Source: Nitrososphaerota archaeon (GTDB taxonomy: Archaea; Thermoproteota; Nitrososphaeria; Nitrososphaerales; Nitrosopumilaceae). Taken from it: a stretch of 64,000 nucleotides of DNA. Location of the stretch: assembly GCA_028867755.1 (NCBI GenBank), contig JAGWFT010000001.1, positions 1 to 64,000 of the forward strand, written 5' to 3'. This document shows positions 1 to 64,000 of this stretch, piece by piece. The notes below the pieces were generated by a model that was given only the letters and a program-made list of their open reading frames with translations, was not told the origin of the DNA and did not search any database. Position numbers and translations under genes: made by a program. How positions within the stretch are numbered: position 1 is the first letter of the stretch; each line of letters starts with the position of its first letter.

Positions 1-1
1 A

Positions 2-1372
2 TATACTGATCCGGAGGTTATTGAAGTAGATAGAAATGGAAACATAGTATGGTCATTTCACTTTTCAAATACACCGTATGTGAGTGATCCAAAGTATAAT
101 GATATTAGAGGAACTGACTGGGGATACTGGACACATACAAACGAAGCTCTTCGACTACCTGACGGTTCTACTTTGATAAGTCCAAGAAATTTCAATATGG
201 TCATAATAGTTGACAAGGATGGCAAAGTTCTCCAAACTTATGGAGATACTTGTTCAAACTGTAAGAATAATTCTACTCAGAACAATAGTTGTGGAGGTAC
301 TAGTGGCAGTGGTGGTATGAGTGGAGGAATTGGTGGCAGTGGTGGTATGAGTGGAGGGTTGAGTTGTGCAGGTATAAACACATTTGCTCAGGTAAGTCCA
401 AAGGTGAATTACTTTTCTGGACAACATAGTCCAATTCCTCTTCCAAATGGAAACTTACTATTTGGTGAGCCAGGGCCTGGAATAGCTGTTGAATTTAACA
501 CTACAACAGACAAAATAGTGTGGCAATGGCCACATGGTGGAAGGCATAGTGGAGTATGGATAAACATACGAGGTGTTGAAAGACTTCCAAATGGAAATAC
601 ACTTGTGTCTGATTCAAATGGCAAAATATTTGAGGTTACTAGAAAGGGAGATATTGTATGGGAGTTGGATTGTACCTGTTACAATCCTAATGGTAAACCA
701 GATCAGTGGCCATTCTTTCAAGCAGAACGAATAAGCTACATGCCTCCAACTTTCACCGTTAAGGATCCTAGCCAAGGTCAGGTTTACAGTGGGGATGTTC
801 CGTTCAACATCACAGAGGGATATGATGTCAGAAAAATTTCTTACAACATCATGGACAATTCAAACAATACGTGGATTGTCCAAAATCAAACGGCACTGGA
901 GAATACATTCAAAGACTCATTGGATCCTCCAACAAAAACATTAGGACCTAGTTCACTAACTCTATCAAGTGGCAGTTATACACTAAGACTGATAGCTAGC
1001 AGTACAGGTTTTGGGTACAAGGATTTTGTTGATCTGAAAAGAATCAACCATGTAACTGAAGACATACAGTTTACTGTAGGGCAATCAATGCAGCAAATAC
1101 CTTCTTGGATTAAGAACAATGCCAAATGGTGGTCAGAGGGTTCTATGGGGGATTCTGATTTTGCAAAAGGTATGCAGTATCTAGTTCAACAGGGAATAAT
1201 CACTGTGCCACCAACGACTCCGGCCTCTCCAAATCCATCTCAGGGCATACCTAGTTGGGTTAAGAACAATGCAAAATGGTGGGCTGAAGGACAAATTCAA
1301 GACTCTGAATTCATCAAAGGGATACAGTATCTAATTGAAAATGGTATTATCAATATACAGCCAAAATCCTAA
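2..1372 (+). CDS. exported beta-propeller (arylsulfotransferase-like) protein, 5'-truncated by window edge
   Basis: The frame is open from base 2 to the left edge, so the true start lies outside; the GTG at 80 is internal. About 457 residues are visible. Propeller-type strands recur, such as EVDRNGNIVWSF, LPDGSTLI, LPNGNTLVSDSNG and EVTRKGDIVWEL, which is the pattern of ASST-like propellers. A Gly/Ser/Met-rich insert with two near-identical 24-nt units (about 300-360) lies between two Cys-containing stretches and interrupts the propeller. A beta-sandwich-like segment follows (about 760-1080). The protein ends in two copies of a Trp-rich repeat (1097-1363; core WxKNNAKWW...GxQYL), also found on three other exported proteins in this window. 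A sulfotransferase reaction is not established, and a surface binding or scaffolding role is as likely. Confidence 0.85.
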   Translation, partial: YTDPEVIEVDRNGNIVWSFHFSNTPYVSDPKYNDIRGTDWGYWTHTNEALRLPDGSTLISPRNFNMVIIVDKDGKVLQTYGDTCSNCKNNSTQNNSCGGTSGSGGMSGGIGGSGGMSGGLSCAGINTFAQVSPKVNYFSGQHSPIPLPNGNLLFGEPGPGIAVEFNTTTDKIVWQWPHGGRHSGVWINIRGVERLPNGNTLVSDSNGKIFEVTRKGDIVWELDCTCYNPNGKPDQWPFFQAERISYMPPTFTVKDPSQGQVYSGDVPFNITEGYDVRKISYNIMDNSNNTWIVQNQTALENTFKDSLDPPTKTLGPSSLTLSSGSYTLRLIASSTGFGYKDFVDLKRINHVTEDIQFTVGQSMQQIPSWIKNNAKWWSEGSMGDSDFAKGMQYLVQQGIITVPPTTPASPNPSQGIPSWVKNNAKWWAEGQIQDSEFIKGIQYLIENGIINIQPKS

Positions 1373-1574
1373 CCGTTCAAGTCTACAGAAAGTAATTCTA
1401 AAAAATAAAAAATTAAGGAAAGGAGTTTTGCAGCTACTCCGGTAAGCTTACTGCCCATTTTGTGTCAATTTTCTCCAACAAAATCACAAATCCAAATCCT
1501 CGGGGGCACAAGAAACCCTCGGTCCATACACTTTTCAACAATTGCAAGCACAATAGGTGTGACATACAAAAAAC

Positions 1575-1583
1575 AATATACAT
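1575..1583 (+). promoter_or_regulatory. TATA box for the 1602 gene
   Basis: An AATATACAT element is centred about 24 bases before the ATG at 1602. That is the usual archaeal TATA-to-start distance and predicts a leaderless transcript. It supports the 1602 start over the overlapping frame. Confidence 0.45.
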
Positions 1584-1601
1584 CCACTATGAATAGTTAC
1601 A

Positions 1602-1973
1602 ATGATGAAAGTATTCGGTGGAAAAGCAGCAGCAGAAGACTACATGTCAAACCATACCTTGACCTTTTCAACACCAGAGTTGACCCTGATGAGATTTGCA
1701 TTCTGGCTCAGCGATATGATTCCAGATCCCAAAAATCCCGGACAGCAGATGCCAAGAATTATGGCGTTTGTTGAAGAAAAAGATTTTGCGCCAGTTGCCG
1801 TAATAGATGATGACAAGTTTGTTCCAACAGGTGCTGTCAAGACCATGAGCGGTGGACTATATGGAAGTGTAAATGCAGAGGCTGGCCCTGATTCAAAATT
1901 CTGTTCTGAATGCGGTACAAAACTTTCAGTAAATGCCAGATTCTGTACAGAATGTGGTGCAACACAAGAATAA
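1602..1973 (+). CDS. small protein with C-terminal zinc ribbon
   Basis: A 123-residue soluble protein. The first ~90 residues are a compact alpha/beta segment that I do not recognise. The tail carries two CxxC knuckles (FCSECG and FCTECG) that form a zinc ribbon of the kind common in archaeal regulators and adaptors. The next gene, on the opposite strand and convergent (gap of 4 bases), ends in a very similar ribbon, as does the protein at 4468. The start follows a well-placed TATA box. Function unknown; a protein- or nucleic-acid-binding adaptor is only an inference. Confidence 0.75.
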   Translation: MMKVFGGKAAAEDYMSNHTLTFSTPELTLMRFAFWLSDMIPDPKNPGQQMPRIMAFVEEKDFAPVAVIDDDKFVPTGAVKTMSGGLYGSVNAEAGPDSKFCSECGTKLSVNARFCTECGATQE

Positions 1974-1977
1974 TTTA

Positions 1978-2499
1978 CTAGACTTTATTTCCACATTTGG
2001 TGCAAAACTTGGCAGTTAATTTTAGTGGAGAACCACAAGAGCCACATGTTGGACCTGTTGTAGATTCTTTTGGTAACAAAGATGGATCTGGTGTAGGCAA
2101 CACTCCAGGTGTTGAAAAAGCCGATGCTGCAGATATTATAGAAGGAGGACGCCCTGCTCCCGGCAAGGTTGCAGCTGTAACTTGAGATGCTTGGCTTGAG
2201 AATCCCATTCCGCTTGGCATCGTACCGCCTTGTGATGCACCCAAGGCTTGCCCTCCAGCCATTTTGTCAAGTGCTTTTTTTAGCTCAAAAATTACTTTGA
2301 CTGAAAGAAACTCTAGAGCAGAATATGCAACTACATAATCTCCTAACTTTGCAAAGAATTCCTTGTCAGATAATTTTCCTTGCTTGTACGTGCCATTTGC
2401 ATCAAGAAATGACTCATAGTATCCTTGTGTATCGTTGAGTAAATTTTGCAGTTTATCAAATAATAGGGTAAGAGTGTCTACTTCTCCACCAAATGACAT
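1978..2499 (-). CDS. helical protein with C-terminal zinc ribbon
   Basis: A 173-residue protein. Residues 1-85 are strongly helical and charged, beginning MSFGGEVDTLTLLFDKLQ. A Gly/Ser/Pro-rich linker of about 60 residues follows, then a C-terminal zinc ribbon with CGSCG and FCTKCG knuckles. The ribbon is nearly the same as those of the 1602 and 4468 products. The architecture (helical head, flexible linker, ribbon) suggests an adaptor or tethering protein, but the head matches no family I can name. It lies upstream of thioredoxin on the far side and is transcribed separately. Confidence 0.75.
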   Translation of the reverse strand: MSFGGEVDTLTLLFDKLQNLLNDTQGYYESFLDANGTYKQGKLSDKEFFAKLGDYVVAYSALEFLSVKVIFELKKALDKMAGGQALGASQGGTMPSGMGFSSQASQVTAATLPGAGRPPSIISAASAFSTPGVLPTPDPSLLPKESTTGPTCGSCGSPLKLTAKFCTKCGNKV

Positions 2500-2567
2500 G
2501 TGGACTGTTTGCTCTGACCGATATTAATTATTTTAGATCGAAAAAAGATGTAGATGAGGTTTTGTTT

Positions 2568-2900
2568 CTAGACTTTTTCAAGAGCCTTGTCTATCATTGT
2601 CTTATAAGACGACTTTGACGCGGCTCCCACCTGCTGTGCAACAATCTGGCCTTTGTTAAAAAGAGCCAGTGTCGGTATGCTAAATACGTTGTACTTTGAT
2701 GCAAGCTCATTGCTCTCGTCAACGTTTACCTTGACAAAGTTGACCTTTCCTGCATATTCGCCTGCAAGTTCTTCAACGACAGGGCCGACCATCCTGCATG
2801 GACCACACCATTCAGCCCAAAAATCTACAAACACTGGAACCTGAGAATGCATTACCTCTGTTTCCCAGTTTTTTTCGTTAACAGGTTTTGCTTTATCCAT
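2568..2900 (-). CDS. trxA: thioredoxin
   Basis: A 110-residue classical thioredoxin with the active-site WCGPC at residues 31-35. The cis-Pro segment FSIPTL and the full thioredoxin fold length are present. It reduces protein disulfides in the cytoplasm and would be re-reduced by a thioredoxin reductase not present in this window. No signal peptide is visible. A TATA-like AATATATTTA lies about 35 bases before the ATG. The zinc-ribbon gene downstream on the same strand starts about 70 bases after its stop, and the helicase is upstream. Confidence 0.95.
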   Translation of the reverse strand: MDKAKPVNEKNWETEVMHSQVPVFVDFWAEWCGPCRMVGPVVEELAGEYAGKVNFVKVNVDESNELASKYNVFSIPTLALFNKGQIVAQQVGAASKSSYKTMIDKALEKV

Positions 2901-2942
2901 ACTTTATTAAAAGATAGTATCCCTAAATATATTGAACGATTT

Positions 2943-4241
2943 TTACCAGCGACTTCTTAGGCCGTAATAGTTTCTATCGCCATATCTTCGCCTTCCATCA
3001 TTTCTTCCATCATCTCTTCCTTCACGTCTTCCACCACCATATCTTCTTCCTCGGTTCTCATATCTGCCGCCTCCATAACCTCTCCTTTGGTGTACTTCTC
3101 TTTTCAATGGATCAGGGATCTTTACCTCAATCCCAAGCTCTTTGTTTAGATCTCTCATGGTAACTTTGGTTTGCCTTGAGATTGCTTGGAAATCTCCAAT
3201 TGATGAATATGACACTAGCGTAATGGCCCTGCCCTTTGCACCTGCTCTTGCTGTTCTTCCTATCCTGTGGAAATATACCAAGTCATGACTTGGCACGTCA
3301 TAGTTTACAACTAATGCAACCTCTGGGACATCAATTCCTCTTGCTGCAACATCGGTTGCTACAAGAATGTCTGCTTTTCCTTTTCGGAACATGTACATGG
3401 CTTTGTCTCTCCTAAATTGTGACATGTCTCCCTGAATTGACACTACATTGAATTTGGATTTTTCAAGATCATGTGCTACTCGTCTTGTTCTTTCCTTAGT
3501 AGAACAAAATACAATGGTTTGGCCTGTCGTATTTTCTTTGATGAACTTTAAGAGAAAATCCAATTTCTCTCTGTCTCGTATTACTAAAAAGGCCTGCTCA
3601 ATTCCCTCACCGCTGAGGTCATCAGAATCAATGAAGATCTTCTGTGGGTTTCGCATGTATTTTTCTGCTAGCATAAGTATCTCTGGAGGCATTGTTGCAG
3701 AAAACAATGCAGTCAGATGCTCCTTTGGAACAAGATCCAAGATGAATCGTATATCATCAATAAAGCCCATGTCAAGCATGGTATCAGCTTCATCAAGCAC
3801 TACATACTTGACATTTTTTAGCTTGACTGAGCCTCGTTTTATGTGGTCGATTAGTCTACCTGGTGTTGCGACTACAATCTCGACCCCTCTTTCTAGTTCA
3901 TTGAACTGTACGTTGATGCTTTGTCCACCATAAATTGTAACATATCTTATACTGGAATGTTTTGAGAATCTTTGAATCTCACCTGTTATCTGAACTGCTA
4001 GCTCTCTTGTTGGTGCAAGTATCAGTGCTTGTATTCCACCCCTTGGTACAATTGTTTGTATAATTGGTAACGAAAAGGCCGCAGTCTTTCCGGTTCCAGT
4101 GTGTGCTTGTCCTATGACATCTTGGCCTGACAGCAACACCGGTATTGAAGCTGCCTGAATTGGAAATGCTTCATTGAATTGTATCTCACTTAGCGCTGTT
4201 AGTATTGGATTCTTTATCCCTAGTTCTTCAAATTTTGTCAA
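2943..4241 (-). CDS. DEAD-box RNA helicase
   Basis: A 432-residue ATP-dependent RNA helicase. Motifs in order: Q motif near FPIQ (27-30), Walker A AHTGTGKT (46-53), PTREL (77-81), TPGR (126-129), DEAD (150-153), SAT (181-183), and the late HRIGRTAR motif in the second RecA domain. After the helicase core, the last ~50 residues are an Arg/Gly/Tyr-rich tail (repeated RRYGGGR and RRYGDR elements), typical of RNA-binding extensions. Likely roles are ribosome assembly or mRNA unwinding, as in CshA/DeaD-type proteins. It diverges from the PRC-barrel gene across a 226-base intergenic region. Confidence 0.95.
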   Translation of the reverse strand: MTKFEELGIKNPILTALSEIQFNEAFPIQAASIPVLLSGQDVIGQAHTGTGKTAAFSLPIIQTIVPRGGIQALILAPTRELAVQITGEIQRFSKHSSIRYVTIYGGQSINVQFNELERGVEIVVATPGRLIDHIKRGSVKLKNVKYVVLDEADTMLDMGFIDDIRFILDLVPKEHLTALFSATMPPEILMLAEKYMRNPQKIFIDSDDLSGEGIEQAFLVIRDREKLDFLLKFIKENTTGQTIVFCSTKERTRRVAHDLEKSKFNVVSIQGDMSQFRRDKAMYMFRKGKADILVATDVAARGIDVPEVALVVNYDVPSHDLVYFHRIGRTARAGAKGRAITLVSYSSIGDFQAISRQTKVTMRDLNKELGIEVKIPDPLKREVHQRRGYGGGRYENRGRRYGGGRREGRDDGRNDGRRRYGDRNYYGLRSRW

Positions 4242-4437
4242 GTTTAATCATCATCTTTTTTTATTGAAATGACAGAGAAGTGTTGTTATTAATTTCCGTC
4301 ATTATTTTTGTTTAACTTTCCAATCTGGCTCTATTAACTCTTTCCAAATTATTGAAAAAAATCGCATTATTTTTTAAAATTGTACAATCTGTATGGTCAT
4401 TGGTATGAGAGATTTGGTCAACCAACGCGACATACAT

Positions 4438-4445
4438 ACTTAAAT
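4438..4445 (+). promoter_or_regulatory. TATA box for the 4468 gene
   Basis: ACTTAAAT is centred 26 bases before the ATG at 4468, so transcription should start at or next to the start codon (leaderless). This favours 4468 over the internal ATG at 4519. Confidence 0.5.
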
Positions 4446-4467
4446 GAGTTTTAGATAGACTAGAGTT

Positions 4468-5187
4468 ATGAGCAGTGAATTTCGCCTAAAAAAGCTCAGA
4501 GGATCTGGCGGATACATCATGGCAAACGTCAACGATGACCAACAAAGAAAAGGAAATCTTGGTGGGCCAGATCTATTTTTGGCACCTGTTGGTAGGCTTG
4601 ATTCTGAAAAGATTACAAAATATTATTGCAACACCTGTGAAAAAGAGTACGAAGGCAGTCCCAAGGTGGATTATGAAACGCCAAATGAAACAGTTGCAGA
4701 AAACTTGGTTCTTTTGGAGAAGGGGCAATACATTTGCATCACCTGTGGGTCAGTTCTTGCTGAATACAGAAACTTTAGCAAACCAGACGAAAAGGCAGAT
4801 GTCGGTGCTGCAAAACCAGAGATAGCATCACAAGACATGTACTTACCATCAGCAGGCTCTGTTCCGCAACAATCACTTCAATCATCAGGCACATCAGGAG
4901 TAAAATCATTTAATTCGATTACAGGACTTTCAGTGTATGATTCTGAGGCAAGAAGAGTTGGTGTTGTAAAGGAGATTGGTGTTCAACCAGGGCAATCAGG
5001 TATAGTTCTTGTTGTGACAAAAAATGACGGTTCAAATGTAACGATAAGATGGGACGAGGTTAGAAAGATAGGCGAGATTGTTCTTCTTGGAGGAGAGCTG
5101 ACAAATGATGCATTCAAGTGCAGCAAGTGTGGAAATTCTAATACTTCTGGCTCAAAATTCTGTGAAAGTTGTGGCAATAAGCTATAA
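4468..5187 (+). CDS. PRC-barrel protein flanked by two zinc-binding modules
   Basis: 239 residues. An N-terminal Cys cluster (CNTCEKEY near residue 53 and CITCGS near residue 91) is followed by a disordered linker. A PRC-barrel-like domain comes next, about residues 150-210 (ITGLSVYDSEARRVGVV ... IRWDEVRKIGE). A C-terminal zinc ribbon (CSKCG and FCESCG) ends the protein. PRC barrels occur in archaeal RNA-processing and division-related proteins. The ribbon is nearly identical to those of the 1602 and 1978 products. Signal peptidase follows 56 bases downstream on the same strand. Function is inferred only as an adaptor. Confidence 0.8.
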   Translation: MSSEFRLKKLRGSGGYIMANVNDDQQRKGNLGGPDLFLAPVGRLDSEKITKYYCNTCEKEYEGSPKVDYETPNETVAENLVLLEKGQYICITCGSVLAEYRNFSKPDEKADVGAAKPEIASQDMYLPSAGSVPQQSLQSSGTSGVKSFNSITGLSVYDSEARRVGVVKEIGVQPGQSGIVLVVTKNDGSNVTIRWDEVRKIGEIVLLGGELTNDAFKCSKCGNSNTSGSKFCESCGNKL

Positions 5188-5243
5188 GTAGAAATACATT
5201 GTTAAGCAAGATTTATCTTACGAGTTTAAAGGACAAAATATAA

Positions 5244-5879
5244 TTGAAAAAACGTGCTGCATCGAGTTTTGCAAAAGATATCATAATTGTTGTCATCGGT
5301 ATTGCAGTAATATGGGTAGGATTGAGAGTAACATTTGGCACTGAAAATCCGTTTTATGTTGTATCAAGTGGAAGCATGGTGCCAAACCTAAACGTGTTTG
5401 ATGTAATAGTTGTCAACGGAAACCTTCCTTATGAGCAGCTCAAGGTAGGAGACATTATTGTTTTCAATAGACCTGTTACACATGATAAGGTAATAGTTCA
5501 TCGAGTGGCAGAGATACTTAGTCAAGATCCTCGTATAATCAGGACAAAAGGAGATGCAAACCCTGGCTCCATACCTGGAACTGACTTTCCAATATCAAAG
5601 GTAGACTATATTGGAAAAGTGGTTTATGTCATACCGCAGATAGGATATGTTACTAGAATTCTTACGCCTCCAATCAATTATATCATAATAGCAGTAATAG
5701 TTGGAGTCATGATTGTAAAACAATTTGGCAAATCAAAACCTGAAACAAGTGGAACTTCTTTTAACGACAATCCCCCAAGCTCTGAGACTCCAAGTACATT
5801 AGACAAGATTGAAACCCAGACAGATAATGAGTACACTAAAGCTCATGATTCAGACAAGGAACCAGAAAAGAAAGAATAA
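5244..5879 (+). CDS. signal peptidase I (archaeal SEC11 type)
   Basis: 211 residues. An N-terminal membrane helix (12-28) precedes the catalytic box with Ser44 in SSGSMVPNL. The general-base His86 lies in VIVHRVAE, and the archaeal or eukaryotic Ser/His arrangement replaces the bacterial Ser/Lys pair. The conserved GDANPGSIPGTDF and GKVVYVIPQIGY segments follow. A second hydrophobic helix (about 153-169) anchors the C-terminus, and an acidic, Ser-rich tail faces the other side. The start is TTG. This enzyme would remove the signal peptides of the many exported proteins encoded in this window. Confidence 0.93.
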   Translation: MKKRAASSFAKDIIIVVIGIAVIWVGLRVTFGTENPFYVVSSGSMVPNLNVFDVIVVNGNLPYEQLKVGDIIVFNRPVTHDKVIVHRVAEILSQDPRIIRTKGDANPGSIPGTDFPISKVDYIGKVVYVIPQIGYVTRILTPPINYIIIAVIVGVMIVKQFGKSKPETSGTSFNDNPPSSETPSTLDKIETQTDNEYTKAHDSDKEPEKKE

Positions 5880-5886
5880 TTTTCGT

Positions 5887-7395
5887 TTATTTTGCAGTGC
5901 TTATCTTAAACACTCTTTGGAAATAATCTGATTGTTCTGGGGAAGGCTCAACATCCTCTTTTACATTTGCCAAGTTCTTGGCAAGTTGTTTTTTGTATTC
6001 AAGTTGCATCTGTCTTGCAATCTGGATTCTTTGTGCTTGTGGCGAGCCTGCTCCATGCATCGATTCTGTTAGGTATCCTACGGCGTTTCTTCCAAGAGTC
6101 ATGTTCTCTATCAATCTCAAGATTCGCATCCTATTTTCAACGTCTACGCCCTTACGTCCTTTTAGATATTTTTTCAGTATTGGACCTGTCTCGGGATTTC
6201 TAAAGTCTTTTTCAGACGGGAGTGTAACCATAAGACCACCTGCTATATCCTGTGCGAGTCTTCCTATCTCATATGGGAATCTTGTGACATTGTGCTTGCA
6301 TACGTTTGCCAGCATGTCGTCATTTAACCAGTTGCCAGACTTTGTGCGATGTGCTTGGTATGATGACGATATACCAGCTGCGTATATTGTCTCGTTTAGA
6401 TGAGTCATCTCTACAAGTTTGTCTCTAATGTGAGATACATTTGGAATTCCGTTATAATCAGCAATTGCTGCAGATGCTCCAATCAGTACATCTCCAAGAC
6501 CTGTCTTGCAGACATAGCTTCGTCTATGATAACAAGTAAATCTCTCAACTAGCATTGATGCAAACTCATACTCGCCATTCATAAAGACATGTTCCCATGG
6601 AACAAAGACATTATCAAAAATTATCATTGCTTCCTGACCAGCAAATTTGGAGTTGCCAGAGTCAAGATCGCCTTCTTCCATACTTCGCGTATCACATGAC
6701 TGTCTGCCGTAGATGTATGTTATTCCCGGTGCATCTGCTTGCACTGCACCAACTACTGCATAGTCACGGTCATTTTCCTGCAACCTCATTGTTGGCATGA
6801 ATACTATCCAGTGTGAATTGATACAGCCAGTCTGGTGGGCTTTGGCACCTTTAACAATAATTCCTTTGTCATTTTTTTCAACTATATGCAAAAAGACATC
6901 TGGGTCTTCTTGTTCATATGGTGCCTTACTCCTGTCTCCTTTTGGATCAGTCATGGCACCCCCAATTACAAAATTTTCTTTTTGAATCATCTTGATGAAA
7001 TCTACCAGTCTCTTGTGATAATCTGTTTTATGCTTCTCATCAATTTCAAAAGTAACAGAATAAAGCGAGTTCATTGCGTCCATTCCAACACACCTTTGGA
7101 AACAGGTGCCTGTTAGTTGCCCAAGTTTTCGTTGCATCTTGTTTTGGTTTACGAGATCTTCTGGGCTCTCCACAATATGCAGGAATCTGTTTACTTGCTG
7201 TCCGCTAAGGGATGATTTTACACTGCCAAGATCTCCTTCATGTACTGCCAAGTCAAAAGTCTCTGCAACTGCATTAATCGACGGACGAATCATTGGGTGA
7301 TCTACAGGCTCTTTTACAAGTTCTCCAAAAAGGTAAACCTTCATCTTTCTACCCCTAAGACTTTGTATATATTCAGCACCCGTCTTAATTGGCAT
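5887..7395 (-). CDS. abfD: 4-hydroxybutyryl-CoA dehydratase
   Basis: A 502-residue radical flavoenzyme with a [4Fe-4S] cluster that converts 4-hydroxybutyryl-CoA to crotonyl-CoA. This is the diagnostic step of the 3-hydroxypropionate/4-hydroxybutyrate CO2-fixation cycle of ammonia-oxidising archaea. Cluster ligands are visible: Cys98 and Cys102 in TCFQRCVG, then the downstream His and Cys in CYHRRSYVCKTG. Length and sequence fit the family throughout. It lies 53 bases downstream of the acyl-CoA ligase of the preceding step. It also has its own TATA-like element (ATATTTATAT, about 7420-7430), so it may be transcribed both with and without the ligase. It is oxygen-exposed in these aerobes. Confidence 0.96.
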   Translation of the reverse strand: MPIKTGAEYIQSLRGRKMKVYLFGELVKEPVDHPMIRPSINAVAETFDLAVHEGDLGSVKSSLSGQQVNRFLHIVESPEDLVNQNKMQRKLGQLTGTCFQRCVGMDAMNSLYSVTFEIDEKHKTDYHKRLVDFIKMIQKENFVIGGAMTDPKGDRSKAPYEQEDPDVFLHIVEKNDKGIIVKGAKAHQTGCINSHWIVFMPTMRLQENDRDYAVVGAVQADAPGITYIYGRQSCDTRSMEEGDLDSGNSKFAGQEAMIIFDNVFVPWEHVFMNGEYEFASMLVERFTCYHRRSYVCKTGLGDVLIGASAAIADYNGIPNVSHIRDKLVEMTHLNETIYAAGISSSYQAHRTKSGNWLNDDMLANVCKHNVTRFPYEIGRLAQDIAGGLMVTLPSEKDFRNPETGPILKKYLKGRKGVDVENRMRILRLIENMTLGRNAVGYLTESMHGAGSPQAQRIQIARQMQLEYKKQLAKNLANVKEDVEPSPEQSDYFQRVFKISTAK

Positions 7396-7448
7396 GTCAG
7401 CTATACCCTCTCAAAGTAATATAAATATTATAATAAAGGTACTCGGTC

Positions 7449-9554
7449 CTACGCAAGACCGATTCTTACATCTACCACTTTGCAGCCCTTGCCCTTTTCA
7501 AACACAAGAACTGGGTTTAGGTCAAGCTCTTTTATCTCTTCAAAATCGGTGACAAGCTGAGAAATTTTCTGGATGCATTCTGATAACTTTTGCACATCAG
7601 ATGGCTTTTCGCCTCTTACACCCTGCAACAACTTATTTGTCTTGATAGACAAGATCATCTCATCTGTTTCCAGATCAGTAGTCGGTGCTATTCTAAAAGT
7701 AACATCTTTGAGAACCTCGACGTAGATTCCTCCCATTCCAAACATTACGACCGGTCCAAATCCTGGTTCCTGTTTTGAACCAATGATTGTTTCCTTGCCT
7801 CCCTTTATCATCTCTTGAACCAAGACTCCTTTGATTATCGCTTTCTTGTCATATTTTTTTGCGTTCTTAATTATCTCCTTGAATGCTGTTTTTACTTCTT
7901 GTGGGGTCTTCATTCCAACCTTTACTCCACCTGCATCAGATTTGTGAATTATTTGCGGCGATGCAATCTTCATCACAACTGGATATCCAATCTTTTTTGC
8001 TGCAGCAAGTGCCTCTTTTTCTTTTGTAGCAAGAATGCTTTTTGGGAGAGGGACTCCATACGCCTTTAAAACTTCTTGACCTTCCTCTTCTAGTAAATTC
8101 TTTCTTCCATCTGAACGTACCTTGGCAAAAATTTGCTCTACCTTTTTCTTGTTTGCCTTAAATTCCTGAACCTTGCCTTCTGTTGTCTGCGACCAATGCG
8201 TGAATCGTAGCATGGCCTTTAGTGCCCTTATGGCGCTTTCTGCATACTTGTAATGAGGAATACCGCCTTCGGCAAGTATTTCCTTGTTCTTTATTCCCTC
8301 ATCTAGCCCCATAAGACTGGCCAGAATGGTTTTGTTGTGTTTCTTTGAGACGTTTACTATGACCTCTGCTAGTTTGTTATAGTCTAGCGTTGCTGAAGGA
8401 GTACACATTGCAATTACAGAGCCGACATTTTTGTGTGCAAGAACTAGGTTTAGCACGTGATCAAACCTGTTAAAATCTGCATCACCTACAATGTCAACTG
8501 GATTTCTTGATGTGCCCCACGGCGGAATTACTGCGTTAATCTGTGGCCTGATGTCCTCGATACTTGCCATCTTTATTCCAAGCTTTGAGCATGCATCTGT
8601 TGAAATAATTGCAGGTCCTCCTGCGTTTGATACTATTACTAGATCACCTTTTGTTGGAAGCGGTTGTTTTGAAAATGCTGTAGCGTAATCGAACAGCTCT
8701 TCCATGGTATCAACTCTGATTGCTCCTGCCTGTGTGAGAAGAGCATCATAGATTTCATCAGAACCCATGAGTGCGCCTGTATGCGACATGGCAGCTTTTG
8801 CACCTTCTGGACTCCTACCTGACTTTAAAACAAGAACTGGTTTTTTAGCTTGGCTTAGCCTTGTTATTTGTTTACATACTTTGAGAAACTCACGTCCATT
8901 TGCCATGTCTTCAAGATACATGACAATGACCTTTGTTTGATCATGTGTTGCCAACATCTTTAGCATATCAACCTCGTTGAGGTCCACTTTGTTTCCCATA
9001 CTGATAACAGCTGAAAATCCTATTCCTTGTGCACTTGCATCTTCTACCAATGCGGCACAGATTGCACCACTTTGTGAAACTAGTGCAATTCCTCCAGACT
9101 TTGGAGTTATCTTAAGAAAAGTAGAATTCATCATTGTCTGAGGAGCCAGATTCATGACTCCAAGACAGTTTGGCCCTATTATCCTGATGTTGTACTGTTT
9201 TGATATCTCTGCCAATTTTTGTTCAAGTTTTGCTCCCTCTTCGTTTACTTCCTTGAATCCGGCAGTGATTACGATAGCACCCTTGATTCCCTTTTTTCCA
9301 CACTCTTCAAGAACAGTAGGCACGACGTCATTTTTTGTTACCACCACTGCAAGGTCTACTTGCTCTGGAACATCTAGAACACTCTTGTAGGCTTTTTTAT
9401 CAAAGACTGTTTCTCGAGTTGGGCTTATTGGAAAGATCTTGCCGGTATATCCTTTGAGAATGTTTGATGTGATTGCACGGCCCACACTGCCTTCTTTGTC
9501 TGATGCACCAACTATGGCAATTGATTTTGGGGAGAGAAAGAGAGAATCAGTCAT
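7449..9554 (-). CDS. 4-hydroxybutyrate--CoA ligase (ADP-forming)
   Basis: 701 residues. A CoA-binding Rossmann domain begins near IAIVGASDKEGSVG (13-26). Two succinyl-CoA-synthetase-like domains follow, with the phospho-His region around VSQSGAICAAL. A C-terminal ATP-grasp domain contains GYPVVMKIASPQI and GGKETIIGSKQEP. This single-chain NDP-forming layout is used by thaumarchaea to activate 3-hydroxypropionate or 4-hydroxybutyrate. Adjacency to the dehydratase points to 4-hydroxybutyrate as substrate. The reaction uses ATP, CoA and acid and gives acyl-CoA, ADP and phosphate. A different short acid as substrate cannot be excluded from sequence alone. Confidence 0.9.
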   Translation of the reverse strand: MTDSLFLSPKSIAIVGASDKEGSVGRAITSNILKGYTGKIFPISPTRETVFDKKAYKSVLDVPEQVDLAVVVTKNDVVPTVLEECGKKGIKGAIVITAGFKEVNEEGAKLEQKLAEISKQYNIRIIGPNCLGVMNLAPQTMMNSTFLKITPKSGGIALVSQSGAICAALVEDASAQGIGFSAVISMGNKVDLNEVDMLKMLATHDQTKVIVMYLEDMANGREFLKVCKQITRLSQAKKPVLVLKSGRSPEGAKAAMSHTGALMGSDEIYDALLTQAGAIRVDTMEELFDYATAFSKQPLPTKGDLVIVSNAGGPAIISTDACSKLGIKMASIEDIRPQINAVIPPWGTSRNPVDIVGDADFNRFDHVLNLVLAHKNVGSVIAMCTPSATLDYNKLAEVIVNVSKKHNKTILASLMGLDEGIKNKEILAEGGIPHYKYAESAIRALKAMLRFTHWSQTTEGKVQEFKANKKKVEQIFAKVRSDGRKNLLEEEGQEVLKAYGVPLPKSILATKEKEALAAAKKIGYPVVMKIASPQIIHKSDAGGVKVGMKTPQEVKTAFKEIIKNAKKYDKKAIIKGVLVQEMIKGGKETIIGSKQEPGFGPVVMFGMGGIYVEVLKDVTFRIAPTTDLETDEMILSIKTNKLLQGVRGEKPSDVQKLSECIQKISQLVTDFEEIKELDLNPVLVFEKGKGCKVVDVRIGLA

Positions 9555-9603
9555 TTTAACGAGATGGTTTCAAATGGTTATGTATAATAAGTTACCGAGA
9601 TCG

Positions 9604-9960
9604 CTAGCTTCCTAGCATCTTTCCTGCCATGTTTTCCTTTCTTGGAATCCATACTATCTTCAAGTTCTCATATTTGACAGCAAGTTCCCAGGCTTCCATT
9701 GCAAGCGTGCGTAACTCATTTTTATTTATTGCAAATTCATGATTTAACTGCGATACCGTGTTTTTAGAATCACTATAAATTGTTATATCTTCAGGCGAAC
9801 TTTGATATTTTTTCAGCGCTGCAATTATTGCCATATATTCTGCCTCATTGTTTGTTATGCCTGGCTCTTTTTTATAAAACGACTCGCCAGTCTCCTTGAC
9901 AAAAAATCCAAACCCAGAATCTGGCCCTCCTGAGCCATCAACAAAAATACTAAGAGGCAT
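9604..9960 (-). CDS. rnhA: type 1 RNase H-like protein
   Basis: A compact 118-residue RNase HI fold. Acidic catalytic positions seen are Asp8 (VDGSGG), Glu39 (TNNEAEY) and Asp64 (YSDSKN). The usual fourth carboxylate in the C-terminal N-x-x-A-D motif is replaced: here N110 is followed by MAGK, with Gly at the Asp position. The basic handle region of bacterial enzymes is absent, as in other archaeal short forms. It probably cleaves RNA in RNA-DNA hybrids, perhaps with altered activity. The gene follows the acyl-CoA ligase in the opposite genomic direction of reading order (upstream of it on the minus strand), 49 bases away. Confidence 0.88.
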   Translation of the reverse strand: MPLSIFVDGSGGPDSGFGFFVKETGESFYKKEPGITNNEAEYMAIIAALKKYQSSPEDITIYSDSKNTVSQLNHEFAINKNELRTLAMEAWELAVKYENLKIVWIPRKENMAGKMLGS

Positions 9961-10140
9961 TTTTGTACAACCTCATTAATTTCACACTAGAATTTACAAT
10001 AGATGATTGGTTTGACAGAGACTGGACAACAATGCAAGAAATTACAGACATCACTATAAACTTGAGCAAAATATTTTTGCCAAGCTTGAAATATTTTCGT
10101 TTCACAGATTTTATTTATTCTAGTTACAAATAAACTAAAT

Positions 10141-10425
10141 CTATTGCATTGTTATTTTCAAAAGTACCAGAATTCCCGCAAGCTCTGCTGCATGTACTGC
10201 CAAAAGATATGGCAAGAGTGCCGCTGCATAAAGTTCCATCATTGAGAAATATGCGTAAACTGTTATTATGTTGTGTAGAAAAAGCAAACCCGCAAAAAAT
10301 ATCATCCCCAAAGGAAGTTGGGCCTTTGTTTTTGAATACATCTTGCCAAAGACTCCCATAAGGATACCTAGAACTACCATGTTGGCTCCGGAGACAATTG
10401 TGCTTGCAGTCATTATTAGTTCCAT
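10141..10425 (-). CDS. small three-helix membrane protein
   Basis: 94 residues with three clear hydrophobic segments (about 10-28, 38-58 and 66-92). Charged residues sit in the short loop SKTKAQ. It starts 25 bases after the winged-helix gene on the same strand, so the two form an operon. Such pairs of a small ArsR-like regulator and a small membrane protein are common in archaea. The membrane partner matches a family of unknown function. Position next to CopA hints at a link with metal or membrane stress, but the sequence has no metal motif. Confidence 0.75.
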   Translation of the reverse strand: MELIMTASTIVSGANMVVLGILMGVFGKMYSKTKAQLPLGMIFFAGLLFLHNIITVYAYFSMMELYAAALLPYLLAVHAAELAGILVLLKITMQ

Positions 10426-10450
10426 GTAAGAAAAATCAACCTTGCAAAGC

Positions 10451-10753
10451 TTATTTACTTTTTTCCAATTTGGTTACAATTTCGTCAAATGCGACCAAGT
10501 TGACCTCCAAAAATGTAGATATAAAGTAAGTAGCGCCATATTTTTCTCCTACGCGTGTTATGAGGTTATTTTTTTCAAGCACTCCGATATGGTGCTGTAT
10601 TGCCTTGTAATCAAGACCCAACTCTTTTGCCAATTGGTTGGCATTTAGAGGCCTTTCACGTATGACAGAGATTATCCTCATCCGGTTAGGTCCTCCTTTT
10701 GAGCCCATGAATACAAACCAGAGAAGACGTTTTGCATATGGGTCTGCGGGCAT
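10451..10753 (-). CDS. winged-helix transcriptional regulator (ArsR-like)
   Basis: 100 residues. A winged helix-turn-helix spans about residues 20-80: RMRIISVIRERPLNANQLAK, then the recognition helix DYKAIQHHIGVLEKNNL, then a wing near RVGEKYGATYF. No Cys pair for metal sensing is visible, so it is not a classical metal-binding ArsR. It is divergent from CopA across a 98-base shared promoter region containing an ACAATTGT palindrome (10803-10810). It leads the operon with the small membrane protein. Autoregulation and control of copA are plausible but inferred from layout. Confidence 0.82.
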   Translation of the reverse strand: MPADPYAKRLLWFVFMGSKGGPNRMRIISVIRERPLNANQLAKELGLDYKAIQHHIGVLEKNNLITRVGEKYGATYFISTFLEVNLVAFDEIVTKLEKSK

Positions 10754-10851
10754 TGTATGCCTTCGTGTACCCTATCTAATTAAAACATCTTCTTGGTTTT
10801 TAACAATTGTAAAGTTCAGGCATTAAGTATGATACAAAATCAGTTAATTGT

Positions 10852-13275
10852 ATGGAACAAAGATCATTGAAAAAAGCTGTGTTGAAGATAGGCGGCATGC
10901 ATTGTTCTGGGTGTGTTAGCTCGATACAACAATCTGTATTACATCTCAGGGGAGTAGAAAAGTGTGAAGTTAATTTGTTATCAGAAAAAGCAGTCATTGA
11001 GTATGATCCTGAACAATCTGGGGTTGACAGCATTGAAGACTCGATTTGCAAGATGGGGTACAGAGTAATTTACTATGATGCTACATTTGTTCTAAGTGGG
11101 CTTGCTGATTTATCAGATGCTCATATGCTAGAGAGTGAGCTGGACAAAGTAGATGGAGTAAAACAGGTTTCTGTAAATTATGGCAACAGCCATTTGTCAT
11201 TGCGATACAACCCAGAAATAATTTCGCTTGGAGACCTTAGACAAAAGATATCGCACCTTCATTATACCATAGTAAGCGAAGATCTTACAGTATCTTCTGA
11301 ACATGTTGAATCTGCCAACTTGAAAAAATATTTTCTTGTATCACTAGCACTTGCAATTCCTGTAATACTTTACAGCTACCCAGAAGTTTTCAAAATTATT
11401 CCTTTTTCAAAAAGTGACTTGGCTGCATATATCATGTTTGGGTGTGCCACAATCATACAGTTTGGTGCTGGCAGTAGGTTTTACCTTGGAGCATATCGCA
11501 TAGCAAAGCTACACTCTGCCAACATGGACACACTTGTTGTCACTGGCACAACAGCCGCATATCTTTTTAGTGCAACAAATCTTTTTCCAACACCAAACTG
11601 GCAACACTTTGCGTTTGATGCATCATCTGTAGTGATTACTTTTATCTTGCTTGGGAAATATCTTGAGAACAAGACCAAGGCAATAACCTCTGGCACCATA
11701 CGCAAGTTGCTTGAGATACAGCCAAGAACTGCAACAGTGAGAAGAGACGGTATTGAAGTCGAGGTATCAGTTGATGACATAAGGCAAGATGAGGTCATTT
11801 TAGTAAAACCTGGCTTGAGAGTACCCACAGATGGAACGGTAATTGATGGCAACTCTTCAGTGGACGAGTCTATGATAACTGGGGAGTACTTGCCGGTAAG
11901 GAAAAAAGTTGGCGACAGTGCAATAGGTGGTACAATCAACAAGGATGGGATACTTGTCATCAAGGCTGTCAAGGTAGGACAAGATACACTGCTTTCTCAG
12001 ATAGTCAGGATGGTAGAAGACTCGATATCTACCAAACCTCCTATACAGAGACTTGTTGATCTTGTGGCAGGAAGATTTGCTTTTGCAGTAATGGCAGTTT
12101 CTGCTGTTACATTTTTTTTGTGGTTGGAGTTTGGTTTGGGAAACATACATCTTGCTTTGATTCCTGCAGTGTCAATACTTGTAGTGGCATGCCCCTGTGC
12201 ACTAGGCCTTGCAACCCCTACTGCAATAATGGTGGGTGTCGGAAAAGGCGCCCACAACGGTATACTGTTTAAGAAAAGTGAGACATTTGAGATTCTTGAC
12301 AAAGTAAGTGTTGTTGTTTTTGACAAGACTGGCACGCTGACACATGGAGAGCTGTCTGTTACTGATGTGATACCACTAGATAGCACAACTGAATCTCAAA
12401 TCATTGTAACAGCAGCATCAATTGAAAGATATTCTGAGCATCCAATTGGACTTGGAATTGTAAAAAACAGCAAAGAGGTTGGTGTGACTCTTTACGATGT
12501 CTGCGATTTTTTGTCTAGTCCCGGACTGGGAGCCAGTGGCAAAGTAGGAGAGAACAATGTACTAGTAGGCAGCGTCCAGTTTGTGGAACAAAAGGGAGTT
12601 GATCTAGAAGATTCAAAAAGTATTATCAAAAAGATTCAGGAGGAATCAAAAACAGTTGTTGCAGTTTGCATCAACTTGAAACCTGTTGGGCTGATAGCAC
12701 TACAGGACACACCTCGTTCCGAGTCAGGTGCAGTAGTTGACGTGCTGAGGAAAAAAGGCATATGGCCAGTAATGCTCACAGGCGATAATGAGATAACGGC
12801 AAGGGCCATTGGAGCAAAGATAGGAATTGACAAAGTAATTGCAAATGTATTGCCACAAGACAAGTCACGCATCATAAAAGAACTGCAAAAAGAAGGAAAA
12901 ATAGTTGCAATGGTTGGAGACGGCATAAATGATGCACCTGCCCTCAGTCAGGCAGATGTAGGAATTTCTTTGGGCTCTGGCACAGATGTTGCATTAAAAG
13001 CTGGAAATATCATTCTTGTGAAAAACAATCTTTGGGATATCATCACTGCCTTTGATCTTGCAAAAAGAACTGTAAGAAAGATAAGGCAGAACATTGCCTA
13101 TGCCTTTGCTTATAATATTATACTTATTCCACTGGCAGGACTAGGCATGTTGTATCCTGCACTAGCTGGTGCTGCTATGGCTGCATCTTCTGTATCAGTG
13201 ACGACAAGCTCCCTTTTGTTAAAAAGGTGGAATCCAAAGAAAAGACCACAAATTTACATAACTGGCATGACATAA
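10852..13275 (+). CDS. copA: copper-exporting P1B-type ATPase
   Basis: 807 residues. Heavy-metal domain 1 has the metal site GMHCSGC (15-21). A second HMA-like domain (about 75-145) has lost its CxxC. The transmembrane CPC metal site is at 447-449 (ACPCALGLATPT). The phosphorylation site is DKTGT with Asp491, the His-Pro pair is in SEHPIG, and the hinge is GDGINDAPAL. These define a Cu(+) efflux ATPase. It is followed after 7 bases by a TRASH-domain regulator gene, so the two form a copper operon. Copper export matters in ammonia oxidisers, which rely heavily on copper enzymes. Confidence 0.95.
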   Translation: MEQRSLKKAVLKIGGMHCSGCVSSIQQSVLHLRGVEKCEVNLLSEKAVIEYDPEQSGVDSIEDSICKMGYRVIYYDATFVLSGLADLSDAHMLESELDKVDGVKQVSVNYGNSHLSLRYNPEIISLGDLRQKISHLHYTIVSEDLTVSSEHVESANLKKYFLVSLALAIPVILYSYPEVFKIIPFSKSDLAAYIMFGCATIIQFGAGSRFYLGAYRIAKLHSANMDTLVVTGTTAAYLFSATNLFPTPNWQHFAFDASSVVITFILLGKYLENKTKAITSGTIRKLLEIQPRTATVRRDGIEVEVSVDDIRQDEVILVKPGLRVPTDGTVIDGNSSVDESMITGEYLPVRKKVGDSAIGGTINKDGILVIKAVKVGQDTLLSQIVRMVEDSISTKPPIQRLVDLVAGRFAFAVMAVSAVTFFLWLEFGLGNIHLALIPAVSILVVACPCALGLATPTAIMVGVGKGAHNGILFKKSETFEILDKVSVVVFDKTGTLTHGELSVTDVIPLDSTTESQIIVTAASIERYSEHPIGLGIVKNSKEVGVTLYDVCDFLSSPGLGASGKVGENNVLVGSVQFVEQKGVDLEDSKSIIKKIQEESKTVVAVCINLKPVGLIALQDTPRSESGAVVDVLRKKGIWPVMLTGDNEITARAIGAKIGIDKVIANVLPQDKSRIIKELQKEGKIVAMVGDGINDAPALSQADVGISLGSGTDVALKAGNIILVKNNLWDIITAFDLAKRTVRKIRQNIAYAFAYNIILIPLAGLGMLYPALAGAAMAASSVSVTTSSLLLKRWNPKKRPQIYITGMT

Positions 13276-13282
13276 TTGTCAC

Positions 13283-13702
13283 ATGCCATACAAGATTGAT
13301 GAAATCGATACTGCAATACTTGAATCACTTTTCAAAGACGGTAGAAAGTCATTCAGGCAGATATCACGTGAGATAAAGGTCAGCACGCCTACCGTAAAGA
13401 CACGATACCAAAGGCTTGTAGACATTGGGCTTGTCAAGGGAGTTTTTCCAACACTAGACATGGACAAGATAGGAAAAAAACATTCAGAGACGAATAATTC
13501 AAGGGAGCACAAGTTAAAACTTGGAAATAATACTCTAGTAAAGCTGAGTTGTGACTATTGTCAGGGGCCTGTTACCGGCAAACCCATTGCATTCAAGTTT
13601 GCCAACTTTGAGAGATTTTTTTGCTGCAGATCATGCAGAACATTGTACAGAGAAAAATACAGGGGCAAGATTTCGTCGATATCTTCACGTCACAAGACTT
13701 GA
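13283..13702 (+). CDS. Lrp/AsnC-type HTH plus TRASH metal-sensing domain
   Basis: 139 residues. An AsnC-like helix-turn-helix (residues 5-55: DEIDTAILESLFKDGRKSFR) is joined by a short linker to a C-terminal TRASH domain. Its Cys ligands are CDYCQG and FFCCRSCR. This is the layout of archaeal copper regulators such as CopT/CopR of Sulfolobus. Lying 7 bases after copA, it very probably senses copper and controls the operon. Its start at 13283 leaves no overlap with copA. The radical SAM gene begins roughly 45-50 bases downstream. Confidence 0.88.
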   Translation: MPYKIDEIDTAILESLFKDGRKSFRQISREIKVSTPTVKTRYQRLVDIGLVKGVFPTLDMDKIGKKHSETNNSREHKLKLGNNTLVKLSCDYCQGPVTGKPIAFKFANFERFFCCRSCRTLYREKYRGKISSISSRHKT

Positions 13703-13754
13703 ATTACACACAAATAGAATAACCGATAAATTAGATTACATACTAGTGAACTTG

Positions 13755-14633
13755 ATGCTAAACTACGATTATCCCCTGTACAGGCCACCATCAGAGGGCA
13801 AGTCACTGATTTTTCAGGTAACACTTGGATGCTCGTTTAACGAGTGTTCATACTGTGACATGTATAGAACAAAAGAATACCAGGAAAGACCATGGGAGGA
13901 AATAAAGATGGAAATTGATCTTGCTGCAAAGCACATGGCAGGCACAAGTAGAATATTTCTTGCAGACGGAGACGCACTGAATTTATCAACAGAAAACATG
14001 CTCCAGATTCTAGATTACATACGAATCAAGTTTCCAAATCTTGAACGCATCTCGTGCTATGCCATGCCAAAAAACATTTTAGAAAAATCTCCAGAAGATT
14101 TGAGAAGACTTTACGATGCGGGACTTACGATGTTTTACATTGGGATAGAGACAGGCTCGGATATCATACTCAAAAAAATAACAAAAGGCGCAACCAGCCA
14201 GACAATCATCAAAGCATGTCAAAAAGCAAAAGACTCTGGGTACACTATATCATGCATGGTAATTCTGGGCCTTGGCGGGAAAAATTATTCTAAACAACAC
14301 ATCGAGGACACTGCAAAAATTCTAAACGTTACATCACCCCATTACGTTGGGGCCCTTACTTTACATCTTGATGGAGCAATACGCGAAGAATTTCTTACCA
14401 AGTTCAAGGAACCTTTTCTGATGATCGATGATGCCGATGCACTAGATGAGCTTGAATTACTTGTAAGCAAGATAGACCCCAAAGCTCCGGTGGTTTTCCG
14501 AGCAAACCATGGCTCTAATGCATATCCAATAGGTGGAACATTTCCCCAAGAAAAAGAACAGATGCTGCAAAAAATTACGTATCTTAGAGAACATCCGGAA
14601 TTGTGCAGACCAGCAGGCTTTAGGGGATTCTAG
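13755..14633 (+). CDS. radical SAM protein
   Basis: 292 residues from the ATG chosen here; GTG at 13746 is an alternative. The frame stays open further upstream, but that part overlaps the TRASH gene in another frame and is not protein-like. The SAM cluster motif CSFNECSYC lies near residue 27. GDAL, IGIETGSD and MVILGLGGKNYSKQH match the Elp3/MiaB/NifB class of radical SAM TIM barrels. No extra iron-sulfur, B12 or TRAM domain is visible, so the substrate is unknown. Co-orientation with the copper genes may reflect shared transcription. Confidence 0.85.
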   Translation: MLNYDYPLYRPPSEGKSLIFQVTLGCSFNECSYCDMYRTKEYQERPWEEIKMEIDLAAKHMAGTSRIFLADGDALNLSTENMLQILDYIRIKFPNLERISCYAMPKNILEKSPEDLRRLYDAGLTMFYIGIETGSDIILKKITKGATSQTIIKACQKAKDSGYTISCMVILGLGGKNYSKQHIEDTAKILNVTSPHYVGALTLHLDGAIREEFLTKFKEPFLMIDDADALDELELLVSKIDPKAPVVFRANHGSNAYPIGGTFPQEKEQMLQKITYLREHPELCRPAGFRGF

Positions 14634-14765
14634 AGATATTACAGTTAACAGCCAACACAGTTATGAATGCAGTTTGCAAGAAACGCCAGTGCAAGAGACA
14701 CTAGGTCTATCATTTAACATAGATGGTCATCAGCATGTATAAAAAATTAATGCAGATTCTCTTGC

Positions 14766-15353
14766 TCAATTTTCCACTGTAAAGTGGTTGATCGAGACAT
14801 GGCCCCACTCGTCGTCTCCCACTATAGTATACACTCCTGGTGTTAGTGGTTGGAATTTCTGTCCTTGATAGAATCCGTTAAACGCAATATGAGATTGTAG
14901 TGTAACTTGATAGTTGGTCGAATTATAAGTCTCAATTGTTGCCTTGTTGCTTGAAGGCTCAAAGACATAGTCTACTATACCAATTGTCTTGCACATGTAA
15001 ACGCCGCTCTGGTACAATGGCAGACGTTTGCCATCAGTCATGTTCTCAATTGAATAATTTCCCTGAAAAAGGGCCATACCAAATGGCAGGTGGAATAGAC
15101 ATGGCTTGATGCTCCATTGTTTTACAGGCCAGTTATGTTGTGGAATAAGTGTCAATGTATCTGGAGACGTGTTGGCAAGTGCAATGTCCATTGCAATCCC
15201 TTGCCCTGCCTTTATCTCAGTAGAGTTTACAGATACAGCAAGAGAGAGCACGGATGGTGGAGTATTCTCAGAGCTAGATTGTTGTGGCAGGTTGAACATG
15301 TGTGGGGAGAGCAATGCAATTATTCCAATTGTTACAATGACACCAATTCCCAT
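14766..15353 (-). CDS. membrane-anchored extracellular protein of unknown function
   Basis: 195 residues. One N-terminal hydrophobic helix (about 2-20) is followed by a beta-rich, Thr/Asn-rich extracellular domain with two Cys residues that could form a disulfide. Several NxT/S sequons are present (e.g. NSTE and NMTD). The same frame continues upstream without a stop into the end of the next gene, encoding more hydrophobic residues, so the helix may be longer with a non-ATG start. It sits 29 bases after the preceding exported-protein gene on the same strand. No family recognised. Confidence 0.7.
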   Translation of the reverse strand: MGIGVIVTIGIIALLSPHMFNLPQQSSSENTPPSVLSLAVSVNSTEIKAGQGIAMDIALANTSPDTLTLIPQHNWPVKQWSIKPCLFHLPFGMALFQGNYSIENMTDGKRLPLYQSGVYMCKTIGIVDYVFEPSSNKATIETYNSTNYQVTLQSHIAFNGFYQGQKFQPLTPGVYTIVGDDEWGHVSINHFTVEN

Positions 15354-15382
15354 CGCTGCAATGATGTAAAGATTTAGTGGTT

Positions 15383-15919
15383 TTATTTTCCTCCACCCAC
15401 TCTTTGTTTCATGCCGCTCATACCTCGGCTAGATACCATACCATAGAAAATTAAAAGTGAAGCAATGCTTGCAGCAAGCACAAGTCCTGATGCTGGAAAC
15501 TCTGGCACAGGAGTTGTGGTAGATTTGCTTTGAGTAATAACAAACCCATTGATTCTAGTACTTGCTGTTATGTTCAGGTTTCCTGGAGAAGCTGAAAGTG
15601 GAACCTTGAACTGGAGGTTAAAGTTTCCATTTTGGTCAGACTGTACGGTTCGAATAAGGATAAGATTTCCCTTTGCATCTTTTACTTGGATGGCAACAAG
15701 CTGTCCTGGAGCTCCTTCATTGACAATGCCACTGAGATTTACCGTATCTCCCGGTCCATATGCATTCTTTGATGTGTTAATTGTGATTGACTCGTTGTCT
15801 AGCTGTGCATAGGAGCTAGGTATAGCAAACGCTACCAGAGACAAGGTAGCAATTGCAACTAGTGAGCTTGTTTTCAATTTGCCATACCTACAAGAGTCCA
15901 ACAAAATACGATAATTCAT
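15383..15919 (-). CDS. small exported protein with PEFG-like C-terminal sorting tail
   Basis: 178 residues. A signal peptide ends near PSSYAQ, followed by an Ig/MG2-like beta domain (YGPGDTVNLSG ... GNFNLQFKVP). The C-terminus has PVPEFPASG, a hydrophobic helix and a basic end (SSRG). This is the PEFG-CTERM layout of thaumarchaeal archaeosortase substrates, with Pro in place of the final Gly. A TTG at 15877 would start directly at the signal peptide and avoid the 32-base overlap with the upstream gene, and may be the true start. The MG2-like domain resembles one inside the upstream 870-residue protein. Confidence 0.8.
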   Translation of the reverse strand: MNYRILLDSCRYGKLKTSSLVAIATLSLVAFAIPSSYAQLDNESITINTSKNAYGPGDTVNLSGIVNEGAPGQLVAIQVKDAKGNLILIRTVQSDQNGNFNLQFKVPLSASPGNLNITASTRINGFVITQSKSTTTPVPEFPASGLVLAASIASLLIFYGMVSSRGMSGMKQRVGGGK

Positions 15920-18500
15920 GTGATTCTGATGTGCCTCCTTTATTTGGCCAGTCTGTTAGTGCGTCTGCATATATGCTGGCAAGACCTGTTGAGGACTGGG
16001 TAGGCACATAATATGGAAGTACCACCTCCGAAGTTCCTGGATTTAGCGTGTACTTGGCTGAGCTTGTTCCCAGTGTGTTTAGGTTAGAGTCAAAGAGATT
16101 GATAGTTACAAGAGTTGGTGCTGCATAGCCTGAGTGGATGTCAACTCTAACAAAGCCACTCTGGCCTCGGGTAAATGTTGATACTGAATTTCCATTCTGA
16201 TCTGTTGGCTGGACAGATGTTATTTGGATACCACTTGAATTGGTAGAGTTGTTCTCCAAGTTTGCAATACATGGGTTTGTTCCATTAACAACTGCCAGAT
16301 CCCCATTACTGTCAAAACATGACTGTACATTGCTGTTTGCAAGGCCATACTCGACGTTGAGGTTGTTGTTTATCTGTACAACCTGTGCATGGTTTACTGC
16401 TGCATAGTTGTCAAATGTTTGTATTGCTTGGTCCAAGCTTCCGCCGTTATCAAGCACATTTTGCATGGCAGCATTTGCGGCAGAGACTCTTTGCTTCATG
16501 AAATTAAATTCTCCCTCAAATACTCCTTGTGTACGGTTATCAGGTATTGTAGAAAGGAAGGAAGCAAATGCTGCGTTTGGAGTGGTAGCTGCATTAGACT
16601 GCTGGAGTGCTGTCAGGTCTTGCTTGAGCTTGCTTGCTGCTGCTAGTCTTTGCTGTTGTACTAATTCGTTGTCAATTTTTACAGCAGTTTCGTTTCCGAG
16701 TATATTTGCTACTTGTTGTTTTGATGTCTGGATCTCTTGCAGTATTTTTTGCGCCATAGGATCATTTTGGAGCGCTGGACCAAGAAGGGTGGTAAACTGC
16801 GTAACATTTCCTGAGTTGACTGTATTAGATGTGATACTAGAATTTAATGCGTTTAGATTTAGGCTTACTAGGGCAATCGACTTGTCTCCAATGTTTGCTG
16901 CAGTACCGTTATGATATGCAAGCGCTAAAAGTTGTGCTTGGGCAGGACTCATGAATGTCATGCTGTCATTTTGTATAGCAACACCTAGTGTAACCAGTGC
17001 CTGATCATTTGTCATCTTGGCTGCTACATTTGATACAAGAGTGGTTCCATTCAGGTTTTGTGGATGTACGGTACAAGTTTGTGGAGGAGATGGCTTGTAT
17101 GATACTGGAAGCGTGGCAGGATCTTCTAGACTAGCTGAGAGACATGATTCTGTTGTAAGAGGTGTGCCTCCGTTACTTGGCCAATCAGAATACGCGTCAG
17201 CAAATACATCTGCAGTTCCCATTTGGGCATTAGGAGGTATAAAAAATGATAGCGTCATCTGAGAATCTCCTGGATTTATTGTGGATTTGACAGATGCTGT
17301 GCCAATACTACTCTGGTTAGTGTCAAAGAGATTCAGAGTGAGAAGTGTTGGCATTTTCTCGCCAGAAGATATAGAGACCTGGACAAAATTATTTTGGCCT
17401 TTTTTTATCATGGAGACTGGATTTCCCTGTTGGTCAGTTAGTTGCACTGAATCTATTGAGATTCCGTGAGTTTTGATCACGCTGAACTGTGTGGAAGTCG
17501 TATAGTTTTTGCCATCAACTAGTGCTGTTGCAATATCTTGGTAAACACCTATCTGGAAATTGGACGGGATCTTAAACTGTAGCTGCGCTGTACCGTTCTC
17601 GTCTGTAGTTATTGTTCTTGATACAATATCAGTTCCTGTGGGGTCTGCAATTGCAAGTGCGACATTTTGCGAGATTATCCCAGGCAATGATACTTTTAAT
17701 GTTACAACATCGCCATAAGCATAATACGTTTGGTCACTAGTTAGCACGAGCGATGCAGGCAAGATTGGGGTGCCTGTATATACAGTTGCAGAAGATGCTG
17801 CACTGGAACTAGTTGTGTTAGAGTTGTTTATTATTCCTGAGATAACAATGCTTGGCGACTGGACTGACCCAGCACTCGATGAGGACGATGAGCTGCTTGT
17901 TGTGGAGGATATTGAGGAACCATAACCCGAACCTGATGTATCAGAGCCTGATGATTCTATAGGTGCTGGACTAGGCGATGATTCTGAGCTTACCTGCGGA
18001 ATACTTTGACTGGTAGCATTGGTGCTAGTCGAGTTAGATGTAGTCACTGCCACATTATTGTTTGTCTGTGTTAAGTTTTGCTTGGAGCTAGAACTTGTTG
18101 AGTTTGATTGTGTCGAGTTTGAACTGCTAGCAGTATTTGAAGAAGTTACTGTAGAGGTGGTGGAATTTGTATGAGGCGTTGTTGCATTAGAAGTTCCAGT
18201 GTTGTTGCTTGTCACATTTGGTGTATTGTTAGAAGTTTGTGGTGGTGTGGTGGTGCTATTCGTAACTGGTACACTGTTGGAAGTTTGTGGTGGTACAGAT
18301 GTGCTATTTGTAATGGATGTACTGGTAGTATAGTCAGTAAACACCAAGGTAGAAAATGCATTCTGTGGAACAAAAAAGACTGCAGAGATAGAAATAGCGA
18401 TAAATATCGTCAAGGCAAGGTTTCTCCCATATACAGAGGCAGTATTTTTCCAAGTTGCTAGACGTTTTCTGCCAATGGTAAATCGATTAAAATTCCTCAT
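15888..18500 (-). CDS. Ser/Thr-rich surface protein with repeated beta domains
   Basis: 870 residues. An N-terminal membrane or signal segment (about 28-48) is followed by ~200 residues of Ser/Thr/Asn-rich linker (repeated NSTSVPPQTSNS-like units), probably heavily glycosylated. Next come an MG2-like domain (about 255-340) and two copies of a ~105-residue beta domain. Copy 1 begins DSVQLTDQQGNPVS and copy 2 begins TSVQPTDQNGNSVS; each closes with an ADxxxDWPxxGG motif. A long helical segment rich in Gln/Ala separates them. The C-terminus has no PEFG tail. Likely a cell-surface stalk or adhesin-like protein; ligand unknown. Confidence 0.8.
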   Translation of the reverse strand: MRNFNRFTIGRKRLATWKNTASVYGRNLALTIFIAISISAVFFVPQNAFSTLVFTDYTTSTSITNSTSVPPQTSNSVPVTNSTTTPPQTSNNTPNVTSNNTGTSNATTPHTNSTTSTVTSSNTASSSNSTQSNSTSSSSKQNLTQTNNNVAVTTSNSTSTNATSQSIPQVSSESSPSPAPIESSGSDTSGSGYGSSISSTTSSSSSSSSAGSVQSPSIVISGIINNSNTTSSSAASSATVYTGTPILPASLVLTSDQTYYAYGDVVTLKVSLPGIISQNVALAIADPTGTDIVSRTITTDENGTAQLQFKIPSNFQIGVYQDIATALVDGKNYTTSTQFSVIKTHGISIDSVQLTDQQGNPVSMIKKGQNNFVQVSISSGEKMPTLLTLNLFDTNQSSIGTASVKSTINPGDSQMTLSFFIPPNAQMGTADVFADAYSDWPSNGGTPLTTESCLSASLEDPATLPVSYKPSPPQTCTVHPQNLNGTTLVSNVAAKMTNDQALVTLGVAIQNDSMTFMSPAQAQLLALAYHNGTAANIGDKSIALVSLNLNALNSSITSNTVNSGNVTQFTTLLGPALQNDPMAQKILQEIQTSKQQVANILGNETAVKIDNELVQQQRLAAASKLKQDLTALQQSNAATTPNAAFASFLSTIPDNRTQGVFEGEFNFMKQRVSAANAAMQNVLDNGGSLDQAIQTFDNYAAVNHAQVVQINNNLNVEYGLANSNVQSCFDSNGDLAVVNGTNPCIANLENNSTNSSGIQITSVQPTDQNGNSVSTFTRGQSGFVRVDIHSGYAAPTLVTINLFDSNLNTLGTSSAKYTLNPGTSEVVLPYYVPTQSSTGLASIYADALTDWPNKGGTSESHELSYFVGLL

Positions 18501-18676
18501 ACTCTAACACCCAAAATATCTTCGTAGAGCAGTGCCCGTAATTCCCAAACTTCATGGCATCTTGTCTGTAAATAATGTATAATGGATTGCGACACTTTGT
18601 TAAGGAACAAAGTTAACGATGATATAAAGATTAGACAGGAATCATACTACAATATACAAGTTTTCAGTATACAGAA

Positions 18677-19594
18677 TTATCGTACTAGTTTGAGTCCTTC
18701 GCTTGTTATCCATTTTGCCTTATCTAATGCGAATCTGTTATTACATTTTACACATATGTAATCATGTGCTGGTTCTGGAAATTTATCTCCACAATCATTG
18801 CATATGTAGTAATTGTCAATTGCTTTATAGTCTACACCAAGTATTTTTATTTCCTTTCGACATTTAGGACAAGTATTATTTGTGTATGATTCATCTATGG
18901 ATACATTGCCACACTTGAAATGCTCAATTAGTTTTCCTTGTTTAAAATTAGAACTTTTGCAAGAAGGGCAGTAAAAATTCATAGCAATTCTCATAGAATT
19001 ACATTGGTTACATGTGATCTCTTTGATATCTTCTATTCTCTGTATTCTTCCTTCAGACTCGAGTTTTTTTACATATTCTTTGACAACCTCGACTTTTGTG
19101 TCTGAATATTCTGAAAGCCTCATCACACTAATTCTAGTAGACATTTTTAGAAAAGATTCTATTTTCTGTCCATGATCAAAAGTCTGTTTTTCAATATCTG
19201 GCTCTTCTTCTTCCAGAGTCTTGATGACATTTTTTAGATTTTCATATCGTATTGGCTTCTCTACATATTGATATGCACCATCCCGTAAAGCTGCTTTGAT
19301 CTGTTCTTCATTTTTTGCGTCAGCAGTTTCTATGATGATTCTCGTATCAGGCCTTATGCTAAGTATGTTTGACATTATTTCATTTGCAGTCATGTCGGGA
19401 AGGTGATAGTCAAGAAAGACAACTGGCACAATTCCTTTGTTTACCAGATCAGAAAATGACTGTATTCCAGCCTTTCCTGTATTACACGTATGAACATCGT
19501 GATAATCTAGTTTCTTTAGAAATTCATGGATAAGCATGGATATGGCAAGACTATCTTCTATTATCAATATACTATTTTTTTTGTTTGGCATCAT
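18677..19594 (-). CDS. response regulator receiver with zinc-ribbon output
   Basis: 305 residues. A CheY-like receiver domain (8-125) has acidic residues ED near the start, phospho-acceptor Asp in FLDYHLPD, Thr in IIIETAD and Lys in VEKPIR. A helical segment resembling a winged helix (about 145-185) follows. Multiple zinc knuckles then occur (CNQC, CPSC, CPKC, CNDC and CVKC), forming two or three ribbons. The layout suggests two-component signalling with a protein- or nucleic-acid-binding output. No histidine kinase gene lies nearby, so its partner is unknown. Confidence 0.88.
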   Translation of the reverse strand: MMPNKKNSILIIEDSLAISMLIHEFLKKLDYHDVHTCNTGKAGIQSFSDLVNKGIVPVVFLDYHLPDMTANEIMSNILSIRPDTRIIIETADAKNEEQIKAALRDGAYQYVEKPIRYENLKNVIKTLEEEEPDIEKQTFDHGQKIESFLKMSTRISVMRLSEYSDTKVEVVKEYVKKLESEGRIQRIEDIKEITCNQCNSMRIAMNFYCPSCKSSNFKQGKLIEHFKCGNVSIDESYTNNTCPKCRKEIKILGVDYKAIDNYYICNDCGDKFPEPAHDYICVKCNNRFALDKAKWITSEGLKLVR

Positions 19595-19677
19595 AACGTA
19601 TTTTGAATATACACTATATTACTTTTAGAGCATAAATGTAATAGAAATATGACAACAGATATTCAAGGAGTACAAGA

Positions 19678-21633
19678 CTAGTTTATTGCATGTATCTTAA
19701 TCAAATATTCCACAGTATTGACAAACTCTTGGCCAGAAATTAGGCCAGACGACCACCACATTGCATCGTATTTTAGCCAATTTGGAAGAATCTTTAGTTC
19801 TGCATTAGGTGTTACACTTTTTACGATATTTTGTTTTATCATAGATTGCATTGTCTTGAGAAATTCGGAATTAGATACATTATTTTGAGACCATGATTGT
19901 GCACCGTATTTTACCCATGAGGGAATTGCAGATGAATTGCTAGTCTGATTGTTAATTGCATATGAGTTTCCAGTCTGATTATTAATTTCACTGATTTTGA
20001 CTATTTGGAATCCTGCAGTACGAATCATGTCTATCAAAGCCCCTAGTTTTTCTGTCTGTGAAGAGTCTGGAGAATTTATTTTGATTGTATTATTTGCAAG
20101 TGCATAATCTTGAAAGTTTAGAGTTACAACTGCAAACCCATGACTTTGCATACTAGTTTTGATCTGAGACATTATCATATCATTTGTCATGTATTGCAAA
20201 GTTCCGTTTTCTAAATGATAATAACCGGTAAAGACAGTAGCTGGGATGTTTTGGATTTTACCTGAAAAAGCTGCAGGCACGGTAACATCAGAAATAGAAC
20301 TAACATAATTAATTCCATTATCCTGCATGGCAGGAAAAGTATCTTGATTTACCTTTCCATATGGAGGAACAAAGATTGTGGATGTTGCGCCAAGAACTGA
20401 TGATATTTTGTTTTTAGACTGTTCAAGAAGTAAGGCTTGATAAGATTCATCATATGAAGTGAAATCTTCAAAACTCCATCCATTTATTCCAATGTCAATT
20501 AATCGGTTATCTGAATTTATTTGATTCTTGATACTGTTTGTCAATTTGGAATCATTACCAAATGCATTGGAAATTATACCCAAAGTCAAATCTGCATCTT
20601 TTTGTTTGAATGTGTCCAATATTCCGGTCTGAACACTATCCAGCCAATAATCTTGGATATTATCTAGCCTGAATGCCACACAGTTACAGTTTATGGCTGT
20701 TGATTTTGGAGCAGAAGGAGCAGGTACGATGACTGTGTTTTGGTTTCTTACCATACTGAAATTAAGCTTGGTGCCATCAATTGTAACGCTAGAATCTGAC
20801 CACTTTGAGTTATTTTTGAGATCTATTACGTGAAAAACATAATCACCAACTTTTAGATTATAGAAATATGCTTCGCCTTTAGCATCAACTGGAGACTGGG
20901 AAACTAGGTTTCCATCGCTATCTAACAAATTTACCACAAGAGTGCCAGCTAAAGGCTGGATAGTTGAGGATTGATTATTGTACAACTTTACTGTTACCAA
21001 ACTATTAACTATCGATGGCCAAGGCGTGACAACAGTGATCTCTTGAGCTATTCCAGGAAGTAGAAAAACAGGAGAATGAGAATATGAGAGAGTTTTACCA
21101 ATTTTTACATTAGCTACATAATAATCGCTTTGATCAATGGTGGGAGATATCCAAGATCTCAGGGTTTGTCCTTTTGCATCAGTAGTACCTGTTGCCCAAG
21201 TTTTATTGACATCTGACTTGATTTCAACAGTTGCATTTTCTACAGGAGTGGCTTTGTCATTGTATAATACATTTACACGCATGCCTCCAGACAGCGGAAT
21301 GCTGACATCTAGATTTTGTTGCAATTGTTCAAGATCTACATAACGTACTGCAGCATGCATATCATTTGCATATACTTCAACTTTGTATTGGTGTCCTAAA
21401 GGAAGAGACAGTATATTGAAAGGATTGCCTGTGATTGATGATATTTCTCTGTACGGGGTCGCATTGGTATCTTGATAAATTTTTATTGAGATTGGCCAAT
21501 AATCTGCTCTATCGCCGTTGGTGTAAGTTATATTGACTGCAATTGAGCCGGATGTTTCGGCATAAGCTACAAAGTAAAATGAGCCCAAGACAAAAACAGA
21601 AAGTAGGGCAACAAGGAAACGTCGTTCTATCAT
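19678..21633 (-). CDS. exported polysaccharide-deacetylase-like protein with Trp-rich C-terminal repeats
   Basis: 651 residues from the ATG at 21633, which overlaps the upstream glycosyltransferase stop as ATGA; a longer start at 21660 is less likely. A signal peptide ends near VAYA. Several small beta domains follow, then a NodB-like fold (about residues 320-540). The expected metal site is degraded: the DD pair reads LDN and the His motif reads IGINGWSFEDF with both His absent. The PPYG loop remains. The C-terminus carries two divergent copies of the Trp-rich repeat (WVKYGAQSW and WLKYDAMWW). It probably binds rather than hydrolyses a polysaccharide made by its partner enzyme. Confidence 0.82.
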   Translation of the reverse strand: MIERRFLVALLSVFVLGSFYFVAYAETSGSIAVNITYTNGDRADYWPISIKIYQDTNATPYREISSITGNPFNILSLPLGHQYKVEVYANDMHAAVRYVDLEQLQQNLDVSIPLSGGMRVNVLYNDKATPVENATVEIKSDVNKTWATGTTDAKGQTLRSWISPTIDQSDYYVANVKIGKTLSYSHSPVFLLPGIAQEITVVTPWPSIVNSLVTVKLYNNQSSTIQPLAGTLVVNLLDSDGNLVSQSPVDAKGEAYFYNLKVGDYVFHVIDLKNNSKWSDSSVTIDGTKLNFSMVRNQNTVIVPAPSAPKSTAINCNCVAFRLDNIQDYWLDSVQTGILDTFKQKDADLTLGIISNAFGNDSKLTNSIKNQINSDNRLIDIGINGWSFEDFTSYDESYQALLLEQSKNKISSVLGATSTIFVPPYGKVNQDTFPAMQDNGINYVSSISDVTVPAAFSGKIQNIPATVFTGYYHLENGTLQYMTNDMIMSQIKTSMQSHGFAVVTLNFQDYALANNTIKINSPDSSQTEKLGALIDMIRTAGFQIVKISEINNQTGNSYAINNQTSNSSAIPSWVKYGAQSWSQNNVSNSEFLKTMQSMIKQNIVKSVTPNAELKILPNWLKYDAMWWSSGLISGQEFVNTVEYLIKIHAIN

Positions 21634-23093
21634 ATTCCCACTCGATCCACGCTTGTCCAAGTCATTTCCTTTCTAAATAATTGCTCAAACACAGCTCTAA
21701 TTAAAAGAAAATCAAGTATCTGCTTGAATCCTAGTACCAGAAATACTCCGTAGAGAATCAATTTTGGATCTTCATTATCCATCCTAACAGCCAATGCTGC
21801 TTGGAGGATCTGTAAGACTGAGAAGATAGCAAACACCTCAAGAACAAATATCCCGCCCCCAAAAATTGCGGTATAAGCTGCAGTACCAAGTGTAATGAAC
21901 CCAACAAATGGCATGACAACACTTGAGAATACCATGTATGGAAAGACCAGTCTTTGCAAAAGGCCAAATCGTGGGTTTAACAATGCGTCTGAGTGCCTTG
22001 AGAAAACTTGGAGATTTCCACCATACCATCTCTTTCTCTGTTTGTACAAGTTTTTTATGTTCTCAGGAGCCTCTGTGAACGCGACTGCTTTTGTGCTGCC
22101 AGAGATAGTAAGATTTGTCTTTAAAATCTTTAGTGTAACATCAAAGTCCTCTACAAGCGTGTCTTTATGATAATTTCCAATCTCTTCTAAAACAGTTCTT
22201 TTGAAGGCCCCCAAGGCTCCTGGTACTACTGATATTGAACCAAATACATCTAGTGCTCTTCTTGCAATCTGAATGCCTGCCACATATTCTATTGCTTGGC
22301 AAAATGTGAGCCAGTTTTTTCTATTTCTTACTTTGATGTTTCCTGCAACTGCTGCCACATCCTTGTTCATAGAAAATCCTTTAGCCAAGTGAGTTAATGA
22401 GTCCATTCCAATTATTGTATCTGCATCTACCACTACAATAATTTCCCCCGTTGCATAAGCAAGTCCAAAATTAATTGCACTTGCCTTTCCCCCATTTTCC
22501 TTGTGTAATGCCTTGATCTGTTTTTTGTATTTGTTTATTATTTGAAATGTTTTGTCTTTGCTTCCATCATCTACTGCTATGATCTCTTTATCTGGATATT
22601 TTGTTTCAACAAGTGCTTGGATTGTTCTTTCTATGACTTTTTCTTCATTATACGCAGGGACAATTACTGTTAATCTTGGATATGAATTTGGCTCTAATAT
22701 CGTATTTTCTTTGTATTTACCATACAATGCTAACGGCACAAATAACAATGTGTTCCAAAAAGTAAGTGTCAGGCCCCAGAGTAAAATTGCCTTTACTATA
22801 GATTCTTGCAGGGAATAATTGTCAAAGCCAACAGCAACTCCAAGTGCAATAGGCGCGGTAATGAGAAAAATGAGAAAAAACGATGGAATTTTTTTTCCAT
22901 ATCTGAGTCGTGAGGTAAACCTTCCTTGCAAAGTCATAATCTGATATACAACAACAGCAGAACCAAGACCAATTGCCACCATGCTTATGATCGAGAGTAG
23001 CTGGTATGCCATAACCAAAAGAACTCCAATTATGGCCATTGTTATTACTATTAGTACTGGGTCAAAATGGCGCACGTTTGTCATACTAGCCAT
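21630..23093 (-). CDS. processive family 2 glycosyltransferase, membrane-bound
   Basis: 487 residues. Four N-terminal hydrophobic helices (about 13-30, 33-50, 68-90 and 98-120) precede a GT2 domain. Catalytic features visible are VDDGSKD, the DxD-like VVDADT, TLVEDFD and the processivity motif QRKRW. At least three more helices form the C-terminus. This is the chitin/hyaluronan/PgaC-type synthase layout, which polymerises a sugar while exporting it. Its stop overlaps the start of the deacetylase-like gene (ATGA), so both are translationally coupled. The product is likely an exopolysaccharide; the sugar cannot be told from sequence. Confidence 0.9.
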   Translation of the reverse strand: MASMTNVRHFDPVLIVITMAIIGVLLVMAYQLLSIISMVAIGLGSAVVVYQIMTLQGRFTSRLRYGKKIPSFFLIFLITAPIALGVAVGFDNYSLQESIVKAILLWGLTLTFWNTLLFVPLALYGKYKENTILEPNSYPRLTVIVPAYNEEKVIERTIQALVETKYPDKEIIAVDDGSKDKTFQIINKYKKQIKALHKENGGKASAINFGLAYATGEIIVVVDADTIIGMDSLTHLAKGFSMNKDVAAVAGNIKVRNRKNWLTFCQAIEYVAGIQIARRALDVFGSISVVPGALGAFKRTVLEEIGNYHKDTLVEDFDVTLKILKTNLTISGSTKAVAFTEAPENIKNLYKQRKRWYGGNLQVFSRHSDALLNPRFGLLQRLVFPYMVFSSVVMPFVGFITLGTAAYTAIFGGGIFVLEVFAIFSVLQILQAALAVRMDNEDPKLILYGVFLVLGFKQILDFLLIRAVFEQLFRKEMTWTSVDRVGI

Positions 23094-23225
23094 ATCTTAC
23101 TTGGGGCAGATATATGGCGTTTTGATCAATATTGTTTTGCCTGTGAAATAACAAGAACTTCGGATATACAGTTGCAATTAGATGAATTTAGAGAAATTTC
23201 GTAGGTTCCATGCCCTATGTAGGAA

Positions 23226-23299
23226 TGGGTCCACAGGGATTTGAACCCTGGATCTTCGCCGTGTAAGGGCGACGTCATAACCAACTGGACTATGAACCC
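23226..23299 (-). tRNA. tRNA-Val (UAC)
   Basis: A 74-nt cloverleaf with acceptor GGGTTCA pairing with TGGACCC and discriminator A. The anticodon stem TCGCC/GGCGA encloses the loop CTTACAC with anticodon TAC. The T arm is CAGGG-TTCAAAT-CCCTG. No CCA is encoded and there is no intron. Confidence 0.95.
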
Positions 23300-23565
23300 A
23301 AGCAAGCTCCAATTTAAAATGCATATAAGTCTAAGTGAATGAATGATGTGCCAAGTTTCTGGTTAAACTTGGAATTTCTGTTTTATCCAAGCTCAACATT
23401 TTCTATTTCAAAAAGTTGTTCTAGCTTTTGTATCGTCTTGCACTTGTGTAATGTAAAACAATCATACATTTTAATTCTGGTGTAGTTTTAATGATTGCAA
23501 TTAATTGTTAAGTGTTTTGATGTTCTAGTTTTTTAGAAACAGTAAAATATTAAAAACTATGTTTT
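23300..23565. other. intergenic region with a hairpin and a possible mini-ORF
   Basis: AT-rich. TATA-like stretches just above the tRNA would serve the tRNA-Val promoter on the minus strand. A perfect hairpin lies at 23351-23372. Just upstream of it on the minus strand is a 28-codon frame (23383-23469, beginning MYDCFTLHKC) preceded by a CATTAAAA element at a plausible promoter distance. I do not consider the mini-ORF proven. Confidence 0.3.
23351..23372 (-). terminator. perfect 8-bp hairpin (possible terminator or RNA element)
   Basis: CCAAGTTT and AAACTTGG are perfect inverted arms with a 6-base loop. It lies 11 bases past the stop of the minus-strand 28-codon frame at 23383-23469 and about 50 bases before the tRNA-Val 5' end. 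The role is uncertain. Confidence 0.3.
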
Positions 23566-23574
23566 GTATATTTA
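23566..23574 (+). promoter_or_regulatory. TATA box for the RHH gene
   Basis: GTATATTTA is centred close to 29 bases before the ATG at 23600. That predicts a leaderless mRNA starting at this ATG, even though the following reading frame is broken. Confidence 0.4.
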
Positions 23575-23599
23575 TTGTACCGGATTTGGCAGTCTAATA

Positions 23600-24137
23600 A
23601 TGAAAAAAATTATCAAGAAACCTTACTTTTAGGATAAAAGAAGCAAACGCTAATCTTCTGGAAAAAGAGGCAAGACAAAAGGAGATATCTCTCAATACAC
23701 TGGTAAATCAAATATTTATCATGCATGTTGACTGGCACTCAAATGCTGGCAAAGCTGGGTTTTTATCTGTCAGAAGATCCTTGCTTCAAGAATTATTGAA
23801 ACAATATTCTGAAAAGAACATTTCCAACATTGCAAGACGTGTTGCAAAAGACACTACAAAAGACATTGTATTACTTTTAAGAAAGCAATACAACACTAAA
23901 TCATTTTTAAGTGTAATAGAAGCCTCTATCAAGGCATCAAATTATTCATACCAACATGAAATCAATGACACAGTGCATACTTTCATAATTCAGCACGACA
24001 TGGGAAAAAAATGGTCCATTTACCTAGCCGAGCTTTATCAATCCATGATAGAAGAGCTTGATGCAAACCGTGTAGGCTATGATCTGACTGCCAACACAGT
24101 TTCATTTTCAATAGATGAAAAATTCAGCTTAAAATAA
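23600..24137 (+). CDS. ribbon-helix-helix-like protein with apparent +1 frameshift near the start
   Basis: From 23604 to the stop the frame encodes ~177 residues. The first part (LTFRIKEANANLLEKEARQK, then EISLNTLVNQIF) has the strand-helix-helix pattern of RHH/Arc DNA-binding proteins. There is no ATG, GTG or TTG in this frame before 23721, and starting at 23721 would delete the RHH. The ATG at 23600, well placed after a TATA box, is out of frame by one base because of a run of seven A (23603-23609); six A would join it perfectly. The C-terminal ~130 residues are helical and unrecognised. This could be a real frameshift, a sequencing error in the homopolymer, or slippage-dependent expression. 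Confidence 0.6.
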
Positions 24138-24287
24138 ATGCAAATTCAGCATTTTATGGATTTCATTTGTGGGTACTTGACACTTGCATCATAAAGTTAT
24201 TCAAAAATATCCAAAAATTTCTAAATCAAGTTCAGATATAGCAACCTTCAATTGTTCTAAAAACTGGTTCTCAGGTGAATCTATAGC

Positions 24288-25301
24288 ATGACAGAGGTGG
24301 TCTTCTTTACAAGCCCAATAGGATTGGGGCACGCAACTCGCGATATAGCAGTTTCACAATATCTTGAAAGCATTTCAAAAAAATTTGTAAGCGGTGCAGG
24401 TGCACACAGGCTGCTTTGTGAATATGGGTTTGATTCTGACAACCTCTATAATCCACCTCCATTTCAAATCAAAGATGGCAAGCTTCACAGTCCACTCAAG
24501 TGGTTTTTTGGTTATCTCTCATACTACAAAGAATGTAAGAAAATCGCATCTCAAGTAATAGAAAATGAGAGGCCTAGATTAGTGGTAAGCGATGAGGATT
24601 TTGCATCACTTGTAATAGCGCAAAAGCAGAAGATAAAGACCATTCTTGTAACTGACATCTTGGAAACAAAATTTGCAAAAGGAATGAGCTCTATCATTGA
24701 AAAAAAGATGAACCAGTCCATGAAAAGTATCATACAAAAATGCGATCTTGTTATTATACCAGAAAACGGCCAGGATGATTCTAACATAGTAAGAGTTGGG
24801 CCAATAGTTAGAGACACCACAGAATCTCGTGAGCAGCTACGAAAAAAATATTCTTTTGGCAGAAAGACTGTTGTTGTAAGCATAGGGGGAACTGACTTGG
24901 GAAAATTTTTAATTGAAAAGGCCATAGAGGTGTTCAAAAAGAGCAACCTTGATGCAGAACTTGTGATAGTTTCTGGGCCTTTGCTTCAAATGGAATCAAC
25001 ACCATACAGAAATCTTGGATTTGCAAGCAGTTTGCATGAAATAATATTTGCTGCAGACTTGGTGATATCACTTGCAGGAAAATCTACCATAGACGAGTCA
25101 AGGCATTATGGCACGCCTGGAATCTTTATTCCCATAAAGGGTCATTTTGAGCAAGAAGCCAATGCAAAAGATGCTGGGTATTCTTTTGATGATATTTTTA
25201 GATTGAAGGAACTGATTGCAGAAAAAATAAATGAAAAAAGAGTGCCAGAGCCTTTTCACGGTGCCAAAACAGCTGCAGAGTTGATAAGAAAATTTGTCTA
25301 G
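24288..25301 (+). CDS. GT-B fold glycosyltransferase (MurG/UGT-like)
   Basis: 337 residues. The N-terminal Rossmann half begins VVFFTSPIGLGHATRD, with the Gly-rich loop and His typical of GT28/MurG-like enzymes. The C-terminal half contains VVVSIGGTDLGK and SLAGKSTIDESRHYGTPGIFIP, the nucleotide-sugar binding region. It is cytoplasmic with no membrane helices. Archaeal relatives transfer sugars to lipids or other small acceptors. A small minus-strand frame converges with its 3' end. Substrate unknown. Confidence 0.85.
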   Translation: MTEVVFFTSPIGLGHATRDIAVSQYLESISKKFVSGAGAHRLLCEYGFDSDNLYNPPPFQIKDGKLHSPLKWFFGYLSYYKECKKIASQVIENERPRLVVSDEDFASLVIAQKQKIKTILVTDILETKFAKGMSSIIEKKMNQSMKSIIQKCDLVIIPENGQDDSNIVRVGPIVRDTTESREQLRKKYSFGRKTVVVSIGGTDLGKFLIEKAIEVFKKSNLDAELVIVSGPLLQMESTPYRNLGFASSLHEIIFAADLVISLAGKSTIDESRHYGTPGIFIPIKGHFEQEANAKDAGYSFDDIFRLKELIAEKINEKRVPEPFHGAKTAAELIRKFV

Positions 25302-25438
25302 TTATTTTTTTGAAAATCTATGCAGCCGGTTATTTCCTTACACAACTCTTCGTTGTGAACAAGCCCCATTTCTGGTAGATATTGAAGTATGTGGTTCGTG
25401 TTCTTATCCTTGAAGAGTTCGCCTTGCTCAATGCTCAT
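25298..25438 (-). CDS. possible 46-residue protein
   Basis: Hand-translated frame of 46 residues beginning MSIEQGELFKDKNTNHI and ending with a Cys-containing acidic stretch (EELCKEITGC). Codon choice and composition look protein-like. It converges tail-to-tail with the glycosyltransferase gene, overlapping by 4 bases at the stops. No promoter is convincing and no family is recognised. Confidence 0.4.
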   Translation of the reverse strand: MSIEQGELFKDKNTNHILQYLPEMGLVHNEELCKEITGCIDFQKNN

Positions 25439-25569
25439 AATGAATACCCCTTTAGCATGGAGCCAAGTGCTCAATTTTTCCTATTAAGGCATGCGTAGAA
25501 ATCATTCTAATTTGCCATGAGACTGTCTCATGTGCTTGTGTCATTCAGCCAAACTTTATAGAAGGTTCA

Positions 25570-27003
25570 GTGAGATGTAATCAAGTTTTGCAGAATCTTA
25601 TTGTAGCAAAGTTTGGAGGAAGTGCGGTAGGAATAGACGGTGTACTCATACCTACTATAATTAAAAGAATTAATGAATTAAAAAAAGACTCTAAAGTGAT
25701 TGCAGTATTTTCTGCTCCTCTTACAATATACAACGGAAGGCAAAGATCACTGACAGATATTGCACTTGAGCTTGGACAAAAGTCAGAAAGCGGTACTGTT
25801 GTAGATGTGGAAGAACTACGCAAGCCATACCTGAAGATTCTTGCTCTTGTGGACAAAAAACTTCACGAAGAATGCAAAAAAACAATCGAAACATTCTTGG
25901 AGAAAGCGTCTGCATCCCTTAAAGAAGCGCTGCAAAAAAAGGAATTTGCAGACCATACAAGGGCAAGAGTGCTTGCGTACTCTGGCGAGATATTGATGTC
26001 TAATGTTATGAGCTATGTATTGAAAAGCACTGGCATGAGATCAGATGTTGTAAGTTTTGACATGTGGCCCATTGTTACTGATAAAAATATCGAGTCTGCT
26101 AACTTTCTTGCTACCCAGTCATTACAAAATCTAACACAGGTTGAATCTTTGCTTGAGCGAAACGATGTGATATCAATTGGAGGATTTATTGGAAAGACCA
26201 CTGACGGCTTGGAAACAACCTATGAGCGAGGTGGCTCTGATAGGACTGCTGCAGATCTTGGAATTTTATTTAGCAAGAGATACAACACCAAGATTGATTT
26301 TGAAAAGGACAGTGCAGTACTATCGGCAGATCCACGCGTTGTAAAAGAGGAGCTTGAATACATAACTCATCTCTCATACAACGAGGCACGAATTGCAGGC
26401 ATGTTTGGAATGAAGATACTTGATCCCATTGCGATAAAGGAGATAGTTGAGAACGGAGTAGACATGCCAATCATAATAACTGACATGGGCAACCCCAGAA
26501 AGATTACAACAATAGAGAGAAGGCCTGGAGACAAAAACGGTCATCCTCTAAAGATAGTGACGGGTAAGAAAAATTGCGCCATACTAAGAATGGAAAGCAA
26601 ATCTTCCCAGAATCTTTTTGACTCACTTGAAAAGGACAGGAGATACAGCGAGTTTGTAGTATTATCGCCATTTACAAAAGATGACATCGAGTTTACAAGA
26701 ATTCTCTTTTTAGATGGAGATTATGTAAAGCGAAATGAAAGATATGTCTTGGCCTTTGACCCTCTTGCTACAATCACCTACAACAGGGGAGTCATTACCT
26801 TGATTGGTGACGAGATGTGGCGCGTACAACAGATTGCATCAAAGGCAAGCTCAAGAATTGGTGAGGCCGGCCTTAACATTCTCAACATGGATGCCCAAGA
26901 AGAGACATCACGGATCATCATAGTTACAGAGGACAGCAGCGATAACATAGAGCGGGCAATACGTGCAGTCCACGCAGAGAGATCAAAAATAAAATTTGTG
27001 TAA
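25570..27003 (+). CDS. lysC: aspartokinase
   Basis: 477 residues. The kinase signature VAKFGGSAVG is near the N-terminus, and the aspartate-binding TYERGGSDRTAADLG segment follows. Two C-terminal ACT-type regulatory regions (about 325-390 and 400-470; ISxx...GLNILNMDAQEETSR) probably bind feedback inhibitors. It phosphorylates aspartate in the Lys/Thr/Met pathway. A TTTATA box (about 25555-25560) would give transcription close to the in-frame TTG at 25588, which places the start exactly at MQNLIVAKFGG; the GTG at 25570 is the longer alternative. Confidence 0.93.
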   Translation: MRCNQVLQNLIVAKFGGSAVGIDGVLIPTIIKRINELKKDSKVIAVFSAPLTIYNGRQRSLTDIALELGQKSESGTVVDVEELRKPYLKILALVDKKLHEECKKTIETFLEKASASLKEALQKKEFADHTRARVLAYSGEILMSNVMSYVLKSTGMRSDVVSFDMWPIVTDKNIESANFLATQSLQNLTQVESLLERNDVISIGGFIGKTTDGLETTYERGGSDRTAADLGILFSKRYNTKIDFEKDSAVLSADPRVVKEELEYITHLSYNEARIAGMFGMKILDPIAIKEIVENGVDMPIIITDMGNPRKITTIERRPGDKNGHPLKIVTGKKNCAILRMESKSSQNLFDSLEKDRRYSEFVVLSPFTKDDIEFTRILFLDGDYVKRNERYVLAFDPLATITYNRGVITLIGDEMWRVQQIASKASSRIGEAGLNILNMDAQEETSRIIIVTEDSSDNIERAIRAVHAERSKIKFV

Positions 27004-27035
27004 TATGCCAAAAATCTAGTCAAAAAAGAAAACTT

Positions 27036-27110
27036 TTACTTTCTTCTCTTTCTGCGTGCAGCCCTTTGATCTGCCTTTCTCATATGCTTGCCTTTTTTTC
27101 GTGCTACCAT
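27036..27110 (-). CDS. 24-residue highly basic protein
   Basis: A 25-codon frame (stop included) with 13 Lys/Arg and one His among 24 residues. It begins MVARKKGKH and ends in RRKRRK. Its length and composition resemble the tiny ribosomal protein eL41 or other ribosome-bound peptides, but the sequence is not a clear match. TATA-like elements lie 15-31 bases upstream on the minus strand (27120-27145). It converges with aspartokinase, 32 bases apart. RNA binding is inferred from charge only. Confidence 0.5.
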   Translation of the reverse strand: MVARKKGKHMRKADQRAARRKRRK

Positions 27111-27188
27111 GATTGGTTGTACGATATAATATGGATATATCTTGTTGTGTTACTGTATATTATAAAATTTGAAACAGGGAAAAATCAT

Positions 27189-27222
27189 TTGACATCTACA
27201 AGCCTTTACCTGTAGAAGTCAA
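27189..27222. other. 12-bp inverted repeat (structured RNA or operator candidate)
   Basis: TTGACATCTACA and TGTAGAAGTCAA form arms with one mismatch and a 10-base loop. Immediately after it, between about 27225 and 27275, a second GC-richer nested pairing is possible (GGGT...ACCC enclosing GGGC...GCCC). No ORF covers this stretch. Confidence 0.4.
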
Positions 27223-27314
27223 ACTGGGTTTGTTCTTGGGCCTTTTATCTAGAATCAGCCCGGCGTTACCCAAAACACGCGCTAATGTATAGTACATCAA
27301 GGAAATATTTAGAG

Positions 27315-27332
27315 TTGATCTATATAGATCAA
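27315..27332. repeat. 18-bp perfect palindrome
   Basis: TTGATCTATATAGATCAA is identical to its reverse complement. It overlaps the stop codon of the minus-strand small membrane protein gene (27329). It could be a regulator binding site or a terminator-associated hairpin. Confidence 0.6.
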
Positions 27333-27553
27333 GTATATGCACTGCCTACTGCCATCAATACGAGGGCTGCACCAATGAATGCATACCACTTGAAGTTTCT
27401 CTTATTCATGAACATGTTCTTTGGGGCCATATCCTCATCTCTCATTGTTGATATGCGTGCCTTTCTCATCTCAAATCCATTTCCAGCCAGACCAATGATT
27501 AGTAATGCTGCAGAGGCAAATGAGAGTATGTAGCTCATATAATAATAAAGCAT
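27329..27553 (-). CDS. small two-helix membrane protein
   Basis: About 74 residues from the ATG at 27553; an ATG at 27538 (MSYILSF) is also possible, and the longest frame starts at 27592. Two hydrophobic helices, near the N-terminus (YILSFASAALLIIGLAG) and C-terminus (WYAFIGAALVLMAVG), flank a charged loop with MRKARISTMRDEDMAPK. A CTTTAAAT element lies 19-33 bases before the two candidate starts. No family recognised; it resembles small membrane proteins common in thaumarchaeal genomes. Confidence 0.65.
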   Translation of the reverse strand: MLYYYMSYILSFASAALLIIGLAGNGFEMRKARISTMRDEDMAPKNMFMNKRNFKWYAFIGAALVLMAVGSAYT

Positions 27554-27649
27554 GTTTACCACATTTAAAGAAAACCAATATTTTTGAACCAAGATCTGTT
27601 ATGAAATCTTGTATTAATTCTTAAATTACCAAAGCCTTACCCAATTCAT

Positions 27650-28564
27650 ATGAAAGAGCAGGGTAAGATATGGATGAATGGAAAGCTTGTTCCGTTCAAG
27701 AATGCAAAGGTCCACGTACTTACTCATGCATTACATTACTCAACTGCAGTCTTTGAGGGAATAAGATGTTACAAGACAACAAAGGGTCCTGCAATTTTTA
27801 GGCTTCAAGAACATGTTGATAGGCTATTCAAATCTGCAAAGATGTATTCCATGAAAATTCCCTATTCAAAAAAAGAAATTTCTGATGGTATAATCAAGAC
27901 CGTACTTGCAAGTGGACTAAAAGAATGCTACATCAGGCCCATTGCATACTATAGTTATGGTGTTCTTGGTTTGACACCGACTCCAAACAAGATAGATATT
28001 GCAATAGCATGTTGGGAATGGAATACTGGCGAATCAAGTGCTGGCAAGACACGCGGTGCAAGATGCAAGGTTTCAAGCTGGCTTAGAATTGATTCCAGGT
28101 CTCAGCCAATGCAGGCAAAGGCTGCATCAAACTATGCAAATGCTGCACTTGCAAGAGTAGAAGCTCTAAAAGATGGATACGATGAGGCAATAATGCTGAA
28201 CTATCACGGCAAGGTCTCAGAGGGAAGCGCTGAAAATATTTTCACAGTAGACAAGGGCGAGATAGCTACGCCTCCGCTAAATTCTGGAATCTTGGATGGA
28301 ATAACAAGGGACAGTGTAATCAAGATAGCAAGATCTGAGGGAATCAATGTCATTGAAAGAGAGATTGGTAGGGATGAGCTGTATTCAGTAGACGAAGTTT
28401 TCATGACTGGTACTGCTGCCGAGGTCAAGTCTGTTACAGAGATTGACAATGTGCCAGTAGGAGACGGCAGGCCTGGAGAGATTACGCGCAAACTACAGGA
28501 TGCATTCTATGAAGCATCTAGGGGAAGAGACGATCGCTTCATAGACTGGCTTACTGCAATATGA
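27650..28564 (+). CDS. ilvE: branched-chain amino acid aminotransferase
   Basis: A 304-residue fold-type IV PLP enzyme. The catalytic Lys157 is in QAKAASNYANA. The conserved downstream glutamate region reads GKVSEGSAENIF, and the phosphate-binding segment reads SGILDGITRDSVI and FMTGTAAEV. It makes valine, leucine and isoleucine from their keto acids using glutamate. The length is typical. Two very small Cys-rich genes follow on the same strand within 55 bases and may share its transcript. Confidence 0.95.
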   Translation: MKEQGKIWMNGKLVPFKNAKVHVLTHALHYSTAVFEGIRCYKTTKGPAIFRLQEHVDRLFKSAKMYSMKIPYSKKEISDGIIKTVLASGLKECYIRPIAYYSYGVLGLTPTPNKIDIAIACWEWNTGESSAGKTRGARCKVSSWLRIDSRSQPMQAKAASNYANAALARVEALKDGYDEAIMLNYHGKVSEGSAENIFTVDKGEIATPPLNSGILDGITRDSVIKIARSEGINVIEREIGRDELYSVDEVFMTGTAAEVKSVTEIDNVPVGDGRPGEITRKLQDAFYEASRGRDDRFIDWLTAI

Positions 28565-28616
28565 CCAAAAGAAACTTTCTGAAAGATTAATACTGCCTGC
28601 ACAAGATCGTGATTTT

Positions 28617-28790
28617 ATGGTACTCTCAATGGTGGACCAGCACAAGCCCAAGTGCTATCTTTGCAGTAGCGTATTTGAAAACATTGAACAATTAAGAAGA
28701 CACCAGGAAGCTGACCACAAGGACTTTGTAGAATTCCACAAGAGAGCAGATGACCATTCCCCTGCACCAGGAGATGTCACAGTATTTTAG
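28617..28790 (+). CDS. 57-residue C2H2 zinc finger protein
   Basis: A hand-translated frame of 57 residues with one classical C2H2 finger: Cys13-x2-Cys16-x12-His29-x4-His34 (CYLCSSVF...RRHQEADH). It starts 52 bases after ilvE and ends 5 bases before the next small Cys-rich gene, so the two are likely co-transcribed. Single-finger mini-proteins of this type are common in archaea and may bind nucleic acid or protein. The start may also be the internal ATG at codon 5. Confidence 0.65.
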   Translation: MVLSMVDQHKPKCYLCSSVFENIEQLRRHQEADHKDFVEFHKRADDHSPAPGDVTVF

Positions 28791-28795
28791 AAGAC

Positions 28796-28951
28796 ATGTG
28801 TACCAGTCCTGATGCGGAACCTATCTGTTGGTTTTGTAAAAAAGGCCGTCATGATGAGTGCATGGGAAAGATTCCAACAGATGCAAGATCAGAGGGACCT
28901 CATGACTGTACCTTTGACACAAAACTAGTTGACTGTCAGTGTTCCCACTGA
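28796..28951 (+). CDS. 51-residue Cys/His-rich protein
   Basis: A hand-translated frame of 51 residues with seven Cys (two in CWFCKKGRHDEC, two in DCQC) and three His. This suggests one or two structural zinc sites. It begins 5 bases after the C2H2 mini-gene stop and converges with the giant propeller gene 28 bases away. No family recognised. Codon use and Cys spacing favour a real gene. Confidence 0.55.
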   Translation: MCTSPDAEPICWFCKKGRHDECMGKIPTDARSEGPHDCTFDTKLVDCQCSH

Positions 28952-28979
28952 ATATCAAATCTTGAGAATTTACAAAAAA

Positions 28980-31900
28980 TCATCTGAACGGTATTGGGTC
29001 TATGCCCATGTGACTTGTATTTCCAGTAGTGCTCATCATTTCATTATCTATCAGATACTGCACTGCCTGCACAAACTCTTGGTCCGAGATGGCTCCTTCT
29101 GCCCAAAACCTTGCATCATTTTTTACCCATACCGGAATGGTCTCAGATGATGATACAGTACCTTCCTGCTGCGGCACTGTTATAATTCCATCTTGCACCA
29201 AGTACTGCACCCCCACCAAAAAGTTCTTGTCATTTATCTTTCCGTCAGACCACCATTTTGCATTGTTTTTCACCCAGACTGGGACTGGCATCTTGTCTTG
29301 TAACAGATTTGGGCTCAAAGACAGCGTCTGGTCTTTTACAGTACCTGGAGTGTTAGTTGCAACAAGATCTGAGAAAGTAGAGTTTGCCTTTTGTGTGGAT
29401 ACAGAATCTGTCACCCGGAATGCACCAACTATCTGCGTGTCCTGCTTGTAGGCTTCCTTGTCCCATGTTCTTATAATAAGATTTGACGTGTCCATGTGGT
29501 TTGCAAATATAATCTCAAAGTCAACTTGTAGTTTATTGTTCACGGTATTGGTGTTAATGTTGACTGACTTGACAAACCCGTCTGGGTCTGTTACCGTTGT
29601 TGTTCCACCATCATATGCTATTATGGTATTGGCATCTGATATCTGGAGATCGCTTCCATGCAGATTAGAAAACAGTGAGACTCCTTGCACGTCATCAGGC
29701 CCATAGTTCTCGTATATCAGCAGTTTTAGACTAGCTGGCTTTCCCACATGAAACGTTGATGTTGGAATGGTATCAGTGTAATTTTCTAGCTTGAAGCCCT
29801 TGCCGTCAATGGTAATAGGATACTCGTCTGATGCAAACTGTGTACCTGATAGTGTGGGTGCTGTAGGAGCATTGTTTGCCCCAAGGATTGCAAGCGCTGC
29901 AATCACACCGCCGATTGCAAACTTGGACGTGTGATCGTCTTGCGCACTTGCCAGAAATAGACACGACGAGAGCTGCGTTACCTGCGTTGATAGCTGGTCT
30001 CCGCTGTCTGCAAATGTTCCGTCATGCTGCCTGTCGTGAAAGACTGAGACATTTGGTATTCCGTTTGTAAATGTTATCTGCTGTGATACAGGCAGGTTCT
30101 TGTTTGCTGTATTGATATCATCGCATGTAAACTCGAATGAAAAAGTACACTGTGCACCAGTACTGCATGCCCCGTTTTGCAGTGAGATATCAACTGGCGT
30201 TCCAAGAAATTGTAGTGTAGAGCCTGCAGCAGAACCGGAAGGTGCTGTTGTGGGAGCTGTAGTCTTGGTATAAGTTACAGTCTGGGCAGTATTTGACCCG
30301 ATTGTTGTCTGGGCTACGATGCCAGACGGCAGTGTGATAACTGCAGTTCCACCTCCTGCCACTGGCACTGCTACTGTAAATGTGCCAAAGCTTCCAGAGA
30401 GCGGTGGCGATACAGAAGTTGATGCAGAAGACGGGGGCGAGGTGTTGCTAGTAAGGCTGTCAGAGCCTGTCCCATGTACTGTTACTATAGTAGTACCAAT
30501 TACTGCAGGGTTGCTACCATCTACTGTATTTATTGTAACATTGAACAGGCTTGGTGTTATCCATGTTCCAGTATATGTCGCAGACCCAAGTGATGGGGTA
30601 AAGGAAAATATGTTTTGCACCTCTGTCTGGCTCACAGTACCTGTACCTCCTGGCTCATTTGTTGGTGCTGAGAATCTAATCAGTAGTGTGTCACCTGCAT
30701 GAAATGTTGTGGCACCATTGGCAGGATCGTTTGCCACAAATGCTGTGATAAATGGTATTGGTGGAGATGAGAAGCTGCCAGAAAGTACCGGAGATGGATT
30801 TGTGGAAACTTGTGCAGTGGCAGCAGCATTTGCAAGACCCGAGTTTGCAATTGGTGTGAATACCAGATTGTTTGATACTGCAACAGGTCCTCCACTTGAG
30901 CCTGCTGTTATTACAAGTGTTGATGGGTCTGACCATGTTCCGGTAAAGTCTGTGCCAAGGTTTGCAGGACACGTGTTGCCAAGAGTAGACGAGCATGAAA
31001 ACAGCAAGTTGAAATTTGCAGGCGTCACACTGTTCTGCTTTCCGCCAAACTTTTGGTTTGTGGGCTGTGAGAAGTGAATTGTTATACTGTTGCCGCTAAA
31101 AAATGTCGTTCCAGAACTTCCTGCAGCAACTATAGATGATATCCTGGGTGATACTCCTGCAGTTACTTGATCTGATACTGCAAGTGATTCTGACAAACTA
31201 GCAGAGGAGGGATTGGATGACACTGTGATTGATGTGGTGTATTCTACTACACGGTTGTTGTTACCGTCAGCCACCCACAGATTGCCAGAAAAGTCAAATG
31301 ATATATCATTTGGAGTATTTAGGCCTCCCTGAGATGCGACAGCTGTATTGGTGGTAAACTGGTTTGTACCGGCAGTCTGTCCTATCTCTAGTGCTGCATT
31401 ATTTCCATCAGAACATGACGATGTAGTACAGGTGTATTCCAGTACCCTGTTGTTGTTATCGTCAACCACCCACATGTTGCCAGAATGGTCAAATGATATG
31501 GAAACTGGAAGATTAAGACCGCTCTGGGTGGTGACACCTGTACTTGAAGTAAACTGGGTTGCACCGGCAGGCTGGCCTAGCTCTAATGCCGCATTATTTC
31601 CATCAGCACATGACGATGTTGCAGTACAGGTGTACTCTAGTACCCTGTTATTCTTAGAGTCAACCACCCACATGTTGCCAGAAGAGTCAAAGTCCATAGT
31701 CTCTGGATTATTCAGGCCACTCTGGGTGGTAGCAGCTGTATTTGAAGTAAACTGGCTTGTACCAGCAGGCTGGCCTAGCTCTAGTGCCGCATTGTTGCCA
31801 TTAGTACATGATGATGTTGCTGTGCATGTGAACTCTAGTACCCTGTTGCTGAAAGTGTCAGCAACCCAGAGGTTGTCAGAATGGTCAAATGAGAGAGCGA

Positions 31901-34900
31901 TTGGATTGCGAAGACCACTCTGGGTTGTGACAAAATTATTTGTAGTAAACGCAGTACCGCTTGGCTGGCCTAGCTCTAGTGCTGCATTATTTCCATCAGC
32001 ACATGACGATGTTGCAGTACAGGTGTACTCTAGTACCCTGTTATTTTTTTTATCAACCACCCACAGGTTGCCAGAAAAGTCAAACGATATAGCAACTGGA
32101 CCAGAAAGACCACTCTGGGATATGGCAGATGTATTGGTAGTAAACTGGTTTGTACCGGCAGACTGGCCTAGCTCGAGCGCCGCACTTGGATTACTTGATG
32201 CAAGCGAGGCCTTGGTGTACTCTAGTACCCTGTTGTTGCTAAAGTCAGCCACCCACAGGTTGCCTGAAGTGTCAAATGAGAGAGCCTCTGGATCATTTAG
32301 GCCATTCTGAGATATTGCAGAACCGCCAGATGTAAAACCACTCTGACCTATTACAAGTGAAGCTGACTGTCCTGTTGTAAACGGAACTGTAGTTATTGCA
32401 ATGACTCCTGAATTGTCAGTTGCCTTTGCATTTATGGTGTGAACTCCGTTTGATAGACTCGATGTAGTAAATGTCCACGATGTTGTGCCAGTAGCAAGTG
32501 AGTATGTGCCACCATCAACTGAGACTTCTACTTTTTGTACGCCAGACGCCGTGTCAGATGCAGTTCCTGACACTGTTACGGTTGCTGTTGTGAAGAGCTG
32601 CGTGTTTGTAGGCGATGTGATTGCAATCAGAGGTGGTGGTGGGTCTCCCTCAGCTATATTGGTTCCTGTAAGTGATGATACCGGAACTGTGCCGCAGACC
32701 TTGGTACCTGTTGTGGATACAATACTAGTAGCACTAACCCATGCACTTCCGTTCCAGTATTGTAGTATGGTGGATGCATCGGCATTGGAATCGTTGATGC
32801 ATATCTGCGCATTTCCATCTGTAACTCCACATGATACCTGCACATCGCTGAAGACCTGGCTTACAAGAGTTGATGCCCCAACTGTGCTGTCTTGCAAGCC
32901 AAGCTGCTCTGTATTGATACATAATGGTGTGTTGTTTGATGCAGCTGAGCCGCTTATCGTTACCTTTACACCTGTTGTTGAAGTCTGGTCTGATGTTACA
33001 CCTCCTGATGTGATGCTTGTAGTTACACCTGTATTTGCAAGAACATTTTTGTTATACTCTAGTACCCTGTTGCTGAAAGTGTCAGCAACCCAGAGGTTGC
33101 CAGAAGAGTCAAATGAGAGAGCCTGTGGACTATTGAGACCGCCCTGAGATGCAACAGCTGTATTTGTAGTAAACTGGCTTGTACCAGCAGGCTGGCCTAG
33201 CTCTAGTGCCGCATTGTTGCCATTAGTACATGATGATGTTGCTGTGCATGTGTATTCTAGTACCCTGTTGTTGTTAGAGTCAGCTACCCACATGTTGCCA
33301 GAAGAGTCAAATGAGAGAGCAGTTGGGGAGTCAAATCCGTTTGCAGATACAGAACCTCCTTGATCTGGATTTCCCTGATTAAAACCAGATTGCCCTAATA
33401 CCACAGTAGCTGCTTCGCCTGTAGTAAATCCACCCCCCTTTGGAAATTCCACTACACGGTTGTTTTGATCTTCTACAACCCATAAGTTACCGGCTGAATC
33501 AAATGCAAGACCAGGAGGTTCCCTTAATCCAGTTGCAGCTGAAGAACCTCCTTGATCTATACATTCGCCAAGACCGTTACCGACGAGGTTGTTTCCTAGC
33601 GATATAGTTGCAGCCTCACCATCAGAAGATGATGTAAATCCAGAACCCTTTGGAAATTCCAATACACGGTAGTTACACTTATCTGCCACCCAGAGATTAC
33701 CCGATGAATCAAATGCAAGACCAGTTGGAGTAGAAAGTGAACTTGCAGTATCACCGTTCAAACCTCCACCTTCATTTTCAGTCCCATGCATAAAGTCAGC
33801 CTGCCCTAATACTACGCTAGCAGCTTCCCCACTTGTAAACCCAGTACCCTTTGGAAATTCTAGTACGCGGTTATTCCCACCATCTGAGATCCATAGATTT
33901 CCTGAAGAGTCAAATGAGAGAGCAGTTGGATTACTAAGACCGCTCTGGGTGGTGGTACCAGTACTGGTAGTAAAGCTTGACTGGCCTATAACTAGAGTCG
34001 CATTTGGATTGTTGGATGCAAGCGAGGCCTTGGTGTACTCTAATATCCTGTTGTTGTTAGCGTCAGTCACCCACAGGTTACCAGAAGAATCAAATGCCTG
34101 AATACTTGGACCATGGAGACCGCTCTGGGTGGTGGCATGTCCACTGGTAGTAAAGATTGGCTGTCCTATAACTAGAGCTGCATTTGGACCATTGGATGCA
34201 AGCGAGGCCTTGGTGTATTCTAGTATCCTGTTGCTGTTTTTGTCAGCCACCCACATGTTGCCAGAAGAGTCAAATGAAAGACCATGTGGAAAATTAAGAC
34301 CGCTCTGGGTGGTGACACCTGTATTAGAAGTAAACTGGCTTGCACCGGCAGGCTGGCCTAGCTCTAGTGCCGCATTGTTGCCATTGGCACATGATGATGT
34401 TGCTGTACATGTATACTCTAGTACTCTGTTGTTACTACCGTCAGTCACCCACAGGTTGCCAGAAGAATCAAATGTCAATGACTGTGGACTATTAAGACTA
34501 CTCTGGGTGATGGGAGATGAAGCAGTGGAAGTAAACTGGCTTGTACCAGATGTCTGGCCTAATTCAAGTGTCGCACTGCCGCCATTAGTACATGATGATG
34601 TTGCTGTACATGTATACTCTAGTACTCTGTTATTGTTTTGATCAACCACCCACAGGTTACCTGAAGAGTCAAATGAAAGACCATGTGGAAAATTAAGCGA
34701 ACTTGCTGATATTCCACCATCGTTGGTATTGCCTGTAGTAAACCCATGTGCATTTGTCTGGCCTAGCTCCAGTGCCGCATTTGGATTGTTGGATGCAAGC
34801 GAGGCCTTGGTGTACTCTAATATCCTGTTGTTACTACCGTCAGTCACCCACAGGTTGCCAGAAGAATCAAATGCAGAACCGGTTGGACCATTGAGACCAC

Positions 34901-35072
34901 TCTGGGTGGCGATAGCTGCGCCGGTACCAAAGAGTGGTTGCCCTATCTCACTGTGTGCATTTTGACCGATAACAAATGCATGCGAGTCTTGAAAATGTAA
35001 AAATACCAAGACAGGAACCAAGACTGCAAGTAAGAACAGCTTGCTAAAATTTTTAATCAATTTGGCAGCCAT
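28980..35072 (-). CDS. giant exported NHL-type beta-propeller protein
   Basis: 2030 residues with an N-terminal signal peptide (hydrophobic 13-27, ending near SHAF). Sixteen blades share FDSSGNLWVxDxxNNRVLEY: ten in the first ~700 residues and six between about 960 and 1330. Between the groups lies an insert with Ig-like domains (ITSPTNTQLF, and VSGTASD motifs). A second beta-domain region (1350-1700) follows, then a C-terminal stretch ending in two Trp-rich repeats (WVKNNAKWW and WVKNDARFW). Many blades carry a Cys pair in TCTATSSC. The blades are very alike at the DNA level, suggesting recent expansion. Likely a surface binding or scaffold protein; no catalytic site seen. Confidence 0.88.
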   Translation of the reverse strand: MAAKLIKNFSKLFLLAVLVPVLVFLHFQDSHAFVIGQNAHSEIGQPLFGTGAAIATQSGLNGPTGSAFDSSGNLWVTDGSNNRILEYTKASLASNNPNAALELGQTNAHGFTTGNTNDGGISASSLNFPHGLSFDSSGNLWVVDQNNNRVLEYTCTATSSCTNGGSATLELGQTSGTSQFTSTASSPITQSSLNSPQSLTFDSSGNLWVTDGSNNRVLEYTCTATSSCANGNNAALELGQPAGASQFTSNTGVTTQSGLNFPHGLSFDSSGNMWVADKNSNRILEYTKASLASNGPNAALVIGQPIFTTSGHATTQSGLHGPSIQAFDSSGNLWVTDANNNRILEYTKASLASNNPNATLVIGQSSFTTSTGTTTQSGLSNPTALSFDSSGNLWISDGGNNRVLEFPKGTGFTSGEAASVVLGQADFMHGTENEGGGLNGDTASSLSTPTGLAFDSSGNLWVADKCNYRVLEFPKGSGFTSSSDGEAATISLGNNLVGNGLGECIDQGGSSAATGLREPPGLAFDSAGNLWVVEDQNNRVVEFPKGGGFTTGEAATVVLGQSGFNQGNPDQGGSVSANGFDSPTALSFDSSGNMWVADSNNNRVLEYTCTATSSCTNGNNAALELGQPAGTSQFTTNTAVASQGGLNSPQALSFDSSGNLWVADTFSNRVLEYNKNVLANTGVTTSITSGGVTSDQTSTTGVKVTISGSAASNNTPLCINTEQLGLQDSTVGASTLVSQVFSDVQVSCGVTDGNAQICINDSNADASTILQYWNGSAWVSATSIVSTTGTKVCGTVPVSSLTGTNIAEGDPPPPLIAITSPTNTQLFTTATVTVSGTASDTASGVQKVEVSVDGGTYSLATGTTSWTFTTSSLSNGVHTINAKATDNSGVIAITTVPFTTGQSASLVIGQSGFTSGGSAISQNGLNDPEALSFDTSGNLWVADFSNNRVLEYTKASLASSNPSAALELGQSAGTNQFTTNTSAISQSGLSGPVAISFDFSGNLWVVDKKNNRVLEYTCTATSSCADGNNAALELGQPSGTAFTTNNFVTTQSGLRNPIALSFDHSDNLWVADTFSNRVLEFTCTATSSCTNGNNAALELGQPAGTSQFTSNTAATTQSGLNNPETMDFDSSGNMWVVDSKNNRVLEYTCTATSSCADGNNAALELGQPAGATQFTSSTGVTTQSGLNLPVSISFDHSGNMWVVDDNNNRVLEYTCTTSSCSDGNNAALEIGQTAGTNQFTTNTAVASQGGLNTPNDISFDFSGNLWVADGNNNRVVEYTTSITVSSNPSSASLSESLAVSDQVTAGVSPRISSIVAAGSSGTTFFSGNSITIHFSQPTNQKFGGKQNSVTPANFNLLFSCSSTLGNTCPANLGTDFTGTWSDPSTLVITAGSSGGPVAVSNNLVFTPIANSGLANAAATAQVSTNPSPVLSGSFSSPPIPFITAFVANDPANGATTFHAGDTLLIRFSAPTNEPGGTGTVSQTEVQNIFSFTPSLGSATYTGTWITPSLFNVTINTVDGSNPAVIGTTIVTVHGTGSDSLTSNTSPPSSASTSVSPPLSGSFGTFTVAVPVAGGGTAVITLPSGIVAQTTIGSNTAQTVTYTKTTAPTTAPSGSAAGSTLQFLGTPVDISLQNGACSTGAQCTFSFEFTCDDINTANKNLPVSQQITFTNGIPNVSVFHDRQHDGTFADSGDQLSTQVTQLSSCLFLASAQDDHTSKFAIGGVIAALAILGANNAPTAPTLSGTQFASDEYPITIDGKGFKLENYTDTIPTSTFHVGKPASLKLLIYENYGPDDVQGVSLFSNLHGSDLQISDANTIIAYDGGTTTVTDPDGFVKSVNINTNTVNNKLQVDFEIIFANHMDTSNLIIRTWDKEAYKQDTQIVGAFRVTDSVSTQKANSTFSDLVATNTPGTVKDQTLSLSPNLLQDKMPVPVWVKNNAKWWSDGKINDKNFLVGVQYLVQDGIITVPQQEGTVSSSETIPVWVKNDARFWAEGAISDQEFVQAVQYLIDNEMMSTTGNTSHMGIDPIPFR

Positions 35073-35422
35073 CCATTATAGCAAAAATTGATGCAAAAAT
35101 AATTCCAAAAACTTTCAGTAACTACAGGCCTGACTGATTCCACCCACAACCATCCTTGAAAACAGGATTGATTATTACTATATAATTCCACCGAGATGCC
35201 ATAAAGTTACATGTAATTTTTTTATTTTTTTGATATAATTATCTAATTATCTCATGTGAATCAAAGAGTTTTGTAATTTTTATATTGTTTTATCGCATAT
35301 CATTTTGAGTCACTTTGTGATTTAGTTTGATTTAGCTTCAATCATTACAACTAAGCTAATTGTGATACAATAAGCTAGTTTGTTGAAGATTGGTAATATG
35401 CAGTCCTGACATCTAATACTGT
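35073..35422. other. 350-base divergent promoter region
   Basis: AT-rich DNA between the propeller gene (minus) and the RAM-domain gene (plus), with long T runs (about 35218-35232). No ORF or tRNA is seen. It contains TTAGCT/AGCTAA inverted elements (35332-35359) and a further AGCTAG at 35373-35378. Confidence 0.5.
35332..35359. promoter_or_regulatory. TTAGCT...AGCTAA inverted motif
   Basis: TTAGCT (35332-35337) and AGCTAA (35354-35359) are inverted with a 16-base spacer, about 65-90 bases before the RAM-domain gene start. The same hexamer is paired upstream of two nearby regulatory genes (38673 and 40380). Confidence 0.35.
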
Positions 35423-35695
35423 ATGCTTCAAAGCTTAGACCAGCCAAAACAAAAGATGCTTGAAAGAGCCTACGTTATGATAACATGCGAGAGCGGCTGC
35501 GAGCAGCGTGTTGCAGAGCAACTAAAATCACTTGACGGAATAAAAGAGATTGCAAGCACAATAGGAGCGTATGATATCGTAGCAAAAATCGAGGTACCGA
35601 CAACTGAAGCTCTAAGAGAGCTGATAGCGCGAGGAATTCGAAAGATCTCAAGGGTTCATGCTACTACCACAATAGTGTGTGAACCATATTTTTAA
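35423..35695 (+). CDS. stand-alone Lrp/AsnC ligand-binding (RAM) domain protein
   Basis: 90 residues forming one RAM domain without the usual HTH (RAYVMITCESGCEQRVAEQL ... GAYDIVAKIEV ... HATTTIVCEPYF). RAM domains bind amino acids or similar small ligands and multimerise. Stand-alone forms can modulate full-length Lrp proteins. A paralogue with the same layout lies at 40380. Both carry Cys in the CxSGxEQ loop region and near the C-terminus. The ligand is unknown. Confidence 0.85.
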   Translation: MLQSLDQPKQKMLERAYVMITCESGCEQRVAEQLKSLDGIKEIASTIGAYDIVAKIEVPTTEALRELIARGIRKISRVHATTTIVCEPYF

Positions 35696-35978
35696 TTTTT
35701 TAAAATAATACAATTCTAAAATATTTCAAGAAATAAAAATTTACATTCTGATCTTTTTGAAGACCTGTCTTGTGATACACTAGATAATTTTATGTCAAGA
35801 TGAATTATTGGACAAGTTCCAAAATGGAAGGATAATTTGAGCAATAGTTCCAGCCATTTTATTATAAAGAATTACGAGTATATACCATGAGCAAATTCTT
35901 TGGATAGAAAAAACCTCCACTCACTGCAATGGAACCCTACAGCTTTTAGTAGGTGACAGTTGCTTTGGAGTGGCAAGA
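35696..35978. other. 283-base intergenic region with no recognised feature
   Basis: AT-rich, between convergent genes. I see no ORF, tRNA or strong hairpin. T-rich stretches could act in termination from either side. Confidence 0.4.
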
Positions 35979-36491
35979 TCAGTGGTGAAGTACCATGTAC
36001 GATTCCACAAAGGCAGCAACAAGTAAAAGTGCTACAACTATTCCTATCTCTATAGAAGAATTCTTTATTTCATGTCTTACGTTTCTTCGCCTAACTAATG
36101 TTGATATCAAAATAAGACTTCGTGACATACCTATTGAATAAGCAACAAGCTCCATCATCCCGAAAGGAGATACAAGAAAGACTGTGAGTGCAGATATGTG
36201 TAGACCGCTTTGAGAGATCAAGGCATTAAACGCAATCCCGGTGGATAATGCGATGTAAATCCCCCATGCCACTCCAAAGCCCGGTACAAACATTGGCAAG
36301 GCGTCTGCCAGGTTGTGAACAAATATGCCAAAGGTGTCAATTCCCTCTGTTGCACTCTGAAACTCATCAAGAAAATTTTTAGCGTCCTCATCTGACATTT
36401 TGTAAACACTGCCAATCAAATATGATGCCAAAAAGACACCAACAAAGATTGCAAAAAATATGGCTCGTATTTTTTTAGACACATCTGCCAA
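35979..36491 (-). CDS. SpoIIM/DUF95-family membrane protein
   Basis: 170 residues. An N-terminal helix (8-28) is followed by a conserved loop with FxxxLxxALPMFVPGFGVAWG, and three or more further helices. The sequence GIFVHNLADALPMFVPGFG and the later SPFGMMELVAYSIG match the SpoIIM-like family, which is widespread in archaea and often linked to membrane remodelling or transport. No partner gene is adjacent. Function in archaea is undefined. Confidence 0.82.
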   Translation of the reverse strand: MADVSKKIRAIFFAIFVGVFLASYLIGSVYKMSDEDAKNFLDEFQSATEGIDTFGIFVHNLADALPMFVPGFGVAWGIYIALSTGIAFNALISQSGLHISALTVFLVSPFGMMELVAYSIGMSRSLILISTLVRRRNVRHEIKNSSIEIGIVVALLLVAAFVESYMVLHH

Positions 36492-36625
36492 TTGGAAATA
36501 TTGTATTTTAGGGTACTGCAGATGCAGTATTTTTGGATTTGAGCAAATAATCGATGATAATTACAATCTTGTTAAATTCCATTTGCCAATTTTTAAGTAT
36601 TACATGATTTCATACCACTCGTAAT

Positions 36626-37177
36626 ATGGCAGATTATGACTTGCTTACAGTTGTAGGCCAAATTGGTTCTATTGGTACTGCAATTGGAACAATAGCACTG
36701 GTCTTTTTGTTCTGGAAAACAATTCAACAACTCGAAGAAACAGTAAAGCTAAGCAAGATACAGGCAAATTACAGGTTCAGGCCATGGGTTGGTCCATTTA
36801 ACCGCATAGAATTTCTCTCAAGTACTGCAGATGGGCATGATCAATTTTCTATAACGGTAAAAAATTATGGCGAGATTCCATCCTCATCTGTTATAGCAAA
36901 ATACGTCATGAAAAATGAATTGCCCAAAAGAGAAGTATCCAAGTCAAATGATGTCACAAGCTTTAACTTGGGACCTTTGTTGCCAAACATGGAAAAGCGC
37001 TACTGGTTTTTCATTGACTCTGATCTAATCAAAAAGGCAAAGGCAGGAAGCGCTCAGATCTTTACCTTGCTTTATTTCCAGTATGAACATCTGGGAGGAA
37101 ACAGCGGTTATGGCTTGATTAGCAGATATGACAGCATGACAGATTCGTTTGTGCATGTTGACATGTGGATTGACTAA
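36626..37177 (+). CDS. membrane-anchored protein of unknown function
   Basis: 183 residues. One N-terminal hydrophobic helix (about 9-30) is followed by a short coiled stretch (QQLEETVKLSKIQ) and a beta-rich domain with conserved-looking aromatic motifs (YRFRPWVGPF and KRYWFFID). This domain resembles the Ig-like soluble part of small bacterial and archaeal membrane proteins of unknown role. The C-terminus faces the cytoplasm or exterior depending on topology. It converges with the cyclase-like gene, 18 bases apart. Confidence 0.7.
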   Translation: MADYDLLTVVGQIGSIGTAIGTIALVFLFWKTIQQLEETVKLSKIQANYRFRPWVGPFNRIEFLSSTADGHDQFSITVKNYGEIPSSSVIAKYVMKNELPKREVSKSNDVTSFNLGPLLPNMEKRYWFFIDSDLIKKAKAGSAQIFTLLYFQYEHLGGNSGYGLISRYDSMTDSFVHVDMWID

Positions 37178-37195
37178 AATTAGCAAGATACAAAA

Positions 37196-38395
37196 TTACC
37201 ATTCGATACGAAAGGTCTGGCCCTTTGTTATCTCCTCTATTGGCCATCTTATAATACTGGTATTTCCATCCTGTCTTATTACTCCCTGAATGTTTGCTTT
37301 TTTCTTTTCCTCTGTTTCTTGATTTATCTCATATAATGTAGGCTCGTGCACAGAGTCGTCTATTGGATATTCCACCTTTAAAACCAATTTTTGGCAGTTA
37401 ATTAGAAATGCATTCTCAAAATATCTATTTGGTTCTTCCACATCGTACTCCATTATGTAATATCTGCCAGGTTCATCTCTTAACACAGGTCGATTAAACT
37501 GTGTCGTAAATTCCTTCTGATATAGCTCATCCACACTAACACTTGATATCTTTAGCTCTCTGTTATCCTCGTCATAGACTTGAATATTTAGATCATTTAT
37601 GGAATTTTTTGGAACATCGGTTGCTATGCCATGCAGTACATTGTAGATTGGATCATTTGATGCGTTTCTAATTTCATATACCCTTTTGTAGTGCACCATC
37701 ATGGTTTTTGGGTCTTTTATTGACAGGTTGACTTCTACAAAGGGATAAAGTGTTGTCTTGATTTGTTGGATATATTCTTCCATCTTGCTTGCAAGAGCAG
37801 CACCTTTTGTAGGATGCTTGGAGTTTCCAAAGCCATCGCCATATGCAGAGTACACCAACATGCTCTTGCCATGTTTTAGCACAAAATCATGAACTGGTTT
37901 TATTTCCTTTAGATATTCGTCGGACAATTCGTGCAGGCTTTCTGCCAAGGTGTTGCTTAGCAGTATGTGATTTTCATCACCAAAATCCATGACTCTTCTT
38001 GCAATTATTAATCCAGGCCCCCAGATGTTCTTGTTTCCTTGAATATCATTTACGACAAATACGTTTCCACTATGCAGCCCAATTCTGACCTGAACTATTT
38101 CTGATGGAATCTTGGCCTTGTTGTATTCTGCTAGTTTTTTTTCTAACTCTATGGCAAGCCTCAACGGCAGTTCTGGCCCCTGCAAAAAGCCAATTGCCAT
38201 GCCATCACCAGTAGGAAGAATCAGGAGAGAGTCTTCTGAGATTGTTTTATACGCCTCACATTGTGCGATGGTCTTGTTTAAGACCTCGATTTTTTTCATC
38301 TGAGTCTTGGTAGACATGGCTGGATCGGACAGCCCAACAATATCTACAAAAAAGAAGTTAGCATGAATCAGGTTTAGGTTAGTTTTGAGGACCAT
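37196..38395 (-). CDS. class III nucleotidyl cyclase-like protein
   Basis: 399 residues. The N-terminal ~190 residues form a class III cyclase homology domain. Metal-binding Asp residues are in FFVDIVG and PTGDGMAIGF, and RIGLHSGNV and the hairpin region WGPGLIIARRV follow. The Asn normally found before the conserved Arg (VNxAAR) reads as Ile here, so catalysis is uncertain. The C-terminal ~200 residues are beta-rich and unrecognised. No membrane helix is present. It may make or bind cyclic nucleotide, or act as a degenerate sensor. Confidence 0.8.
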   Translation of the reverse strand: MVLKTNLNLIHANFFFVDIVGLSDPAMSTKTQMKKIEVLNKTIAQCEAYKTISEDSLLILPTGDGMAIGFLQGPELPLRLAIELEKKLAEYNKAKIPSEIVQVRIGLHSGNVFVVNDIQGNKNIWGPGLIIARRVMDFGDENHILLSNTLAESLHELSDEYLKEIKPVHDFVLKHGKSMLVYSAYGDGFGNSKHPTKGAALASKMEEYIQQIKTTLYPFVEVNLSIKDPKTMMVHYKRVYEIRNASNDPIYNVLHGIATDVPKNSINDLNIQVYDEDNRELKISSVSVDELYQKEFTTQFNRPVLRDEPGRYYIMEYDVEEPNRYFENAFLINCQKLVLKVEYPIDDSVHEPTLYEINQETEEKKKANIQGVIRQDGNTSIIRWPIEEITKGQTFRIEW

Positions 38396-38600
38396 CTAAG
38401 TTAAGAGTGCAATTTCATAGTACACAGCCACACTATACCCCCAGCACTATGAAACAGTCTTCTAGTATATAATTAAAACCCAGCCGCTATTCGATATTTT
38501 ATTTAAAAAATTTGCAAATTTAAAATGAATTTGTTTTATTTAGAAACTACAATAAACTAGAGTATATTCATTAAAACTGGTTTGAAGACATATTCATAGC

Positions 38601-38626
38601 TTAGCTGAGATGTCAAATATTTAGCT
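38601..38626. promoter_or_regulatory. two direct TTAGCT hexamers 20 bases apart
   Basis: TTAGCT at 38601-38606 and again at 38621-38626, a spacing close to two helical turns. They lie about 50-70 bases before the MEDS gene. Related pairs occur upstream of the two RAM-domain genes. Confidence 0.35.
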
Positions 38627-38672
38627 ATACCTAGAACCTAACATAATATCACATCAAGAGGAGATAGATACC

Positions 38673-39260
38673 ATGTCTGTAATTGATTTTCTATCAGTAC
38701 CATTTAGGTACATTGATGCACTTGAGCATAAACAGCACATATTGCTTTTTTATGAAGACCCAGAATACGCAAGGCTAGTCGAGTTTAGATTCATAAAAAA
38801 CGGTTTACAGAGTGGCGAGCAATGCATCTATGCTACTGAAGAAGACTCTGGTATGATAGTTTTAAAATTGCTAAGCTATGGTGTTCCATTGCATCTCTTT
38901 CAAACTGGAAAATTACGAGTTGTACAGATACGTGACACATACGGAGGATACGATGAGATATTGAAAAAATGTAGAGAAGATATGCATACAATACTAGATG
39001 ATCTTATTTCTCCATATAGGATAGTCTCAAGAATTGTTCCTAATGTGGAGACACTTGATGGAATTTCAGTAGAGATGAAACTTGAAAAAGAAACACATTG
39101 TCACTTTGATAATTTTGGAGGCTCGTTGATGTGTCCTTATGACATATCAAAAATAGAACCCAAAAAAAGAAAAGAGTGGATAAGGGAGCTTCAAGAGATG
39201 CACCATACAACCATTTATCTTCCAAAATCTGGCCAAGGCGGGGTTTTCTTTCCCTCCTGA
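38673..39260 (+). CDS. MEDS-domain sensory protein
   Basis: 195 residues covering one MEDS domain (methanogen/methylotroph, DcmR-like sensory). The signature begins LEHKQHILLFYEDPEYARLV, with a RecA-like strand order and SGEQCIYATEEDS following. No HTH or kinase domain is fused, so this is a stand-alone sensor or adaptor. The family is linked to sensing of hydrocarbon derivatives in methylotrophs; its ligand in ammonia oxidisers is unknown. Two Cys and three nearby His (HCHF) could bind metal. Confidence 0.8.
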   Translation: MSVIDFLSVPFRYIDALEHKQHILLFYEDPEYARLVEFRFIKNGLQSGEQCIYATEEDSGMIVLKLLSYGVPLHLFQTGKLRVVQIRDTYGGYDEILKKCREDMHTILDDLISPYRIVSRIVPNVETLDGISVEMKLEKETHCHFDNFGGSLMCPYDISKIEPKKRKEWIRELQEMHHTTIYLPKSGQGGVFFPS

Positions 39261-39276
39261 CTTTATGGATAAGAAT

Positions 39277-40083
39277 TTATTTTCCTAGCTTTAGCTCTTT
39301 GAATGCGCCTGCCTTTTTCCAGCAGTCATCAAAATAATCAAGACACCATTCATGAAATGCAGCATCATTCCCAAAAAAGCCCTCACTCATGTCAGCCTCT
39401 CCATTAACAGTTGGAAACATGAGCAGCGCATCTTTCTCGTTGAGAATTATTATGGTGCTTACATTTTCTTGCATCTTTCTTTCAAGCTTTCCTTCATCTA
39501 TGAGTTTTTTAAAGCCAAACTTCTCAAAGATTTGCTTTCTTTCTTTTGGGGTTATGACAGATTCTGATAGGATGGAATGCATCTTTACTCCGCCATTTAT
39601 CTTCTTTACAAGCGGCTCTACTAGGTCTGCAGTGTAGGGAATCTCAACAAGTATGTTGCATAGGTACTCATCTGCATTGTGATGTATCTCCTTCCATTTT
39701 TCTAGTACCTTTACAAAGCCCTTGACATGCTCACAGCTTTCAAGGGAGCCTATTCTTTGAGTATATTTTTCTGGCACGTCGCCAAAATTGTGGCCTTTGA
39801 AATATTTTTTATTGTTTGATAGAAACCTAATTGACGGTATTTGCGAGCAGACAATCTTTCCAAAAATTGTAATGTTGTAATTGCCATCTGCTTCTTTTAT
39901 AATAAGATCTGCCTTGGCAAGTCTCTCAAAGTTTCTATAAACCTCAGGCACTGTTGCACCAAGTTCTTTTGCTATTGTAGAGACCTTTGTTCTTTGATTG
40001 TATAGTTTGGACAATATTGCAAGCCTTTGTTCACTTGCGAGCTCTAAAAAATTACTTGCCATATCCCCATATTCCCCCTTCAT
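39277..40083 (-). CDS. HTH transcriptional regulator with FilR1-like domain
   Basis: 268 residues. A winged HTH (residues ~12-75: EQRLAILSKLYNQRTKVSTI, AKELGATVPEVYRNFERLAK) is followed by a domain resembling the FilR1/DUF1724 middle domain (HVKGFVKVLEKWKEIHHNADEYLCNIL ... GGVKMHSILSE). Archaeal regulators with this layout control methanogenesis, filament or stress genes. It converges with the MEDS gene 16 bases away. The 39-residue zinc-ribbon gene lies upstream on the same strand, 65 bases away. Confidence 0.85.
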   Translation of the reverse strand: MKGEYGDMASNFLELASEQRLAILSKLYNQRTKVSTIAKELGATVPEVYRNFERLAKADLIIKEADGNYNITIFGKIVCSQIPSIRFLSNNKKYFKGHNFGDVPEKYTQRIGSLESCEHVKGFVKVLEKWKEIHHNADEYLCNILVEIPYTADLVEPLVKKINGGVKMHSILSESVITPKERKQIFEKFGFKKLIDEGKLERKMQENVSTIIILNEKDALLMFPTVNGEADMSEGFFGNDAAFHEWCLDYFDDCWKKAGAFKELKLGK

Positions 40084-40148
40084 AGTCTAGTTATGAAAAG
40101 ATGGGATTCTAAAGGTTACTTGTGAAATAGTTTTGCTGCAAACTTAAA

Positions 40149-40268
40149 CTATGACTCGGGCCAGTTTGAACCGCATTGAGTACAGCCCCCTCTATATCCC
40201 TTGTATGCAGGTACAAATTTAATAAAAGCCTGTGAGCCACATCCCAAACACTCTACCTGTCTTTTCAT
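40149..40268 (-). CDS. 39-residue zinc-ribbon mini-protein
   Basis: A hand-translated frame of 39 residues with two knuckles, CLGCGS and CTQCGS, spaced as in a minimal zinc ribbon, and a basic start (MKRQVE). It ends 65 bases before the FilR1-like regulator on the same strand. Such tiny ribbons are found in archaeal genomes with unknown roles. Confidence rests on the paired CxxCG motifs. Confidence 0.6.
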   Translation of the reverse strand: MKRQVECLGCGSQAFIKFVPAYKGYRGGCTQCGSNWPES

Positions 40269-40314
40269 GTAATTATCATACAGTTAGTACCATAATAGGT
40301 AGATTCTGTATTGA

Positions 40315-40330
40315 AGCTAAATACTTAGCT
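40315..40330. promoter_or_regulatory. AGCTAA-ATAC-TTAGCT palindrome upstream of RAM gene
   Basis: Perfect 6-bp arms with a 4-base spacer. It lies about 20 bases ahead of a TATA-like stretch (about 40350-40357) for the gene at 40380, a position suited to an operator or activator site. Confidence 0.45.
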
Positions 40331-40379
40331 ATGACTGCAAGCAGCCTCAATATGGTATATCATTGTATTATAGTACCAT

Positions 40380-40667
40380 ATGAAAAGAGATGAGGAGTAC
40401 TGTCTTTCGCAATTGCAGCGAGCCTATGTGCTGATAATTTGCAAAAGTGGTACTGAGCAAGGTGTACTTGAAGAATTAAAATCGCTTTATTTTGTTAAGG
40501 AAGTTGCCAAGACATTTGGCAGGTGTGATATTTTAGCAAAAATTGAGACAAAAGACATAGGGGAACTAAGAGGGGTTATAGACTTTAAGATACGAACGAT
40601 TCCAGAGATTGAGAGTACAACCATCTTGATGTGTATGAAACCTTTTTCAGAATTTCTTTTTGCCTGA
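40380..40667 (+). CDS. second stand-alone RAM-domain protein
   Basis: 95 residues, a paralogue of the 35423 product. RAYVLIICKSGTEQGVLEEL is followed by a GRCDILAKIE strand and ESTTILMCMKPF. It has a single RAM ligand-binding domain and no HTH. A perfect TTAGCT-type palindrome precedes its promoter. The two paralogues could form mixed oligomers with each other or with full-length Lrp proteins elsewhere in the genome. Confidence 0.83.
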   Translation: MKRDEEYCLSQLQRAYVLIICKSGTEQGVLEELKSLYFVKEVAKTFGRCDILAKIETKDIGELRGVIDFKIRTIPEIESTTILMCMKPFSEFLFA

Positions 40668-40693
40668 ATTGAAATTTGTCTAGTTTATAGTAG

Positions 40694-40784
40694 CGGGTCT
40701 AGTGGGATTTGAACCCACGACATAGGGATTTCTCTGAAAGAGAGCATAAGAGTCCCTCGCTCTACCTGGCTGAGCCATAGACCC
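40694..40784 (-). tRNA. tRNA-Lys (CUU) with intron
   Basis: Acceptor GGGTCTA pairs with TAGACCC, with discriminator G. The D stem is GCTC/GAGC and the T arm is GTGGG-TTCAAAT-CCCAC. The anticodon stem AGGGA/TCCCT encloses 24 bases instead of 7. Removing about 17 bases at the canonical 37/38 site leaves the loop CTCTTAA with anticodon CTT. The 91-nt gene gives a 74-nt mature tRNA; no CCA is encoded. Confidence 0.9.
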
Positions 40785-40840
40785 GCAAAATAGCAGACGC
40801 TAAATTCGTTATTTAAACTTGATTTGAAAAATAAAGTAGT

Positions 40841-41437
40841 TTAATTCTTGACTGTTTCTGTTTGAGAATATTTTTCCAGTATTTTTGTCAATACTGTTGA
40901 AACTGGAGCGTTGTTCATCTTTTCTTTTTCTTCGAGTAGTCTTCGGTATGCATCAAGTGTGATATATACTGGAATTGAACCATTGCCTTCAAGTAATCCT
41001 CTAACTTTGTAGAGAGCAGTTTCCATTCCCTTTTCTGCAGTTTTTGCAAACTTGATCTTGTTGAGAATTCCGCCTAGAGGTCCAAATGGCATTTCATAGT
41101 TTACTGTCATGGTAACACGGGTTGATTTCTCACCTAGTTCCTTGAATTCAACTGAAATATTCCATGCCTTAAATGGTCCTTTGATCATTTTAGCAGCAAT
41201 CTTTTGCTCTTGGACAAACTCAGTTGTCTCACAGTCCCACTCTAGTCTCTTGCCATCAAAGTCACCTATTACTCTAAAGGTTGTACCTACGCCCATTCCT
41301 GCTTTTACATCCATAGGAACTACTGTCATTCCTACTCGCTCTTCGAATTGGTCAGAGATGTGCTCTGGTCTTGCAAAGTATGTAAAAACATTCACGGTCT
41401 TTTCTTTGATATCTATTGATTTACTAACAGTGGTCAT
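40841..41437 (-). CDS. SRPBCC (START-like) protein with RHH-like tail
   Basis: 198 residues. Residues 1-145 match the SRPBCC/polyketide-cyclase fold that binds hydrophobic ligands (TVNVFTYFARPEHISDQFEE ... TRVTMTVNYEMPFGPLGG). The last ~45 residues (PVYITLDAYRRLLEEKEKMN, then APVSTVLTKILEKY) have the strand-helix-helix spacing of ribbon-helix-helix DNA-binding domains. A ligand-responsive regulator is therefore possible. A CTTTAAAT element lies about 33 bases upstream. It sits next to tRNA-Lys on the same strand. Confidence 0.75.
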   Translation of the reverse strand: MTTVSKSIDIKEKTVNVFTYFARPEHISDQFEERVGMTVVPMDVKAGMGVGTTFRVIGDFDGKRLEWDCETTEFVQEQKIAAKMIKGPFKAWNISVEFKELGEKSTRVTMTVNYEMPFGPLGGILNKIKFAKTAEKGMETALYKVRGLLEGNGSIPVYITLDAYRRLLEEKEKMNNAPVSTVLTKILEKYSQTETVKN

Positions 41438-41601
41438 ATATGGGGCAATCTTTTTGAACTTGATTTAAAGCTTTTGCTAATTTTCAAGGATCGAGATGCA
41501 CTGTAACAAAAACTTGGCATCTTGGAATAATAACAGATTACCATTAAAGTGTAAAACAAGATCTAGTAATATATTGAAGAAAACCCTATTGGAAAAGGAC
41601 A

Positions 41602-42165
41602 ATGATTAGTTTTCGATTTCTAGTTGTTATGTTTGCGCTAGGATTGGTTCTCTCCCCCATGATACACTATGCAAGTGCTCATGAGGATCTCAACTCTGGA
41701 GACGAATCAATTGGAAATTATGAGATACAGGTGGCAACAGATCCTGAGATCCCGTCTGCAAATCAGCCCTTCAAGCTAAGCTTTAGGGTTCTAAACCACG
41801 AGTCAGCTTCTAACTTGCTAAATTCATTTGACACCAAACTAAGCGAGGTTGATCATTTTAGGATGGGAGTTAGAATTTATTATAACAACGAGTTGGTATC
41901 TACAATTCCTGTACAAGACTTTAAGGGAGGAGAATGGTCTACCCAGTACATATTTCACGAGTCTGGAAATCACGTCGTGTTCGTTGATCTATACGATGTT
42001 GGGCCCGCCGGCCAGCCTCTAAACTTTGTATATAACATCAGCGTTCTTGATGTGTTCGGACCATTGTTCCAGTATATCATCTCGGCAGGAGGCATGGCAT
42101 GCTTTGTCTTGCTTGGGTGGATAGTAATTACAAGAAGAAGAGTAAAATCTAGACCGAAGTCTTGA
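41602..42165 (+). CDS. exported membrane-anchored protein next to oxidase genes
   Basis: 187 residues. A signal peptide (hydrophobic 6-22, ending near YASAHE) is followed by a His-containing beta-sandwich domain (VATDPEIPSANQPFKLSFRV ... FHESGNHVVFVDLYDVGP). A C-terminal membrane helix (about 158-178) ends RRRVKSR. The fold resembles YtkA/CopC-like periplasmic domains. Its 3' end overlaps that of the heme A synthase gene by 17 bases on the opposite strand. A role in copper delivery to the oxidase is inferred only from position and fold. Confidence 0.7.
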   Translation: MISFRFLVVMFALGLVLSPMIHYASAHEDLNSGDESIGNYEIQVATDPEIPSANQPFKLSFRVLNHESASNLLNSFDTKLSEVDHFRMGVRIYYNNELVSTIPVQDFKGGEWSTQYIFHESGNHVVFVDLYDVGPAGQPLNFVYNISVLDVFGPLFQYIISAGGMACFVLLGWIVITRRRVKSRPKS

Positions 42166-42595
42166 TTGTTGCACCACGAGAGAGCTTGAATGCATAAAGT
42201 GTTGTAAGCAGAGTCATTGCAAAAAGCAGGATGCCAATGCCGTTGTGAATTGCAACTATTGTTGCCTTGAGTTGTGTGTTAATCACAATTGCTCCAAGAA
42301 ATATTTGGGATATTGCAAACACTGCTGCAAGTGTTCCTGTGATTCGAAGATTTCTGTGAGAGCCTACAACTTTCCAGCTTGCAATTGCAGTAGCTATTAT
42401 CATGACACCAGTTGCTGCAGCAATCAACCTATGGGTCCATTCTGTTAGGTATTCTGCAGAAGGCAAAAATCCACTAGGACACAATGGCCATTCGGGGCAC
42501 GCCAGTCCCTGTCCACTTGATTCAAGATATCCTCCAATGAACATTAGACAATAAAGAATTACTAGAGAAGCAAGTGCGAGATACTTGAAATACAT
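42149..42595 (-). CDS. ctaA: heme A synthase, short four-helix form
   Basis: 148 residues with four membrane helices. The conserved His motifs are in TEWTHRLIAAATG and VAIHNGIGILL. This half-size CtaA/COX15 form is known from archaea such as Aeropyrum and probably works as a dimer. It converts heme O to heme A for the oxidase encoded upstream. It starts one base after the cupredoxin gene stop on the same strand, so it is the last gene of the oxidase operon. The start overlaps nothing. Confidence 0.88.
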   Translation of the reverse strand: MYFKYLALASLVILYCLMFIGGYLESSGQGLACPEWPLCPSGFLPSAEYLTEWTHRLIAAATGVMIIATAIASWKVVGSHRNLRITGTLAAVFAISQIFLGAIVINTQLKATIVAIHNGIGILLFAMTLLTTLYAFKLSRGATIKTSV

Positions 42596-42596
42596 T

Positions 42597-43613
42597 TTAC
42601 TTTTCTACGATAAAGTGTCCATCCATTCCAAGAGCTGCATGTCCTGGGACAGTACAGATGTAATGGTATAATCCTGGAGTTCCTGCTACAAATGTAACAT
42701 CACCACTCTCGCCTGGCTTCATTGGGCTGTCGGCAGTCTTGTATGCCGCATCCCAGACAACTCCGCTTGGGTTGTTTGGATCTGTTACTATGCCAAATGC
42801 ATGAAATACCTTGCTTGGATTGGTCACATGGATTGTGACTGTATCGCCAGAGTGTACCTCGATGTCTGGGTTTGTTCCTGTACCACCTGTTCCATTAAAG
42901 CCATATTTTGAAAAGTCAGAACTGACATCAAAACTAAGTGAGAATGATTCTTTTTGTCCATTTGCTGCTGCAGTGCCGCCAGTTCCTGCTTGGATGCTAG
43001 AGCCACCACCGCTTCCTCCTCCTACGACAATCTTTCCTTCCATACCAAGTTCACGGTGTCCTGGAACTGCACAGATGTAATAATAAGTGCCAGCTGATGC
43101 TGGAATAAAGGTAACAGTGCCGCTCTGTCCTGGCTTCATTGGGCTGTCGGCAGTTGCAATTGTTGTACCGTCAATTGCAGGTCCCGGACCACTTGTGGAT
43201 GCAGTAACTGCAAATGCATGAAATGACTTGCCGCCGTTTGTAACAGAAAACACAATCTTGTCACCAACATTTGCGTCGATCTCTGGATCAGATCCTTGGG
43301 CTCCCGAAGGTGCGTTAAAGCCGTACTTTGAAAAATCAGGCGACTCTACAAATTTTAATGAGACATCAATCTCTTTTCCTGAAAATGTTCCTTGTGTAGA
43401 TGATGGACCACTGCCTGTCTGGGCCGAAGCTTGTTTTTCCATCTGTTCTTCTTGAGTTTTACCTGCATTTGGCAAGTAAGAGTTCCAATAATCATAATGT
43501 GTGAAAAATAGAGCTGCACCTATCACTTGAACGCCGATAATAATTGCAAGCATCTTTCCAAGTCTTCTAGATGATGTCCTATAGATTTGTGCATCGTGTT
43601 CGTTATGGCTCAT
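42597..43613 (-). CDS. membrane-anchored two-domain cupredoxin
   Basis: 338 residues from the ATG at 43613, just after the oxidase subunit I stop; a start at 43634 would overlap it. One N-terminal membrane helix is followed by two plastocyanin-like domains that arose by duplication. Each has a type 1 copper site: His in SFHAFA or VFHAFG, then Cys, His and Met in YICxVPGHxxLGMxG. A Gly/Ser-rich linker joins them. Such blue copper proteins replace cytochrome c as electron carriers in ammonia-oxidising archaea. It probably delivers electrons to the CuA site of the adjacent oxidase. Confidence 0.92.
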   Translation of the reverse strand: MSHNEHDAQIYRTSSRRLGKMLAIIIGVQVIGAALFFTHYDYWNSYLPNAGKTQEEQMEKQASAQTGSGPSSTQGTFSGKEIDVSLKFVESPDFSKYGFNAPSGAQGSDPEIDANVGDKIVFSVTNGGKSFHAFAVTASTSGPGPAIDGTTIATADSPMKPGQSGTVTFIPASAGTYYYICAVPGHRELGMEGKIVVGGGSGGGSSIQAGTGGTAAANGQKESFSLSFDVSSDFSKYGFNGTGGTGTNPDIEVHSGDTVTIHVTNPSKVFHAFGIVTDPNNPSGVVWDAAYKTADSPMKPGESGDVTFVAGTPGLYHYICTVPGHAALGMDGHFIVEK

Positions 43614-43614
43614 A

Positions 43615-45162
43615 TCAGTATCCCGAGTGGCCACCGTGTGGGTTCTTTGCCGCTACTGGATAGTAATACTTGCCACCAAGTCCCCATGGATCGTCCATGT
43701 TGGCTGGCTTGCCTTTTGCAGAGTAGTATATCAACGAGGCCAAAAATACCGCAAAGCTTGCTCCAAGTATCCATGCACCAACTGATGCAATCTGGTTTAG
43801 CTGTGTCCATGATGTAAATTCTGGTGGATAATCATAGATTCTTCTTGGCATTCCCTCAAGTCCAAGCAGGTGTTGTGTAAAGAATACTTGAACAGTTCCC
43901 CAGAACATTCCTATAAAGTGAACGTTTGCCCACTTTTCGCTGTACATTCTTCCTGTGATGTATGGGAACATGTAGTATACCATTGCTACAAATCCAAATC
44001 CAATTGTTCCTGTGAGGAACAAGTGCATGTGACCTACTACCCAGTAGGTTCCATGTGAGATAAAGTCTAGTGGCATTGCAGAGTTTAGCACACCGCCTGC
44101 ACCTGCAGAGAAGAATAATGCAATTCCACCAACTGCAAATTTCATTGGAGCTGCAAACTTGATTCTGCCTCCCCACATTGTTGCAAGGAAGTTAAAGACG
44201 TGCATTCCAGATGCTGGAACTGCGGCTAGAGTACCAATCATAAAGACAACTTTGGTTGTAAAGTCCATTCCAGTTGAATACATGTGATGCCCCCAAGATG
44301 CAAAACCTATGATGCCAAGCATTACAAATGCAAATACACCTGATGCCTGACTGTACAGTGGCTTTCTTGAGAACCGTGGAATAATTTCATACATCATTCC
44401 AATTGCTGGAAGTAAGAAGATGTACACCTCAGGATGGAACGTGAACCAAAACAGGTGCAGGTATGCAATAGGGTCTCCACCTGCAAATGGATTGAAAAAT
44501 CCTGAGATTCCAAGTCTGTCTGTTAGCATCATGATAAGTGCTGCTGCATAAGTTGGCATTGCAACTATTGTCATAAGCGAAACTGTAAGCATCGACCATG
44601 CAAACAATGGGACTCGCCTCAATGGAAGGTCTGGGTGCTTGCACTTGAGGATTGTTACAACAAAGTTAATCGATGATAAAATTGATGATATGCCAAGAAT
44701 CTTCATGCCAAATATGAACATGTCTGCAGCCGGACCAGGTGCTCGAATTATAGAGTATGGGGCGTATGAAACCCAAGTTGTGTCTGCAAATCCAAGCCAG
44801 AGCAATGCGCCACCAACTGGGTTCATCCAGAATGCGATTGCATTTAGTTTTGGATACGCCATGTCTTTGTATCTGACCATGATTGGAACCAAGATGTTGC
44901 CAATGCCGTTTGCAACCGGAAGTGCAAACAAGAAGAGCATTGTAAGACCATGAACCGTAAATATTCTGTTAAATGTTGCCGAGTCTGATATTAGGACACC
45001 TTGGCCTGGGAAGAACAAGTGTGTTCTGATTATCATGGCCAAGACTCCGGCCATAAACAAAAATGTAAGACCTGTTATTGTATATAGATAACCTACATCA
45101 GTGTGATGTGTTGAAAACATTATCTGCCAGACTGGTCTTGGTTTTTGAAGTTCTAGTACCAT
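43615..45162 (-). CDS. coxA: heme-copper terminal oxidase subunit I
   Basis: 515 residues with 12 membrane helices. Heme and CuB ligands are visible: His in FTVHGLTML, HPEVY (the His-Tyr cross-link), the His pair WGHHMYS, and HMHLFLTG near the second heme. The length fits an A-type oxidase without subunit III fusion. It reduces O2 to water and pumps protons across the membrane. It lies 58 bases downstream of the CuA subunit gene and directly upstream of the two-domain cupredoxin, all in one minus-strand operon. Confidence 0.97.
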   Translation of the reverse strand: MVLELQKPRPVWQIMFSTHHTDVGYLYTITGLTFLFMAGVLAMIIRTHLFFPGQGVLISDSATFNRIFTVHGLTMLFLFALPVANGIGNILVPIMVRYKDMAYPKLNAIAFWMNPVGGALLWLGFADTTWVSYAPYSIIRAPGPAADMFIFGMKILGISSILSSINFVVTILKCKHPDLPLRRVPLFAWSMLTVSLMTIVAMPTYAAALIMMLTDRLGISGFFNPFAGGDPIAYLHLFWFTFHPEVYIFLLPAIGMMYEIIPRFSRKPLYSQASGVFAFVMLGIIGFASWGHHMYSTGMDFTTKVVFMIGTLAAVPASGMHVFNFLATMWGGRIKFAAPMKFAVGGIALFFSAGAGGVLNSAMPLDFISHGTYWVVGHMHLFLTGTIGFGFVAMVYYMFPYITGRMYSEKWANVHFIGMFWGTVQVFFTQHLLGLEGMPRRIYDYPPEFTSWTQLNQIASVGAWILGASFAVFLASLIYYSAKGKPANMDDPWGLGGKYYYPVAAKNPHGGHSGY

Positions 45163-45220
45163 AAAGTTCCCTCTATCTTTTCAAATGTTTTTGCTGTAAA
45201 TAAAACGTTTTTGGTTATTT

Positions 45221-45646
45221 TCAAGACTTGTCATCCTCCACCACAAGCGATCCTCTCATGTTATAGTGCAAAAGACCGCAATACTCCCTGCATTGTATAG
45301 GATAGGTTCCTGCTGTGTCTGGTGCAAACCATGCATGGTTTGTGTGGCCTGGGACTGCATCTTCGAAGACCACCCAGTCTGGAATGTTAAATGAGTGCAT
45401 TACGTCTCTTGAATAGATCTCAAAGACATATGCATGGCCTTTTTTGACATGCAATGTGCTGATTTCTTTTGTACCATCTGCATGCTCAAATGACCAGAAC
45501 CACTGCTGACCTGTTACCTTGATAACCTCGGCATCAGCCGGGACATCCTCAACTGCTTTTTGGACTATCCAAGAATCTACACCGACATATATCAAAACTG
45601 CAATTACTATGGCAACAAAGACCCACTCTGCTGTGTCATGACCCAT
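45221..45646 (-). CDS. coxB: oxidase subunit II, CuA domain part
   Basis: 141 residues. A single membrane helix (about 8-24) is followed by the CuA cupredoxin. Aromatic residues QQWFWSFEH come before it, and the copper ligands are His in MHSFNIP and the CREYCGLLHYNM cluster. The first membrane helix of a normal subunit II is missing. It is supplied by the preceding gene, whose stop codon directly abuts this ATG (TAG-ATG). Electrons arriving at CuA pass to heme A in subunit I. Confidence 0.93.
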   Translation of the reverse strand: MGHDTAEWVFVAIVIAVLIYVGVDSWIVQKAVEDVPADAEVIKVTGQQWFWSFEHADGTKEISTLHVKKGHAYVFEIYSRDVMHSFNIPDWVVFEDAVPGHTNHAWFAPDTAGTYPIQCREYCGLLHYNMRGSLVVEDDKS

Positions 45647-45955
45647 CTAATGACCCTCCTCTTCGTAGCTCCCAGATGTCGGATCCTCAAGATGCTCCCA
45701 CTTGGTAGGACTCTTGTTCTTTGGGTTTGATTCTCGAAATCTCCAGACAAGCCAGATCATTGTACCTGATACTATGGCACCGACTGTAAATGCTGCAGTG
45801 GTCATTCTGAAGAACTCGTTCCATACCTCTGCCCTTAGGTTGATGTATTGTTTTGCAGATGTCTGTTGTGCAAGTTGTGCATGTGCAAAGTGCAACTGGG
45901 AGACCAGAGCCACAGCAACTAATGTTATAATGGAAATAGCAATGAGAGTTTTCAT
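45647..45955 (-). CDS. small oxidase subunit, probable N-terminal half of subunit II
   Basis: 102 residues. A signal peptide (cleavage near AHAQ) is followed by one membrane helix (about 54-71: FFRMTTAAFTVGAIVSGTMI) ending WLVWRFRES, which closely resembles the first helix of subunit II in other oxidases. An acidic tail ends the protein. Its stop is immediately followed by the coxB ATG, with AGGAGG-like bases inside its last codons for translational coupling. It leads the operon, and a TATA box lies 28-35 bases upstream. A split subunit II is the simplest reading. Confidence 0.8.
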   Translation of the reverse strand: MKTLIAISIITLVAVALVSQLHFAHAQLAQQTSAKQYINLRAEVWNEFFRMTTAAFTVGAIVSGTMIWLVWRFRESNPKNKSPTKWEHLEDPTSGSYEEEGH

Positions 45956-45983
45956 TGGCTGTTTTCACGTGCGCTCCACTTTC

Positions 45984-45991
45984 TATTTAAG
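45984..45991 (-). promoter_or_regulatory. TATA box of the oxidase operon
   Basis: CTTAAATA (minus strand) is centred about 32 bases before the first ATG of the operon at 45955. It predicts a very short 5' leader. Confidence 0.45.
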
Positions 45992-46063
45992 CGTTTTGAA
46001 GATTGTCAGCGATCAATTGTCAAGTTTTTAGGACATGCATAATTACTACGATCTTTTAGGAAA

Positions 46064-47176
46064 TTATTTTATTATCTGTTTTTGTGATAGATATGTTAGC
46101 ATATCGCCAAATTCTTGCCTTGATATCTCTTTGTTTGATAGCCACAGGGCAGGCTTTTCAACCCATTGTGGTATGCTGTTTCCTTTCATATCAAAATCTT
46201 CAAGTAGGTTTTCTGTACTATTGTAGTCTTGAGGATACATAATCCAGTTTGCAACGTCGTCTGATAATGTTGTAGGGTCATCTTTTTGTAGCAATAATAG
46301 CATTTCTTTGCTTATAAGAAGATGATATTCAGGATAACAGTTTAGCATGGTATAGTTGTTTTTATGATAAAAATTCCAGTCATTACAGGATACATCATAC
46401 TCGAATCTTGAGTTGTCTGGATTCCAACCAAATCCATTTTTGATATCAACGTTGGGGTAGCCATGACCGTGTACTAGCGTTATAGTGTTGTTGTTATAGT
46501 TTACAGTTACCCGTGCATAAAGTGCATTAGGATAGAGAAAAACGACATCTTTGTGACTAGTTATTGCATCAAACTCTTTTTGCGTAACGTATTCGTTGTG
46601 CAGTACTATGACTCGTTTGTATTGCTTTAAAATATCTGGATTTTTATCAACATCTTGGTCCTTGACATATGGATAATCAAGCAACTTTAAGATCAATCCC
46701 CCAATGATGCTTGATGCCTGAACGCCATTTACTTTGTCAGGTATTGGTACTGTCAGGCAACTGGCATCACATTGTTTGCTGTAGTAATAGTAGAAACCGT
46801 GATCCCCATATGCAGCTTGGGTAAAACTTGGATAGATGAACACAATGTCTTTTGATTTATTTGCCAATCCTATATGCGAATACAGATCACTGAGCTCAGG
46901 CTTTAATGACAATGAAAGTGATATTTGGTTTCCTTGGTTGTCGTATGTTGGGACAATATTGAAAAGCATTCTATCAGATGGAATTTGTAAAACCTGTTTT
47001 TGTCCTTCTGAGTTGGAGACAATCTCCAGATAGCCCTGTGTTTGATTTTGTACATTGAATGCATTTGTATAAGCATATTCTGGAGTCTGCGCAATAGCTA
47101 CATTTGGTATCATTGAAAATAACAGAGCAGCAAAAAGAAATACAGATAACTCTAGTTTGTGCCCGTACAACCCCAT
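46064..47176 (-). CDS. exported protein with one C-terminal Trp-rich repeat
   Basis: 370 residues. A signal peptide (hydrophobic 10-25, ending near AIAQ) is followed by an alpha/beta extracellular domain rich in Tyr, Asp and Asn, with four Cys (paired in CDASC) and a His-rich loop (LVHGHGY). Segments such as VIVLHNEYVTQKEFDAI and GVQASSIIGG look enzymatic but match no family I can name. The C-terminus carries a single divergent copy of the Trp-rich repeat (WVEKPALWLSNKEISRQEF). It lies between the oxidase operon and the S-layer gene. Confidence 0.78.
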   Translation of the reverse strand: MGLYGHKLELSVFLFAALLFSMIPNVAIAQTPEYAYTNAFNVQNQTQGYLEIVSNSEGQKQVLQIPSDRMLFNIVPTYDNQGNQISLSLSLKPELSDLYSHIGLANKSKDIVFIYPSFTQAAYGDHGFYYYYSKQCDASCLTVPIPDKVNGVQASSIIGGLILKLLDYPYVKDQDVDKNPDILKQYKRVIVLHNEYVTQKEFDAITSHKDVVFLYPNALYARVTVNYNNNTITLVHGHGYPNVDIKNGFGWNPDNSRFEYDVSCNDWNFYHKNNYTMLNCYPEYHLLISKEMLLLLQKDDPTTLSDDVANWIMYPQDYNSTENLLEDFDMKGNSIPQWVEKPALWLSNKEISRQEFGDMLTYLSQKQIIK

Positions 47177-47349
47177 GATGCTGTATATGTTCAGAGTATT
47201 TGGGTTTTTAGAAAGTGGGTGTTATGTGGATATGTATCATATGAAAAAATTTGAAAACTATGATATAGGTTAAGAAAAATGTATGCTGAAATTTAATGTT
47301 AATAATAGAAGATATCTATTTGATAACTTTCGTTAGGAGTTTATTTTAA

Positions 47350-47370
47350 TAAAAAGGAAAAAGGGGAAAG
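47350..47370 (-). terminator. T-rich terminator of the S-layer gene
   Basis: On the minus strand the sequence just after the S-layer stop reads CTTTCCCCTTTTTCCTTTTT. Runs of T directly downstream of a highly expressed gene are the archaeal intrinsic termination signal. Confidence 0.5.
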
Positions 47371-47397
47371 TTAGTTGTTTTTGTTTGTGTATCTAGT

Positions 47398-50300
47398 CTA
47401 CTGTACTGTGATCGTTGTACTCAATGGTGGCGACAGTGCGTTTGGATTGTCAATGCTCTGCCATACAAAGATTTGAGCAGTGTATGTGCCAGCTGCTGAC
47501 GGAGTCCAAGACTGTGCCGGGTTGAGTGATTGACCTGCAGATAGTGTACCTGTGATCCATGAGAGTGATACAGTCACGCCGTTGCCATCCTGTATTTGTA
47601 CAAGATATGCAAATGGCTGATCAGTATTCTGGCCGTTTGCCAAATCAGCAGTCACTTGGATCTGCTGACCGACTTTGACGTTACCAGTGATTGCGTTACC
47701 AAACGAGTCAACTATTCTTGGGTTGGTAGCCGGCGCTCTTTCGAGTGGAGGCACAACTGTTCCAATGAATGTTGTCGCGGTTAGACGCAACTGATCGCTT
47801 GGTGTGTATGGCGGTGGCAAGGTTCTATCCTTGTATTCGCCAGTTACTGTGTCACCTTCTGAAACGTGCAACCTGTTTCCGGATGAACCGAAGTTGGTTG
47901 TAAAGTACACAGTACCTTGGAAGATACCGGTATCTTGGCCTGTCTCTGTCATGGTGAGTTTGATACCACCTGAATCAGAGTCTGACCACACGTTGGTGTC
48001 GAATTTATCGATAGCCTTTGGATTGAGGTTCATGTCTGGGTCTACGATTTGCAATACTCCTTGACCGTTAGCTGGGTAGCTTGACTGCAACCATGAGATT
48101 TCACCAATGTTCCATCTGATTAGAGCAGAACCAGTTACTGTTTGATCTCTTGTGAATTCAAACGATACTGATACGCCGTCAGAATCTTCTGCTGGTAGGA
48201 ATCCGTCAGTTGGACCACATTGAGTACTAGCTGAGCAGGTTCCTGCCAAATTGCCAATGTTTCCAGTTGGATTCTGACCTGGGTTTCCGCCATCAACACC
48301 ACCAACGCCTTTTAGATTGGCATCGCCTGTGAGGATGACATAGCCAGTAAAGATACCTGTGTCTACTCCGGTCTCAGTTAGCGTGTAGTAGATTTGGTGG
48401 CCTCTTGTAGAGACAATCACGTTATCTTCTCCGCCATTGTTACCGATAGTATCAATCAGGTTTGGATCAAAGTTGTGATCTGGTGCGACTACGGTTATAT
48501 AGACACGATCAGTCCAGGTGTATACCTTCTGGTCGAGTTCAACTGTTGCACCAAAGTTAGATGTGTAGATTGTCAGCTCAATGTCTTGGCTGTTGCTACC
48601 CACCGTTTTGGCACCTGCTGGACCCCAGTCAGTATATTCTAGGTTGATCTGTTCGCCTCTTTCAAGTTGAGTGGTACCAAGTTGTTTTGGAATCTTGATA
48701 ACTGATTGGAAGATGCCTGTGTCTTTACCTGTCTCTACAAATGTTGAGGGCTTGGCATCAAAGGCTGCCTGTTGACCACCGAGTTGGCCCATGGTACCCT
48801 TGAATGCATGCGAATCCCACTCAATTAGATCAAGTGGTAAAGTCTCAGCCTGTTGTGAGTCTAGGTTAAAGTCTGGTTCTACCAAGGTTAAGATCATGTC
48901 TGAACCTATGATGTAGACAGACTTGTCTGATTGTAGTACACCGTTTCTTAAGTCAAATGTTGCAGAGTCTGTAACAGTTTGTGGTTTGCCCGATGAGTCA
49001 CTCTGATCAAAGTATGTCACAGTGAGTACATCACCCTGTCTTACACAGTAATTCATGACTGTTGGATTTGCTGTAACACCGTTTTGTGTGTTAGCAACCA
49101 CAAGAATTCTGTTTTGGATAAGGTTACTAAATCCAGAGCCTCCACTGATGGTTTGGTCCCAGTTATCTACCTGTGGACAATCGTTGTTACCTGCTACTGG
49201 AGCAGGGCCGTCAGTCAATTCTATTGGAAGATCTGTTTGGAAGATTCCAGCACCTGGTGTAATCTCTTGCATTGGACCAAGATCAGGCACAGAGTTCCAT
49301 GTAGGACTATTCTGTGGTGGTAGCTGAGCTGCTCCAATATCAATGATGTGACCTGGTGTTTTAGTTGGGCCTCCAGCAGTTGCCAATAGTACTGATTGAC
49401 CAGATCGTGAGATCTGGAATGCCACTGGACCGTGTGTCAGTGATGTCTGTGTTCCTACAAGGGTTCCCATAACACCTACGTTGATGAAATTGGTTCCTGT
49501 AGCTGCAGTGGTATAGTCTGGGTCATTGACTCTTGTGTGTACAAGGACTTTGCCTTGTGGCAATACGTTTGTACTGATGAGTCCTGTTCCAGATACATCC
49601 CTATGAAGTGGGAATACACCTGACTGGCTTGCTTTTCCTTGTACTGTAGCTGGATTAAAGCTAGCTGTACCTGCAGTGGCACCGACAGTACCAAATGGTA
49701 CTGGGTACACAGATTTGTCTAGTTTAACTGAACCAGTGTTACCTCTTATACCAGCATTATCTGATATCTCTACTAGCTTACCAGATTCATCACGGAAGTC
49801 AACATAGTTGACCTTCATGTTTTGGCCGTTGGCTACGACACCTTGTATAGTACCACTAAGATTCTGACAAATTTGGTCTGGAATCTCGAAGGTACCTGTG
49901 AAGATGCCTGAGCCGGCAGCAGTTTCAACTAATGTGAATCCTGTTGCTGCAAAGCCTCCTGGGGCTCCTAGAGGTGTTAGACCACCAGTAAATGTTGGAC
50001 AGGTGGCAGTTCCAGCAATACCCGGAATGACTGTGTTAGTCCATCGGATGTCTTGCTGGCCAAATTGTATATCAAGCATTCTGCCAATTGCTTGGCCGTT
50101 TGAATACAAACCAAGTCCAGACTTACCGACTGTATCGGTGGCTGGATCTATTGGGGCTCCTCCTGTTGCTGGTGCGACTGTGTTGTATATTACAACCAAG
50201 TCGTTGTTGGTGTTAAGATCTGGATCGTTAACTGTAACTGTTACAGTGTCTCCTACCTTGTATGTCTTCTGGTCAAATGATACAGTTCCAGAGTGAGTTG

Positions 50301-53211
50301 GGATATCTTGCTGTGCAGATACCTGTACGTTGACACCATCAGCACCTAAATCAAAGTAGGTTATCTGTGGTGCTCGTGCCTCAGACTGGAGCATATCTTG
50401 GATTGCTGGGAACAGAACATCGTGATTGATTGTTCTCAATTGTGAGTATGTAGCTGGATCAAGTATATTCACTTGGTTGAGCATCAAGAACTGTGTAGTT
50501 CCTGTGAACACACCAGTGTTGTCACCTGTCTCTTCAAGCTCCCATCTGTAAACTCCGTTGTTGATTCTCTGAGTATTGTCAGTACCGTCACCTACGATAC
50601 CAATTGAGAAGAAGTCAGTAACCATAGGTATTCCTGTGGTTTCCGATGCTCCTCCGCCAATTGGGAAGTTAGGTAAGGTAAGTGTATTACCAACACCTGG
50701 GATGGTGAATACATACAAGAATCCAACGACATCGTTTGGTGACTGCGTTGCAGCTTGGAAGATTCTTCCGTTAACTACTGAGCCACTATCAATTACACCT
50801 GGTGTGTAAAAGTCATTGGCAAATGCAGTTTCACCGTGTGATGCCAATAAGTTAGCTGGTACTGGTTGTGTACCGTTTAGGTTCACAAAGTCCTCTAAAT
50901 TAGTGTCATTTACAAGAGAGAAGCCTACTACACCGTTACCTAGATTTGCTAAGCTTGGTGCAGCGCCACCTACGAGGTTATAGAATGTTGTCGCACCTGT
51001 AACGGGGTTCCTAACGTTATTTGCTGGACCGTGTATCAAGTATATGTTTACACTTGATATCGGTGTACCAGTTGCACCGTTGAGGCTAGTGAAAGACCTC
51101 AAGTCAAAGTTAAGGAAGTTGAAACCATGGAATCTTGTGACTGGATTCGCGCCGCCAGCGGCGTTTCCGCCTCTTGGGTCGTTAATCGTGTTCAACAATT
51201 GTTGCATAGTTCCACCCGTATCAACAAGTATACCACCGCCGCTCTGGAGGGTCAAAAGAGCTGTTGGACCAGAGAATGCTGGTAATACTCTATTACTAAA
51301 TTGCTCATCTACTCCCAGATCTGGGTCTGTAGCTGAAGTCAAACTAGTAAAGCTAGTAAATCCAGCGAAGCTGACACCTGGCACTACGTGAGTAGTATCA
51401 CCAGGCGCTGGTGGTGTCAATTGGATAAGGCCGTTTCCGGCTGTACCTATATGTCCACCTGCGACGAGGTTAAAGTTGGGTGATAATGAAGTTGGATCAG
51501 ATGCCCCGGTAAGACATGTTGGACATCCTGCGTTCAATGAGAACGGAGTTCCAAGCTTCATTGTGCTAATTCTTAACACATTGGAGTCATAGTCATTGAG
51601 ATGTTCAGTTAGTTTGCTGTTCCTGTTTTGATCCATATCAGTAAGTGTTACTGGAATTCTTTGTCCTGATGCCCATGTTCCATTGGTTGCAGTCATTGTG
51701 ATTGAACCAAATGCAAAGCCGCCTACGATACTTCCAGATATGTCATTATATTTGAAAGTGGCAGACTGGCCTCTAATGGATCCTTGTGCAGGATATGCAC
51801 TACCAGTCGGAGGAGATTCCTCTGATGGTGAGAGTGTTACAATTCCTGCAATTCTTGCACCATCCCAGTCACCGAAGACACCAGTGTTTACACCACCCTG
51901 TTCAGCAAATGTAATCATCTCAGAACCTTTAGCCAAGTTTAGGCCGTTGTCCTGGACTTGTAACGGAGTACCTCTTGTACCGGAGTTACATTGATTTGCT
52001 AGACCAGAGTTACAGACAAGTTTTTCTCTTCCAAAGTTTTGAAAGTCTACAACTCTCACGCCTTGGGCGGTTGGGTTGAATGTGAACTTGCCGTTGTGGT
52101 TAAAGTTGAATGATGTAAGGTTACCAATGAGGTTCTGCATTGCAGGTGAAGCTGCTGGTGCACTTGGCATCAAGGTTGCTCCCCCGACACCGCCTGTTAT
52201 ACCGTCAGCACGTGCGTTTGCATTTCTGTCAAATGCTTGATAATACAATGTATTGTTATTTGCATTTGCACCCCATGTCCATACATCATCTTCTGTTGGG
52301 TCTACGTTTAGCTGTGGATCGTTCATTGTCAAGAATACTTGGGTGTTCTCTGGATAGGATGTTCTATCCGGAGTAACTGTGATCAGGTTGCTTGGAATTC
52401 TGTCAAAAGTCAGGTTGACGATTTGATCGCCACCTGCTGCTGAGTAGTCAACGACTACTGTTTGTGGAATTCCAGAGAAATCGTATAGCTGTATAACTGG
52501 CCAGGCTGCTTGAAGGTTCGTAGATGCTGCAAATCCAGCACCGCCACCGTTTAATGTCTTGTTCTCTCGAACTACATTTTGAACAGATGCAGTGTCTGTG
52601 TTTGCGGCATACGAGTTACTAGTAAAGGTACACACGTTATTCAATGTACCAACGGTTGTAATTCCGAATGGTGAGATTGGATTAACGGTACCTGCTACGT
52701 TAGTTTCAGATGCATTACCTAGTAGTGCTCCATTAAATGGATTTCGTGCAACTGTAAAGCCCTTGGTATCTGTCATAGTCCAGCCGGATCTAAGGCCTGC
52801 TGCGTTAGAGGTTGGACCACAGAAATAACCAAAGTTAAGACCTTGACCACCTACTGGTGCGGTCTTGCCTGCAATTTCAGCTTGATTTCTATCAGCAAAG
52901 TATCCATACCAGTTACCGTCTGTACCCTGTGCCATTCTCAGTCTTTTACCACCGATGGTTACGATAGGTTCACCATATTGTTGGTCGATCCTGTTTATGT
53001 TAGGATCAGATACCACAACTTGGATTACCTGAGGACCAGCAAAGTAGTTATTGTACTGGGAATTTTCGGCAGAGACAAACAAGTTTGGATGTGAAGCTAC
53101 TTGAGCGTGTGCTGCTGGCATTGCGTTTGGCAATGCAAATGCAGCGGTGCTCAGAAGTAGGATCGTTAATAGTGATAGACTAGTTACTTTACGTAATATG
53201 TTGTTGTACAT
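47398..53211 (-). CDS. major S-layer protein
   Basis: 1937 residues with a signal peptide cleaved after AHA (34-36). Mature sequence opens with NLFVSAENSQYNNYFAGPQV, characteristic of thaumarchaeal S-layer proteins. Tandem Ig-like domains each open with a DPxxN-type motif (VNDPDLN, VAPDHNFD, VEPDFNLD, VDPDMNLN) and close with ETGxDTGIFxG; about seven are visible. Many Asn-x-Ser/Thr sequons suggest heavy glycosylation. There is no C-terminal PEFG tail or membrane helix. Negatively charged S-layers may concentrate ammonium near the cell. The glycan-assembly operon lies just upstream on the same strand. One base composition style throughout suggests high expression. Confidence 0.94.
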   Translation of the reverse strand: MYNNILRKVTSLSLLTILLLSTAAFALPNAMPAAHAQVASHPNLFVSAENSQYNNYFAGPQVIQVVVSDPNINRIDQQYGEPIVTIGGKRLRMAQGTDGNWYGYFADRNQAEIAGKTAPVGGQGLNFGYFCGPTSNAAGLRSGWTMTDTKGFTVARNPFNGALLGNASETNVAGTVNPISPFGITTVGTLNNVCTFTSNSYAANTDTASVQNVVRENKTLNGGGAGFAASTNLQAAWPVIQLYDFSGIPQTVVVDYSAAGGDQIVNLTFDRIPSNLITVTPDRTSYPENTQVFLTMNDPQLNVDPTEDDVWTWGANANNNTLYYQAFDRNANARADGITGGVGGATLMPSAPAASPAMQNLIGNLTSFNFNHNGKFTFNPTAQGVRVVDFQNFGREKLVCNSGLANQCNSGTRGTPLQVQDNGLNLAKGSEMITFAEQGGVNTGVFGDWDGARIAGIVTLSPSEESPPTGSAYPAQGSIRGQSATFKYNDISGSIVGGFAFGSITMTATNGTWASGQRIPVTLTDMDQNRNSKLTEHLNDYDSNVLRISTMKLGTPFSLNAGCPTCLTGASDPTSLSPNFNLVAGGHIGTAGNGLIQLTPPAPGDTTHVVPGVSFAGFTSFTSLTSATDPDLGVDEQFSNRVLPAFSGPTALLTLQSGGGILVDTGGTMQQLLNTINDPRGGNAAGGANPVTRFHGFNFLNFDLRSFTSLNGATGTPISSVNIYLIHGPANNVRNPVTGATTFYNLVGGAAPSLANLGNGVVGFSLVNDTNLEDFVNLNGTQPVPANLLASHGETAFANDFYTPGVIDSGSVVNGRIFQAATQSPNDVVGFLYVFTIPGVGNTLTLPNFPIGGGASETTGIPMVTDFFSIGIVGDGTDNTQRINNGVYRWELEETGDNTGVFTGTTQFLMLNQVNILDPATYSQLRTINHDVLFPAIQDMLQSEARAPQITYFDLGADGVNVQVSAQQDIPTHSGTVSFDQKTYKVGDTVTVTVNDPDLNTNNDLVVIYNTVAPATGGAPIDPATDTVGKSGLGLYSNGQAIGRMLDIQFGQQDIRWTNTVIPGIAGTATCPTFTGGLTPLGAPGGFAATGFTLVETAAGSGIFTGTFEIPDQICQNLSGTIQGVVANGQNMKVNYVDFRDESGKLVEISDNAGIRGNTGSVKLDKSVYPVPFGTVGATAGTASFNPATVQGKASQSGVFPLHRDVSGTGLISTNVLPQGKVLVHTRVNDPDYTTAATGTNFINVGVMGTLVGTQTSLTHGPVAFQISRSGQSVLLATAGGPTKTPGHIIDIGAAQLPPQNSPTWNSVPDLGPMQEITPGAGIFQTDLPIELTDGPAPVAGNNDCPQVDNWDQTISGGSGFSNLIQNRILVVANTQNGVTANPTVMNYCVRQGDVLTVTYFDQSDSSGKPQTVTDSATFDLRNGVLQSDKSVYIIGSDMILTLVEPDFNLDSQQAETLPLDLIEWDSHAFKGTMGQLGGQQAAFDAKPSTFVETGKDTGIFQSVIKIPKQLGTTQLERGEQINLEYTDWGPAGAKTVGSNSQDIELTIYTSNFGATVELDQKVYTWTDRVYITVVAPDHNFDPNLIDTIGNNGGEDNVIVSTRGHQIYYTLTETGVDTGIFTGYVILTGDANLKGVGGVDGGNPGQNPTGNIGNLAGTCSASTQCGPTDGFLPAEDSDGVSVSFEFTRDQTVTGSALIRWNIGEISWLQSSYPANGQGVLQIVDPDMNLNPKAIDKFDTNVWSDSDSGGIKLTMTETGQDTGIFQGTVYFTTNFGSSGNRLHVSEGDTVTGEYKDRTLPPPYTPSDQLRLTATTFIGTVVPPLERAPATNPRIVDSFGNAITGNVKVGQQIQVTADLANGQNTDQPFAYLVQIQDGNGVTVSLSWITGTLSAGQSLNPAQSWTPSAAGTYTAQIFVWQSIDNPNALSPPLSTTITVQ

Positions 53212-53238
53212 AGTTATTGTATTTTTTGCAAGATTTAT

Positions 53239-53249
53239 GATATATAAGC
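53239..53249 (-). promoter_or_regulatory. TATA box of the S-layer gene
   Basis: CTTATATATC lies about 30-38 bases before the ATG on the minus strand. It is a strong consensus-like TATA consistent with very high expression and a roughly 10-base leader. Confidence 0.55.
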
Positions 53250-53384
53250 ATAATGGACGATTTGTTCAGTTTTTGTGTGAATACAATTTTATTTTGAATT
53301 CATGAGATGAAATCATAAATAATTTGCATAGTGGCATTGCAGATTTTACAATTTAAGCCATTTTTTGGTGATCTTTGGAAGATC

Positions 53385-54260
53385 TTACTGCCTTTCCCGC
53401 ATTAGTGTTGCCATGGAAAACAGTATTACTGCAGTTACACAGAGTATTGTTCCAACAAGAAATAAAATGATTGATGCCATAAGTGAGCCCAAAAAGATAA
53501 CCTGCCTGTTAAGATATGCGTCAAGGAACTGGTAGCCAATTATGGAACCTGTAATGATTAGGATAATCCCTGGAAATCCGTAAAATGGAATCGGGTGTTT
53601 TACTGAAATGAACTTTAGTGTGTTCATCAATACTGCAATTCCGTGCGGCACAGGGCTTTGCGTTGATGTGTCATCGCCATATGATATAGTGATTGGAACC
53701 TCGGCAAGACTCAGACCCTTGTTTGATATTTTTAATAAAATTTCAGTTGATACTGACATGCCAGTCTCTGTGGGATGGATTGATTCTATTGCTCGCTTTG
53801 AATATGCCCTGAACCCAGACTGGGCATCGCTTACTTTGAAATCTGCCCCAAAGTTTGCAGCCGATGTTATTATCTTGATTCCTTGCTTTCGGTATCCTGG
53901 AATGCCAGATGCCTTGTCCAAAAATCTTGAGCCTATTACAACATCGACATTGTTTTGTTGTAGTGTGTCAAACAAGAGCGGAATTTGATCAGGGTCATGC
54001 TGCCCGTCACCATCTATTGTTATCATGGTATCAGCACTTTCCTGTCTTGCCCTTTCAAATAATGTAATAATTGATGAGCCATATCCTTCATTTTTTTTGT
54101 GCGAGATTACAGTTGCGCCGCTTTCTTTTGCAATCTTTGCGGTATCATCAGTAGAGCCATCATCGCAGACAATTACCTTGTCTGCGTGTTTTAGCGAGCG
54201 CTTTACTAGATCTCCAATTGCCTTTTCTTCATCGTATGCTGGAATACAGACAAGTTTCAT
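53385..54260 (-). CDS. dolichol-phosphate glycosyltransferase (DPM1-like, GT2)
   Basis: 291 residues from the ATG at 54260, which overlaps the epimerase stop as ATGA; a start at 54284 is less likely. The GT2 domain shows CDDGSTDDT and TIDGDGQHDPDQI (DxD region) and a DAQSGFRAYSKRAI acceptor segment. Two C-terminal membrane helices (about residues 223-240 and 258-288) anchor it. It makes dolichyl-phosphate mannose or glucose, the donor for membrane glycosyltransferases such as the gene two places upstream. Part of the glycan operon feeding the S-layer. Confidence 0.9.
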   Translation of the reverse strand: MKLVCIPAYDEEKAIGDLVKRSLKHADKVIVCDDGSTDDTAKIAKESGATVISHKKNEGYGSSIITLFERARQESADTMITIDGDGQHDPDQIPLLFDTLQQNNVDVVIGSRFLDKASGIPGYRKQGIKIITSAANFGADFKVSDAQSGFRAYSKRAIESIHPTETGMSVSTEILLKISNKGLSLAEVPITISYGDDTSTQSPVPHGIAVLMNTLKFISVKHPIPFYGFPGIILIITGSIIGYQFLDAYLNRQVIFLGSLMASIILFLVGTILCVTAVILFSMATLMRERQ

Positions 54261-55168
54261 TTCTTGAAAATATTCTGTATCCATTGTTCTAATGTAGTTT
54301 CCGGTTGCCAGCTAAGCAGTCTTTTAGCTAGAGAGATATCAGCTTGGCTTGCTCTCACGTTTCCTTGCTGCTCTGTCTCAAATACTGGCATAAGATTCTT
54401 TTTTGAGTATTTTATGAAAAGATTAGCAAGATCAAGAATTGATACTGTAACACCAGAGCCTACATTTATGAAAACAGAGCCTGTCTTTTTTTCCATTGCA
54501 AATATAGTTACCTGCGCTATATCATCTACAAAAACAAAGTCTCGCAATTGTTTTCCATCACCTTCTATTACAGGCGGTTTGTTTGCAGTTACGTTTTGGT
54601 AAAATTTTGATATCACACCAGCTTGCATACTGGAATTGCTTCCATACACGTTATAGTAACGCAGTCCAACAATGTCGTGTTTTGTGCCATATTTTTCTGC
54701 CAGCAGTTCTGCCTTTAGCTTTGTGATGCCATACGGGTTTATGGGCTCTAGCTTTGCAGACTCGGGAGTTGGTATTGCCTTTGTATCTCCATAGACACCT
54801 GCACTACTTGCAAATACAACCTTGGTGCCAGTCTCGTGCGCTACATCGAACACATTTTCTGTGCCGTGTACATTGACATCAAAATATTTTTTTTCTTTTG
54901 TGTATGATTCTGGAACTGATGTAAGTGCTGCATGATGAAATATTCCGTCCTTTCCTGCAATAACTTGCCTAAGCTCTGTACCATTACAAATGTCAACGTT
55001 GTGAAACCGTATTTTGTTTTTAATCTCAGCCAAGTTTTCCAATCTTCCAACAGAGAGATTGTCAACGATATCCACTCTGTGGCCTTGCTTGACCAATAGC
55101 TTGGCAAGATGGCTGCCGATAAATCCTGCACCGCCTGTTATGACATAATCCAATAGATGGCCTGTCAA
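54257..55168 (-). CDS. UDP-glucose 4-epimerase-like SDR
   Basis: 303 residues. The NAD-binding GGAGFIGSHLAKLL is at the N-terminus, and the catalytic Tyr-Lys pair is in NPYGITKLKAE. LRDFVFVDDIAQVT and NVGSGV match extended SDR epimerases (GalE/WbpP family). It likely interconverts UDP-sugars (Glc/Gal or GlcNAc/GalNAc) for the glycan made by the same operon. Its stop overlaps the GT2 start by four bases. The GT-C membrane enzyme gene is 18 bases upstream. Confidence 0.92.
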   Translation of the reverse strand: MTGHLLDYVITGGAGFIGSHLAKLLVKQGHRVDIVDNLSVGRLENLAEIKNKIRFHNVDICNGTELRQVIAGKDGIFHHAALTSVPESYTKEKKYFDVNVHGTENVFDVAHETGTKVVFASSAGVYGDTKAIPTPESAKLEPINPYGITKLKAELLAEKYGTKHDIVGLRYYNVYGSNSSMQAGVISKFYQNVTANKPPVIEGDGKQLRDFVFVDDIAQVTIFAMEKKTGSVFINVGSGVTVSILDLANLFIKYSKKNLMPVFETEQQGNVRASQADISLAKRLLSWQPETTLEQWIQNIFKK

Positions 55169-55186
55169 GTTATCAGAACATAAACC

Positions 55187-56842
55187 CTATCGTTTCAATT
55201 CTATACCAGTTATGAAGCTGGTTCCATCTGACAAACTAAAACTGGTCTTTTGTATATTGAGGCTATTTTTTTCTGCATAAGTCTTAATGTAATTAAGATC
55301 ATCGCAGATCGGTTTTTGTTCAAAAGTTGGTTGCAAACAATTGGGAAAGCTTGGATAGGAGTAGACTAGAAAAACATAGTTTGACCTCAAGTCCAATGAA
55401 TTTACCTCTTGCATTGGTTCTCTGAATTTATTCAACTCGTCGCTTTGTGGAAGTGTCCAACGCATTACTACAGGAATAATTTTTCCATCTGAATAAAATG
55501 GCATTACTTTGGCAGTAAAAAAGTCTAGTGAAACTGGTTTCAAGTTATTTTGCAGTACATATGAATTTATTTTGTTATATACCTGGTCTGTTTGTGCAGT
55601 GGAAGAACTACCCATGACGTCAAACCCAGAAATTAGTGTAGTAATCTGCGTTAATCCTATTAGCACAATTGCAATCAATATCAAATGATTTATGGTAGTT
55701 TTGCTTCTTAGTTGTGATAACATAATGTCCAACCCCCTGCCAATTGACAAAAATAAAAATGGCAAAATAATTGATATTTGAATGGACAAAAACTCTGATA
55801 TGGTAAACATGCTTGCTACAAATATTCCCAGAATTAGAATCAGGATTGAGCCAATCTGTCGCGAACCTTGTTTTCTCTTACAGATATAAAGTATCAAGGA
55901 AATAGTTGTAATTGCAAAAATAATAGAAAATGCGTAATTTACTACATCAAAGTGTGAACCAGAATTATAAAATAAAAATACTACTCCTGGTTTTGACAGG
56001 AAACTGAAAAGGTCATTTGAGCGCATCATAGCATTTCCTAAAAAGTTGGTGTTAGAGGCATGGTGGTATTGGGAATTGTTTCCAAGTAGCACATCAGCAG
56101 CAAATGACACAGGTGACTGGGTAGGACTCAGTACATATCCAATTATCAGATGACTAAAGCCAAGAATCAAGGCCACTGACAATGTGATTACAAATTTTTT
56201 GTCAAACTTGATTTTTTTAATCCAGAGTGGAATAGTAGCAAGTAATCCAATAACAATCCACACAAACCAGAGATACTCATAAACTCCAATACCCACAAGA
56301 AAAAGCGAGGCAAAAAGATACAGGGTTTTCTTGTACTTTAGGTAACGCACGCCAAAAATGACAACAAGCAAGGCTACACAGAGATCAGTCCAATCATACA
56401 ACGATGACTGACGCGAATAGAAGACAAAGGAGGGAAGTATCGATAAGAGTGAAGCTCCTATCATGCCTGTATTTTTTGAAAATATTTCCTTGCCGCAATA
56501 ATATGTCAAAACTAGAACTGCAATTGCTACTGCAAGCTCGTAGATTCGTACAGCCGCTACATTTATTCCAATAAAATAAAGAAAAGGAACCGTGAGATAG
56601 GTTGCCAATACGTTTCCATTGTAGTGTTGCCATGCAACTGGAAATTGTCCTAAATGTGCCCCCCACTGTCTAGAATAGTGATAAAGGTCTGAATCGTGAG
56701 AAGATATCAGCGATGTTGCCATTATGAAAGGTGACGTTTCGTCAGCCCACAGCGGGGGCAGAAAAAAATCGTATGTGTGTAACATTATTGTAATCAAGCT
56801 GATTACAAGAAGAAAGCAAAACTCTGAACTTTTAAAAAACAT
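55187..56842 (-). CDS. GT-C fold membrane glycosyltransferase (ArnT/PMT-like)
   Basis: 551 residues with about 12 membrane helices. The first extracellular loop contains PPLWADETSPF with the Asp-Glu pair that is catalytic in GT39/GT83 enzymes, followed by a SRQWGAHLGQFPV segment. A soluble C-terminal domain (~100 residues) faces outside. Enzymes of this fold take sugars from a polyprenyl-phosphate carrier, consistent with the DPM1-like gene downstream. It heads a three-gene operon ending just before the S-layer gene, so S-layer or lipid glycosylation is the likely role. Confidence 0.85.
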   Translation of the reverse strand: MFFKSSEFCFLLVISLITIMLHTYDFFLPPLWADETSPFIMATSLISSHDSDLYHYSRQWGAHLGQFPVAWQHYNGNVLATYLTVPFLYFIGINVAAVRIYELAVAIAVLVLTYYCGKEIFSKNTGMIGASLLSILPSFVFYSRQSSLYDWTDLCVALLVVIFGVRYLKYKKTLYLFASLFLVGIGVYEYLWFVWIVIGLLATIPLWIKKIKFDKKFVITLSVALILGFSHLIIGYVLSPTQSPVSFAADVLLGNNSQYHHASNTNFLGNAMMRSNDLFSFLSKPGVVFLFYNSGSHFDVVNYAFSIIFAITTISLILYICKRKQGSRQIGSILILILGIFVASMFTISEFLSIQISIILPFLFLSIGRGLDIMLSQLRSKTTINHLILIAIVLIGLTQITTLISGFDVMGSSSTAQTDQVYNKINSYVLQNNLKPVSLDFFTAKVMPFYSDGKIIPVVMRWTLPQSDELNKFREPMQEVNSLDLRSNYVFLVYSYPSFPNCLQPTFEQKPICDDLNYIKTYAEKNSLNIQKTSFSLSDGTSFITGIELKR

Positions 56843-56922
56843 AGATATTCTTGAAGCGCGATATTAATAAAACACTATTCTTGTGGTTAGGCTATGAATA
56901 GACTAAATCTAGTCATTGTTTA

Positions 56923-58209
56923 TTATATTTTTTCCAAGATCTTGTCATATTCCCAAGGGCCACACTTTGTCTTGGATATCTTTACAGTTCCACTTTTTTG
57001 CAGTTCTCCTATGACATGTATTGCAAACGGTAGCGCACCTGTTGCACCAGGCGAGTTGTAGTTTAGTATGTGGATTGATTTTTCTCCTTGTTTTATTACC
57101 GCATCTGGTACAAACTTGCCTGCGCTGTCAATTACTGATGCCCTTACTCCTGCCGTACCTCTAGTATGAAACTTTGACTGGTCTACCTTTGGGAGAAATT
57201 CCCTTACGCGATTGATCATCACTGTCTTTGATACAGAAGAGAGAAACTCTCCTGACGCAAGCGAGAGAAACTGGGAATCAAATAGCATCTTTGCAGCACC
57301 AGACAAGAGCATCTCTACAATCTTTGATGGAAACTCTTTGATGTTTTCTGTAAAATTATACCCATAAGGGCTGAAGACTGGCACTGCATTTGGTCCCACC
57401 TCGCAGCGCCCATCATGTCTTACAATCCAGTGCGGGTCAAGAAATGGATACTCGGGATGCTTTGGAACTGAATAGACTGAGACTTTGGTTAGGTTGTTGT
57501 AAATATTGTCTGCCTGCCAGTACTCACCGCGAAAGTGAATGTCGGTAAGATCTTGTGCCACACCCATTGCATGAGCAATATCAATTGACATCCCGCCTGC
57601 TGCGTTTATAATAAAATCTGTTTGTATGGTGCCAGAATTTGTTTTTATTTCAAGGAAATCTTTTCTGTCTTTGATCTCTTCTGCCCTTGTACTTAGCAGA
57701 AAACTGGCACCACTTTGTTTTGCGTCTTCCATAAGTGAAGATGTAAACTTGCCATAGTCTACTGATGCATCTTTTGTACAGAAAATTGCCTTTTGACAGT
57801 GTACCTCTGGTTCCTGTCTTGACACTTCAGAGCTGTCTAAAAGTTTCAGCTCTTCTTTTTTGAGTCCGTTTTGCTCACCCCATGACATGTATTTTTCAAG
57901 TCTCTTTGTTCCCTCTTCGTCAAGAGATACCTCCAGTACTCCATCTCTTTTGAATGGCAAGTTTTTTTGCTTTGCATATGTCTCCCACATCTCAAAGCCA
58001 AGCGCTGCTGCCTTTGCAAAGAACTTCTTTTTTTGCGGGTCATAAAGAAATGGTGCATGAACCTTTCCTGTGTTTCTTGAACTGGTATGAAATGCAACCT
58101 CTTGTGCCTGCTCCAGCACTAGAATATTTTTGTCTGTCACATGCGATAGAAAATATGCAAGCGAGGTTCCTAAAATTCCGCCTCCAACTATTGTAATGTT
58201 AGATTTCAA
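56923..58209 (-). CDS. FAD-dependent oxidoreductase (L-2-hydroxyglutarate oxidase-like)
   Basis: 428 residues of the DAO/GlpA superfamily. The N-terminal FAD-binding ITIVGGGILGTSLAYFL and the HTSSRNTGKVHAPF segment match LhgO-like oxidases. The late part NYNSPGATGALPFAIHVI is typical of the same family. It probably oxidises 2-hydroxyglutarate or a related hydroxy acid and passes electrons to the quinone pool. It lies 80 bases upstream of the glycan operon, with no functional link apparent. Confidence 0.88.
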   Translation of the reverse strand: MKSNITIVGGGILGTSLAYFLSHVTDKNILVLEQAQEVAFHTSSRNTGKVHAPFLYDPQKKKFFAKAAALGFEMWETYAKQKNLPFKRDGVLEVSLDEEGTKRLEKYMSWGEQNGLKKEELKLLDSSEVSRQEPEVHCQKAIFCTKDASVDYGKFTSSLMEDAKQSGASFLLSTRAEEIKDRKDFLEIKTNSGTIQTDFIINAAGGMSIDIAHAMGVAQDLTDIHFRGEYWQADNIYNNLTKVSVYSVPKHPEYPFLDPHWIVRHDGRCEVGPNAVPVFSPYGYNFTENIKEFPSKIVEMLLSGAAKMLFDSQFLSLASGEFLSSVSKTVMINRVREFLPKVDQSKFHTRGTAGVRASVIDSAGKFVPDAVIKQGEKSIHILNYNSPGATGALPFAIHVIGELQKSGTVKISKTKCGPWEYDKILEKI

Positions 58210-58399
58210 TTACTTTCTTATCTGGCATTATATTCATAGATGTTTTGATTGGATTGTGTCGATATCTTGCAACTACAAATAGTTTTTGCAAGTAGATCCT
58301 TGGTTATAATGGTCTTTCTTATAGTATTACATCAACAGGTCATAGAGTTCTTTTTTTACTCTCTTTATGATCTAATCGTTGACTCTGCCAAAGCTTCGA

Positions 58400-58504
58400 A
58401 TGGCGATAGATTTTTCCAAGGTAAATCTGATACTTGCCTTTATTCTGTTGGCTTTGGGAGCAAGTTTTACGTCAAGATTACTTAAAATCAAGTGTAAAAT
58501 TTAG
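58400..58504 (+). CDS. possible 34-residue single-helix membrane protein
   Basis: A hand-translated frame beginning MAIDFSKVN with one hydrophobic helix (LILAFILLALGASF) followed by basic residues (SRLLKIK), the orientation rule of a small membrane protein. A CTTTATGA element lies about 37 bases upstream. It overlaps the 3' end of the minus-strand candidate by 27 bases. Not supported by any family. Confidence 0.3.
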   Translation: MAIDFSKVNLILAFILLALGASFTSRLLKIKCKI

Positions 58505-58705
58505 TTTTTGGAGATTAAAGGAATAAAAAGAAGTTTTCGAGTGATACTTACATATTCTACATTTTTCCACTCTTTCTTGTTTTGTGTTCACAGTTACATA
58601 CAACTCATGTCTGTGCCCACGCTTTTTGTAGCGCCTGATTCGCAGTGTCACGCGCCTAAATGGTCTTATGTTCCTGCTACTTCGAACGCTTATTCTTCCA
58701 TGCAT
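58478..58705 (-). CDS. possible basic 75-residue protein with a CxxC
   Basis: The first ~50 residues are Arg/Lys-rich (SVRSSRNIRPFRRVTLRIRR) with a CRIC knuckle. The tail becomes AT-driven and less protein-like. A CTTAAATG element lies about 45 bases upstream. It may be a real small nucleic-acid-binding protein or chance. Confidence 0.25.
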   Translation of the reverse strand: MHGRISVRSSRNIRPFRRVTLRIRRYKKRGHRHELYVTVNTKQERVEKCRICKYHSKTSFYSFNLQKLNFTLDFK

Positions 58706-58850
58706 TAACTCATGGCGATCATCTTGTCAACCGTGTTTTCACATTTAAGAATTAAGATACATTTGTCTAGTCTTGAAGTTAATTTCAAAGTGAATTTCAG
58801 ATATGGATTCTATGGTAAAATTTAATTTGTTTTACGATATATAGAAAACA

Positions 58851-59315
58851 ATGAAAATTAAATGGCTAGGATTGTTGATTGTAGCAATATTTGCAGCATC
58901 TTCTTCTTCTAGTCCTGTGTGGGCTGCATTTGATACTGATGGTAACTATTACTGCAATGCAAGCAACTTGCCACTAGAGGAGACAATCTACAAGTCATCT
59001 GTTGCAAAGATAGACAGCGAACTTGAATCATATCTCTCGCTAAACCCAAGTGCATCAGACCAAGAACTTCACAGCTATCTTATATCAAATCCTGATGTAG
59101 TTGGGCCATATTCTGTTATGGAACAGTCAAAGGCATGTCTGCAGTCAAACGGAATCACACCTGGTGCGGTTGCAGCTCCAAGCTCGCTATTGCTTGAGGT
59201 ATTTGCAGCACCAGAATTTGGCGTGATATCCGGATTGATCTTTGTTGTTACACTGACAAGCGTTGTCGTACTTCAAAGTAGATTAAACAAGTCTATTCTT
59301 CTAAAGAATTTTTAG
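58851..59315 (+). CDS. exported protein with PEFG-CTERM sorting tail
   Basis: 154 residues. A signal peptide (hydrophobic 5-17, cleavage near VWAA) is followed by a helical domain with two Cys (YYCNAS and KACLQS). The C-terminus shows APEFGVISG, then a hydrophobic helix and a basic stretch ending VLQSRLNKS. That is the full PEFG-CTERM signal recognised by the thaumarchaeal archaeosortase, so the protein is probably processed and attached to the cell surface. Its stop overlaps the opposing Met-rich gene by 4 bases. Domain function unknown. Confidence 0.8.
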   Translation: MKIKWLGLLIVAIFAASSSSSPVWAAFDTDGNYYCNASNLPLEETIYKSSVAKIDSELESYLSLNPSASDQELHSYLISNPDVVGPYSVMEQSKACLQSNGITPGAVAAPSSLLLEVFAAPEFGVISGLIFVVTLTSVVVLQSRLNKSILLKNF

Positions 59316-59890
59316 GGTGCTGCTTGGCCCCAGCCTCTTTGTTCCAACATCGACATGACACTCTGGCTTACGCATGCAGGTCTTGAATCAAATTTGTTCA
59401 GCATCAGATAGTATCCTAATGCGCACTTGACATTGGCTGGTGCAGTTCCTGATGCTACTTGTTTTGCAGGCGATGGTGTTGGAGCTGGTGGTGGGACAGT
59501 GGCTGTATGGCCCATTTCATTTACCATACCATTTGTCATGGTTCTGTTCATGCCTGTCATGGTACCATTTTCCATCTTGTTTGTCATGGTGCCATTTGTA
59601 ATCTTTGTCGCAGTTACATTTGCAGAGATGCCTATCTGTGTTGTCATGGCTGGTATTCCAGTACTGTTTGCGCTCTTAGACATGGTGCTGTTTGTCTTTG
59701 TGGCATTTTGTCCTCCTGCGGTATAGACCTCGCCTGGCTTGCATGGATGGTCACCGCAGATCTTGGTACATGGGTATGATGCAGAGCATGGTGTGCCTCC
59801 TCCGGCACCTGCCATCTGGGCTGATGCCAGGCCGTATCCTACAGTAGAGCTTGCAAGTATGATTGATAATATGATTGGAGCTAGCTTCAT
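59312..59890 (-). CDS. exported Met/Asn/Thr-rich protein
   Basis: 192 residues. A signal peptide (cleavage near ASAQ) is followed by a Cys-rich segment (CSASYPCTKICGDHPC) and a central low-complexity region of NGTMTN/NxTMS repeats. That region holds many Met and N-glycosylation sequons. A Pro-rich linker and a short C-terminal domain with two Cys end the protein. Extracellular Met-rich repeats often bind Cu(I) or Ag(I), so copper binding is a reasonable but unproven idea. It is on the minus strand, tail-to-tail with the PEFG gene. Confidence 0.75.
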   Translation of the reverse strand: MKLAPIILSIILASSTVGYGLASAQMAGAGGGTPCSASYPCTKICGDHPCKPGEVYTAGGQNATKTNSTMSKSANSTGIPAMTTQIGISANVTATKITNGTMTNKMENGTMTGMNRTMTNGMVNEMGHTATVPPPAPTPSPAKQVASGTAPANVKCALGYYLMLNKFDSRPACVSQSVMSMLEQRGWGQAAP

Positions 59891-60164
59891 GGTATACCAT
59901 CTAAGAAGTTTGAACAGATAAACCTTGAGATTTGTTCTTACTTTATATTCTTAAAAAGAAGTCAGAACTAGGCAGTTTTTCTGCTATTTCTTTTTTGTAT
60001 GCATGAACCTATTGAGCGTCTCTTTTGGCGATATGGTCTCAAGATATCTATCTGTCATGAACATATCTTACAAGGGGTTGTAAAGGGCATCAGTATATCG
60101 TGACAAATGACAAAGAACTAAAGAAAGCCAGTACATAGGCCAACAACTTGACAGCACCTCATCC
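59891..60164. other. intergenic region with one short frame
   Basis: Contains a 26-codon minus-strand frame at 59984-60064 (internal MTDRYLETISPKETLNRFM), which could be a micro-gene or a relic. Otherwise nothing is seen. Confidence 0.25.
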
Positions 60165-60385
60165 TCATAACCAGTGCTTGTTTGCATTGATGTATATTTT
60201 CACGAACCACTGCAAAAATGGCATCTCGTCATTTATCAAATTGGACCTTTCAAGCACCTTGTAGTATTGGTGCCGTTGTGCATACTGTATGTTTAGCATA
60301 GGATATTTGCCTTCATCGAGGATGCAGTTCATCATCAGTATGCCAAATGTTTGTCTTTTTCATACCACACCAAGTTGTTTAAATT
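60165..60385 (-). pseudogene. C-terminal remnant of a Fic-domain-like gene
   Basis: The minus-strand frame from about 60335 to the stop at 60165 reads LMMNCILDEGKYPMLNIQYA, then RHQYYKVLERSN, then PFLQWFVKIYI. This matches the helix after the catalytic loop and the C-terminal helices of Fic proteins (LLMNxxLxxxGYPxxxI...YYxxLE). The catalytic HPFxDGNGR loop is absent. The upstream part (NNLVWYEKDK) is in another frame, joined by a one-base shift. It abuts the start of the 60410 gene, so the gene was probably cut off or decayed. Confidence 0.45.
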
Positions 60386-60409
60386 TCCAATATTGACACA
60401 AAACAGCAG

Positions 60410-61780
60410 ATGAAATATCATACGATAATTGCAATTTTGATCTTTTCATCTATCTTGTGTACCATAATATTTCAAAATGCCAACGCATTGGAAATAGAAC
60501 TACGCAACAAGAAAGGTGAGCTTGTATACTCTGAGAAAAACATTGCAGGGTATTCTTTTGAGATTGGGCCATGGGCAGCACCACTTGTTATCACAAATGT
60601 AATTTTATTTTCATTGGTGTTTTTGTATCATAAAAAAATTCTTCCAAGTATCATTAGGAAATTAATCATGATGATCTTCAAGTTTGAGATCTCACGAAAA
60701 GTTGCGTTTGTGTGTCTTGCAGTTCTGCTAATAATGTATGTTGGTTTTAGTGTCAATAGGCTTCTCCAGCCCCCTGACCAGCTACCTGATTATCCCTTGT
60801 TTTTGCAGCTGACCAAAAATTGGAAAGGAGCTATTTCTTCAGACTATGCTGTGAATGTTAGGTTTGTTCTATCTTCAATATCATATTATTTCCTAGGAAA
60901 TGTTAGAATAGTTCCATTTCTTGAAAGCATTTCACTTCTTTTGTTATCTTATTATTTTACAGCTCAACTTTCAGAAAAGAGATTTGCTGGAATAATATCT
61001 GTAGTAATTATTCTACAAAGTAATCTTTTTTGGCAATATGATACTACTCCTACTGAAGATAATGCGTGGACACTTTTCTATCTTCTTTCGCTTGTACTTA
61101 TCGCCAAAAGACAACAATATCTTTCTCCAATAGCATATGTTCTATCATTTTTCTGTAAGCCTTTAATAGCTATCTTTATTCCCTTTACCTATTATTTTAT
61201 TTATAGATCAGAAAATTCTAAAAAGGAAAAAATTCGGATTTCCATTTTCTATGCTGTTGTAGTAATTTTACTTTTATTAGGCATTATGACTTTGTTTACA
61301 GGAGCTTTTACAGGTCCAGGTGTGCAAGAACGTGGACTCAAAATTCATATAGAAAATTTCCTTCCTGAATTTGCTATACTCGGAGATTATCTAAGATCTG
61401 ATGGTTTGGTGCTTTTGTTTCTGCTACCACTCGTTGTGGGGTTATTTAATGCAACAAGAAAGAATGTACTTCACGCAGATTCATTCATGTTTCTTATTTT
61501 TGGCATACTATCTTCAGGACCGCTTCTTGTAACATTCACCGGAACTAATGATGAGCCTTACAGATATGTTCCATTAATTATTTATTTTTCAATTGGAGTA
61601 GGACTGTTGTTATCAAACAAATTTATTGATTCTTCCGTCCCTTCTAAAAATCGTCCTTTATCTACTCTAGTTTTTCTTGCTTGTATTGTTATAGTTCTTT
61701 ATAGTCTTTTCTTGGCATTCTTCCCAGGATTTTATTCAGGACCTGTAACTAAACACTATATTACTGATTTTGGAAGCTAG
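60410..61780 (+). CDS. multi-pass membrane protein, GT-C-like
   Basis: 456 residues. An N-terminal signal-like helix is followed by a short extracellular segment, then about ten further membrane helices. A loop with LQPPDQLPDYPLFLQLTKNW and a later loop with QYDTTPTEDNAW carry conserved-looking acidic residues, as in polyprenyl-phosphate-dependent GT-C glycosyltransferases. No catalytic signature is definite. Its neighbours are glycosyltransferase genes, so a role in envelope glycan assembly is inferred. Base composition is a little more AT-rich than the genes to its left. Confidence 0.65.
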   Translation: MKYHTIIAILIFSSILCTIIFQNANALEIELRNKKGELVYSEKNIAGYSFEIGPWAAPLVITNVILFSLVFLYHKKILPSIIRKLIMMIFKFEISRKVAFVCLAVLLIMYVGFSVNRLLQPPDQLPDYPLFLQLTKNWKGAISSDYAVNVRFVLSSISYYFLGNVRIVPFLESISLLLLSYYFTAQLSEKRFAGIISVVIILQSNLFWQYDTTPTEDNAWTLFYLLSLVLIAKRQQYLSPIAYVLSFFCKPLIAIFIPFTYYFIYRSENSKKEKIRISIFYAVVVILLLLGIMTLFTGAFTGPGVQERGLKIHIENFLPEFAILGDYLRSDGLVLLFLLPLVVGLFNATRKNVLHADSFMFLIFGILSSGPLLVTFTGTNDEPYRYVPLIIYFSIGVGLLLSNKFIDSSVPSKNRPLSTLVFLACIVIVLYSLFLAFFPGFYSGPVTKHYITDFGS

Positions 61781-61939
61781 TATTGCAGTAAATCTTACTT
61801 TTCTTGAGTAGTATATCTCTAGATATGTACTTGTTGAGTTACCGACTGTTGAAGTATAGATTGTTATTAACAAATATCAAGAATTGCAAATAGTAAAAAG
61901 CTACAATTATCAGATTAATTTAGATGGAAATTGACAAGA

Positions 61940-62623
61940 ATGATTGAGCAAGCATCCTCTACAAATAGGAGTTTTCTTTCGATAAGAAAGATACTAGATG
62001 AAAAACATTTATCTCATAAATCTAGTACAATTTTCACGTTAGCCAAATACTATATCAAATTAAAGATTGGCGAGCTTACAAAGCAAGTATATCGTATTGG
62101 AAAAGAAAATGTTTTAGATATTCCTCTATTCGATAGGAATAAAAATATTTACAATTTTCTGGATATAACCATTCGTAACTTTATTAAAAAAAATTCATTA
62201 CTACCTAACGTTATTGATCCTACCAAAAACCAAGGATACGAACATGTTGGTTTTGGTGTCTTTTTAGCAAGATTATTAGGCGATTCCCTATTAATTACAC
62301 AGGGGGGAGCTAGTTTTTACTTTTCAACGTCAAAAAAAGAAGACATGGTACTTTCCATAACTTTTTTTTCAATTCCAAAAATTTCTGGTACTGTTAAATT
62401 TGAGGATAGCAAGATAGCAGACTTTAAGATACCAAGTATAACACAACGTACCATCACATTGCAAATTAGTAAAGACTGGCTACGAGATACGACTTCAAAA
62501 ATAACAATATCGACTAATGAGTTTTGGTCACCGTATTTTTTTGATAAAAAATTTTATCACATTCCTGTAGGAGTTGGAATTAGAAAGATTATACTCTATT
62601 CAAAAGATCAAATCAGTGATTGA
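61940..62623 (+). CDS. protein of unknown function in glycan locus
   Basis: 227 residues from the ATG at 61940 (TTG at 61931 adds three). The N-terminal third is helical and basic. The C-terminal part is beta-rich (FKIPSITQRTITLQISKDWL ... TNEFWSPYFFD ... GVGIRKIILYS). This resembles small accessory domains found beside glycosyltransferases that modify surface sugars, but no family is certain. It overlaps the opposing GT4 gene by 16 bases at the 3' ends. Cytoplasmic; no signal peptide. Confidence 0.65.
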   Translation: MIEQASSTNRSFLSIRKILDEKHLSHKSSTIFTLAKYYIKLKIGELTKQVYRIGKENVLDIPLFDRNKNIYNFLDITIRNFIKKNSLLPNVIDPTKNQGYEHVGFGVFLARLLGDSLLITQGGASFYFSTSKKEDMVLSITFFSIPKISGTVKFEDSKIADFKIPSITQRTITLQISKDWLRDTTSKITISTNEFWSPYFFDKKFYHIPVGVGIRKIILYSKDQISD

Positions 62624-63786
62624 CACAGGGACTCAAACCTTTGATTTAGTAATTTGAGATCGTATACATTAAGAACTTTTTCTCTTCCTTTTATTCCTAA
62701 TTTTTCTCGTAGTTCTTTATTGTTGGCTAACTTTTCTATCGCTTTAGTCAATTGAGAGTTGTTACCAAAGTCAACTAGTATACTATCTATACCATCACTA
62801 GCAACTTCTCTGATTGCTTCTATGTTACATCCTATTACTGGCTTTGAACATGCCCATGCTTCAAGATAGACAATTCCAAGCGAGTCACTTCTAGATGGCA
62901 TTGCAAATATATCACAGTCATAGAAAACATTTTTCTTTATCTCATCAGAAACCACTCCCAAATCATGGATATGTTCTAAGAATTTTTTTTCTAATTTTTT
63001 TACATATTCAACATAGTCTGGCATCGATGGTCCTATGAGAACTAGTTCAATATCCTTCTTCTTATTCCAGCAATTCTTCAAGGCATCAATTAAACTAATA
63101 GTACCCTTATCAAATGATTTTGCACCAGCGGATAAAATAATTATTGCTCGTTCCGAAATTCTAAGTTTTACTCTGATGTTTTCTTTTGGTCTATTCCATA
63201 ATTCCATGTTCAACCCAGGAGGTATTATTTTTATTTTTTCATCATTGATTTTGTATTTTAGCAGGGCAATCTTTTCTACATTAGTATTGACAATTATCGC
63301 ATCGGCGTCACATAGCATTCCTAGCCTTAACCCTGTAAAATACAATTCGGGATATTGTAGGTGTATGTGTGGAACAATAATGATAGGAATCTTGTTATTT
63401 TTGGCAGCTATGTAAGCTGGTATTATGTGATCATATGGATATGCTGTTGCAATCACCAGATCGTATGAAGAACCAATATTTGCCAATTCCTCCCACATTT
63501 GAGGACAAAATGGACCAGGTATTGAAATCGGAAATGCAAAGTCATACATTTTCCTATCAATTTCTGATGGCGTAACAATTTCAAATCGTTTTACTTCATA
63601 TTTTTTGTTATCAAATGATCCTACTTTTTTTGCTTTTGGATCCCAAAATGACTTCAGTTCAAGAGAGTTAGTAGTAAATACCGTAATTTTGTGATTGTTA
63701 GAAAGATAATCCAATATACTTTCGATTGATTTTTCCGAACCACCAATGGCTGGACTAAATCGTTGCACTACACATAAAATTTTCAA
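62608..63786 (-). CDS. family 4 glycosyltransferase
   Basis: 392 residues, GT-B fold. The N-terminal half begins RFSPAIGGSEKSIESI, the Gly-rich acceptor loop of GT4 enzymes. The C-terminal half has LSAGAKSFDKGTISLIDAL and the EX7E-type segment DCDIFAMPSRSDSLGIVYLEA. It transfers a sugar from a nucleotide donor to a lipid or glycan acceptor in the cytoplasm. It is convergent with the 61940 gene and upstream of the epimerase starting at the right edge on the other strand. Confidence 0.9.
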   Translation of the reverse strand: MKILCVVQRFSPAIGGSEKSIESILDYLSNNHKITVFTTNSLELKSFWDPKAKKVGSFDNKKYEVKRFEIVTPSEIDRKMYDFAFPISIPGPFCPQMWEELANIGSSYDLVIATAYPYDHIIPAYIAAKNNKIPIIIVPHIHLQYPELYFTGLRLGMLCDADAIIVNTNVEKIALLKYKINDEKIKIIPPGLNMELWNRPKENIRVKLRISERAIIILSAGAKSFDKGTISLIDALKNCWNKKKDIELVLIGPSMPDYVEYVKKLEKKFLEHIHDLGVVSDEIKKNVFYDCDIFAMPSRSDSLGIVYLEAWACSKPVIGCNIEAIREVASDGIDSILVDFGNNSQLTKAIEKLANNKELREKLGIKGREKVLNVYDLKLLNQRFESLCQSLI

Positions 63787-63975
63787 ATCTTATCAAAATA
63801 ACAGCTAATGATGTGATATTTCAGTTTTCAGTATGAAAAATTAGTCATCTTGCCACTTATCCCTTGGATTAGTGCAGTTTTAATCTATGAACACCAAAGT
63901 TTTAAAATGAGGCGGGAGATTAAAGTATATGATTACAAGAGATTTATTGGGGTTCGCTGAAATTGTGAAAAGATT

Positions 63976-64000
63976 TTGAACAAAATACTTGTTACAGGCT
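63976..64000 (+). CDS. start of an SDR/NAD-dependent epimerase, cut by window edge
   Basis: From the TTG at 63976 the frame reads MNKILVTG, which is the opening of the Rossmann GxxGxxG strand of sugar epimerases and dehydratases. There is no other start after the preceding in-frame stop at 63958. Only eight codons are visible. The AT-rich stretch 63787-63960 holds no other gene; two 16-17-codon frames there look like chance. Confidence 0.5.

Follow-up and report, generated by a model that had tools for sequence, protein, structure and literature searches.

How ammonia-oxidizing archaea, which are among the most abundant microbes of ocean and soil and drive nitrification, hold the nutrient-binding proteins and enzymes that they export is largely unknown, and solute-binding proteins must stay near their membrane transporter. 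In the stretch of DNA analysed here (the window, the first 64 kb of its contig), four proteins end in the same tryptophan-rich repeat, raising the question of what this unit does for its carriers. The initial annotation had counted seven copies on hosts with no other domain in common. Translation, a genome search and an HMM all returned these copies as two, two, two and one in four frames (Table 1), and Pfam bore out the dissimilarity of the hosts, giving ASST-like, polysaccharide deacetylase, NHL/Big_7 and DMFA2_C-like assignments. The count of seven holds for the window; a whole-genome search with one copy as query found 37 copies in about 22 genes of the 1.64-Mb genome. The single unit of host 4 scored 3e-19 in the HMM search, but this copy is itself part of that model.

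Table 1. Repeat units, their host genes and the S-layer gene in the window
Feature	Positions	Strand	Evidence
Host 1, ASST-like (arylsulfotransferase-type) domain and C-terminal repeat pair, 5'-truncated by contig end	2..1372	+	Pfam
Repeat unit 1, host 1 (IPSWIKNNAKWW...GIITV)	1097..1207	+	genome search E=1.4e-15; HMM 76 bits
Pro/Ser/Thr-rich inter-unit linker, host 1	1208..1246	+	translation
Repeat unit 2, host 1 (IPSWVKNNAKWW...GIINI)	1247..1360	+	genome search; HMM 75 bits
Host 2, exported polysaccharide deacetylase	19678..21660	-	PF01522, E=3.3e-9
Repeat unit 2, host 2	19681..19788	-	genome search E=5e-7; HMM
Repeat unit 1, host 2, divergent	19822..19926	-	genome search E=2.9e-6; HMM
Host 3, 2030-aa exported NHL-repeat / Ig (Big_7) protein (propeller host)	28980..35072	-	translation, Pfam
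Repeat unit 2, host 3	29034..29138	-	genome search
Repeat unit 1, host 3	29175..29285	-	genome search
Host 4, exported, weak DMFA2_C match	46064..47176	-	translation, Pfam
Single divergent unit, C-terminus of host 4	46070..46174	-	E=0.12 with one-sequence query
N. maritimus S-layer protein homologue, candidate partner, not a repeat host	47398..53211	-	PDB 8c8k, E=0

The unit is about 35 residues long, with the consensus IPxW[IV]KNxAxWWxxGxIxDxxFxxGIQYLIxxGII. Conservation across 166 copies falls on Trp, Phe and Ile positions and on Asn/Gln positions: P2 is present in 100%, W4 in 98%, W12 in 91%, F22 in 89%, I1 in 86% and A9 in 84%, while position 6 is basic in 93% (K in 79%, R in 14%). We catalogued 94 host frames from eight genomes, some of them cut or broken; 71 carry two units, 22 carry one and a single frame carries three. 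Linkers between units span 9-17 aa, most commonly 13-15, and the usual module is two units plus a short linker, about 85-90 residues. Likeness between hosts is 48% for the second unit and 38% for the first, and mean net charges of the units are about -1.5 and -2.0. Structure prediction, which the initial annotation had called for, was run with AlphaFold2 on a tandem pair and gave four helices (5-15, 21-33, 55-65 and 71-83) with a mean pLDDT of 86 and a pTM of 0.73. Each unit is accordingly predicted to be a two-helix hairpin, and the tandem pair a double hairpin. A prediction for the full-length PhnD host (pLDDT 45) was set aside. In several single-copy hosts (L043, L044, L130, L136 and host 4 of the window), a conserved LLxxLGIxGxxIPxW stretch precedes the unit; this stretch may be a degenerate first unit.

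Chance or a compositional artefact was ruled out as the origin of the repeat by reversed and shuffled controls. Among 2138 frames from the fetched loci, 93 match the repeat profile at E<=1e-3 (best about 2e-43) and the identical frames reversed or shuffled give no match at that threshold; since these loci were picked for their matches, the control tests chance similarity and not frequency. We surveyed the class at the same threshold with a profile built from 31 copies of the window's own genome. All 90 sampled Nitrosopumilaceae genomes (16 genera) were positive, with 4-46 copies each, and none of 60 sampled genomes from other families of the class contained the repeat at E<=1e-3; the family of Nitrososphaera viennensis seems to lack it in this sample. 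A sample of 300 genomes of the phylum gave 44 positives among 44 Nitrosopumilaceae and, outside the family, one marginal partial match (E=9.5e-4, positions 15-37); ten genomes outside the family, searched at E<=10, yielded short weak fragments only. We also scanned an 84,980-species set with a tighter alignment of the copies. Among the matches listed, the best 80 from named genomes belonged to Nitrosopumilus, Nitrosotalea, Nitrosotenuis, Nitrosarchaeum, Nitrosopelagicus and unnamed thaumarchaea, together with two contigs that look misbinned. These names are the basis for calling the family Nitrosopumilaceae; G040, a genome of the window's genus, agrees in match coordinates with Candidatus Nitrosotalea devanaterra (LN890280.1), which puts the window in Nitrosotalea. 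The confinement to Nitrososphaerota that the initial annotation had envisaged was thus found in a stricter form: as far as sampled, the repeat appears confined to one family within that group, the Nitrosopumilaceae.

Occurrence in bacteria was considered and rejected: contigs L151 (Brocadia) and L216 (Proteobacteria) carry thaumarchaeal-looking genes around the repeat, such as that of an ammonium transporter next to a repeat host, and seem to be misbinned. Searches of plasmids and phages by tblastn returned nothing relevant. One half of an IMG/VR contig (L149, 1-7139) holds tailed-phage structural genes and the other half a thaumarchaeal ABC transporter for phosphonate whose binding protein bears the repeat; this contig is probably a chimeric assembly.

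The hosts are varied in kind. Their Pfam domains include MG2, NHL, polysaccharide deacetylase, TPR with matrixin M10, pentapeptide, plastocyanin, PEBP, DUF192, phosphonate-binding and other solute-binding folds, Lon_C, DUF4344 metallopeptidase, metallo-beta-lactamase, YHYH, 3D and BNR. The two host groups that occur most widely, with 10 and 7 members across the eight genomes, gave no Pfam match in the representatives scanned. The commonest host family, about 550 aa long and often with HGLGGDQAPPI after the signal, was found in 7 of the 8 catalogued genomes (L037 640-2415 (+), L092, L100, L102, L105, L115, L118 and L141). Placement had been described as always C-terminal, which is true of the four window proteins but not of the family as a whole: 66 of the 94 frames have the repeat at the C-terminus, mostly flush with the protein end, 20 have it directly behind an N-terminal signal and 8 have it internally.

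We assessed signal peptides from hydropathy and A-x-A patterns rather than with a dedicated predictor. An N-terminal hydrophobic segment is present in 86 of the 94 frames, none of which has a second span, and most of the other 8 are truncated at a contig end, broken or extended too far upstream. Every host with a readable N-terminus begins with a signal-like segment, which agrees with the earlier claim that all hosts are exported; for host 1 export is not checkable because its N-terminus lies beyond the contig end. We compared the hosts with 463 genes from 464 kb of their own genome (the window and 20 evenly spaced stretches). In this sample, 77 of 115 non-hosts with an N-terminal segment have further spans, a figure that includes ordinary polytopic membrane proteins, and the 44 genes with a single segment include all 6 complete hosts (p=5e-7). 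A-x-A patterns are weakly enriched in hosts (36/86 versus 8/38 other single-segment proteins, p=0.03), and a lipobox was looked for in the hosts and none was found. Cytoplasmic hosts scattered at random, one of two outcomes that the initial annotation had set against its own reading, were not seen. Together with the spread across genomes, these sequence comparisons strongly support a family-specific portable module of exported proteins.

A restriction to one family, to export-type proteins and often to the very C-terminus would also suit an export or sorting signal read by a dedicated secretion or processing machine. The hosts, however, already have a conventional signal-like segment, and N-terminal, C-terminal and internal placement is unlike that of known terminal sorting signals. 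PEFG-CTERM (archaeosortase, TIGR04296) resembles the repeat in that it labels exported proteins of these archaea for sorting to the surface, with about 20 proteins in the window's own genome at E<=0.1, but it consists of a C-terminal motif and a membrane span, neither of which the repeat hosts have, and repeat-free families have it too. Membership of the hosts in this system was rejected: P[EQ]FG occurs in no host, and a comparison of 71 located hosts with the listed PEFG-CTERM proteins gave no protein in common, so that the two sets do not overlap. We regard a sorting signal as very improbable.

The main argument for retention comes from homologues of the hosts. The window's own genome encodes a DUF192 protein with the repeat and a paralogue without it. 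Repeat-free DUF192 homologues, from the family and from outgroup genomes, have an N-terminal hydrophobic, anchor-like segment, which in those of the family is joined almost directly to the domain with no clear cleavage site; the repeat version combines two units with a signal that ends in ALAQ. Three loci of this set (L246, L255 and L256) were uninformative, a neighbouring or antisense frame having been extracted. The PhnD-type binding protein has a signal and one unit in 7 of 7 orthologues (63-100% identity to the query), and distant PhnD-like proteins (L279, L280 and L281, from G011, G019 and G111) lack the repeat and carry a membrane anchor at the N-terminus. Two PhnD-like proteins of a related family (L282 and L283) show neither the repeat nor an obvious uncleaved anchor, and the exchange of anchor for repeat is therefore not universal. 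PEBP is cytosolic in 13 genomes, and the form with a signal, a repeat pair and PEBP was found only in G015 (L284). The module thus seems to appear where a membrane anchor is missing and to travel with export, and the exchange among homologues favours surface retention.

On these grounds we consider it probable that the repeat serves the Nitrosopumilaceae as a portable module for retention at the cell surface that does without a membrane span. The surface role that the initial annotation had proposed gains from the conservation across the family, the single signal-like segment with no other span and the replacement of anchors in homologues; retention itself and the binding partner are what we infer. 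The module would be fused to either end of signal-bearing proteins that have no other visible anchor and, after export, would bind an envelope component without crossing the membrane, holding its hosts in the pseudo-periplasm or at the S-layer. The cargo retained would comprise solute-binding proteins, proteases, cupredoxins, propellers and polysaccharide deacetylases.

The repeat corresponds to no described family in the resources searched, and a match to a characterized domain, the second outcome that the initial annotation had set against its reading, did not arise. Pfam and NCBIfam contain no family above the curated cut-off, a PDB sequence search gave no significant match (best E=0.08) and Foldseek found none in PDB (E<=0.001) or BFVD, small helical models being weakly discriminating in such searches; a literature search for the motif letters found no paper printing the motif. 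The SLH domain (PF00395), which binds pyruvylated secondary cell-wall polysaccharide, is likewise a small helical repeat that occurs in tandem at the termini of diverse exported proteins, and the repeat stands in tandem on exported proteins in the same way (71 of 94 frames, with signal-like N-termini). Membership of the SLH family was nevertheless rejected. None of 31 units matches the SLH profile significantly (a single one at E=0.16), the window's own genome with its 37 copies gives no hit to the SLH model at E<=10, and hhalign of the repeat against a two-SLH alignment, built from six plasmid loci of non-pathogenic bacteria, gives a probability of 1.3-3%. The repeat also lacks the GYPDGTF and TRAE motifs and comes as one or two units, never as three full ones. 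By analogy, the module may work like SLH domains without being one, holding in the envelope being known for SLH domains and proposed for the repeat.

Retention without a span might instead be achieved by Trp-rich amphipathic helices lying in the archaeal membrane interface, with no receptor protein. Membranes of the related repeat-free families are comparable to those of the Nitrosopumilaceae, which counts against such a peripheral anchor, as do the net acidic units and the conserved pattern and confident hairpin model, which fit a folded core. Tryptophan and the conserved basic position 6 are nonetheless typical of interfacial helices, and there is a precedent in the same archaeal family: NmPin, the N. 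maritimus parvulin, attaches to the outer face of the membrane via a lysine patch, with neither span nor lipid (PMC4922055). In NmPin the patch is on the enzyme itself and there is no separate portable module, and it contrasts in charge with the repeat. A membrane-interface anchor is on balance unlikely.

In the window, a gene for a membrane GT2 glycosyltransferase (21630-23093, minus strand) overlaps the start of the repeat-bearing deacetylase gene; the two make up a PgaC/PgaB-like pair, which suggests that an exopolysaccharide is made at the surface. The presence of polysaccharide deacetylases among the hosts, one of them beside this GT2 synthase, and the conserved aromatic and Asn/Gln positions are what one would expect of a carbohydrate-binding module, which would guide enzymes to polysaccharides, external or the cell's own, and not serve general retention. 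We think this improbable, as the Lon-type protease, DUF192, PEBP, phosphonate-binding protein, cupredoxin and metallopeptidase hosts have no evident polysaccharide role. Paired units, placement at either terminus and very diverse hosts are also compatible with dockerin-like docking to some non-S-layer protein scaffold, by which exported proteins would be assembled into complexes; no scaffold or cohesin-like partner came to light in these analyses, which were centred on the repeat itself, and we give this reading similarly little credence.

For a retention module, we tentatively favour the Nitrosopumilus-type S-layer protein, or the glycans on it, as the partner. Host 4 lies directly downstream of the S-layer gene; in G015, the relative of this host (L136) and the S-layer gene are on separate contigs. 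The C-terminal half of the S-layer homologue, used as query, gave strong matches in the Nitrosopumilaceae genomes searched, with 52-74% identity over nearly the full query in most members and the weakest matches in the fragmented G118; outside the family it gave weak partial matches or none. This co-distribution of repeat and S-layer protein fits docking and is indistinguishable from shared family ancestry, and no docking site is visible on the S-layer protein. The S-layer structure paper leaves anchoring open and suggests that the last domain binds the envelope (PMC11153153). G046 has a pair of S-layer-like frames (G046:C1:1042528-1044971), each of 410 aa and equal in score, arranged back to back on opposite strands; this may be a palindromic artefact of assembly.

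The Nitrosopumilaceae may, although we put this forward as a conjecture, have their own non-covalent form of surface display, in which a hairpin-pair tag docks on the family-specific S-layer lattice as a scaffold. One tag is common to 2 to about 25 exported proteins per genome; if docking on the S-layer is true, that scaffold would keep nutrient-binding proteins and exoenzymes beside the cell and would offer a natural means of displaying proteins there. A recognizable tag would allow part of the surface proteome of these archaea to be listed from sequence alone, and would place dozens of uncharacterized proteins in the envelope.
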